DNA of 37,348 bases from Flavobacteriales bacterium (GCA_947463095.1 CANHRE010000019.1:1-37348), one strand, 5' to 3'. Counted from the stretch's first letter, positions 1-37,348 are shown. The notes: a model not told the origin generated them from the sequence alone. A program made the numbers and translations.

Positions 1-956
1 ATGTGATCTGGCTTATTGGCGTACTTCTGGTCTAGTTTAGAACGAACAACGCCTTTCACTACCGGATTTACGGCCTCAAGGTGGCTGGGGTTTGCAGCCA
101 GGTGGAGATGCACCTTTTTACCGCTTTTGGTATCCACAACGGTATCGTAACCAAGGTGGTATTTTACATCACCCTCAAACTGGTCATTCTGGAACACCTT
201 ACCTTCAAACTCACCAAAAATCTGGGTATAGGTTTTGTTGAAGATGTTGGCCAGCACATTTAGGCGGCCCCTGTGAGCCATGCCCATTACAAACTCTTCC
301 ACGCCGAGGCCGGAACCATATTGTATCACGGCGTCAAGCGCGGGAATCAGGCATTCAAGACCTTCTACGGAAAAGCGCTTCTGGCCGATATATTTGGTGT
401 GTAGGAAGTTTTCAAAAACGGTAGCCTGGTTCAATTTTTCCAGGAAATGACGCTTTTCATCTACTGTCAATTCAGGGCGATTGCGCGTTTTTTCAATCCG
501 TGTACGCAGCCATTCCAGGCGACGGGGTTCCCGGATGTGCATAAACTCCGAACCAATATGGCCGCAATAGGTTTCTTCCAGCAGTGCGATGATGTCTTTA
601 AGCGAAGCTGAGCCAAGACCTACTTCAGCACCGGCATTGAACACCTTGTCAAGGTCAGCCGGTTCCAGACCAAAATTCGCGATATTCAGATCCGGGCTCC
701 ATTTGCGGCGTTCGCGCAGCGGATTGGTTTTGCTGAACAGATGCCCGCGTTCCCGGTAAGCGTTGATTAGGTTCAGTACATTGATTTCGCGGAGTGCATC
801 TTCGCTGATGCCCTGTTTTTCCGCACCCAGTTCAAAACCTTCGAAGAACTTACGCCAGCCGAAATCCACACTTTCATGGTCGGCCTGATATTGGCGGTAC
901 AGGGTATCAATGGCCGAGGGGTCGGCGTTCAACAGGTATGATGGGTGCTGACTCAT
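1..956 (-). CDS. sucA: 2-oxoglutarate dehydrogenase E1 component, N-terminal part (3' end outside window)
   Basis: This is the thiamine-diphosphate-dependent E1 subunit of the 2-oxoglutarate dehydrogenase complex, which decarboxylates 2-oxoglutarate in the cytoplasmic TCA cycle. Read on the minus strand, an uninterrupted frame runs from ATG at 956 to the window edge (about 318 codons). It begins MSQHPSYLLNADPSAIDTLY, the family's N-terminal E2-binding segment. Further on are the family blocks FSVEGLE, AHRGRLNVLANIF, GDVKYHLGY and LAANPSHLEAVNPV. The catalytic C-terminal half is outside the window. Nothing upstream belongs to the same operon; 957-1702 has no gene. No perfect TAnnTTTG box is seen before the ATG. 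Identity is secure; the only defect is truncation by the window. Confidence 0.95.
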   Translation of the reverse strand, partial: MSQHPSYLLNADPSAIDTLYRQYQADHESVDFGWRKFFEGFELGAEKQGISEDALREINVLNLINAYRERGHLFSKTNPLRERRKWSPDLNIANFGLEPADLDKVFNAGAEVGLGSASLKDIIALLEETYCGHIGSEFMHIREPRRLEWLRTRIEKTRNRPELTVDEKRHFLEKLNQATVFENFLHTKYIGQKRFSVEGLECLIPALDAVIQYGSGLGVEEFVMGMAHRGRLNVLANIFNKTYTQIFGEFEGKVFQNDQFEGDVKYHLGYDTVVDTKSGKKVHLHLAANPSHLEAVNPVVKGVVRSKLDQKYANKPDH

Positions 957-1234
957 CGCAAATAATGTAGCTAAGGGTTGCGAAATTAGCGAATTCGGCA
1001 GGAAGCCTAAGGAAAAGCGCAGCAAATTCTGCGGAGTATGGTAAGATTTGGTTAAGCTAAGAGCGTTCAATCACAGCGAAACGGGAATTATAATGTGGGC
1101 TGATGGTATGTTACAGATCACTGCTGTCCAAAACATTTTTTTAAACAGTTAGTGTGATGATTATCAAGGTGTTAGCCCTCTGTTTTGACGATTATGATTT
1201 TTACCCCCATACCGAATCAACCATATTCTATTCC

Positions 1235-1278
1235 CTTACTTTTTCCTTGATGAAAAAGGATGCAAAAAATCAAGGCTG
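1235..1278 (-). repeat. 44-bp dispersed repeat, inverted copy of 36866-36909
   Basis: The reverse complement of this segment matches 36866-36909 over 44 bp with only a few mismatches around the middle (GCATCC here, GCTTAC there). Its start reads CAGCCTTGATTTTTTGC and its end TTCATCAAGGAAAAAGTAAG. The right-hand copy forms a perfect 11-bp hairpin; this copy forms an imperfect one. The sequence is noncoding in both places. Confidence 0.8.
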
Positions 1279-1300
1279 CTTGGATAGTTGTAAGGGATAA

Positions 1301-1331
1301 GTGGTAAGTGGTAAGTGGTAAGTGGTAAGTG
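1301..1331. repeat. Tandem heptanucleotide (GTGGTAA) x 4.4
   Basis: Four perfect head-to-tail copies of GTGGTAA are followed by a partial GTG. The tract lies in noncoding DNA between two dispersed repeat motifs. A perfect short tandem repeat like this is likely to vary in copy number by slipped-strand mispairing. It is more than 300 bp from either flanking gene start, so an effect on expression is not obvious. Confidence 0.9.
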
Positions 1332-1396
1332 CTGGTTCCCGAGCAGCTTCCTCGGCATTTAGCGGCGGCTTGCGGCGCTCAACGCCTCTCATCCTC

Positions 1397-1565
1397 TGAG
1401 GCCGATCCTTTTGCGGCGTTGCTTGGATGTGGTTGGTGGGATGGTTTGGAATTAGTGATGCGTCATGGTGAGCATATAAAGTCTGTCATGGTGAGCCACG
1501 TCGAACCATTGGGGGTAGTTCCAAACGCTCCCCCACAGTTCATTGCTAACGCAATTCAGTGGGGG
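1397..1565 (-). repeat. Composite dispersed repeat element, inverted relative to the right-end copies
   Basis: On the minus strand this segment has the same motifs as the repeats at 36.5-37.3 kb. The first is a two-tier hairpin, CCCCCAC at 1530-1536 pairing with GTGGGGG at 1559-1565, with an inner TTGC (1543-1546) / GCAA (1551-1554) stem. The second is two copies of a GTCATGGTGAGC-type motif (near 1463 and 1488), one followed by CGTCGAACCATT. The third is a block at 1397-1460 whose reverse complement resembles 36672-36734, sharing ATTCCAAACCAT, CCACCAACCA and AACGCCGCAAAA-type words. It is noncoding. Confidence 0.75.
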
Positions 1566-1702
1566 CAGGCACTATGACGCGAAGCGAGCGGCGGCGGCAT
1601 TTTAAGTTCTTGAAGAGTTGCCACTATTTTGGAATGGTTCTGCTATTCAAAGGCAGTCCTGTATATCAATATTGGCTAAATTTCATGTTGGACAGAAGTG
1701 AT

Positions 1703-2869
1703 TCAAAACAACGTCGCAGGGTGAAGGCGAATCAATTCCTTCCAATCCAAACCATCCTTCCCGGTAGTATAAACACGGTGCGGGTTGAAGGCTTTGCGGA
1801 ATAAATCCATGCCTTTGGATGAGCCTTGGTTGGATTTAATTTCGAGGCCTACGGTTTTCCCTTTCCAGGTAATCACGAAATCAACCTCTACGTCACCCTG
1901 CCTCCAATAGCAAAGTTCAAATCCTTCGTGGGTGTAGGAAAGCAAATGAGAACCAACCGCAGATTCCACTACGCGACCCCAGATTTGAGGATGTGAAATA
2001 GCCTCACTCATATTCATAGGATTGTATGCCTGAACGAGCGCCTGATTATAGGACTGAAATTTTGGGCTGGAGCTCTTTTTTCGGGCAGTATCCACAGCAT
2101 ATTTCTGTAAACCGCAGAGCAAACCGGCCCCATCCAGCAGGTTCAGATAATTTGCTAAGGTAACCGTATTGCCCGCATCCTGAAGTTGACCAAGAATTTT
2201 AGTGAAGGAAAGGATTTGTCCGCTGTACTGTGTTCCCAACTCGAAAAGACTCCTCAGCAGCTGAGGTTTATCGATGCGGGTGAGCATGAGGATATCTCGG
2301 TTCAGGGCACTTTCAATCAAGGAATCTCTTACATATAATTTCCATCGGTCCTCTTGTTCAATTAGATCAGCGGCACCAGGGTAAGCACCATACCACGCGA
2401 ATTGTTCAGGCGTGAAACCAAAAGCCTCTTCCAATTCAGTAAAGCGCCAATGCGGGACGTATAAAATTTCGAAACGACCGGCTAATGATTCACTCAAGCC
2501 TTGTTGCAGTAACAATCGGGATGAACCCAGGAGCCATATTTTGAGTTTTGTATCTGTAAAACGGTCTTCGTCCCACAGGCGTTTTACTGTTTCACTCCAG
2601 TTATAAACTTTTTGAATCTCATCAATAACCAGAATAAATTCTTGGGTTCGGGCCTTCAGACGAGCGGCGTTCCAAATTTCTTCCAGCCAGGATTCGTTTG
2701 CTCCGGAAATCGCATCAGCACTAATCCATTGTGCGTTTGAAATCGCTTGCAGTACCTGTCTGATGAGGGTGGTTTTACCCACCTGCCGCGGACCACTCAG
2801 CACCTGAATGCGAAATTGGTTTTCGCCCATACGGTGCAAAATATCGTTGTAGAGATACCTTTTAAACAT
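1703..2869 (-). CDS. ATP-binding protein, AAA_14 + DUF4143
   Basis: This protein (388 aa) belongs to the widespread ATPase family that pairs an N-terminal AAA_14 domain with a C-terminal DUF4143 region. The cellular role of the family is poorly defined. Visible motifs are a Walker A loop GPRQVGKTT (residues 26-34), a Walker B run FILVIDE (77-83), and a sensor-like KIWLLGSS. Near the C-terminus, DVEVDFVI and GLEIKS look like the PD-(D/E)XK-type nuclease fold reported for this family. There is no signal peptide, so it should be cytoplasmic. The length is normal and the frame intact. It stands alone, flanked by a repeat-bearing gap, which suits an accessory gene. The ATG at 2869 is supported by a -7 box 18 nt upstream. 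Confidence 0.88.
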   Translation of the reverse strand: MFKRYLYNDILHRMGENQFRIQVLSGPRQVGKTTLIRQVLQAISNAQWISADAISGANESWLEEIWNAARLKARTQEFILVIDEIQKVYNWSETVKRLWDEDRFTDTKLKIWLLGSSRLLLQQGLSESLAGRFEILYVPHWRFTELEEAFGFTPEQFAWYGAYPGAADLIEQEDRWKLYVRDSLIESALNRDILMLTRIDKPQLLRSLFELGTQYSGQILSFTKILGQLQDAGNTVTLANYLNLLDGAGLLCGLQKYAVDTARKKSSSPKFQSYNQALVQAYNPMNMSEAISHPQIWGRVVESAVGSHLLSYTHEGFELCYWRQGDVEVDFVITWKGKTVGLEIKSNQGSSKGMDLFRKAFNPHRVYTTGKDGLDWKELIRLHPATLF

Positions 2870-2886
2870 TTACTCAGTACATTGAG

Positions 2887-2917
2887 CAAAAATACTCAAC
2901 ACGCTTAGTAAAAACAA
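2887..2917 (-). promoter_or_regulatory. Candidate promoter with inverted repeat for the DUF4143 ATPase
   Basis: On the minus strand TATTTTTG (2894-2887) fits the Bacteroidota -7 consensus TAnnTTTG. A TTG (2917-2915) lies 20 nt upstream, in the -33 position. The -7 box is framed by a short inverted repeat, TTGAG (2882-2886) and CTCAA (2895-2899), a possible operator. The call rests on consensus only. Confidence 0.45.
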
Positions 2918-2983
2918 GAAACCTCTATATCACAAGGCTTTAGGCGATGTATTGATGCTCGGTTTATGCACAAAGGGATGGAT

Positions 2984-3015
2984 GCAAACGTTTACAAACG
3001 CATACAAATGTTTGC
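2984..3015 (+). promoter_or_regulatory. Inverted repeat upstream of comF with near-consensus -7 box
   Basis: GCAAACGTTT (2984-2993) and AAATGTTTGC (3006-3015) form an inverted repeat with one mismatch and a 12-bp spacer. The right arm contains AATGTTTG (3007-3014), one base away from TAnnTTTG, 40 nt before the comF start. It may be an operator over the comF promoter or simply a chance palindrome. Confidence 0.35.
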
Positions 3016-3054
3016 TGCTGATGATGTGAAAGAAGCCCATTAGAAATTGCTTTC

Positions 3055-3750
3055 ATGAAACAAGATGCATCTTGGATTTTCGGCGATATCGGACGCTTGT
3101 TTTACCCGAAGCTATGTGCAGGCTGCCGTTATGCTTTATTTGAAGCAGAGCAAGGCATTTGCGCAGCCTGTGTTGCCGCATTACCCAGAACGGCATTCAA
3201 AAGCGGAAGTGAAAATCAGGCGGCCCGCATGTTTCACGGAAGGGTAAAATTTATGGGCGTACATAGCTTTTTGTATTTCCACAAGGCCGGAATCACCCAG
3301 AGCTTGCTGCATCAGATCAAATACCGGGGAGGATCTGCGCTAGCCTATCAGATGGGACAGCTCTTTGGTCATAAGCTGGAAACCCGGTTACTACCCGACG
3401 TGCTCATACCGGTACCCCTACATGCTTCCAGACTAAGAGAACGCGGGTATAACCAATCGGAAGCTTTGGCACAGGGTATGGCAGCCGCCTTATACCTCGA
3501 GGTAAATACGCACATGTTATCAAGGACAATGGCAGGCAGAAGTCAAACCAAATCCGGTAGATTAACCCGCTGGAATAACGTAGGAACCAGGTTTGAGTGC
3601 AGTAATGTGGTGTACCCAAAGGAAATACATATCGGGCTGGTTGATGATGTATTAACAACAGGCGCTACGCTCGAATCCTGTGCCCGCGCGCTTGAACAAG
3701 TCGGATATCGAAATCTGAGCGCATTTACCTTGGCCTATGCGGAGTATTAA
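3055..3750 (+). CDS. comF: ComF family phosphoribosyltransferase-like protein
   Basis: This is a 231-aa ComF-type protein, the family linked to DNA uptake in naturally competent bacteria. An N-terminal zinc-ribbon-like cysteine set (C21-x2-C24 and C36-x2-C39) precedes a type I phosphoribosyltransferase domain. That domain carries the family block RERGYNQSEALA and the PRPP-binding loop VDDVLTTGAT (196-205). No signal peptide is present, so it should be cytoplasmic. The length is typical. Many bacteria keep comF without known competence, so its role here is uncertain. Its 3' end is 58 bp before the most likely start of the next gene; a longer version of that gene would overlap it by 14 bp. Confidence 0.9.
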   Translation: MKQDASWIFGDIGRLFYPKLCAGCRYALFEAEQGICAACVAALPRTAFKSGSENQAARMFHGRVKFMGVHSFLYFHKAGITQSLLHQIKYRGGSALAYQMGQLFGHKLETRLLPDVLIPVPLHASRLRERGYNQSEALAQGMAAALYLEVNTHMLSRTMAGRSQTKSGRLTRWNNVGTRFECSNVVYPKEIHIGLVDDVLTTGATLESCARALEQVGYRNLSAFTLAYAEY

Positions 3751-3808
3751 ACAGACGTCCACCCCTGTCATTTTGCTTATCTTCGCAGGGATTTCACCAT
3801 TTACCAAC

Positions 3809-6800
3809 ATGAAAAGAGCACTACTTTTCCCCATGTTGCTGGTTCTAAGTGTTTTAGGACTCGCAGCGCAAAAACCCATTGCCGGTCAATTTACCGGAAT
3901 TCTCGTACCACAATACTCCACCGCCGGTGGCGCCGGAAGCATCAGGCTTCCAGTGGTATTTAAGGCCGCCATCAACAACCTGTTGCCGAACACCCAGTAT
4001 AAATATATGGTTCGTGCAATGAAAATTGCCGACACGGGCCTCACTACCGCTTCCGGTGCGGGAACTGGTATCTGGCTGGACACTTCCGGTCAATGGAGGG
4101 CAAACTCTTCAACGTCACTGACCGCAGTAGGTCAACATGATACCTTCACTACCGACTTTGGTGGAACGTATACCGGATGGTTTGGGTTTTGCCAAAGTTC
4201 CAATGCCATTTTCAACGATGGTTTAAACGTATACCCGCTGATTCAACTCCTGGCCATTAGCCCGGGGGCTGTAATAGAAAAACACTATCTGGCAGACAGC
4301 ATACGTTGTGTTTCCTTTGGAACAACGAATACCAAGGGTACGGCCATTTGGGGCAAAAGCCTGGCCCCGGCTAAATCTATGGTAGCCTTGTTTGACAACA
4401 TCCAAGGCACAGGTCGTCCTATTGCCATGACCTATGTAGAGGGAACGGGCATCACCCCTGCTTCTCTGGCTACGTTTTACACCACAGACATTCTTGGTAA
4501 AGGCGGAAGCTGGGGAACATCTATTCCCAACAAGTTGACCGATGGCATTCGTCGCGTGGCAAACTACAGCCTAAAAACCGGACAGGAATTATATGCCAGC
4601 CTTGACTCCAACGGTGTTTGGGGATGGGGCAGCACCACCAAATCTACTGTTGGTACTACCGGAGGCTCAGCCACACCCATTGCGTTAACTGAAGAAGAAT
4701 GTGCACTGGTACAACCTGATTTTCAATTCTGGCTGCGCACATCCTCAGTGGGAGAGGCCGACGGAAAAGCGCTGCTTGTAGTGCGCAGACGCTATGCCAA
4801 CGATTTCACCTCGTCGGTAACCATGGGTTATGTAAGTGGCACAGCGGATACTGGAACTGGCAAGGATTTGGTGTTGCGTGCACGTACCATTAACTTCAAA
4901 CCTGGTTATACCGCATCAGACAGTTCCTACGCTACCATCAATGACGATAACTTGGTGGAAGGCCTGGAAATTGCCACCATCAGCCTGAGCAATCCCCAAA
5001 AAGGTTCAATCGGATTGGAGCGCACTCATTCATTGAACATCACAGATAATGATGCTGCCAATGTGAGCTTCACAACCACCTCGCTGAATATCAAGGAAAG
5101 TGCCGGCAAGGCATTGATTAAAGTGAAGATGGACAAAGCCTTGAACAGCCCAGCTACTGTGCGCATTTTTGTGAAATCGCGTGGCGACAGCACATTGATA
5201 CCTGACGAATTCCGTCTTGGTAAAACCTATACAGACACGACTATCAGCCTAGGAAAAAGCACTGGTCCTGACAGTTTGGTGTTTTATGCACGTGTGATCG
5301 ATGAAACCGTTGTTGACCCGAATGACACCGTAGTATTGGTGTTGCGCGTTAGCGGTTCTTCCCTGGCGCTGGCTCGCGACAGTGTGATGACCATCATCAT
5401 GCGTGACAACGACCGTCCTGCGGTATTCTCTTTCAAGAACACGGCAATTACCCTCAGCGAAAAGGCCGGAACTGCGAAGATTCGCATTGGCATTGCCAAT
5501 CAGAACGACCAGCAAAGCGATTTCATTTTGAGATTCAGCCCGTCTAAGAGCACAGTAACCGAAGGAAGCGACTTCACCTTTAATCCTTCATCCAAAATTT
5601 ATTCTGTGGCCGCAACAGACCCCGACAGCTTCACTGTTTCCATCCCCCTGATTGACGACGAACTATATGAAGGCAATGAGAAAATGGTGTTTACCATGTC
5701 ATCCCTCACCAACAGCACCATTGGAAAGCCGGATACCATGACCATTACCCTGACCAGCGATGATGTGCCAGTTTATAAGATTCGCAGCATCACCACGGAA
5801 AAAACCGCAGGGGTAGCAGATTCGCTGAACAAGCGCTGCCGCATTTATGGCGTGGTGCATGGCGTGAATACAAGGGTAACAGGCTTGCAGTTTACCGTGA
5901 TAGACACCTCCGGTGGCATCCAGGTATTCAGCCCAACCGGCACATTTGGCTATACCGTTAAAGAGGGAGACTCCGTAATGGTTCAGGGTGCAGTAGGTCA
6001 ATTCCAGGGAACTACCCAATTACAGTTTCTGGATACCATCCGCCGCCTGAGCATCACCGGAAGGGTACGTGCACCCCGTATTGTGAGCACTCTGGACGAA
6101 AGCGTTGAGTCGCAAGTGGTTCGCGTTGATCGTGTGCGCCTGGTCAATGCAGCCGACTGGCCTGCTGTTCCCCTTGCAGCCAATGCATTCAAGCAGCTGC
6201 AAGTGAGTAATGGTGTGAAAACCTATACTATTTCTATTGATGCAGAAACCAATGTTGACGGAACCACGGCACCGGCGGGATACTTCAATATTGCCGGTAT
6301 TGGCGGACAGTTCGACAACAAATCACCTTTTGACTCAGGCTATGTTATTATTCCCCGTTATATCGGCGATGTAAACAACCTGACCGTTCCTGTAATCAGT
6401 TTCAGTACCATCGCAGGCACCTCGAGCGAAACAGATGACTCGAGCGTGATGATTACCATCAACGTGGCCAACGCCAATGCCCAGGTTAATTTCCGTCTGG
6501 CCATCAAAGGTGGTACCGGTACCTCTAATGCAGATTACAACTTCAGTGCTAAGGATGTTGCGCTTCCCGCAGGAACTACCTCATTCAAGTTCAAGGTTGA
6601 CCTCTTTGATGACAATCTGAGCGAAGGCGATGAAACCCTGTTGCTAAGCATCCGAAATAACAACTGGGGTACAGAAATTGGAGCCGACTCGGTTTATACC
6701 CTTACCCTGAAAGACAACGAAAGCAACAGTGTACAGCAGTTGTATGCAGGCAATATGCAGGTGTTTCCTAACCCGGTTCGTGGTGCTGCGGTACAATTTG

Positions 6801-6982
6801 CGCTTCCCGAGCCAGCGGCCAGGGTTGAACTCTGCGATGCTAGGGGTGTTGTTGTGTCTACGAATATTTCCGGAGCTAAAACAGGTGTTTTGAATACTGC
6901 TGGTTTGAGCAGTGGCTTGTATCTGGTGCGCGCGGTATGTGCCGACGGACGCTGGTACTCAGCCCGCCTGAACGTTCAGTAA
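3809..6982 (+). CDS. Calx-beta repeat protein with OB-like domain and T9SS sorting domain
   Basis: This is a secreted protein of 1057 aa. The start at 3809 is preferred over the in-frame ATG at 3737 because it gives a clean signal peptide (MKRALLFPMLLVLSVLGLAAQ) and avoids overlap with comF. After an N-terminal region with no recognised family come Calx-beta-like units (about 294-650), with the acidic turns NDDNLVEGLE, DNDAANV, DNDRPAV and DDELYEGNE. An OB-fold-like stretch follows (about 654-750; GLQFTVIDTSGGIQVF, EGDSVMVQGAVGQF), then one more Calx-beta unit (DDNLSEGDE, about 860-970). The last 80 residues are a T9SS type A sorting domain (VFPNPVRG... SGLYLVR). Calx-beta domains usually bind calcium. 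The substrate or ligand is unknown; an adhesin or surface-matrix role is inference. A strong terminator follows. Confidence 0.88.
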   Translation: MKRALLFPMLLVLSVLGLAAQKPIAGQFTGILVPQYSTAGGAGSIRLPVVFKAAINNLLPNTQYKYMVRAMKIADTGLTTASGAGTGIWLDTSGQWRANSSTSLTAVGQHDTFTTDFGGTYTGWFGFCQSSNAIFNDGLNVYPLIQLLAISPGAVIEKHYLADSIRCVSFGTTNTKGTAIWGKSLAPAKSMVALFDNIQGTGRPIAMTYVEGTGITPASLATFYTTDILGKGGSWGTSIPNKLTDGIRRVANYSLKTGQELYASLDSNGVWGWGSTTKSTVGTTGGSATPIALTEEECALVQPDFQFWLRTSSVGEADGKALLVVRRRYANDFTSSVTMGYVSGTADTGTGKDLVLRARTINFKPGYTASDSSYATINDDNLVEGLEIATISLSNPQKGSIGLERTHSLNITDNDAANVSFTTTSLNIKESAGKALIKVKMDKALNSPATVRIFVKSRGDSTLIPDEFRLGKTYTDTTISLGKSTGPDSLVFYARVIDETVVDPNDTVVLVLRVSGSSLALARDSVMTIIMRDNDRPAVFSFKNTAITLSEKAGTAKIRIGIANQNDQQSDFILRFSPSKSTVTEGSDFTFNPSSKIYSVAATDPDSFTVSIPLIDDELYEGNEKMVFTMSSLTNSTIGKPDTMTITLTSDDVPVYKIRSITTEKTAGVADSLNKRCRIYGVVHGVNTRVTGLQFTVIDTSGGIQVFSPTGTFGYTVKEGDSVMVQGAVGQFQGTTQLQFLDTIRRLSITGRVRAPRIVSTLDESVESQVVRVDRVRLVNAADWPAVPLAANAFKQLQVSNGVKTYTISIDAETNVDGTTAPAGYFNIAGIGGQFDNKSPFDSGYVIIPRYIGDVNNLTVPVISFSTIAGTSSETDDSSVMITINVANANAQVNFRLAIKGGTGTSNADYNFSAKDVALPAGTTSFKFKVDLFDDNLSEGDETLLLSIRNNNWGTEIGADSVYTLTLKDNESNSVQQLYAGNMQVFPNPVRGAAVQFALPEPAARVELCDARGVVVSTNISGAKTGVLNTAGLSSGLYLVRAVCADGRWYSARLNVQ

Positions 6983-7001
6983 ATCAGAATTGATTTTTAT
7001 A

Positions 7002-7038
7002 AAAGACCATCGGCCGCAGGGTCGGTGGTCTTTTTTTT
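7002..7038 (+). terminator. Rho-independent terminator after the Calx-beta protein
   Basis: AAAGACCATCGGCC (7002-7015) and GGTCGGTGGTCTTT (7020-7033) form a 14-bp stem with two G-T wobbles around a GCAG loop. Eight T residues (7031-7038) follow. It starts 19 nt after the stop codon. Confidence 0.92.
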
Positions 7039-7662
7039 GCCTCAATGGAAGATCTGAGCAGCAATTCCCGTGAATAGGGGTGAACGCCTGCATCTTAAAG
7101 CAGCCTCCTATAGCCCGCAGGGACGCTATGTTGTTGTATCCGATCTGGTACATGCATACGGTTAAAAAGCTGGCAATGAGTCAACAGGGTATAAATCACC
7201 CATTCCCGCTCATGGCTGCATTTAAACGAGCGATTTCTGTGGCTTGAATGATCCATGAACTATGTATGAATGCCATTTCCTGCTTCAAACAATGAAGAAA
7301 CGGGAAACACCGGGATTCACATACCCTTACAAAGGCTCAAGTTGCCGCAGTTTACCGGAACTTAAGCTAACTTATAAAGGTGAATCTATCTTATGTAAGT
7401 ATAAAATAGAATTATTCAACAGATCATAAACAAGAAAATAATTTACCGCATAAGTTGACTAAGGAACTTAAATACTGCCAGGGGAAAGGATGAAAGGGCA
7501 TTACACAAAAATTATCCTTAAAATAATAACTTAAAACAAACTTTAACTATTTGAGTTGTAAATGATTGTAAAACAACAGAATTTAAGAATAGAAAGGTCC
7601 GGTAAATAAAGCTTGGAGCTGATTGAATATCGATTTACAATTGTGTGATTATTATAAATTAT
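7039..7662. other. AT-rich gene-free stretch
   Basis: About 620 bp between the terminator and the methyltransferase hold no recognisable gene, RNA or repeat. The last 280 bp are clearly richer in A and T than the coding DNA around them. No TAnnTTTG box was found close to the methyltransferase start. Confidence 0.6.
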
Positions 7663-8544
7663 ATGAAAATTATATTAAAAAAATTAGCAATTTCAGGTTT
7701 AAGGAAGGTAGATGCTTATACCATGAAGCCGATCCGGGTATTGATTGAGAAAAACAGTTCTTTAAAAAGAGCCAGAAAATCTGCTTTGGAAGAAGAGGAA
7801 TTTCTGCACACGGTATCAAACATGTGTGGCGGATTTGCTGGCAGGAAAATCCTTGAGGTGGGTGCTGACCAGAGGGGCCGAATGTTGCGCAGTATTGTAA
7901 ACACACATCAAGCAAAAGAGGCTGTGGGGGTAAACATTGCCGTAAACGATGAGCAATTTCAGCGCAACTGCAGGGTAGTTAAGGGAGATATAACGCAAAG
8001 TGAATTCAGGGATGCTGAGTTTGATATCCTTTTTTCGACAGCGGTATTCGAACACGTACATCATTTTGACAAAGCCATTCAGGAGATGTACCGAATTCTG
8101 AAGCCTGGCGGATTACTCCTTTCCAACCATGGCCCATTATGGTCAACCAGCTATGGGCATCACCTTTGGACCAGATACGGGGGTATGGAATACACGTACT
8201 GGAATGTAATTCTGCCCCCGCATTGCCATCTATTGATGTCGCCGCAGGAGGTGCATGAGATTTTAATAGCGCAATCCATCAATCCCGAGGCCTGTCGCAA
8301 GCTGGTAAGGTACATATTCGAATCGGACGACCAGAACAGGCTGATGTTTGATGATTATGAGCGCATCATTAAAGCTTCGGACTTTGAAATACTGGTTATG
8401 AAGGGCTACGATCATCCGGAAATTGCGAACCGATACATCACGAAGGATTTCATAGGGAATCTGGACCTATTAAGAATAAAATTCCCCGGTTACCAAAATT
8501 TCCATTCTGACGGAATGATGGTGCTTTTGCGCAAACCGTGGTAA
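7663..8544 (+). CDS. SAM-dependent class I methyltransferase
   Basis: This 293-aa protein has the Methyltransf_11-type core: motif I ILEVGADQRG (63-72), an acidic GDI after the next strand, and DILFSTAVFEHVHHFDKAI followed by YRILKPGGLLL (121-153). The acceptor is not predictable. Small-molecule, lipid or glycan methylation are all possible, and the family is frequent in surface-polysaccharide clusters. An upstream GTG (7645) would add six residues; the ATG at 7663 is chosen because it begins a basic, normal-looking N-terminus. The gene stands alone after a long AT-rich gap and ends at a perfect palindromic terminator. Isolation and local base composition hint at acquisition by transfer, which is inference. 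Confidence 0.85.
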   Translation: MKIILKKLAISGLRKVDAYTMKPIRVLIEKNSSLKRARKSALEEEEFLHTVSNMCGGFAGRKILEVGADQRGRMLRSIVNTHQAKEAVGVNIAVNDEQFQRNCRVVKGDITQSEFRDAEFDILFSTAVFEHVHHFDKAIQEMYRILKPGGLLLSNHGPLWSTSYGHHLWTRYGGMEYTYWNVILPPHCHLLMSPQEVHEILIAQSINPEACRKLVRYIFESDDQNRLMFDDYERIIKASDFEILVMKGYDHPEIANRYITKDFIGNLDLLRIKFPGYQNFHSDGMMVLLRKPW

Positions 8545-8547
8545 AGC

Positions 8548-8577
8548 AAGAAAGGCGACCCGCGGGTCGCCTTTCTT
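8548..8577. terminator. Bidirectional terminator between methyltransferase and katG
   Basis: AAGAAAGGCGACC (8548-8560) and its exact reverse complement (8565-8577) enclose a CGCG loop. The perfect 13-bp stem sits between two convergent genes, 4 bp after one stop codon and 22 bp after the other, with A- and T-rich flanks. It can serve both strands. Confidence 0.9.
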
Positions 8578-8598
8578 CTGAGATGCATTGATCGATGC

Positions 8599-10854
<2,256 letters not shown>

Positions 10855-10989
10855 TCATCCTGCAGCGCACCATTAATGGCCGCGACCGCAAGCGTTATCA
10901 AGACCAGGGCAAAGTTAAGAACATAACTAGGCCGATAAAGTTTGAAGGTCAGCTGAAGCGTTGCGTTCTATCAGTTCAGACGCGAAAAG

Positions 10990-12870
10990 TCAATTGTAAA
11001 ACGCCCAGCGCAAACCCAGTCGGAAGCGGCGTGGCTCAAAGGCGTAGCCTGCGGCTGACCAGTAAGGAACTTTACCGGGTTCGGGATACCATCCTTGGTT
11101 CAGGTGTTCCATTTTTACAAAAAACTGCAGCGACTTTACTTCTCCGTTTACAAAGAAGTCCAACAGTGGATAAGCACCTGTTTGCAGTTGTTGTTGTACG
11201 TAGAACCTGCCGCTTGCCGGGTGGTATCCGTATCCACGGAAGCGGCTGTACCACCAAACATCGAAGCCGGCTCGGATGCGCAGCACTCCGTCAAACCAAA
11301 CGCCTTTATACCCCAGGCTGTGGGTGCCACAGAATGTGGGTACCGGCAATGCCTTGCTGTTGGAACTCCCCATAAAATGCAGGCTGCTGCGCAGGTAAAA
11401 ATGCTTCCAGTCGGACTGCGTAGTCAGGGAAAGGTCTCCATAGCTAATGGTTTCATCCGTTTGAACCGGGGCGAACGCGCTGTTCATATAAACAAGACCT
11501 TTCAAGGTTCCGCTTCGGTAGTGAACTTCCATGAGGTGGCGTTCAGTTTTGATGCCGGCATTGATGCGCCATTCATTGCTTTGTACCGGTTTGAAGGAGT
11601 TGTTCCAGGAATAATGCTTACTGAAGTAAAACTGGTCTGTGAATGCGGCACGGCTACTTTGTACCATCCATTGGAATCCTGCGTAACGCTGGTCCTTCAC
11701 TAACCGCCCTGTCATATTCACCAAATAATCTCCAGCATTATAACCGCTGAAATAGCGTATGGCACTAAGCTGCAGGGTGTTTTGCGTTCCATCGGGAAGC
11801 CCATAACCCATCGACCCCCTAAGCCAGGTGTTGTGGTAACGACCGGGCACTGCGCGGTAGGCGCCGGCACGGATATCGCTGGCACCGCCCAGTAATGATG
11901 CGTTCCAGTGCCGGGAGGTATCATGGCGCGAATGCTGATTGCTGTACATCCATCCAGCTTCTGCAGCGGCCTCACGGAGGTAAAAGCTGTCGGCACAACC
12001 GTTCATCTGGTAATACAGTGTTTGCGAGTAAAAAGTATCCGGCGTTAATCGGTCTTCATATTCAAAGCGTTCGCGGGTGAAGCGCAGCTGGTTCACCAAT
12101 TGCAGGTTGGACCAGCCCCCTTTTTTGGCCAGCGCATAGCTGTTGTGCATCTGGTGGTTGGTATGCAGGTAGCTGCTGTTTGCTGTGCTGTTTCTTGGGA
12201 TGAAAATGGAAGGTTGTTCAGAAAAGAGCCTTGCGGTATCGCGCAGGCCCCAGTGTTCGTTGCGTTGGAACCTGTTCCAAGTGGCGGTAGTGCGGTTCAG
12301 GAAACGCCCGTTGCGTGAGCGGTAATGGCTGGCCGTCTGAATATTGCGTTGCTTGTGGGCGCTGTGTTCATAAAGGCCCTGGCTTTGCAGGCTGTGGTAA
12401 TCAATGGTCATGTTCCAGCCCGGGGTGATGTTTTGGGTATGAAGCGCCTGTAAACCGATCAGGCCCTGTCCGCCCTGGGTGTAGTGAAAGCGGGTAAAGG
12501 GGTTTTGGGCGCTGTACACCAGGTCCATTGGTGCCTTCAACAGCATACGGTATGCTTCAAAGCCGCTGCGCAGGCCCGGGTTGCTGATGGCAACGGGAAG
12601 CAGGCTTTTCGCCGGAGCACCGGCATGGCCCAGATCCTGCCATGCATGTTCCTGCAACGTAAGCGGAGCATAGCGGTGCACGTAGTCGAAAGCGGTGTCC
12701 ATACTTTTCCAGCCATTGCTTGCCCCATTATACTGGTCATAGGACTGCACACGCGGCTTCACCCTGGAGCCGGAATCAGGAGGATTAGACAAAGGCGTAT
12801 TCAGTTGGGCATAACCCTCTGTGATTAAACCTGTGCTCAAGAGTAATATGCTGACAAAGCGGCACATCAT
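10990..12870 (-). CDS. Putative outer-membrane porin (Porin_10 type)
   Basis: This 626-aa protein has an N-terminal signal peptide (about residues 1-21, ending GYA) followed by alternating aromatic and polar stretches typical of a beta-barrel. It ends in a terminal strand closing with an aromatic residue (LGLRWAFYN). Its layout fits the Bacteroidota putative porin family (PF14121), including an N-terminal block with APLTLQEHAWQDLGHAGAPA. The solute is unknown. It starts with two ATGs in a row (12870 and 12867), and the choice makes no functional difference. It is divergent from the small membrane protein/rsmI/lnt operon. GAACTTTG just before the start is one base from the -7 consensus. Confidence 0.8.
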   Translation of the reverse strand: MMCRFVSILLLSTGLITEGYAQLNTPLSNPPDSGSRVKPRVQSYDQYNGASNGWKSMDTAFDYVHRYAPLTLQEHAWQDLGHAGAPAKSLLPVAISNPGLRSGFEAYRMLLKAPMDLVYSAQNPFTRFHYTQGGQGLIGLQALHTQNITPGWNMTIDYHSLQSQGLYEHSAHKQRNIQTASHYRSRNGRFLNRTTATWNRFQRNEHWGLRDTARLFSEQPSIFIPRNSTANSSYLHTNHQMHNSYALAKKGGWSNLQLVNQLRFTRERFEYEDRLTPDTFYSQTLYYQMNGCADSFYLREAAAEAGWMYSNQHSRHDTSRHWNASLLGGASDIRAGAYRAVPGRYHNTWLRGSMGYGLPDGTQNTLQLSAIRYFSGYNAGDYLVNMTGRLVKDQRYAGFQWMVQSSRAAFTDQFYFSKHYSWNNSFKPVQSNEWRINAGIKTERHLMEVHYRSGTLKGLVYMNSAFAPVQTDETISYGDLSLTTQSDWKHFYLRSSLHFMGSSNSKALPVPTFCGTHSLGYKGVWFDGVLRIRAGFDVWWYSRFRGYGYHPASGRFYVQQQLQTGAYPLLDFFVNGEVKSLQFFVKMEHLNQGWYPEPGKVPYWSAAGYAFEPRRFRLGLRWAFYN

Positions 12871-12959
12871 CCCGCAAAGTTCAACAATCCACCCGAACAG
12901 CGGGCGTTTTTATCGTGCAGATTTGATAATACCGCGCGGCGGCTGCAAATTTGGGGACC

Positions 12960-13421
12960 ATGCCAGTTTGGATCGGTGCCCTCATCGCATTTCTCTGGAG
13001 CCCATTCAAATTTATGTTCGGGGTTGCCAGTGTATTTCTCACGCAGGGTCTGAACACCTGGTTTGGTTTTGCCATCACCTGTGGCGGAGCAATGTTGGGC
13101 GTGTTGGTTTATGTATATGCCGGAGAGTGGCTGCTTGAAAAATGGCTGGCACGAAAGAAGCAGCGCAGGGTTTTTTCTAAGGCAAGCCGCAGGCTGGTGC
13201 GCATACGCACATCAGGAGGTTTATGGGGTGTGGTCTTGTTAACGCCGGTGTTGCTGAGCATCCCGGTAGGCTGTATCCTTGCCATTACGATGGAACACCG
13301 CAGGATGAAAATTGTACGGATGATGCTGGTTTCCATTCTAGCCTGGGGATTGTTGATTTTTGGGCTGAAGGGCTTCTTGAATATAGACATTACCCGTTAT
13401 TTCGGCGAGTTGAAACCATGA
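12960..13421 (+). CDS. Small multi-pass membrane protein upstream of rsmI
   Basis: This 153-aa protein has about four hydrophobic helices (roughly 5-30, 33-55, 84-105 and 115-138). A strongly basic loop (EKWLARKKQRRVFSKASRRLVRIR) lies between the second and third, so that loop is probably cytoplasmic. The third helix carries GLWGVVLLTPVLLSIPVG, a Gly/Pro-rich segment like those of small transporters. I do not recognise the family. The ATG at 12960 is used; a TTG three codons upstream is the alternative. Its stop overlaps the rsmI start (ATGA), so the two are surely co-transcribed and translationally coupled. Confidence 0.7.
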   Translation: MPVWIGALIAFLWSPFKFMFGVASVFLTQGLNTWFGFAITCGGAMLGVLVYVYAGEWLLEKWLARKKQRRVFSKASRRLVRIRTSGGLWGVVLLTPVLLSIPVGCILAITMEHRRMKIVRMMLVSILAWGLLIFGLKGFLNIDITRYFGELKP

Positions 13422-14122
13422 CAACAAAAGGCACTCTTTATCTGGTTCCCACCCCCATCGGCAATCTGGGCGACATTACCTTTCGGGCAGTGGAAGTGCT
13501 GAAACAGGTGGATGCCGTGCTGGCTGAAGATACCCGCACCAGTGGACGTTTGCTGCAGCATTATCATATTGATACATCGCTGGAGTCCTTTCATCAGCAT
13601 AACGAGCATGGACGATTGGCTTCGGTGATTCAGCGCCTGCAGGATGGCAAATCCATAGCATTGATTTCCGATGCTGGCACTCCGGGTATTTCTGATCCCG
13701 GTTTTCTATTGGCCCGCGCCTGCAGGGAACACGGCATAAGGCTTGAATGCCTGCCTGGCGCTACGGCCTTTGTTCCCGCGCTGGTACAAAGCGGCTTTCC
13801 CCTCAGCAGTTTCCTTTTTGGCGGCTTTCTTCCGCAGAAGAAGGGAAGGCAGAAAACCCTTGGTAACCTGTTGGCCTCCGGGCATACCCTCGCCCTTTAT
13901 GAAAGTCCTTACCGCTTGGTACGTCTGCTGGACGAGCTAAATGCGTTCGTGCCAGAGCGACTGGTTTCTGTGTCGCGCGAGCTCAGTAAAAAATTCGAAG
14001 AGCAGCGCAGTGGCTCTGCCGAAGAGTTGGCTGCACATTTCCGCAAATACGAACCCAAGGGCGAGCTGGTGGTGGTGGTGGGCCCTTCCGGAGTATCTGT
14101 TCCAGATGAAAACCCTGAATAA
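13418..14122 (+). CDS. rsmI: 16S rRNA (cytidine(1402)-2'-O)-methyltransferase
   Basis: RsmI uses SAM to 2'-O-methylate C1402 in the decoding centre of 16S rRNA. The 234 aa show the tetrapyrrole-methylase-like fold signatures: GTLYLVPTPIGNLGDIT (5-21), VLAEDTRTSGRLL (34-46), LISDAGTPGISDPG (82-95) and ECLPGATAFVPAL. The start at 13418 is set by this canonical N-terminus; longer frames only add sequence that overlaps the upstream gene. It has a 4-bp overlap with the upstream membrane-protein gene and a 17-bp overlap with lnt downstream, so all three form one operon. Confidence 0.95.
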   Translation: MTTKGTLYLVPTPIGNLGDITFRAVEVLKQVDAVLAEDTRTSGRLLQHYHIDTSLESFHQHNEHGRLASVIQRLQDGKSIALISDAGTPGISDPGFLLARACREHGIRLECLPGATAFVPALVQSGFPLSSFLFGGFLPQKKGRQKTLGNLLASGHTLALYESPYRLVRLLDELNAFVPERLVSVSRELSKKFEEQRSGSAEELAAHFRKYEPKGELVVVVGPSGVSVPDENPE

Positions 14123-15698
14123 CCCCTTTTTCCTTGGCCTGCTCAGCGGCCTGCTGCTGTTCATGGGCTGGCCACCTTCACCGGTGCCGCTGAGTCTGTT
14201 TGTGGCCTTCGTGCCCCTGCTGCTTGCCGAACAACAAACCGAAGGCAGGCATATCCGATTCTTCTTCGTGGTATTTGCCTCCATGATGCTGTGGAATATC
14301 TTGTGCACCTGGTGGGTATGGTATGCCAGTCCAGGAGGCTGTATCGCCATGCTGCTGGTAAACACCATGCTGATGAGTTTTGTGTGGATGTCTTTCCGGA
14401 TGTGCAAACGCTTCTTGGGGAAACGCATCGCGCTCATCGCCCTGCCTGTCTTCTGGCTTGGCTTTGAATACCTGCACGCACACTGGCAACTGGCGTTCCC
14501 CTGGCTGCATCTGGGCCACGGACTAGCCTATGCCACACGATGGATACAATGGTACGAGTTTACTGGCGTTTCGGGTGGTACCTTGTGGATTTGGCTGGTG
14601 AACATCGCCGTTTTTTTGGCGTTGACAACGACTGAAAAAAAAGTCCGACACCTCTGGCCGCTTGCCGGGCTGCTCATCCTCCCTTCACTTGTTTCTGCTC
14701 TGCTGTTTGTTCAGCAGCAACAAAAGGAATCTATAAACACTGCCGATGCAGGAATAGAGGTTGTGGTGCTTCAACCCAATTTCGACCCCTACTCAGTGAA
14801 GTTCAATGCCGATCCCATAGTTATGCTTGAAGAGATGCTGGACAGTGCTGAGGCCAACATCACCCCTGAAACCAGGCTGTTGCTCTTGCCCGAAACCGCC
14901 CTCACCGGCCCCCTGGATGAGGAAGCCATGGAACAGGACGAGGAGCTGAGGGTATGTCGCCGCTTCTTGCAAAAGCATCCGAATCTTGTGCTGCTTTCCG
15001 GTGCCTTTACCCGCAGGCTATACCGGGCAAATGCAGCCCCTACACATACGGCGCGGCCCACATCCAGCCCCGAATACTGGGTAGATTATTACAACGCGGG
15101 TATTTGGGTTGACAGCAGCAAAACGATAGGTATCATGCACAAGAACAAACTGGTTCCTGGCGTGGAACGAATGCCCTACAAGGAGTATTTTGGCTTTTTA
15201 GAACAACTGACCATTGACCTGGGCGGCACCTCCGGCAGTTTAGGTTATGACGACAGCATCCATGTTTTAGGCACAGCTGATTTGCGTGTAGGCTTGGGAA
15301 TATGTTATGAGTCGGTGTTCAGCGACTGGTGTTCCGGATATACGCGCGGTGGAGCGCAATTTCTGGCCGTGGCCACAAACGACGGCTGGTGGCACAACAC
15401 CTCAGGCCACAAACAACATCTGGCCTATGGTGCCGTTCGTGCCATTGAGAACCGCCGCTGGCTGATCCGCAGTGCCAATACTGGCATCAGTGCGGTAATC
15501 AACCCATATGGCACCATCACCCAGCAACTTGGCTGGTGGAAAGCCGGAAGCCTGCGCGCGCAGGTGTTTCCCCGCAAGGATATAACCCTTTTTGCGCGCT
15601 TCGGCGACATCATCGGGCTGGCGGCAAGTGTACTCAGCGTTGTATTGCTGCTGGCCTTGTTGTTGCACCGCCGCTTGCGACCTTATCTACCGCAGTAA
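14106..15698 (+). CDS. lnt: Apolipoprotein N-acyltransferase
   Basis: Lnt is an inner-membrane enzyme that adds the third acyl chain to the N-terminal cysteine of lipoproteins. The 530 aa hold an N-terminal bundle of transmembrane helices (about residues 5-200) and a periplasmic carbon-nitrogen hydrolase domain. The expected catalytic triad is present: E263 (LLLPETALTG), K348 (HKNKLVPGVERMPY) and C400 (GICYESVF), close to E267-K335-C387 of the E. coli enzyme. The ATG at 14106 overlaps the end of rsmI by 17 bp and starts just before the first helix. Its 3' end is only 7 bp from the convergent M1 peptidase gene, so the two transcripts probably overlap. Confidence 0.93.
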   Translation: MKTLNNPFFLGLLSGLLLFMGWPPSPVPLSLFVAFVPLLLAEQQTEGRHIRFFFVVFASMMLWNILCTWWVWYASPGGCIAMLLVNTMLMSFVWMSFRMCKRFLGKRIALIALPVFWLGFEYLHAHWQLAFPWLHLGHGLAYATRWIQWYEFTGVSGGTLWIWLVNIAVFLALTTTEKKVRHLWPLAGLLILPSLVSALLFVQQQQKESINTADAGIEVVVLQPNFDPYSVKFNADPIVMLEEMLDSAEANITPETRLLLLPETALTGPLDEEAMEQDEELRVCRRFLQKHPNLVLLSGAFTRRLYRANAAPTHTARPTSSPEYWVDYYNAGIWVDSSKTIGIMHKNKLVPGVERMPYKEYFGFLEQLTIDLGGTSGSLGYDDSIHVLGTADLRVGLGICYESVFSDWCSGYTRGGAQFLAVATNDGWWHNTSGHKQHLAYGAVRAIENRRWLIRSANTGISAVINPYGTITQQLGWWKAGSLRAQVFPRKDITLFARFGDIIGLAASVLSVVLLLALLLHRRLRPYLPQ

Positions 15699-15705
15699 AC
15701 AGGGT

Positions 15706-18690
15706 TTACAAGCCCAGTCCTCTGTGGATGAATCCAGCAGGCTGGAACAGGTTCAGGTTGAATTTGCAGGAGACGCGGTAGCCGTAGCCATTGAGGCCTC
15801 TGTCTGTATAAAACTGTTTCAGGGCATTGGATTGAATCAGTGGGAAGTTCAGCGAGAATACATCCTGCCCGAAGATGCGGGTACTGATGCCCAGACCGCC
15901 AACGTAAAACCCTTGTACATCTGTACCTGCTGTGCGGCTGGTAATGCCTGCATCGAGGTAGGCTACCAGCGGAAGCGGGCCGGGTAAAGAAGTTTCTGTG
16001 TTTGCGCCCAGCATAAAAGTGTTCGACAGCACGGGCATAGCCGTAGAGCGCAATCCGCCCATATCAGGAAGCTGCATGTTGTAGCTGTTGCGCAGCGGTT
16101 CATTGCGGTTGGTCATAGCCTGACGGAATATATAATCGCGGCTTCCGCTATTGCCGAACAGGTTCAGCAGATGCACATCGGAGGTGTTCAGGGTTTGTTC
16201 TTCATACAGCATCGCTCCGCCGAACAAGGAAAATACTAGTCCTTTATTCTTTTTGTGGTAAGGGATTTTGCGCAGGTAGTATGCTGAGGTTTTGAGGTAC
16301 GCATCATTACCGCGGTCGCTGCGGCCATATTCCAGGTTCACAAAACCGAATATCGGCTTCAGGCTTACCAGGTTCTGGAAGCGGTAGCTTGCCTGCAGGT
16401 AGCGGGCCCGGGTATAAGCCGGGAATACGTAGTCGTAAACGTTGGTACTGTCCAACACGGAATAACGTGTTCTTTCGCTAAAGAGTCGAGTTCCTTCCAG
16501 CACGATGCTGCGCTTCTGCTGTCGGTATTGGGAGGCTCCGTTCAACCCTATTTCCAGGTAGGGATTCAGACGGCGGTACACGTTCAGTGCTGTTGGAACC
16601 ACGCCGGGGGCATAGCTAAACCTTGAACCTTTCACCCCTGCTTCAAGGAAGTGAATCAGTCCGCTGTTCAGAGGCAAACGTTTTTTCAGCCAGGCATAAC
16701 CGGTGATGGTTTTGCTTTTCAGGCCATACAAAGGCGCAATAAGGAACGCGTTTCGTTTCACTGGGAATCCGCTGTTGTAGATAGCCAGGCCGGGCATATA
16801 GCCATCGTAATGGTTCCAGGCAACAGGTACGGGGGCGATAAACACGTGTGAACGCGCCGGATCATAGGGGCTGAACAGCACCCGCAGTCCGGGAAGTTCC
16901 ACCTTACGCAACAGGCCTTTGCTGCGCGAAAGGTCGTTGTAGCGCCGCAGTTCTGTAGTATTTCCGTAAGGGTCTAAACGCACCTGGTCACCCTTTCCGG
17001 GGATGGTAAAGGTCTGCTTCCCTGTAAAGCCATCTTTCCAAACAGCTTTTACCACGGCGCCGTCGTTCATGGTGGCAATCTGAAAGGGGCTGTTGTAACC
17101 TTTTCGGTTGCGCACGGTAACGGTGGTGCCGGTATCATCCTGCCTGCGGCTCACCTTGCAGATGGCATAGTCATTGGAGCTGCGGTTCATCATCAGCGAC
17201 GCGAACCACCATTCCAGCTTCTTGCCGCTCACCTGTTCAAATACAGCGCGCATATTTCCCGGCAGGGGGTGTTTCCAGGCCCAGGCTTTGAAATAGGTTT
17301 TCATACAGGAGTCGAACATTTTGCGGCCCAGGTATTCTTCCAGGTGTCTTAGCAGCGCCTGGCTGTGTCCGTATATGATAGCAGCATAGGAAAGGTTTCC
17401 GTAGGTTTCGGCAGGAAGTCCGGGAGGCAGGTATTCACCAGTATTCAGCATACTGAGGATGAGGCCCTTGTTGTTTCCTGAGGTGATATCCATCGGGTTT
17501 ATAGCTTTATTCTTTTTTGATGGATGGTAGTAGCGAACGCAGAGGTGTTCATAGTAGCTGTTGATGCCTTCATCCATCCATGGGTGCTGCCGTTCCTGCG
17601 AGCCAAGCATTCCCTGAAACCAGTTATGGCCCACTTCATGCACAATTACATCGCGGGAAAGTGTTTGCACATTGGTAATCATCGGGTATTCCATACCCCC
17701 GCCGCTTTTCAGGGCGGTTTCTACCACGGTGCAGAAGGGATAAGGATAATCGCCCACCCTGCGTGCGTAGTAGGTGAGGGCTTCACGCAGATCTTCCAGG
17801 CTTTGGGCCAGAGGCCTCTTGTTGGCTGCAAGCACCCAGGTTTCAATGGTTTTACCAGAAAGGAGGGTACATGTACCGCGGCGGGCCTTGAAACGCTTGT
17901 CGCAGAACCAGGCGAAGTCGTGAACGCTGTCCTGTGCAAAATGCCAGGTATTGTTGCCAGCGCTGTCGGTCCAATCCTTACCATCGGCCAGGGCCAGCAT
18001 TTTATTCCGCAGCAGCGTATCCTGAAGCACACCGGTTGCGGCCACGATATAGGAGGCGGGCAGGGTGATGCGCACATCGTAGCGGCCGTATTCGTAATAA
18101 AACTCACCCTGATCCAGATAGGGGAAGGTGTTCCAGCCATTCACATCATAAACTGCGGGTTTGGGAAACCACTGGGTAATCTGGTAGCTGCTGCCGTCGT
18201 GGCCAAAGCGGGAGAATTGTCCTGGAATACGCAGGGTGAATGTTACCGATATATTCAGGCTTTGTCCGGAAGCAAGGGGTTCAGGTAGCTGCAGCTTTAC
18301 GATGTCGCGGTGCACCGGGTGGTATTCCCATTGCAGGTCTTGCCCCTTGGCGCTGAACTTAAGTTTCTTGTAGCCGCCCCTATCCTCTTCAGCGGCATAG
18401 AAGAATTTATTGTTGGAGTTCAGTATTTGCTGTTGACCTAGGGCACTGCGGTTGCTTTCGTAGGCGTTTCCATACACATGGAACCAGATTTCATTCAAGG
18501 CTGCCGGCGAATTATTGGTGTAGGTAACAAGCGCTTCACCATGCAATAGGTGCAGGGAGTCATCGAGCGACACGGAAATTTCGTGGTCCACACGCTGCTG
18601 CCAGGAGCCTTGGGTGATGGATGACGGGGCTTGTGTATAACCTGAAACAGGGATAAAGCCAACAACAGCGCAAAAAAGGAGGTGCTTCAT
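15706..18690 (-). CDS. M1 family metallopeptidase with long C-terminal region
   Basis: This is a secreted zinc aminopeptidase-like protein of 994 aa. The start at 18690 gives a signal peptide (MKHLLFCAVVGFIPVSGYTQ); 63 codons upstream are open but precede no better start. The M1 domain carries the substrate-binding GGGMEYPM motif, the zinc site H351-E352-VG-H355 and the third ligand E374, separated by 18 residues as in the family. Past about residue 600 the protein has no peptidase-like helical domain. Instead it is rich in short alternating strands (LNPYLEIGLNGAS, AYYLRKIPY, FYVGGLGIST), resembling an outer-membrane barrel, which would tether the enzyme to the surface. It is divergent from the TPR gene and convergent with lnt. 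Confidence 0.88.
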   Translation of the reverse strand: MKHLLFCAVVGFIPVSGYTQAPSSITQGSWQQRVDHEISVSLDDSLHLLHGEALVTYTNNSPAALNEIWFHVYGNAYESNRSALGQQQILNSNNKFFYAAEEDRGGYKKLKFSAKGQDLQWEYHPVHRDIVKLQLPEPLASGQSLNISVTFTLRIPGQFSRFGHDGSSYQITQWFPKPAVYDVNGWNTFPYLDQGEFYYEYGRYDVRITLPASYIVAATGVLQDTLLRNKMLALADGKDWTDSAGNNTWHFAQDSVHDFAWFCDKRFKARRGTCTLLSGKTIETWVLAANKRPLAQSLEDLREALTYYARRVGDYPYPFCTVVETALKSGGGMEYPMITNVQTLSRDVIVHEVGHNWFQGMLGSQERQHPWMDEGINSYYEHLCVRYYHPSKKNKAINPMDITSGNNKGLILSMLNTGEYLPPGLPAETYGNLSYAAIIYGHSQALLRHLEEYLGRKMFDSCMKTYFKAWAWKHPLPGNMRAVFEQVSGKKLEWWFASLMMNRSSNDYAICKVSRRQDDTGTTVTVRNRKGYNSPFQIATMNDGAVVKAVWKDGFTGKQTFTIPGKGDQVRLDPYGNTTELRRYNDLSRSKGLLRKVELPGLRVLFSPYDPARSHVFIAPVPVAWNHYDGYMPGLAIYNSGFPVKRNAFLIAPLYGLKSKTITGYAWLKKRLPLNSGLIHFLEAGVKGSRFSYAPGVVPTALNVYRRLNPYLEIGLNGASQYRQQKRSIVLEGTRLFSERTRYSVLDSTNVYDYVFPAYTRARYLQASYRFQNLVSLKPIFGFVNLEYGRSDRGNDAYLKTSAYYLRKIPYHKKNKGLVFSLFGGAMLYEEQTLNTSDVHLLNLFGNSGSRDYIFRQAMTNRNEPLRNSYNMQLPDMGGLRSTAMPVLSNTFMLGANTETSLPGPLPLVAYLDAGITSRTAGTDVQGFYVGGLGISTRIFGQDVFSLNFPLIQSNALKQFYTDRGLNGYGYRVSCKFNLNLFQPAGFIHRGLGL

Positions 18691-18756
18691 GCGGCTGCAA
18701 AATAAAATGTGAATAAGTGTTAACCTAAACAATACAAAAGAATAAAATGAGTCGTT

Positions 18757-18764
18757 TAAGTTTG
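18757..18764 (+). promoter_or_regulatory. -7 box directly before the TPR gene (possible leaderless transcript)
   Basis: TAAGTTTG matches TAnnTTTG exactly and ends 7 nt before the ATG at 18772. Transcription would begin at or next to the start codon. No TTG at a -33 distance is evident. Confidence 0.45.
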
Positions 18765-18771
18765 AAAAGAC

Positions 18772-20205
18772 ATGGAAAATCTGCCACCAGATTTCGGCTA
18801 CGGATACGGTGAGGAAGATGCAGGTATGCAGGAATTCCACAAGTTGAAGCAAGACTTTGAGGAGGGAGCGCGCGTGCATTATGCTCAGGAGGAGTTAGAG
18901 GAGCTGGCGGACTGGTATGTTTCCCTGTTGGGTTTTGACGACGACGCCCGCGTTCAGTTAGCCCGTGTATGCACGCTTGGCAGGGAGTATTATCCCTATT
19001 GTGGCTCTTTTCTTTTGGCTGCTGCCCGCCTGCATTTCGCTTCACATGCATTGGATCGCGCCCGCGCCTGCCTTGACAAGGCAAGGATTCTGGACCCTTC
19101 TGAAGCGGAACTGTATCTGTTGGAAGGGTTGTTGTACACGGCCAAAAAAGAGCGGAAACAGGCGCTGATGGCCTTCGGCGAGGCGTTGGAGCACGCCGAA
19201 AACAGGCAGGAGATGCTTGGCAGAATCAGCGAGGAGCTGCTGCGCAACGGAGACCGTGAACAGGCTGTGCCTTTCCTTGAAGAACTGCTTACTGTGAACA
19301 TCCTGCCGGCAGTGGTGTTGGAAGAGTTGCTTTCCTATTACATGGATTGCGACTTGGCAGATAAAGCCCTGAGTATTGCACAACAACATGTAGATGCAGA
19401 ACCGTACAACGGTGACTACTGGGTGCAGTTGGGTAATGTGTTTCGGAACGCTGGTCTGGACGAGAAGGCCGTATGGGCTTTTGACTATGCCATCCTGATT
19501 AACGAAGCCGACTACAGCGCCTGGTGCCGGAAGTTTGAAACGCAATACGACGTGGAAGATTACCCCGGAGCGTACAACACCTATCAGCAACTGATACAGC
19601 ACTTCAGCCCTGAGGAGGTCTTTCAGGGAATGTATGCCTGGGTATTGTATGAAACAGGCAGGCTGGATGAGGCACAGCGACTTTATACGGATTTGGTGCG
19701 GAGCAATACCGAAGATGCCGAATCTTGGTATGGCCTGGGGCTCACCTACCAGTTTAGTGGTGATGCCATGATGGGCGTGCATTGCCTCACACGCGCGGTC
19801 CAACTTGCCGATGAGGATCTGGACTATGGACTTTCGCTGGCTGACTGCCTGTTTGAAGCCGGTTTTCCTGAGCGCAGCAACCTTGAGTACGCGCGTCTAG
19901 CCGCGTTATTCCCTGATGATGCCGAACTCTGGAGCGCCTGGGCTACCATGTTGCACCAGGCGCGCGACCTGAATGCGGCGATGGATGTCATCAACTTGGC
20001 ACTGGCCCAATTACCCGAAGACCATCGGCTGTTGTACATGAACGCGGCCATACACTATTTGGGTGGGCGCACCCAGGCGGCAATGGAGGCGCTGCAAAAC
20101 GCTCTTGCTCTAAATTACAGGGAACACCAGGAGATGTTTAAATTTGCCCCAGAACTAAGGCAAGTTGGAACCATCAGCGAGATGATAGCCCGATATGCCC
20201 CCTGA
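18772..20205 (+). CDS. Tetratricopeptide repeat protein
   Basis: This acidic 477-aa protein is made of helical TPR-like repeats over most of its length. The clearest are around residues 85-130, 215-250, 310-355 and 385-455 (for example WVQLGNVFRNAGLDEKAVWA and WYGLGLTYQFSGDAMMGVHC). It has no signal peptide or membrane segment, so it should be a cytoplasmic scaffold or adaptor; TPRs bind partner peptides, which cannot be named here. The ATG at 18772 follows a -7 box by 7 nt. Only 5 bp separate it from the ComA-like synthase gene, suggesting co-transcription. Confidence 0.85.
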   Translation: MENLPPDFGYGYGEEDAGMQEFHKLKQDFEEGARVHYAQEELEELADWYVSLLGFDDDARVQLARVCTLGREYYPYCGSFLLAAARLHFASHALDRARACLDKARILDPSEAELYLLEGLLYTAKKERKQALMAFGEALEHAENRQEMLGRISEELLRNGDREQAVPFLEELLTVNILPAVVLEELLSYYMDCDLADKALSIAQQHVDAEPYNGDYWVQLGNVFRNAGLDEKAVWAFDYAILINEADYSAWCRKFETQYDVEDYPGAYNTYQQLIQHFSPEEVFQGMYAWVLYETGRLDEAQRLYTDLVRSNTEDAESWYGLGLTYQFSGDAMMGVHCLTRAVQLADEDLDYGLSLADCLFEAGFPERSNLEYARLAALFPDDAELWSAWATMLHQARDLNAAMDVINLALAQLPEDHRLLYMNAAIHYLGGRTQAAMEALQNALALNYREHQEMFKFAPELRQVGTISEMIARYAP

Positions 20206-20210
20206 ACCGA

Positions 20211-20975
20211 ATGCACAACGACATCTTTAAACTAAAGTCCTTACCACTTAGGACAGAAAAGCCCCGTAACTCGGGCCTTACCATGGTGATGGACAAGGGC
20301 CTCACCCTGCATGAAGCCGAAGATTTTATAGACAACAACCTGTCCCATGTTGACATCATCAAGCTGGGTTTTGGCACCGGTGTGGTCACACCGCATTTGG
20401 AGCGAAAGATAAAACTATATCAGGATGCCGGCCTGCCTGTTTATTTCGGAGGTACGCTGTTTGAAGCCTATATCATCAGAAACCAGTTTGAAGATTATCT
20501 GCGCATCCTGGACCATTTCAACATTACCCATGCGGAGGTGAGTGACGGCTCCATTGAAATGCCGCATGACGAAAAATGCCGCTACATCAGCCTGCTGGCA
20601 AAGCGTGCCACGGTGCTCAGCGAGGTTGGTTCAAAAGACGCCGAGAAAATCATCCCTCCCTATGAGTGGATTGAACAAATGGAAACGGAACTCCAGGCCG
20701 GTGCATGGAAGGTGATTGCCGAAGCCCGCGAAAGTGGTACGGTGGGCATCTTCCGGGGAACGGGAGAGGTTCGTTCCGGGCTGGTAGCAGAAATCATCCG
20801 TAAAATCCCGCTTGAACAAATTATATGGGAGGCGCCACAAAAAACGCAACAAGTGTGGTTCATCAAGCTCTATGGAGCCAATGTAAACCTTGGTAACATT
20901 GCACCCAATGAGCTGATTGCCCTTGAAACCCTGAGGATAGGGCTGAGGGGAGATAGTTTTGATTTCTTCCTTTAA
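20211..20975 (+). CDS. Phosphosulfolactate synthase family protein (ComA type)
   Basis: This 254-aa TIM-barrel protein belongs to the family whose archaeal member adds sulfite to phosphoenolpyruvate, giving (R)-phosphosulfolactate for coenzyme M. Family blocks seen are KPRNSGLTMVMDKGL, DIIKLGFGTG, PVYFGGTLFEA, EVSDGSIEMP, EVGSKD, EARESGTVGIF and IIWEAPQKTQQVWFI, with a C-terminal NLGNIAP segment; the key basic and acidic residues appear intact. Bacteria do not make coenzyme M this way. Here the product may feed sulfolactate or cysteate, and in Bacteroidota perhaps sulfonolipids. That is inference. The sulfate-assimilation genes 9 kb away are not part of this operon. It sits 5 bp after the TPR gene. 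Confidence 0.9.
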   Translation: MHNDIFKLKSLPLRTEKPRNSGLTMVMDKGLTLHEAEDFIDNNLSHVDIIKLGFGTGVVTPHLERKIKLYQDAGLPVYFGGTLFEAYIIRNQFEDYLRILDHFNITHAEVSDGSIEMPHDEKCRYISLLAKRATVLSEVGSKDAEKIIPPYEWIEQMETELQAGAWKVIAEARESGTVGIFRGTGEVRSGLVAEIIRKIPLEQIIWEAPQKTQQVWFIKLYGANVNLGNIAPNELIALETLRIGLRGDSFDFFL

Positions 20976-21056
20976 CCTTGAAACAGGCAGCGGCCGGAAA
21001 CATATGGAGGCATGCGCCTGAAGCTTTAGCGCAGGATATACCGCTCACCTACCCGC

Positions 21057-21767
21057 TCATTTAAGTTCCTTCCACTGTGGCAATACATCCCCCGGCAGGA
21101 ATTGGTCCCCGTTGCACTCCAGCGGGTTGGCATCGCGGGCAGCCCTGGAAATGACAAAATCTTCACGCTCGATGGTTTCCCCGCCGGTAAGGGCGTTGTA
21201 GGCGTTGTCGGTAAGCGTAAGGATGTATGAAACCATGCGGCCCTGACGCGTTGGATCATTGACAATTACGGCAACATCGGAGTAAGTCTGGGCTCCTATA
21301 TGGGTTCCCAGATATTCACCGGCACTCAGTCGGTCGCCAACCTGAAACAAACGTGCAGCGTTGAGGTGGAAAATGACAAAACGAAACGCGGGATAGTCTG
21401 TGGCCGCTATTTCAATTTTGCTTCCAGCCCATTCCTGCTCAAATCGGGTAACCGTTCCGGTAATTGGCGACCACAGCGGCACGGTGTACCAATTGGTCGT
21501 GTCACAAGGTTGGAAGTAATGCTTCATGCTTCTGCAGGACTCGGCGAAGTCGCTGTAATCGTGCCCAACGGAAGATCTGAACAGCGAAACCTTAGCAAAG
21601 CGCGCAGGGTCTGAGTAAAACAAGGCAATCCTGGGTATCCCCTGACTGTCTGGATCCCAAACATCGGCGCTGCGTGGACTTGGATCCATATCTTTTTTAC
21701 AGGAGTAGAGCCGCAGAAATAAAACCGCAAACACCAGCATCAGCATCCAAAGAAACCACCGACCCAT
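21057..21767 (-). CDS. Lipoprotein with degenerate M23/LytM-like domain
   Basis: This 236-aa protein has a hydrophobic N-terminus leading to a lipobox-like LRLYSC (cysteine 23), so it is probably a lipoprotein facing the periplasm or surface. The segment VPLWSPITGTVTRFEQEWAG and, 40 residues on, FHLNAARLFQVGDRLSAGEY follow the pattern of M23 peptidases (P..G.V..., HL....V..GD.V..G..IG). The HxxxD and HxH zinc ligands are missing, so it is likely an inactive regulatory or binding version. It is convergent with the ComA-like gene and divergent from the ECF sigma operon. The M23 assignment is by pattern only. Confidence 0.65.
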   Translation of the reverse strand: MGRWFLWMLMLVFAVLFLRLYSCKKDMDPSPRSADVWDPDSQGIPRIALFYSDPARFAKVSLFRSSVGHDYSDFAESCRSMKHYFQPCDTTNWYTVPLWSPITGTVTRFEQEWAGSKIEIAATDYPAFRFVIFHLNAARLFQVGDRLSAGEYLGTHIGAQTYSDVAVIVNDPTRQGRMVSYILTLTDNAYNALTGGETIEREDFVISRAARDANPLECNGDQFLPGDVLPQWKELK

Positions 21768-21959
21768 GTTGAAGAGCTAAGGTATTCAATGGCAACCCTA
21801 GGGTGTTATCTGCTTTCACGGATGGCGCCAACGTCTGCATGAATCGCCGCGTTATGATGGGTAGAAGGATAAATATATGCTGGGGCCATCTTTAGAAAAT
21901 ATTTCAAGTATTTCGGTGAGTTCACTTAACCCGTGCAGTAAAACCGCATCTAAGCCTTA

Positions 21960-22496
21960 ATGACCCTGGAGGATTTATACCATCAACATCATGAACGGGT
22001 ATTTAACCTCGCACTGCATTACCTGCAGAACATTGAAGATGCGGAAGAAGTTACACAGGATGTATTTGTAAAGGTGCATGAAAAACTGAGCACCTTTAAG
22101 GGAGCTGCTGCGGCAGGAACATGGATATACCGCATAACGGTGAATACCGCCCTAGATGCCCTCAGGGCGCGAAATGCGGATAAGCGTTCGCATTGGCTGC
22201 GGGCGGTCAGCATCGGCAGCAAACCCCTGGAACAGGACCCTGGCTCCATGCTGCACCCAGGGATAAACTTGGAGCATAGGGAAGCGCTGCTGCAGTTATT
22301 CAGAGCAATCAATAAACTGCCCGTCAAACAACGCACGGCCATCATCCTGCTCAAGGTAGAAAGCCTGAGCTTGGAAGAAACAACGCAGGTGATGCAAATT
22401 TCTAAAGAGGCGCTGGAGTCCTTATATCATCGGGCAAAAACACAACTGAAAAACATATTGGCACAAGCGAAGGATGACAAAACAAAATCCGTCTAA
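21960..22496 (+). CDS. ECF-type RNA polymerase sigma factor
   Basis: This is a 178-aa sigma-70 family protein of the extracytoplasmic-function class. Region 2 covers about residues 7-72 (DAEEVTQDVFVKVHEKL, TWIYRITVNTALDALR), and region 4 about 101-165 (INKLPVKQRTAIILLKVESL, then a helix-turn-helix with ALESLYHRAKTQLKNIL). It lacks regions 1 and 3, as expected. It is the first gene of a tightly packed run, and its end overlaps the next small membrane protein gene, the usual place for an anti-sigma factor. It probably transcribes its own operon. No TAnnTTTG box was seen upstream, compatible with an alternative promoter, but the ECF recognition sequence cannot be read from one site. Confidence 0.93.
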   Translation: MTLEDLYHQHHERVFNLALHYLQNIEDAEEVTQDVFVKVHEKLSTFKGAAAAGTWIYRITVNTALDALRARNADKRSHWLRAVSIGSKPLEQDPGSMLHPGINLEHREALLQLFRAINKLPVKQRTAIILLKVESLSLEETTQVMQISKEALESLYHRAKTQLKNILAQAKDDKTKSV

Positions 22497-22755
22497 AGTG
22501 AATATGGAAGATAAAATCGATCTTCTGAAATATGTTCTGCCGGTTGCACATGGCAACAGCCTTCCTGCTATTAGGCAGCGCATAGAGCAAAGGAGGCAGC
22601 GAATCGGGCCGGGGCATCTGATTGCAGCCGCTTCACTGCTCATCTTGTTGCTGAGTGCCGAAGCCTTGCTGGCTAAACGACAAAATGCTGCACGCCGACA
22701 GGCCTCCCTCAGCAAACTGATACCCGCTTCACAAATATGGTCGTACGATGAGTAA
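22474..22755 (+). CDS. Small single-pass membrane protein, candidate anti-sigma factor
   Basis: This 93-aa protein has a charged N-terminal segment of about 47 residues (KIDLLKYVLPVAHGN, RQRIEQRRQRIG), one transmembrane helix (about 48-67) and a short outer tail. I do not recognise a domain by sequence. Position (overlapping the sigma gene by 23 bp), size and topology match CnrY-type anti-sigma factors, which hold an ECF sigma at the membrane with a short cytoplasmic helix. Starting instead at the internal ATG 22504 gives 83 aa and a 7-bp gap. It overlaps the next gene by 8 bp. The function is inferred from context only. Confidence 0.7.
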   Translation: MTKQNPSKVNMEDKIDLLKYVLPVAHGNSLPAIRQRIEQRRQRIGPGHLIAAASLLILLLSAEALLAKRQNAARRQASLSKLIPASQIWSYDE

Positions 22756-23206
22756 ACAGCGTTTTTATGCCATCACCGCCCTGGTGCTGCTGGGCAGTAA
22801 CCTGTTTCTGTTGTGGCTGCACTTTTATGGGAGCAGGCCGCGGCATGAAGGGCCGCGCCGAGAAATCATCAAGCGGCTGAACCTTGACGATGTGCAGGTG
22901 CAGCGTTACGATGTACTCATCAAACAACACCGCACCTCGCTGCGCCAGTTGGACAGCACGGTACGGATGCAAAGACGCACCCTCTATACGGGCATCGGAG
23001 GTGCGCTGGCGGCGCAACATAAAGATTCCATGCTGCGTGAAGTCAGCAAGGCCCAGCTTGAATTGGAACAGTTGCATTACAGACATTTTTTGGACATCCG
23101 AGCATTATGTAAGCCGGAACAAGTGCCCGCTTTTGAAGCATTGAGCCGCGACCTGGCTGCTATGTTTGGTCCGGTTAAACCGGGCAAGCAAGGGCAAAGG
23201 CCATGA
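22748..23206 (+). CDS. Membrane-anchored periplasmic metal-sensor-like protein (Spy/CpxP/CnrX type)
   Basis: This 152-aa protein has one N-terminal transmembrane helix (about 6-27) followed by a highly charged, all-helical periplasmic domain. The block HFLDIRALCKPEQ (113-125), followed by FEALSRDLAAMF, is the pattern of Bacteroidota proteins annotated as periplasmic heavy-metal sensors. They are related to Spy, CpxP, ZraP and CnrX. Histidines (H33, H61, H91, H110, H113) and C121 are possible metal ligands. In CnrYXH systems such a protein senses metal and releases the sigma from the anti-sigma. Gene order and overlaps (8 bp before, 4 bp after) support the same job here, probably for copper. 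Confidence 0.75.
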   Translation: MSKQRFYAITALVLLGSNLFLLWLHFYGSRPRHEGPRREIIKRLNLDDVQVQRYDVLIKQHRTSLRQLDSTVRMQRRTLYTGIGGALAAQHKDSMLREVSKAQLELEQLHYRHFLDIRALCKPEQVPAFEALSRDLAAMFGPVKPGKQGQRP

Positions 23207-23829
23207 AGCAATTGTTGGCCCTTCTGCTGCTGTTTCCTGCAACAAACCATGCTCAGCAGCGTTTTTCCTTTCAACCCCGTTGGAATCAAACAGTGCTGAA
23301 GGCAGGCAGTTACTACCCTGCAGCACATACCACAGATAGTTTCCGTATAGACGTGCTCCGCTTTTACATAAGCGTCCTTCAACCGAACAATTCCAATGAA
23401 GACCCCGAACACGTGCTTATTGACCTTAGTGAACCAGGCAGCCAGGAATATACGAGCCACAACAACGGCAAGCATCTGCTGCTTGGTGTGGACAGCCTCA
23501 CACAGATGTCGGGTGCCGGTGGCGGCGCTTTGGATCCAATCCATGGCATGTACTGGACCTGGCAAAGCGGCTACATTCACCTGAAGCTGGAAGGTACAGT
23601 GCGTTCGGCTGATGGCCGTTTCAAGCCGTTCAGTTACCATATTGGCGGCTTCGAAACACCTTACAACACACTTCAAACGCTGAACAATGACAGCAGTAGC
23701 TTAAACCCTGACCTCGCCGTATTTTTTGCGCATACAGACCCCTGGACCCAGGGAGATGTGATGAGTCCTGGCCTAAAGGCCGTAACCATAGCTCAAGCCT
23801 GGAAAGCATGCTTTGTATCTAAACGATAA
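23203..23829 (+). CDS. MbnP-like copper-binding protein
   Basis: This is an exported 208-aa protein of the MbnP family (PF20243). The signal peptide is about residues 1-17 (ending NHA). Hallmarks are LLLGVDSLTQMSGAGGGALD (92-111), DPIHGMYWTWQSGYIHLKLEG (111-131, W118 and W120) and SYHIGGFETPY. In the methanotroph protein a tryptophan is oxidised to kynurenine by the partner MbnH, and kynurenine with histidines then binds copper. W118 and W120 are the candidate targets here, with several nearby histidines (H85, H91, H114, H126). The next gene, 5 bp downstream, encodes a di-haem peroxidase, the expected partner. No methanobactin genes are present, so the role is copper handling or oxidation outside that pathway. 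Confidence 0.88.
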   Translation: MKQLLALLLLFPATNHAQQRFSFQPRWNQTVLKAGSYYPAAHTTDSFRIDVLRFYISVLQPNNSNEDPEHVLIDLSEPGSQEYTSHNNGKHLLLGVDSLTQMSGAGGGALDPIHGMYWTWQSGYIHLKLEGTVRSADGRFKPFSYHIGGFETPYNTLQTLNNDSSSLNPDLAVFFAHTDPWTQGDVMSPGLKAVTIAQAWKACFVSKR

Positions 23830-23834
23830 AATCA

Positions 23835-24851
23835 ATGCAGAGGTTGATCGTTGTATTCTTAGGCCTTTTTGCCATTGCTTCATACCCTATATACGATATA
23901 GTTATCCCTACCTATTTCCCGGCCCTGCATTACAACCTGAAACGCAATCCGCTGAATGAGGAAGCAGTTCAACTGGGCCGCCTCTTGTTTTACGACCCCA
24001 TGTTGTCGGCAGACAGCAGCACATCCTGCGCATCCTGCCATTCATCGTATAATAGCTTTGCACACACGGATCACAAGCTTAGCCATGGCATCAAGGACCA
24101 AGTGGGCACACGAAATGCCCCAGCCTTATTCAACCTTGGCTGGCAAACGATTTTTATGTGGGACGGCGCACACCGCAACCTCGACATGCAGGCCCTGGCG
24201 CCCATCAATCACCCGCGGGAGCTGGGATTTTCGCTGGCGGGTGTACTGGGCATACTGCAGGGCAACCTGAACTACCGCGGACGCTTCTACAGGGCTTTCG
24301 GCGACAGCAATGCTACGGGTGAACACATGCTGAAGGCGCTGGCCCAGTTTCAACTTACCCTCATTTCTGCCGGGTCTAAATATGACAGGTTCAGGCAGGG
24401 AAATGCGTCCTTCACAGAACAGGAAGCAAAGGGATACGGCTTGTTTCAAAGGCATTGCAATGCCTGCCATAAAGAACCGCTGTTCAGCAACTACCAACTG
24501 GCATCCAATGGCCTTCTGCCTGATACCGTCTTGAATGACCCCGGGCGGATGGGCATTACCGGCAGGGAGGAAGACCGCTACCTGTTCAAAACGCCTTCAC
24601 TGCGCAATCTTTCCTATACTTTTCCCTACATGCACGACGGCCGCTTCAGCAAGTTGGCTGCTGTGCTGAATCATTACAGTACAGGCATTTCCCCAGAAGC
24701 CAGACCTAGCCTCCCACTGAAAGGTCCGTTAAACTTAAGTGGTTCAGAAAAGGCAGAACTTATCAGTTTTCTGCTCACCCTGAATGATTCAGCATTTGTG
24801 TTTAATAAAACACATGCCTATCCCATGGAACTAAGGCAAATCTGGAAATAA
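23835..24851 (+). CDS. Di-haem cytochrome c peroxidase family protein (MbnH-like partner of MbnP)
   Basis: This 338-aa exported protein carries two c-type haem sites: C65-A-S-C-H69 and C208-N-A-C-H212. An N-terminal hydrophobic stretch (about 4-24) serves as signal or anchor. Other family blocks are GRLLFYDPMLSADSSTSC, GTRNAPALFNLGWQ, MWDGAHRNLDMQALAPI and the C-terminal FKTPSLRNLSYTFPYMHDGRF. This is the bacterial cytochrome c peroxidase/MauG family. Adjacency to an MbnP-like gene (5 bp) identifies it as the MbnH branch, which oxidises a protein tryptophan to kynurenine. The axial ligand of the second haem, which separates peroxidases from MauG-like enzymes, cannot be assigned by eye. A 153-bp gap follows before the multicopper oxidase start. 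Confidence 0.9.
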   Translation: MQRLIVVFLGLFAIASYPIYDIVIPTYFPALHYNLKRNPLNEEAVQLGRLLFYDPMLSADSSTSCASCHSSYNSFAHTDHKLSHGIKDQVGTRNAPALFNLGWQTIFMWDGAHRNLDMQALAPINHPRELGFSLAGVLGILQGNLNYRGRFYRAFGDSNATGEHMLKALAQFQLTLISAGSKYDRFRQGNASFTEQEAKGYGLFQRHCNACHKEPLFSNYQLASNGLLPDTVLNDPGRMGITGREEDRYLFKTPSLRNLSYTFPYMHDGRFSKLAAVLNHYSTGISPEARPSLPLKGPLNLSGSEKAELISFLLTLNDSAFVFNKTHAYPMELRQIWK

Positions 24852-25004
24852 GTGCATGATGTATCTGTATAAAACTACAACCCCATGCAGCGCAAACCAG
24901 CGCAACAAAGCAAACACATGAGCAATAAAGACGAATACGAACGCGCCGCAAAAAAAAGCCAGCCTAAACGAACGTTTCCACAGAGGCTTACGTCTAAGCA
25001 ATCA

Positions 25005-26702
25005 ATGAGCGTTCAAACCACCCGGCCAATCTTTGCTGCTTTGTTGATGCTATGCGGCAAGACGACTGTTCAAGCGCAATATCAAACCATGCGCATACCG
25101 CAGGCGCTGTATGGAAAAGAGTTCAAACTCACACTAAAAGACAGCTTCAGGCAATTGCGTACCGGGAACCAAACCATTACTTCCGGAATCAACGGCGATT
25201 TCTGGGGACCTACGCTGTTCATCAACAAGGGCGATACCGTGCGCATGGATGTGCTGAACAAGTTGAACGATTCCACCACCCTGCACTGGCACGGGTTTCA
25301 CCTACCCGCTGTGATGGACGGAGGTCCGCACCAGGTGATTCCACCCAACACCCGCTGGAAGCCCTACTGGAAGGTTACCAACCAGGCTTCAACCTATTGG
25401 TATCATCCGCATCTCCATGAGATGACGCAAGAGCATATGACCAAAGGTTTGGGCGGGTTGATTATTGTTCGCGACAGCATGGAAGCTACCCTTGCGCTTC
25501 CCCGCACCTATGGCACCGATGATATTCCACTGGTGCTCACCAGCCGGCGCTATGATGCCGCCAATCAGTTTGTGTATAAAAACTCGGCCTATGGCGACTA
25601 TTTACTCAGTAACGGAACCCCCAACGCAACCTTTACCCTTCCCCGGCAGATGGTGCGGCTCAGGATTCTGAACGCCGATATCGAGCGTGGGTATAACCTT
25701 GGCTTCAGCGACAACCGCACGTTTTACGTCATCGGCAACGACGGCGGACTGCTTGAGGCACCTGTATCGCTGACCCGCCTGCCGGTGTACGTTGGTGAGC
25801 GATACGAAATACTGGTTGACCTGAGCGGTCTTGCCGAAGGAAACACGCTGGATCTGAAAGCATATAATTCTGGACGTTCCAACAGTTTTCCCGGTGGAGA
25901 ACCCGGCACAAGCGGCGTCTTTGGAAGTCTGCTGAACAATACTGACTTTAGCGTTTTGCACATCATTGTGGGTGCGCGAACGTCCAATCCCATCCTGAAC
26001 CTGCCAACCACATTGGTGAAACAAACCTATCTGAAGGCAGGCGACGCCACGAATACCAGAACGCTGAACGTGACCAATGGTCAACCCGCCAACAGCCCGT
26101 TCAGGTTTGACAATAAGCTGTTCGACATCAAATTCATCAACCATCAGGTGATTCGGAATACCGTTGAAAAATGGTCTGTAACCAACAACAACGTCTTTGG
26201 GCATTGTTTCCACATCCACGATGTACAGTTCAAAATCGTATCCCGCAGCAGTGGACCTATAGCCGCCTATGAAACCGGCTGGAAGGACGCATTTTTCATC
26301 AGTAGAAATGAAACCGTTGCTTTTGTGGCGCGCTTTTCCGACGAAGCCGATCCGCAGCACCCCTTCATGTACCACTGTCATTTCGGCAACCATGAAGACG
26401 AAGGCATGATGGCGCAGTTTGTTGTTGCCGAGCCAACACAGGGCACTGCTGAGCAGCATACTCCGGCGAAGTTTCAGGCCTATCCAAATCCGGCAAACGA
26501 CAAGATCTACCTAACAAGTGAAGACCCTTCAAGCCAGATATACTATGTGAACGTGGTGAATGCGGCGGGTAAAACCGTGATGATGTTGCCACAGCCACAA
26601 GCCGGCATTGAAGTGAGCAATCTGGCTCCAGGGGTGTACTTCCTCCACATCACCAATCAGCGTGACAAACACCAATCAGTGATTACCTTTCTGAAGCGTT
26701 GA
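25005..26702 (+). CDS. Multicopper oxidase with T9SS sorting domain
   Basis: This is a 565-aa secreted multicopper oxidase. The ATG at 25005 is preferred over 24885 because it begins a signal peptide ending VQAQ. All four copper signatures are seen: HWHGFH (94-99), WYHPHLHE (132-139), GHCFHIHDVQF and HCHFGNHEDEGMM near the end of the oxidase part. This gives a full type 1 plus trinuclear site. The most likely relatives are CueO/SufI-like enzymes, so cuprous or phenolic substrates are possible. About 80 C-terminal residues (FQAYPNPANDKIYL... APGVYFLHI) are a T9SS sorting domain, so the enzyme is sent to the cell surface or medium rather than the periplasm. Its stop codon shares a base with the redoxin start. 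Confidence 0.93.
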   Translation: MSVQTTRPIFAALLMLCGKTTVQAQYQTMRIPQALYGKEFKLTLKDSFRQLRTGNQTITSGINGDFWGPTLFINKGDTVRMDVLNKLNDSTTLHWHGFHLPAVMDGGPHQVIPPNTRWKPYWKVTNQASTYWYHPHLHEMTQEHMTKGLGGLIIVRDSMEATLALPRTYGTDDIPLVLTSRRYDAANQFVYKNSAYGDYLLSNGTPNATFTLPRQMVRLRILNADIERGYNLGFSDNRTFYVIGNDGGLLEAPVSLTRLPVYVGERYEILVDLSGLAEGNTLDLKAYNSGRSNSFPGGEPGTSGVFGSLLNNTDFSVLHIIVGARTSNPILNLPTTLVKQTYLKAGDATNTRTLNVTNGQPANSPFRFDNKLFDIKFINHQVIRNTVEKWSVTNNNVFGHCFHIHDVQFKIVSRSSGPIAAYETGWKDAFFISRNETVAFVARFSDEADPQHPFMYHCHFGNHEDEGMMAQFVVAEPTQGTAEQHTPAKFQAYPNPANDKIYLTSEDPSSQIYYVNVVNAAGKTVMMLPQPQAGIEVSNLAPGVYFLHITNQRDKHQSVITFLKR

Positions 26703-27298
26703 TGAGTGCATTCGCAGCACTGTTGTTTTCATGGGTTCTGCAGGTTGACTCCCCGCCTGTAAAGGGCAAAATGCTGCATAATTTCACCCTGCAACAGGCT
26801 GGTGGTGCTATGTATTCTACAGCACAACAGACAGCGCTGAAAGGGTTGGTTTTAGTATTTACCTGTAACCACTGTCCCTTTGCCCGACTATATACCCAAA
26901 GGCTTAACCAACTGGCCCGGCGTTGTGATACTTCGGGGATGAAACTGCTGGCCATCAACTCCATGGACACCCTTGTTTATGAAGATGAAACACTGTTAGA
27001 AATGCAGAAAAGGGCAAAAGAAGAAACCTTTCAATTCCCATATTTACAGGACCCTGAACAGCAAGTGGCTAAAATGATGGGCGCCGGCTGCACTCCCCAG
27101 GCGTTCATTCTCTGGAAAGAGCGGGGCACCTGGGTGATGCGTTACAGCGGAGCCATTGACAACAATGGACAAGAGCCGGAACATGCCGTTTCTTATATTG
27201 GAGCTGCGCTGGACGACCTGTTGTCAGGGAGAATGGTCAGAACACCTTATACGCAGGCCTTTGGCTGCAAGATTTATTACCGAAACAACGACGATTAA
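26702..27298 (+). CDS. Redoxin / AhpC-TSA family thiol-disulfide protein
   Basis: This 198-aa thioredoxin-fold protein has a CxxC site, C55-N-H-C58, in FTCNHCPFARLY. It is followed by the family pattern LLAINSMDTLVYEDET, FPYLQDPEQQVAKMMGAGCTPQAFIL (cis-proline in CTPQ) and a C-terminal GCKIYYR. The first 15 residues are hydrophobic and may export it, which would place the dithiol in the periplasm. The ATG at 26702 overlaps the multicopper oxidase stop by one base, showing tight coupling. Likely roles are keeping cysteines or copper sites of its exported neighbours reduced, or haem/copper-centre assembly. The role is inference; the fold is clear. Confidence 0.88.
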   Translation: MSAFAALLFSWVLQVDSPPVKGKMLHNFTLQQAGGAMYSTAQQTALKGLVLVFTCNHCPFARLYTQRLNQLARRCDTSGMKLLAINSMDTLVYEDETLLEMQKRAKEETFQFPYLQDPEQQVAKMMGAGCTPQAFILWKERGTWVMRYSGAIDNNGQEPEHAVSYIGAALDDLLSGRMVRTPYTQAFGCKIYYRNNDD

Positions 27299-27304
27299 AC
27301 AACC

Positions 27305-28687
27305 ATGAACAAAAGAAATTGCGCATATGCGCTGGCCAGCCTGATGCTGCTCATCGGCTCAGTAAAAGCCCAGGGACCGGCCATTACATCCTGGCTGCAA
27401 AACACTACCCAAACCGGTTCTTATTATAAGGCAGGTAACAGCACCACCATCAGCAACAGCATCCTGGTGAACTGCCAAAAGGTGGAATATGCTGCAGACT
27501 GGGTTTATGTAAGCACACGGGGTATCCCGGCATATCCCACAGGTCCTTTCCAGGATGGAAACCCTTCGCAGGCAACTGACCAGAATGCCATCTTTAAACT
27601 ATCCCTCAAGCCGCGGCAAAACACCGGAACCGCTACCGCCACTACCGGAGGTAACATTGGTTTGTTCATCAATGGTGTGGCGCTGTTCGACTACCGCGAC
27701 GGCGTAGCCTGGAATACCAGCACCAACGCGCTGTGCGGCGGACCGGGTAATCCGCCCTGCCCCGGAGGACCCGGCACAACCCAAAGCTGGAACCGCGACG
27801 CCATCCCGGCAGAGCGACCCGGCTTCGACTGCAGCAAGGGGCATCCGGCCATGGGCAACTATCACCACCACCAGAACCCCAGCGCCTTTAAGCTGGACAA
27901 GAAGGTGATATCCACTGTGTGCAACCTCTACGATGCCGATGGTTTGTATGTGATTGACACCACGAAACACTCGCCGCTGATAGGATATGCTTACGACGGC
28001 TTCCCCATCTATGGTGCCTATGGCTATAGGAATACCGACGCAACCGGGGGCATAGTGCGCATGAAATCGGGATACCAACTGCGCAGCATCACGGCGCGCA
28101 CCCACCATGCCGATGGCACCGATGTTGCTGATGGCCCTTTGGTAGGCGGCAGCTATCCACTCGGGTATTTCCGCGAAGATTATGAATTCAAGACCCATGC
28201 CGGCGAAGCAGATTATCTGGACGAACACAATGGCCGTTTTTGCTTCACACCCGAATACCCTCAAGGTATTTACTGCTACTTCGCCACAGTGGACGCCAAC
28301 CACAACTCCGCCTATCCCTATGTAGTGGGACCCACTTTTTACGGTGTTAAAACCGCAGTCAAGGTAACTACTGTGGGCGAAACCACTACCATTTATACAC
28401 CTTCCACTACCGGTTATACACCTGCGGAATTCGGAGCGTTAAACATCCGTATGTTTCCGAACCCCACAAGCGACATCCTTGCGATTCAAGCCGGCGGATT
28501 GGTTAAGGAAGACATCAGCCTGCACCTTTATGACCTCAGTGGTCGTGAGCTGATGCACTCCTCCATCAACAAGGGCCAGACCATCGCCTATTTCGACATG
28601 CAGGCGTTGTATCCCGGTCTTTACACGCTGATGGCCCGAAACGGCAAACAGGAGTGGACACAACAGGTGATGAAAGCAGAGTATTAG
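27305..28687 (+). CDS. YHYH-domain protein with T9SS sorting domain
   Basis: This 460-aa secreted protein has a signal peptide (about 1-22, ending VKA). The YHYH domain family is named for its histidine motif; here it reads Y186-H-H-H (GNYHHHQNPSAF). The family block LIGYAYDGFPIYGAYGYRN follows, with other His-rich parts (TARTHHADG, DANHNSAYPYVVGP). The C-terminal 80 residues (MFPNPTSDILAI... LYPGLYTLMARNGKQEW) are a T9SS sorting domain. The family has no established activity. Clustered histidines and its place at the end of a copper-protein operon suggest metal binding, which is inference. Cysteines C144, C152 and C176 could form disulfides. It starts 6 bp after the redoxin stop. Confidence 0.87.
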   Translation: MNKRNCAYALASLMLLIGSVKAQGPAITSWLQNTTQTGSYYKAGNSTTISNSILVNCQKVEYAADWVYVSTRGIPAYPTGPFQDGNPSQATDQNAIFKLSLKPRQNTGTATATTGGNIGLFINGVALFDYRDGVAWNTSTNALCGGPGNPPCPGGPGTTQSWNRDAIPAERPGFDCSKGHPAMGNYHHHQNPSAFKLDKKVISTVCNLYDADGLYVIDTTKHSPLIGYAYDGFPIYGAYGYRNTDATGGIVRMKSGYQLRSITARTHHADGTDVADGPLVGGSYPLGYFREDYEFKTHAGEADYLDEHNGRFCFTPEYPQGIYCYFATVDANHNSAYPYVVGPTFYGVKTAVKVTTVGETTTIYTPSTTGYTPAEFGALNIRMFPNPTSDILAIQAGGLVKEDISLHLYDLSGRELMHSSINKGQTIAYFDMQALYPGLYTLMARNGKQEWTQQVMKAEY

Positions 28688-28820
28688 CACCCGGAAACCA
28701 AAGCTTGATCAAAGGGCAGGCCACCAAAGCTGGTTGTGCCATGAATGATGAATAGCTGAGTTGGGGAGCGTTGGATGCATGTTATGAGGAAAGACCGCAC
28801 CCTATAAAGCGAAAGCAACA

Positions 28821-28907
28821 AGCCGGTCCCCTACCGGTAGCTCGATACTTGCACCATGACACGCAACAAATTGGTAGGGGAGGCCCTCGAAGCCTACCGG
28901 TACCGGA
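28821..28907. repeat. Inverted-repeat cluster between two convergent genes
   Basis: CCCCTACC (28828-28835) and GGTAGGGG (28873-28880) form a perfect 8-bp stem. Inside it TTGC (28849-28852) faces GCAA (28863-28866). The word TACCGGTA occurs at both 28832 and 28895. The two-tier layout recalls the hairpins at 1.5 and 36.8 kb, though the bases differ. It lies between the 3' ends of the YHYH and Rrf2 genes and may act as a terminator or REP-like element. Confidence 0.55.
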
Positions 28908-28946
28908 AAAATGACCGCGATATGGCGGATGTTGGTGCCGAAGAAC

Positions 28947-29390
28947 TTAGGCCTCCGGTTCCTTCATCCAGTCTTCACGCCTAATCAAATCCGCGATGCT
29001 TGTTTTAGCCAAGATGGCGAGGCTGGCATCGCGCAGCTCTTCCATCACGGCGTGGATGCCGCAGGTACGTTCATCTGCGCAGTACTCGCAGCGCTCGTAG
29101 TAGTTCAGGCTCACACAGGGAACCATGGCAATCGGTCCATTCATCACCCGGATCAGGTCAGCCAGGAACACCTGGTCAGCTGTTCGGCTCAGGTAGTATC
29201 CTCCACCGGAGCCTTTCCTGCTCAGCACAAATCCCGCCACCTTTAAATCGTGCAGGATACTCTCCAGGAACTTGTTGGGAATGGTCGTCGTGTCGGCAAT
29301 AGACGAAACGGAAGCCGGATGCTGCAGTGCATTGGCCCGTGCAATGAATATCAGTGCCTTGATGGCGTATCTAGATCGTTTGTTCAGCAT
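28947..29390 (-). CDS. Rrf2 family transcriptional regulator with cysteine cluster
   Basis: This is a 147-aa DNA-binding protein of the Rrf2 family (IscR, NsrR, CymR relatives). The N-terminus MLNKRSRYAIKALIFIARAN and the recognition part of a winged helix (IPNKFLESILHDLKVAGFV, SRKGSGGGYYL) are typical. Four cysteines in the C-terminal loop, spaced C-x8-C-x2-C-x5-C (PCVSLNYYERCEYCADERTC), may hold an iron-sulfur cluster or sense thiols. It is divergent from cysH with 66 bp between them, so it very likely controls the sulfate-assimilation genes and itself through the palindrome at 29407-29425. Confidence 0.92.
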   Translation of the reverse strand: MLNKRSRYAIKALIFIARANALQHPASVSSIADTTTIPNKFLESILHDLKVAGFVLSRKGSGGGYYLSRTADQVFLADLIRVMNGPIAMVPCVSLNYYERCEYCADERTCGIHAVMEELRDASLAILAKTSIADLIRREDWMKEPEA

Positions 29391-29394
29391 CTTT

Positions 29395-29425
29395 AAATCC
29401 TATAAATCCTACCAAATAAGTAGGA
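29395..29425. promoter_or_regulatory. Candidate Rrf2 operator between the regulator and cysH
   Basis: TCCTAC (29407-29412) and GTAGGA (29420-29425) form a perfect inverted repeat with a 7-bp spacer, extendable to 8-bp arms with one mismatch. The left arm overlaps a direct repeat, AAATCCTAT/AAATCCTAC (29395-29412). It lies 16 bp upstream of the cysH -7 box, where a repressor would cover the -33 region, and within 40 bp of the Rrf2 start. Confidence 0.65.
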
Positions 29426-29441
29426 ATAGTATTTTATTTTC

Positions 29442-29449
29442 TATGTTTG
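29442..29449 (+). promoter_or_regulatory. -7 box of the cysH promoter
   Basis: TATGTTTG matches TAnnTTTG exactly and ends 7 nt before the ATG at 29457. The transcript would therefore start at or beside the first codon, or translation starts at the second ATG (29463). Confidence 0.6.
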
Positions 29450-29456
29450 CGGCCCT

Positions 29457-30185
29457 ATGGTGATGCAATCTAATACAAAAAGCATCAAGCCTTTGTTGGC
29501 TGCAGCAGGTACCCTGGATGAAGTGCTTACGCTTGGCCTTCAGCAATTGGAAGGTCCGGCGGTATTCTCCACCAGTTTCAGCAAGGAGGACCAACTCATC
29601 CTGGAGGCAATCAGTCGCCTGGGGCTTCCAGTGCATGTATTCACCCTGGACACGGGCCGTCTGTTCCCGGAAACTTACCGGTTGTGGACGGAAAGCCTCT
29701 CGCGTTTTGGTTTGCCCATAAAGCCGTATTATCCGGATACTGCCGAGCTGGAGGGCATGGTATCTGCTGCGGGTCCTGACCTGTTTTACAGCAGCATAGA
29801 AAACCGCCAGCGGTGTTGTACTGTGCGCAAGGTGCATCCCTTAAAGCGCGCGCTTCAGGGAAAGAAGCTGTGGCTCACCGGCATCCGGGCGGCTCATTCA
29901 CCCAACCGTTCCACCCTAGAGATGCTGGAATACGATGAGGCCCACGAGTTGCACAAGTTTCACCCATTGCTGCACTGGTCAGACCGGCAGGTTGACGAGG
30001 AATTGCAGCGCTTGAGTATTCCCTGCAATGCCTTGTACGACCGAGGTTTCCTGAGCATTGGCTGTGCACCCTGCACGCGGGCGGTATCGGCCGGCGAGGA
30101 TGTTCGTGCCGGAAGGTGGTGGTGGGAAGAAGAAGGTAAGAAGGAATGCGGATTACACCAAAGAACCAATAGACCAATTGTATGA
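29457..30185 (+). CDS. cysH: Adenylylsulfate/phosphoadenylylsulfate reductase
   Basis: CysH reduces activated sulfate to sulfite in the cytoplasm, the second step of assimilation. The 242 aa show the nucleotide-binding PAPS-reductase fold (FSTSFSKEDQLILEA, TLDTGRLFPETYRL). C120-C121 (RQRCCTVRK) and C203-x2-C206 (IGCAPCTR) are the ligands of the [4Fe-4S] cluster found in bacterial enzymes that accept APS, and the catalytic C231 lies in KKECGLH. Use of APS fits the absence of an APS kinase (CysC) domain in the neighbouring CysN. It is the first gene of cysH-cysD-cysN-tauE and overlaps cysD by 4 bp (ATGA). An alternative start is the ATG at 29463. Confidence 0.95.
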   Translation: MVMQSNTKSIKPLLAAAGTLDEVLTLGLQQLEGPAVFSTSFSKEDQLILEAISRLGLPVHVFTLDTGRLFPETYRLWTESLSRFGLPIKPYYPDTAELEGMVSAAGPDLFYSSIENRQRCCTVRKVHPLKRALQGKKLWLTGIRAAHSPNRSTLEMLEYDEAHELHKFHPLLHWSDRQVDEELQRLSIPCNALYDRGFLSIGCAPCTRAVSAGEDVRAGRWWWEEEGKKECGLHQRTNRPIV

Positions 30186-31075
30186 ACCATCTTGATACCC
30201 TTGAAAGGGAGGCCATGCACATTATGCTGGAAGTGGCGGGGCAATTTGCGCAACCTGCGCTCTTATTCAGCGGCGGCAAGGATTCCATTGTGCTGGCCCA
30301 TATAGCCTCAAAGCTGTTTAGGCCTTCCGTGATACCCTTTCCCCTGCTGCATATAGACACGGGCCACAACTTCCCCGAGGCCCTTTTCTTTCGCGATGCC
30401 TACAGCGCGGGACTAGGGGCGCGGCTGATTGTGCGCTATGTCAGCGATTCCATAGAAAAGCACGGCCTCAGTGAGCCGCAGGGCAAGTTTCCCTCGCGCA
30501 ATGGCCTGCAGTCGTACACCCTGCTTGATGCCATTGAGGAGTTTGGTTTTGACGCCTGCATTGGAGGCGCCCGCAGGGATGAAGAAAAGGCCAGGGCCAA
30601 GGAGCGAATCTTTTCTGTCCGCGATGAGTTTGGCACCTGGGATCCCAAGAACCAGCGGCCGGAATTATGGAATATCTACAATGGACACATTGCTCGGGGG
30701 CAGAACATGCGCGTATTCCCCATTAGCAACTGGACAGAGCTCGACGTATGGCATTACATCCGCAGGGAAGGTATTGAGTTGCCCTCCATCTACTTTGCCC
30801 ATGAGCGGGAAGTGATTCGCCTGGGCAACAGGTGGATGGCAACAAACCGCTTCATACAGCCTGAGGCGGGTGATACTGTGCTGCGCAAGAAGGTACGCTA
30901 CCGCACCGTGGGCGACATGACCTGCACCGCCGCCGTAGAAAGCGAAGCGACCACCCTTGACGCCGTTATTGCCGAGATACAAGCCTCCACCATCAGCGAG
31001 CGGGGGGAAACCCGTATCGACGATCAGATATCGGAAGCGGCCATGGAAGACAGGAAGAAGAACGGATACTTCTAA
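30182..31075 (+). CDS. cysD: Sulfate adenylyltransferase subunit 2
   Basis: CysD is the catalytic subunit of ATP sulfurylase, making adenylylsulfate (APS) from ATP and sulfate. The 297 aa include the PP-loop SGGKDS (30-35), the family blocks HIDTGHNFPEALFFRD, GGARRDEEKARAKERIFS, FPISNWTELDVWHYI and RYRTVGDMTCTAAVES, and a C-terminal KKNGYF. The length is typical. It overlaps cysH by 4 bp and lies 14 bp before its GTPase partner cysN. Confidence 0.97.
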   Translation: MNHLDTLEREAMHIMLEVAGQFAQPALLFSGGKDSIVLAHIASKLFRPSVIPFPLLHIDTGHNFPEALFFRDAYSAGLGARLIVRYVSDSIEKHGLSEPQGKFPSRNGLQSYTLLDAIEEFGFDACIGGARRDEEKARAKERIFSVRDEFGTWDPKNQRPELWNIYNGHIARGQNMRVFPISNWTELDVWHYIRREGIELPSIYFAHEREVIRLGNRWMATNRFIQPEAGDTVLRKKVRYRTVGDMTCTAAVESEATTLDAVIAEIQASTISERGETRIDDQISEAAMEDRKKNGYF

Positions 31076-31089
31076 GCACCTCCAAAACT

Positions 31090-32331
31090 ATGGATATACT
31101 AAGATTTTTAACTGCCGGCAGTGTGGACGACGGGAAGAGTACCCTCATTGGCCGCCTGCTCTATGATCGGCGGCAAATTTTCAGTGACCAGCTAGAGTTA
31201 CTGCGAAGGCAGAGCAAGGCACGTGATGGTTCAGAGCTGGACCTAGCACTGCTTACCGATGGGTTGCGCGCCGAACGAGCCCAGGGCATCACCATCGATG
31301 TGGCATACAAATACTTCTCTACACCAAAACGGAAGTTCATCATTGCCGATGCACCTGGCCATGTGCAATACACCAGGAATATGGTAACGGCTGCCAGCAC
31401 CGCCCAGGCTGTAATTTTCCTGATAGACGCCAGGAAAGGGGTTATTGAGCAAACCCGACGACATCTGTATATAGCTGCCATGATGGGCATCAGGCATTTC
31501 ATTTTTGCCATCAACAAGATGGACTTGGTGGGTTATTCCGAAGCGGTATACCAAAGCATCTGCTTGCAGTGCCGGCAGGCTGTTGAAGGTGCACAGGGGC
31601 CGGTGCCGCTGTTGATACCTGTTGCCGCTCTGCCCGGAGATCTGGTTACCGGGCCCTCAGCCAATATGCCCTGGTATCATGGACCAAGCATCCTTCAGGC
31701 ACTCGAGGAGCTGCCCGTGGTGCAAGACATCCCGCCGGGCGAAACCTGCTTCCATGTGCAATACGTCAATAGGCCACAGAGCGCAAATCTGCACGATTTC
31801 AGGGGTTATATGGGAAGCCTGCTTTCAGGAGAAATTATCGTGGGACAGCAGGTGCAGGTGTTTCCTTCACAGCAAGTCGCCCGCGTGAAGTCCATCAGGA
31901 TGGAAGGTGTAGCGCGGGAACGCACCCTTGGGACAGGCATCTATACCATAGAGCTGGAAGAAGAATTGGATATAACGCGCGGCGATTACCTGTTGCGTTC
32001 TGAAGAAAGCGGCGAGGGGAATACCGAATTTACTGCGCAACTCTGTTGGTTCTCTGAGAAGGCAGGACGGGCAGGGATGAAGGTAAAGCTCCAACAGAAC
32101 AGCATGCTTACCCGGGCTGTCATCACGGGAATCCTGCATTCGGTAAACCTGGATGACTACAGCCATAATGCAGCCCCCGAACAGATCAATCTGAACGACC
32201 TGGTAAGCGTGCGCATCCGAACCCAGCAGCCCATGCCGCGCGGGGAGGATTCAAACACTGCTTCCCTGAAGCAGGCCATCCTTATCGACGAAGTAAGCAA
32301 TCAAACCATTGCAGCGGTCCTTATTGATTAA
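31090..32331 (+). CDS. cysN: Sulfate adenylyltransferase subunit 1 (GTPase)
   Basis: CysN is the EF-Tu-like GTPase that drives sulfate adenylylation by CysD. The 413 aa carry the P-loop GSVDDGKST (10-18), the switch II DAPGH, and the guanine-specificity NKMD, followed by two beta-barrel domains (HDFRGYMGSLLSGEIIVGQQ, VKLQQNSMLTRAVITG). It is the short form, without a fused CysC kinase, which agrees with an APS-type CysH. The TauE-like gene overlaps its end. Confidence 0.96.
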   Translation: MDILRFLTAGSVDDGKSTLIGRLLYDRRQIFSDQLELLRRQSKARDGSELDLALLTDGLRAERAQGITIDVAYKYFSTPKRKFIIADAPGHVQYTRNMVTAASTAQAVIFLIDARKGVIEQTRRHLYIAAMMGIRHFIFAINKMDLVGYSEAVYQSICLQCRQAVEGAQGPVPLLIPVAALPGDLVTGPSANMPWYHGPSILQALEELPVVQDIPPGETCFHVQYVNRPQSANLHDFRGYMGSLLSGEIIVGQQVQVFPSQQVARVKSIRMEGVARERTLGTGIYTIELEEELDITRGDYLLRSEESGEGNTEFTAQLCWFSEKAGRAGMKVKLQQNSMLTRAVITGILHSVNLDDYSHNAAPEQINLNDLVSVRIRTQQPMPRGEDSNTASLKQAILIDEVSNQTIAAVLID

Positions 32332-33184
32332 CGTTACGGGACCAGGGCGCAGGAAGGTATTATTGCTGCTGGCTATGCCATTGCTGGTGGTGGTGCTATG
32401 CCTTGCGGCCCACTGGAAGCTGGGACCACAGAGTTTTGTCAACACTCTGTTCCTGTGGTGCGTGCTGGGGGGCTTCATGGCCCAGCTCATCGATGGAGCC
32501 CTGGGCATGGGATATGGCTTGGTTTCGGCCACCTTCCTGATGTCGCAACCCATACCTCTTGCCGCCATCAGCGCCAGCATACACAGCTCGGAGATATTCA
32601 CCACTGCCGCCGGAGGACTGGCCCACTGGCAGTTTGGCAATATTAACCGCAGCTTGTTCCGCAAACTGGTAATTCCCGGCGTGCTGGGCGCTATAGCAGG
32701 TGCCCTGATGCTTAGCCTGGCCGGGGATAACTATGCCGGCTACCTTCGGCCCATCCTGGCTGTTTACATCCTATTCCTTTCGGTTAAATACCTGCTGATG
32801 TTCTTCCGCAAGGTATTCATCAACCGAGAGGTGAAGCATATCCGCGCATTGGCAGCGGTGGGGGGATTCCTCGATTCCTTCGGCGGCGGCGGCTGGGGTC
32901 CGCTGGTAACGGTCACCCTCATGCGCAGCAGCCACGACCCGAAACAAATAATTGGCAGTGTAAGCCTGACGGAGTTCTTCGTAACCTTTTCCAGCGCATT
33001 TACCTTCTTTCTGCTGCTGGGCATACAGCATTGGCAGCTTGTATTGGGGCTCATGGCCGGAGGGGTTATGGCTGCACCCTTCTCAGCGCTACTGGCCGGC
33101 ACCCTGTCAAAGCGCTGGAGCTACTTCTGGATAGGACTCATCGGTGGACTATGGAGCCTCAGGATTTTAAGCTCGATGATATAA
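32309..33184 (+). CDS. TauE/SafE family sulfite exporter-like permease
   Basis: This is a roughly eight-helix inner-membrane protein of the TauE/SafE family (up to 291 aa). Family signatures are GALGMGYGLVSATFLM near the N-terminus and LDSFGGGGWGPLVTVTLM in the middle, the two inverted halves of the fold. It probably moves sulfite, sulfate or a sulfonate, fitting its place right after cysN. The start is unclear: TTG at 32309 and TTG at 32324 both overlap the cysN stop and keep a basic GRRK segment before helix 1, while the first ATG (32375) lies inside that helix. No cysI or cysJ is seen nearby. Confidence 0.88.
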   Translation: MQRSLLINVTGPGRRKVLLLLAMPLLVVVLCLAAHWKLGPQSFVNTLFLWCVLGGFMAQLIDGALGMGYGLVSATFLMSQPIPLAAISASIHSSEIFTTAAGGLAHWQFGNINRSLFRKLVIPGVLGAIAGALMLSLAGDNYAGYLRPILAVYILFLSVKYLLMFFRKVFINREVKHIRALAAVGGFLDSFGGGGWGPLVTVTLMRSSHDPKQIIGSVSLTEFFVTFSSAFTFFLLLGIQHWQLVLGLMAGGVMAAPFSALLAGTLSKRWSYFWIGLIGGLWSLRILSSMI

Positions 33185-33199
33185 GCCGAAAATAGAATC

Positions 33200-34018
33200 A
33201 TGCTTCAAAAGCAGACCGGCATCGCGCATAGGATGAACATATACAGGATAAACAGCATCAGGAATACTGGCCTCGCCCTGCTTCTGATGATGATAACCAA
33301 TTACCTTCACGGGCAAAAGAACTTCACCCACCAGAACTTGCTTTGGTATGGACTCTTCACTACCATCAAAATCAATGAAAATTGGTATGTGCAGCATGAG
33401 TTACAGCAAAGGCATTTCATCCGACCGGCGGCACAGCATCAGTTTCTGTTCAGAAGCCACCTTCACCGCAACCTGGGTCGCCGTGGCCGGGAAGCATCGG
33501 TGGGGTTATGCCTATTTCTTCAGGATCCAAACAACCCCTCAGCTGCTGTTCGGTTAACGGTACCCGAACTTAGGCCACATGTTGAAACAGCCTGCAGGCA
33601 AGAAGTTGGGCGCCTCACCCTTGATCACCGTTTTAGGCTGGAAGCGCGTTTTTTCCATAATACCAACCAGGCAAGAACAGCGCTTGAAGACGGATTCGTT
33701 TTCGGCAACTACCGCTTCCGGTATAAAATTCAGGCCGGTATGTTATTGCTCAAGCTAGCCGGTGGGAAGTATATTGAGTTAAAAATCAGCAACGAACTTC
33801 ACCTGAATGCCAAAAACAGAAATACAAAAAGGGTGTTTGACCAGAACAGGATATATGCCGGTATCAGTTGCCACTTTACGCAAGCTCTGACGACCGACAT
33901 CGGCTACTTAAACTTGTTCCAGCAAAGACCCGGTGGGGATTATTTCAACAGGCAAATCCTAAGGTTCACCCTGTACCACAAGCTGAACCTCCACCCAGGA
34001 AAAAAAGCCCGTCGTTAG
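33200..34018 (+). CDS. DUF2490 family protein, probable outer-membrane barrel
   Basis: This protein of 272 aa (261 if started at the ATG 33233, which gives a better signal peptide ending YLHGQ) belongs to the DUF2490 family. The N-terminal block LLWYGLFTTIKINENWYVQH and QRHFIRPAAQHQFLFRSHL, the repeated alternating strands and the final RQILRFTLYHKLNL suggest an outer-membrane beta-barrel. DUF2490 proteins have no assigned function. It lies 15 bp after the TauE-like gene and may be the last gene of the sulfate unit. A small GTTAGG/CCTAAC hairpin covers its stop codon. Confidence 0.75.
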   Translation: MLQKQTGIAHRMNIYRINSIRNTGLALLLMMITNYLHGQKNFTHQNLLWYGLFTTIKINENWYVQHELQQRHFIRPAAQHQFLFRSHLHRNLGRRGREASVGLCLFLQDPNNPSAAVRLTVPELRPHVETACRQEVGRLTLDHRFRLEARFFHNTNQARTALEDGFVFGNYRFRYKIQAGMLLLKLAGGKYIELKISNELHLNAKNRNTKRVFDQNRIYAGISCHFTQALTTDIGYLNLFQQRPGGDYFNRQILRFTLYHKLNLHPGKKARR

Positions 34019-34050
34019 GGCAACCTAACAAGGAGTGGTCCACGAGCAGC

Positions 34051-34174
34051 TTGCCCCCCCTGTCGCTCATTGCATTCGCTTACGGGGCAGGCGCCCGAGT
34101 GAAGAGGGCGGCGGGGAACTACGGTGGGGGCTGGCACCATGACATCAGTCATTATCCATTCCACACCATCATAC
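34051..34174 (+). repeat. Diverged copy of the dispersed repeat family
   Basis: In the 200-bp gap before the next gene, GCTTGCCCCC... starts a C-rich/G-rich hairpin (TGCCCC 34052-34057, GGGGCA 34084-34089) like that at 36767. Further on, 34134-34174 aligns with 37024-37064, sharing CATGACAT, CATTA and ATTCCA.ACCA.CAT. It has the same orientation as the right-end copies. The similarity is partial, so this is a decayed member. Confidence 0.5.
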
Positions 34175-34220
34175 ATTGAATGATTCCTCGTGCACACGGC
34201 CTAACCCCTAACTTCGCCAC

Positions 34221-34688
34221 ATGCGCTTCTTTTTCACGGTGATATGCTTCGCGGCTGTTTCGCTGCAGGCCCAGACTGATCCGGACTGCTATGTCACGAA
34301 TGATTTTCTGATTGCGGGTTCCCACACGGATTACCCCGCTGCGCTCAAGCAGGCAAAAAAGGTGGCAGAGGCTACCGGTTACACGCTGGATTTGCGCGGT
34401 TTGAAACCGGCTGCAGGCACAGGCCTGAGTTTTGACGATACCCTGTGTTCCGAAGAATTTGGCGGAGCGCCCTGCTATATTGCCCGTGGTCGTTACGATG
34501 ACGGCGTGTACGTGAGCATCGAGTATTCCTCCGCCTACGAAGGCTTCAGGCCGGGTTATTATATCGTGGTGGCGGCTTCCGCCAATGTGGGCAATACCAT
34601 GGTTGCCCCTGCTCTGGCCGAGGTGCGTCGCAGCGTGCCCTCTGCTTATGTGAAGAAGAGCAAGGTGTATATGTGTTGCATGCACTGA
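34221..34688 (+). CDS. Small secreted protein of unknown function
   Basis: This 155-aa protein has a clear signal peptide (MRFFFTVICFAAVSLQAQ). I do not recognise the family. The mature part holds DYPAALKQAKKVAEATGYTL and, after a central segment with two cysteines, YYIVVAASANVGN and AYVKKSKVYMCCMH. The strand-helix-strand-helix order and YYIVVA...YVKKSKVY pattern faintly recall SPOR-like peptidoglycan-binding repeats. The C-terminal CC pair plus three other cysteines suggest disulfides or metal binding. TAACTTCG five bases before the ATG is one base from the -7 consensus. It is convergent with the serine hydrolase gene, 9 bp away. Confidence 0.65.
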   Translation: MRFFFTVICFAAVSLQAQTDPDCYVTNDFLIAGSHTDYPAALKQAKKVAEATGYTLDLRGLKPAAGTGLSFDDTLCSEEFGGAPCYIARGRYDDGVYVSIEYSSAYEGFRPGYYIVVAASANVGNTMVAPALAEVRRSVPSAYVKKSKVYMCCMH

Positions 34689-34697
34689 AGCGCCGGA

Positions 34698-35855
34698 TCA
34701 GCGCAGCATGGCATCGGTGATGTCGCGTTCGAAGTCGCGGAAGATCTGCCGTAAATCGCTTTCACCATTGGTGCCGTAGTTCACAAAGAAGGTCATGATG
34801 GCGCGGCGCTCCGGAAACCAGAATAGGTTGGCGCTGTAGCCCAGATCCCGGCCGGTATGCCCTACGCCGTACGTCTGCATCTTGGTGAACTTCTTGATGG
34901 CGCCTGCGCCGGTAAAGAAGTCTTCGTCTTCCTGCACCCATTGTTGCATTTCATCCAATGAAACCTGGCTTAGCAAGGTCTTCTCGGCAAATAAGGCGCG
35001 GTGGAAACGGTGCAGGTCATACACATTACTGAACACGCCCCCGTAACCATTGCCGCTGCCGGTGGTCAGGTTGCTCACATTGCTCAATCCTCCGTTGCTG
35101 TGCAGGTCGAAATAACCCTGCGCCGCAGAAGAAGGAATCTCGTCGTGACCCTGGTAATAGGTGCTATTCATGCCCAGCGGCTGCCAGATCATGCTGCGCA
35201 GCATTTCGGCATGACTGCGGCCGGTGGCCTTCTCCAGACACATGATGACCAGTGTGGTGTTGGTATTGCTGTAATAGGCTTTGTAGGTATCCAGCGGATA
35301 GCCCGGCTTGTCGTAAGCAAAAGGCAGCAGGTCTTCCGGTGTCCAGCGCTTGATCGGATTATTGAGTACGGCCAGGTAATAGTCGGAATTGGTAATCAGG
35401 TCGTAGATGCCGGTGGTATGGTTCATACACTGCCTGATGCTTTTCCCTTCAGCCTTGTCGAGGCGTTTCAGGATGTCGGCAGAAATATATTTAGAAATGG
35501 GGTCGTCCAGGTCCAGAACACCTTGTTCCTGCACCTTAAACGCAAGCACACCCACCATGTGCTTGGTGATGCTGGCCGCTTTGGAAATATGACAGGGGCT
35601 GAATCGAATGCGTTTGCCCAGATCCGCATAACCCGCCGCATCGGTATAAGTACCGTTGGAATCCTGCACCAGCAGGGAGATACCGGGCAATCCCAGCTTC
35701 ACGTATTTGTCTATAATCTGACGAAATTCCGCGGCGCGCTTATGGTTTTGTGGTAAGCTGTCGCCACAGGATACCTCGGTGCTGTGTATGATTTCAGCGC
35801 GTTTGCAGGAAGCAGTGCTCAGCAACAGCAGCGCAATAATCCAGATACTTCTCAT
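34698..35855 (-). CDS. Serine hydrolase, class C beta-lactamase/DD-peptidase fold, lipoprotein
   Basis: This 385-aa protein has an N-terminal lipobox (LLLSTASC, C17). The catalytic domain shows S95-I-T-K98 (SxxK nucleophile motif), YSN (in AYYSNTNTTLV) and HTG near the end (VGHTGRDLGYS), the three motifs of the beta-lactamase/penicillin-binding family. Members include esterases, D-amino-acid peptidases and lactamase relatives, so resistance should not be assumed. As a lipoprotein it acts in the envelope. Its start overlaps the end of the upstream barrel gene by 4 bp, so both are one transcript. Confidence 0.9.
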   Translation of the reverse strand: MRSIWIIALLLLSTASCKRAEIIHSTEVSCGDSLPQNHKRAAEFRQIIDKYVKLGLPGISLLVQDSNGTYTDAAGYADLGKRIRFSPCHISKAASITKHMVGVLAFKVQEQGVLDLDDPISKYISADILKRLDKAEGKSIRQCMNHTTGIYDLITNSDYYLAVLNNPIKRWTPEDLLPFAYDKPGYPLDTYKAYYSNTNTTLVIMCLEKATGRSHAEMLRSMIWQPLGMNSTYYQGHDEIPSSAAQGYFDLHSNGGLSNVSNLTTGSGNGYGGVFSNVYDLHRFHRALFAEKTLLSQVSLDEMQQWVQEDEDFFTGAGAIKKFTKMQTYGVGHTGRDLGYSANLFWFPERRAIMTFFVNYGTNGESDLRQIFRDFERDITDAMLR

Positions 35856-36472
35856 GACTTAGCTTCTTTCTTCATGGGCCAGGGCGCGGAGATGCCGAGC
35901 ATCAGCGCATTGGAAGGCAGCAAGGGTATGTAGCTTCCGGCAAAAGGCGCCTGCAAGAAGGTGCGCAGCCGCAGTTCCAGTTTCATTCCGTCGGGTTTGT
36001 CCTGCTTCAGCGCTCGTGAAACCCCGAAGCCCAGTCCGGCAAGGAACTGCGGTCTACCCGCCACAGGAGAAACAAGGTCCCAGCCCCCGTCTTTATTCTT
36101 CACAAACTGCTCATAGTCCGGAAAGGCATGCAGATAGCCAAGTCCAAGCCCGGCGCGGAGTTTCCACATTGCACCTGCATTATATTGGTATTCACCCCAG
36201 CCATACAGGCGCAGGGCAGTCTGGAAAAACCGATGATAGTTCATACCGGCGTTGGCGCTGAGTACCCATTGATGGTGCTCTTTGCTGCCGAATGATTTTT
36301 CTGCAAACAAATCCAAACCCGGGTGAAACTGGGAATAGGTGGTGGCGGGAATTCCACTCACCGGCAAGGAAACTGCCTGATTGGATGCCAGTATGCCAAC
36401 GCGTTGTATTTGTGCGTTGGCCGCGCATGCCGACAACAGGCCGCAAATAGTGATGACCGGGATTTTGATCAT
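35852..36472 (-). CDS. Small outer-membrane beta-barrel-like protein
   Basis: This 206-aa protein starts at ATG 36472; a TTG five codons upstream is the alternative. The signal peptide is MIKIPVITICGLLSACAANA. The rest alternates polar and hydrophobic residues with turn-like glycines (HQWVLSANAGMNYHRFF, AGLGLGYLHAFPDYEQF, RPQFLAGLGFGVSRAL), as in 8-strand barrels. No family is recognised. It is translationally coupled to the serine hydrolase (ATGA overlap). Three tandem GTCATGGTGAG-type repeats lie 30-100 bp upstream, in its promoter region. Confidence 0.68.
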   Translation of the reverse strand: MIKIPVITICGLLSACAANAQIQRVGILASNQAVSLPVSGIPATTYSQFHPGLDLFAEKSFGSKEHHQWVLSANAGMNYHRFFQTALRLYGWGEYQYNAGAMWKLRAGLGLGYLHAFPDYEQFVKNKDGGWDLVSPVAGRPQFLAGLGFGVSRALKQDKPDGMKLELRLRTFLQAPFAGSYIPLLPSNALMLGISAPWPMKKEAKS

Positions 36473-36502
36473 GGGATGATGCTGCAAGATAATGAAGTAG
36501 AT

Positions 36503-36569
36503 CCTGTCATGGTGAGGCTGTATTTCCTGTCATGGTCAGCTTAATTACCTGTCATGGTGAGCTCTGTCG
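36503..36569 (+). repeat. Three tandem copies of a CCTGTCATGGTGAG motif
   Basis: Copies start at 36503, 36526 and 36548 (spacing 23 and 22 bp); the middle one has GTCAG instead of GTGAG. The last is followed by CTCTGTCGA and then GAACCATGG, the usual second half of this motif. Related words occur at 1463, 1488, 36638 (inverted), 36988 (inverted) and 37025 (inverted). Confidence 0.8.
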
Positions 36570-36685
36570 AATCACGAACCATGGTAATGGTTGCGCGTGT
36601 ATATGGTTCGACCCCTACAAGTATGGGCAGGCACGCTTACCATGACAGGCTTTGGGGCTCACCACAAGACATTACTAATCCCAAA

Positions 36686-36842
36686 CCATACCACCAACCA
36701 AAACCCAACAACGCCGTAAAAAGACCGGCCTCAAATGATGGCAAACCTGAATTTACATTCGTCCGCTTGCCCCCACTGGATTGCGCAGCAAGACACCGTG
36801 GGGGAGGAACGAGGAGATCACCGCAGGCATTCGGCTGATTGC
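36686..36842 (+). repeat. 157-bp direct repeat, copy A
   Basis: This segment recurs exactly 506 bp downstream (37192-37348) with two visible differences near the end (CATTCGGCTG here, CATTTAGCTG there). Inside it, CCCCCAC (36770-36776) and GTGGGGG (36798-36804) form a stem that encloses TTGC (36781-36784) / GCAA (36788-36791). Such near-identity points to a recent duplication or copying event. Confidence 0.9.
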
Positions 36843-36865
36843 AAGTGTGCGCCTTTCATCATTTA

Positions 36866-36909
36866 CAGCCTTGATTTTTTGCTTACTTTTTCATCAAGGA
36901 AAAAGTAAG
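36866..36909 (+). repeat. 44-bp dispersed hairpin repeat, inverted copy of 1235-1278
   Basis: CTTACTTTTTC (36882-36892) and GAAAAAGTAAG (36899-36909) are perfect inverse complements around an ATCAAG loop. The preceding CAGCCTTGATTTTTTGC is also shared with the left-end copy. Both sites are next to the hairpin-type repeat. Confidence 0.8.
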
Positions 36910-37022
36910 AGATAAGAATAGCGTAAGGTCAATTCAGTGTTTGGCAGCAACACCAAGTCGGTTTAAAATAAATTTTTCACCAGGGGTGCATGGTTCGATA
37001 AACTCACCATGACAAAGGACGG

Positions 37023-37095
37023 CTCAACATGACATAAGGCATTACAAATTCCAAACCACCATTCTAATTAAAACCAAAAAACGCCGCAAAAATCA
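37023..37095 (+). repeat. Degraded partial copy of the dispersed repeat
   Basis: CTCAACATGACAT, then GGCATTACAAATTCCAAACC and AACGCCGCAAAAA-like words follow the same order as in 36658-36724 (CTCACCACAAGACATTAC, AATCCCAAACCATACC, AACGCCGTAAAAA). It lacks the G-rich hairpin and gives way to a different sequence near 37095. Confidence 0.65.
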
Positions 37096-37103
37096 AATAT
37101 TCC

Positions 37104-37116
37104 GCCCCTCCGGGGC
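37104..37116. repeat. GCCCC-TCC-GGGGC hairpin
   Basis: A 5-bp GC stem with a 3-base loop sits in AT-rich flanks (CAAATATTCC... TTATCTATATTCC). Hairpins of this kind are common in intergenic repeats of Bacteroidota; only one copy is in this window. Confidence 0.4.
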
Positions 37117-37191
37117 TTATCTATATTCCTGGTACCCCAGTATCGCATGCTGTTAGCCAGCAGGTGGTGATTGTCCGTAACCATTCATTAC

Positions 37192-37348
37192 CCATACCAC
37201 CAACCAAAACCCAACAACGCCGTAAAAAGACCGGCCTCAAATGATGGCAAACCTGAATTTACATTCGTCCGCTTGCCCCCACTGGATTGCGCAGCAAGAC
37301 ACCGTGGGGGAGGAACGAGGAGATCACCGCAGGCATTTAGCTGATTGC
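37192..37348 (+). repeat. 157-bp direct repeat, copy B (reaches window edge)
   Basis: This is the second copy of 36686-36842, offset by 506 bp, with the hairpin at 37276-37310. The identity reaches the last base of the window, so the true length of the duplication is unknown; copy A is followed by AAGTGTGCGCC. Confidence 0.9.

Follow-up and report, generated by a model that had tools for sequence, protein, structure and literature searches.

The genes for MbnP, for the MbnH/MauG-type di-haem protein MbnH and for a YHYH protein form a conserved core in Bacteroidota, and a switch consisting of a sigma factor, a small membrane protein and a sensor is its frequent front end. The core was found in a stretch of 37,348 nt from a Flavobacteriales bacterium, called the window here, within a nearly gapless run of eight genes on the plus strand at positions 21960–28687. 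The MbnP/MbnH pair is known; its setting here, which is strongly conserved and regulated and includes a constant partner that is uncharacterised, is new. As to function, we assign about an even chance to a self-regulated envelope metalloprotein cassette, in which a maker of a kynurenine-copper site would support the metal loading of T9SS-exported surface proteins; within this reading, we infer the copper, the envelope signal and the activity of YHYH.

Gene layout in the window

The original prediction had described eight genes on one strand, and this gene content was borne out by reading of the ORFs together with Pfam and NCBIfam searches: in order, an ECF sigma factor, a small single-TM protein, a sensor, MbnP, an MbnH-type protein, a multicopper oxidase (MCO), a redoxin and the YHYH protein. 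The tight junctions and the single 153-bp gap before the oxidase that had also been claimed agree with our measurements, in which the first three junctions, from the sigma gene through MbnP, are overlaps of 23, 8 and 4 bp, MbnP and MbnH are 5 bp apart, MCO and redoxin overlap by 1 bp, and 6 bp separate redoxin from YHYH. The 153-bp gap between MbnH and MCO becomes 33 bp when the oxidase is read from its first in-frame ATG at 24885; the start is probably at 25005, because the later position agrees better with the signal peptide and with the relatives. Such a run would be expected to work as a self-regulated operon, and neither sigma-70-like sites nor terminators were found in the region in excess over shuffled sequences.

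Conservation among related genomes

An order-level survey, in which PF20243 and PF14240 were searched over 108 genomes and the gene order was read in 50 regions with the window's own genome included, showed that the succession sigma factor–small TM protein–sensor–MbnP–MbnH–YHYH recurs in several genera and in both families of the order. Long YHYH genes in the 108 genomes adjoin MbnP/MbnH, except in one genome (G042) and in copies at contig ends, and the examined loci encoding YHYH proteins of about 400 aa do not lie beside MbnP/MbnH. Because the loci L003–L030 of this survey were chosen for co-location of MbnP and YHYH, we quote rates only from an unbiased set of 80 loci fetched by MbnP alone (from at least 521 relatives, 84,980 genomes), which includes Flavobacterium, Chryseobacterium, Neolewinella, Fluviicola, Saprospiraceae MAGs and others. 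In this set, MbnH lies adjacent to and downstream of MbnP in 69 of 70 loci, and YHYH follows in 51 of 57. Sigma factor and sensor precede MbnP in 18 of 56 loci, two thirds being without the switch. A redoxin was found in 5 of 57 loci, including all three of the 57 that have an MCO; about 95% of the core-bearing relatives are without MCO.

Conserved co-occurrence in other genomes had been set beforehand as the test on which the original prediction would fall, and the prediction passed it, although the conserved unit, at the above rates, is the trio and not the eight genes. The eight-gene run as a conserved system was rejected because MCO and redoxin are so rare. The order sensor–mbnP–mbnH–mco–redoxin–yhyh is found identically in a congener (L031; the redoxin was recovered by tblastn), and a Saprospira-labelled MAG (L045) repeats the window's gene order exactly, indicating that the arrangement is not due to chance. 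Of 297 evenly sampled Bacteroidota genomes, 15 contain a long YHYH gene, and eight of these (window included) have MbnP on the same stretch, showing that the cassette is scattered but wide. Correlations of gene distances (mbnP–mbnH, r 0.74; sig–spy, 0.77; mbnP–yhyh, 0.28; all p 0.001) partly reflect species relatedness and, thus confounded, are compatible with joint inheritance.

MbnP, MbnH and the predicted copper site

MbnP (23203–23829, plus strand; 208 aa, predicted to be Sec-exported) matches PF20243 with 99.5 bits against the curated cut-off of 27 (2.8e-28). Its identity, already claimed from the sequence, is supported by the WxW motif and by the predicted fold, a true MbnP fold: the AF2 model (pLDDT 84.5) matches MbnP of Methylosinus trichosporium (7l6g) with E 5e-5, prob 1.00 and TM 0.53. 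This was the sole significant match of the fold search, and no PDB chain was found for MbnP by sequence. The motif, W118-T-W120, lies at 23554–23562, and W118, W120 and H146 are invariant in 22 MbnP sequences. Work by Manesis et al. in PNAS in 2021 reportedly showed that MbnH brings about the oxidation of the first Trp of WxW to kynurenine, a change on which Cu(I) binding depends. According to this family knowledge, W118 would be the expected kynurenine precursor, and MbnP would carry a kynurenine-dependent Cu(I) site. Both proteins score below the NCBIfam cut-offs: MbnP has 28 bits against 140 for the TIGR04052 equivalog, which indicates a divergent clade, and MbnH has 190 against 363 for TIGR04039.

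MbnH (23835–24851, plus strand; 338 aa) belongs to CCP_MauG, PF03150 (166.6 bits, 7.7e-49), and has two CxxCH motifs, i.e. two c-type haem sites; cytochrome c maturation genes are present in the genome. It aligns end to end with MbnH 6e1c, and its invariant Tyr281 falls on "DIYSEG" of that protein, at a position that we take to be the distal haem ligand of MbnH/MauG. Among PDB entries, it scores best against an ordinary di-haem peroxidase (1iqc, 1.5e-43), and classical peroxidases outscore 6e1c. This match, together with the presence of the redoxin and an invariant Cys121 in the sensor, would suit a response to oxidative stress, in which MbnH would be a peroxidase with MbnP as its protein substrate or electron partner, the redoxin would reduce thiols and MCO would serve as an oxygen sink, copper being incidental. 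We nevertheless consider this quite improbable, because MbnH is paired with a WxW-bearing MbnP in all but one of 70 loci, Tyr281 is aligned with MbnH, and the redoxin is so seldom present.

The closest known pair, MbnP/MbnH of the Methylosinus methanobactin operons (TIGR04052/TIGR04039, GenProp0940), shares with the window the adjacency of the two genes, WxW, the predicted MbnP fold of 7l6g, two CxxCH motifs and the MbnH-like full-length alignment. Unlike those operons, the window's run contains no methanobactin genes, its clade falls below the equivalog cut-offs, YHYH is a constant third gene, and an ECF-type switch takes the place of MbnI/MbnR. Conservation of MbnP/MbnH pairs beyond methanobactin producers was described in 2013, in a paper that also found the MbnP sequence not markedly similar to MopE/CorA (PMC3621798). 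CorA and MopE have kynurenine copper sites with di-haem partners, and CorA, which copper represses, is regarded as a protein of copper acquisition (PMC3912023). The methanotroph systems CorA/CorB and MopE/SACCP would have in common with our set a copper protein with Trp converted to kynurenine, a di-haem peroxidase-like partner and copper handling at the surface or envelope; the WxW found here differs from the W62/H64 arrangement of CorA, and the run has no methane metabolism genes.

The genome carries a second, classical MbnP/MbnH pair with a GMHWGW motif (L038, G000:C5:28785–29333), with NusB and a T9SS M1 peptidase close by, and its counterpart in the congener (L039) lies beside Ppx/GppA and PrmA. 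No YHYH gene or sigma switch was found near this second pair, and the absence of YHYH there indicates that the YHYH link is specific to the MbnP clade of the run. Two further loci have SCO1 immediately before MbnP, which speaks for the proposed cassette. In Chryseobacterium formosus (L099), the cassette MbnH is split into two ORFs and a further MbnH-like gene follows YHYH, possibly reflecting decay and replacement.

The YHYH protein and its export

The YHYH protein (27305–28687, plus strand) has a PF14240 domain (189.7 bits, above cut-off; 6.8e-56) and a T9SS tail (PF18962, 7e-9). T9SS tails had been claimed for both MCO and YHYH, and PF18962 was indeed found in both, with SprA present in the genome, as expected for T9SS cargo. 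The label "His-rich" given earlier to YHYH is a poorer description than a conserved His/Asp constellation, since H180, H187, H189, H222, D175 and D231 are invariant in the alignment; for phage tails, one paper has predicted that YHYH acts as a metal-dependent hydrolase (PMC7824862). The metal may be zinc rather than copper. A solved relative was not found, and the AF2 model is weak (mean pLDDT 69), with PDB matches obtained for the sorting domain and not for the core domain. The domain (27305–28684) matches PHROGs families of phage baseplate and virion structural proteins (1e-43 to 1e-23), and the His/Asp constellation is shared with PF14240 proteins including those of phage tails. Unlike these, the window's protein bears a T9SS tail for secretion and is constantly linked to MbnP/MbnH; a phage role cannot apply.

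YHYH might itself be the purpose of the set, as a metal-dependent hydrolase at the surface with polymers as substrates, with MbnP/MbnH merely supplying or protecting its metal and having no wider copper role. The prediction for phage tails, the phage family matches and the recurrence of CotH and sulfatase genes as neighbours would all be consistent with this; however, the hydrolase activity is itself a prediction, the core domain lacks a fold match, and neither CotH nor sulfatase occurs in more than about a tenth of the loci. We regard such a restricted purpose as rather unlikely.

CotH domains were found in nine neighbouring genes overall, and in three loci (L019, L023, L027) the sigma gene or MbnP is preceded by DUF2490 and DUF4956 genes and by the gene of a protein that clusters with CotH kinases. 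In two loci (L013, L022), a second set of sigma factor, TM protein and sensor leads a second, larger YHYH-like protein.

The regulatory front end

The ECF sigma factor (21960–22496, plus strand; 178 aa; PF04542 6.4e-17, PF08281 7e-10) is the first gene, and its relatives keep this position. Between it and the sensor gene lies the gene of a 93-aa protein (22474–22755, plus strand) with one hydrophobic segment around residue 49; exactly one TM segment is present in 40 of the 40 relatives listed, most of which share a conserved LY(E)-like tail at the C-terminus. This small protein gave no family match, CnrY not appearing even at E 1, and is a probable CnrY-like anti-sigma factor. The membrane-anchored Spy/CnrX-like sensor (22748–23206, plus strand; 152 aa) matches Metal_resist (6e-4) and LTXXQ (2e-3), both below the Pfam cut-off, and the best PDB match of its family profile is NccX (4clv, E 0.0033) over the whole length, TM segment included, with Spy-fold proteins next. 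The CnrYXH-like switch of the original prediction is therefore real as an architecture: an ECF sigma factor, a small one-TM protein and a TM-anchored Spy-fold sensor are adjacent, as in CnrYXH/NccYXH of Cupriavidus.

What does not carry over is the ligand set. Cys121 and Gln125 of the sensor are invariant; H113, present in type-1 sensors, is the only sensor His aligned with a ligand His of NccX, and the sensor has neither the N-terminal His pair nor the Met of the NccX/CnrX ligand set. Since the Ni/Co ligands are mostly not conserved, metal sensing by this protein is no more than putative. The window also differs from CnrYXH/NccYXH in gene order and in driving no Ni/Co efflux pump. A Gibbs search for a shared sigma-dependent promoter upstream of 41 sigma genes returned only motifs of about 10 bits, at scattered positions and dependent on the seed.

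Multicopper oxidase and redoxin

The MCO (24885–26702, plus strand, start probably 25005) has three Cu-oxidase domains (PF07732, PF07731, PF00394) followed by a Por_Secre_tail (PF18962), and its copper-ligand motifs HWH, HPH, HxxHxH and HCHxxxH...M are all intact. CueO is among its best PDB and NCBIfam matches, and it is likewise a three-domain MCO with intact motifs; the score against the CueO model (7e-109) is nevertheless below cut-off, 365 against 525 bits, and unlike CueO the window's protein has a T9SS tail and is optional in the cassette. The exported redoxin (26702–27298, plus strand; PF00578, AhpC-TSA, 5e-14; CxxC motif CNHC) co-occurs with MCO, and the two are an occasional, lineage-specific add-on to the core.

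This bears on copper detoxification, proposed earlier as one purpose of the run, in which the sensor would detect excess copper, the CueO-like surface MCO would turn Cu(I) into Cu(II), with MbnP and YHYH binding the excess. The nearest relatives, CueO for MCO and NccX for the sensor, are those that such a system would have, and no Cu-ATPase above the model cut-off was found in the genome itself, so that the cell could require a different defence. As a theme common to the loci, however, detoxification does not hold, because MCO and redoxin are rare and the run has no efflux pump; moreover, the functional analogue CorA is repressed by copper and thought to acquire it (PMC3912023). We therefore judge it unlikely.

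Sulfatase-like genes lie between MCO and YHYH in four loci (L013, L022, L025, L007).

Proposed mechanism and significance

The counts are fitted best by the view that MbnP and MbnH serve YHYH, because no gene besides these three is constant. In the envelope metalloprotein cassette that we propose, the membrane-anchored Spy/CnrX-like sensor would perceive an envelope signal, either metal or redox, and its activation would make the small single-TM anti-sigma protein release the ECF sigma factor, which would in turn transcribe its own operon. MbnH would then oxidise W118, the first Trp of WxW, to kynurenine, creating a periplasmic Cu(I) site on MbnP, and MbnP would keep copper or pass it to T9SS-exported metalloproteins, always including YHYH. 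In some lineages, MCO may be a second client, with its partner redoxin keeping copper or cysteines reduced. A more specific form, in which the trio is a new secreted copper-enzyme system whose kynurenine-MbnP, as a dedicated chaperone of the periplasm, loads YHYH, a copper enzyme of a new class, before its T9SS export across the outer membrane, all under a new ECF switch responding to copper or redox, appears to us rather unlikely.

MbnP/MbnH pairs have been known far beyond methanotrophs and their clients have not, and YHYH, given its frequency next to them across Bacteroidota, is a concrete candidate client, by which a domain found also in phage tails becomes tied to a copper site maker. Recurrence of the trio across the phylum points to a hitherto undescribed route by which proteins of the cell surface would be armed with metal, and the clusters raise the question of the metal source of T9SS-exported metalloproteins. 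Our literature search, which was thin on subscription journals and is therefore no proof of absence, found no link between YHYH and copper or MbnP/MbnH. Cultivated strains among the cassette carriers can serve as test material; they include Flavobacterium aurantiibacter TH167 (L060), with the order sigma factor–TM protein–sensor–MbnP–MbnH–YHYH, and F. lotistagni CYK-4 (L076).

Neighbouring genes in the window

Downstream, at 28947–34018, a divergent Rrf2 regulator is followed by apparent assimilatory sulfate reduction genes (PAPS reductase-like, CysD-like and CysN-like GTPase), together with a TauE/SafE exporter and DUF2490. On the minus strand at 8599–10824, the window encodes a 741-aa haem peroxidase (PF00141) of KatG-like length.
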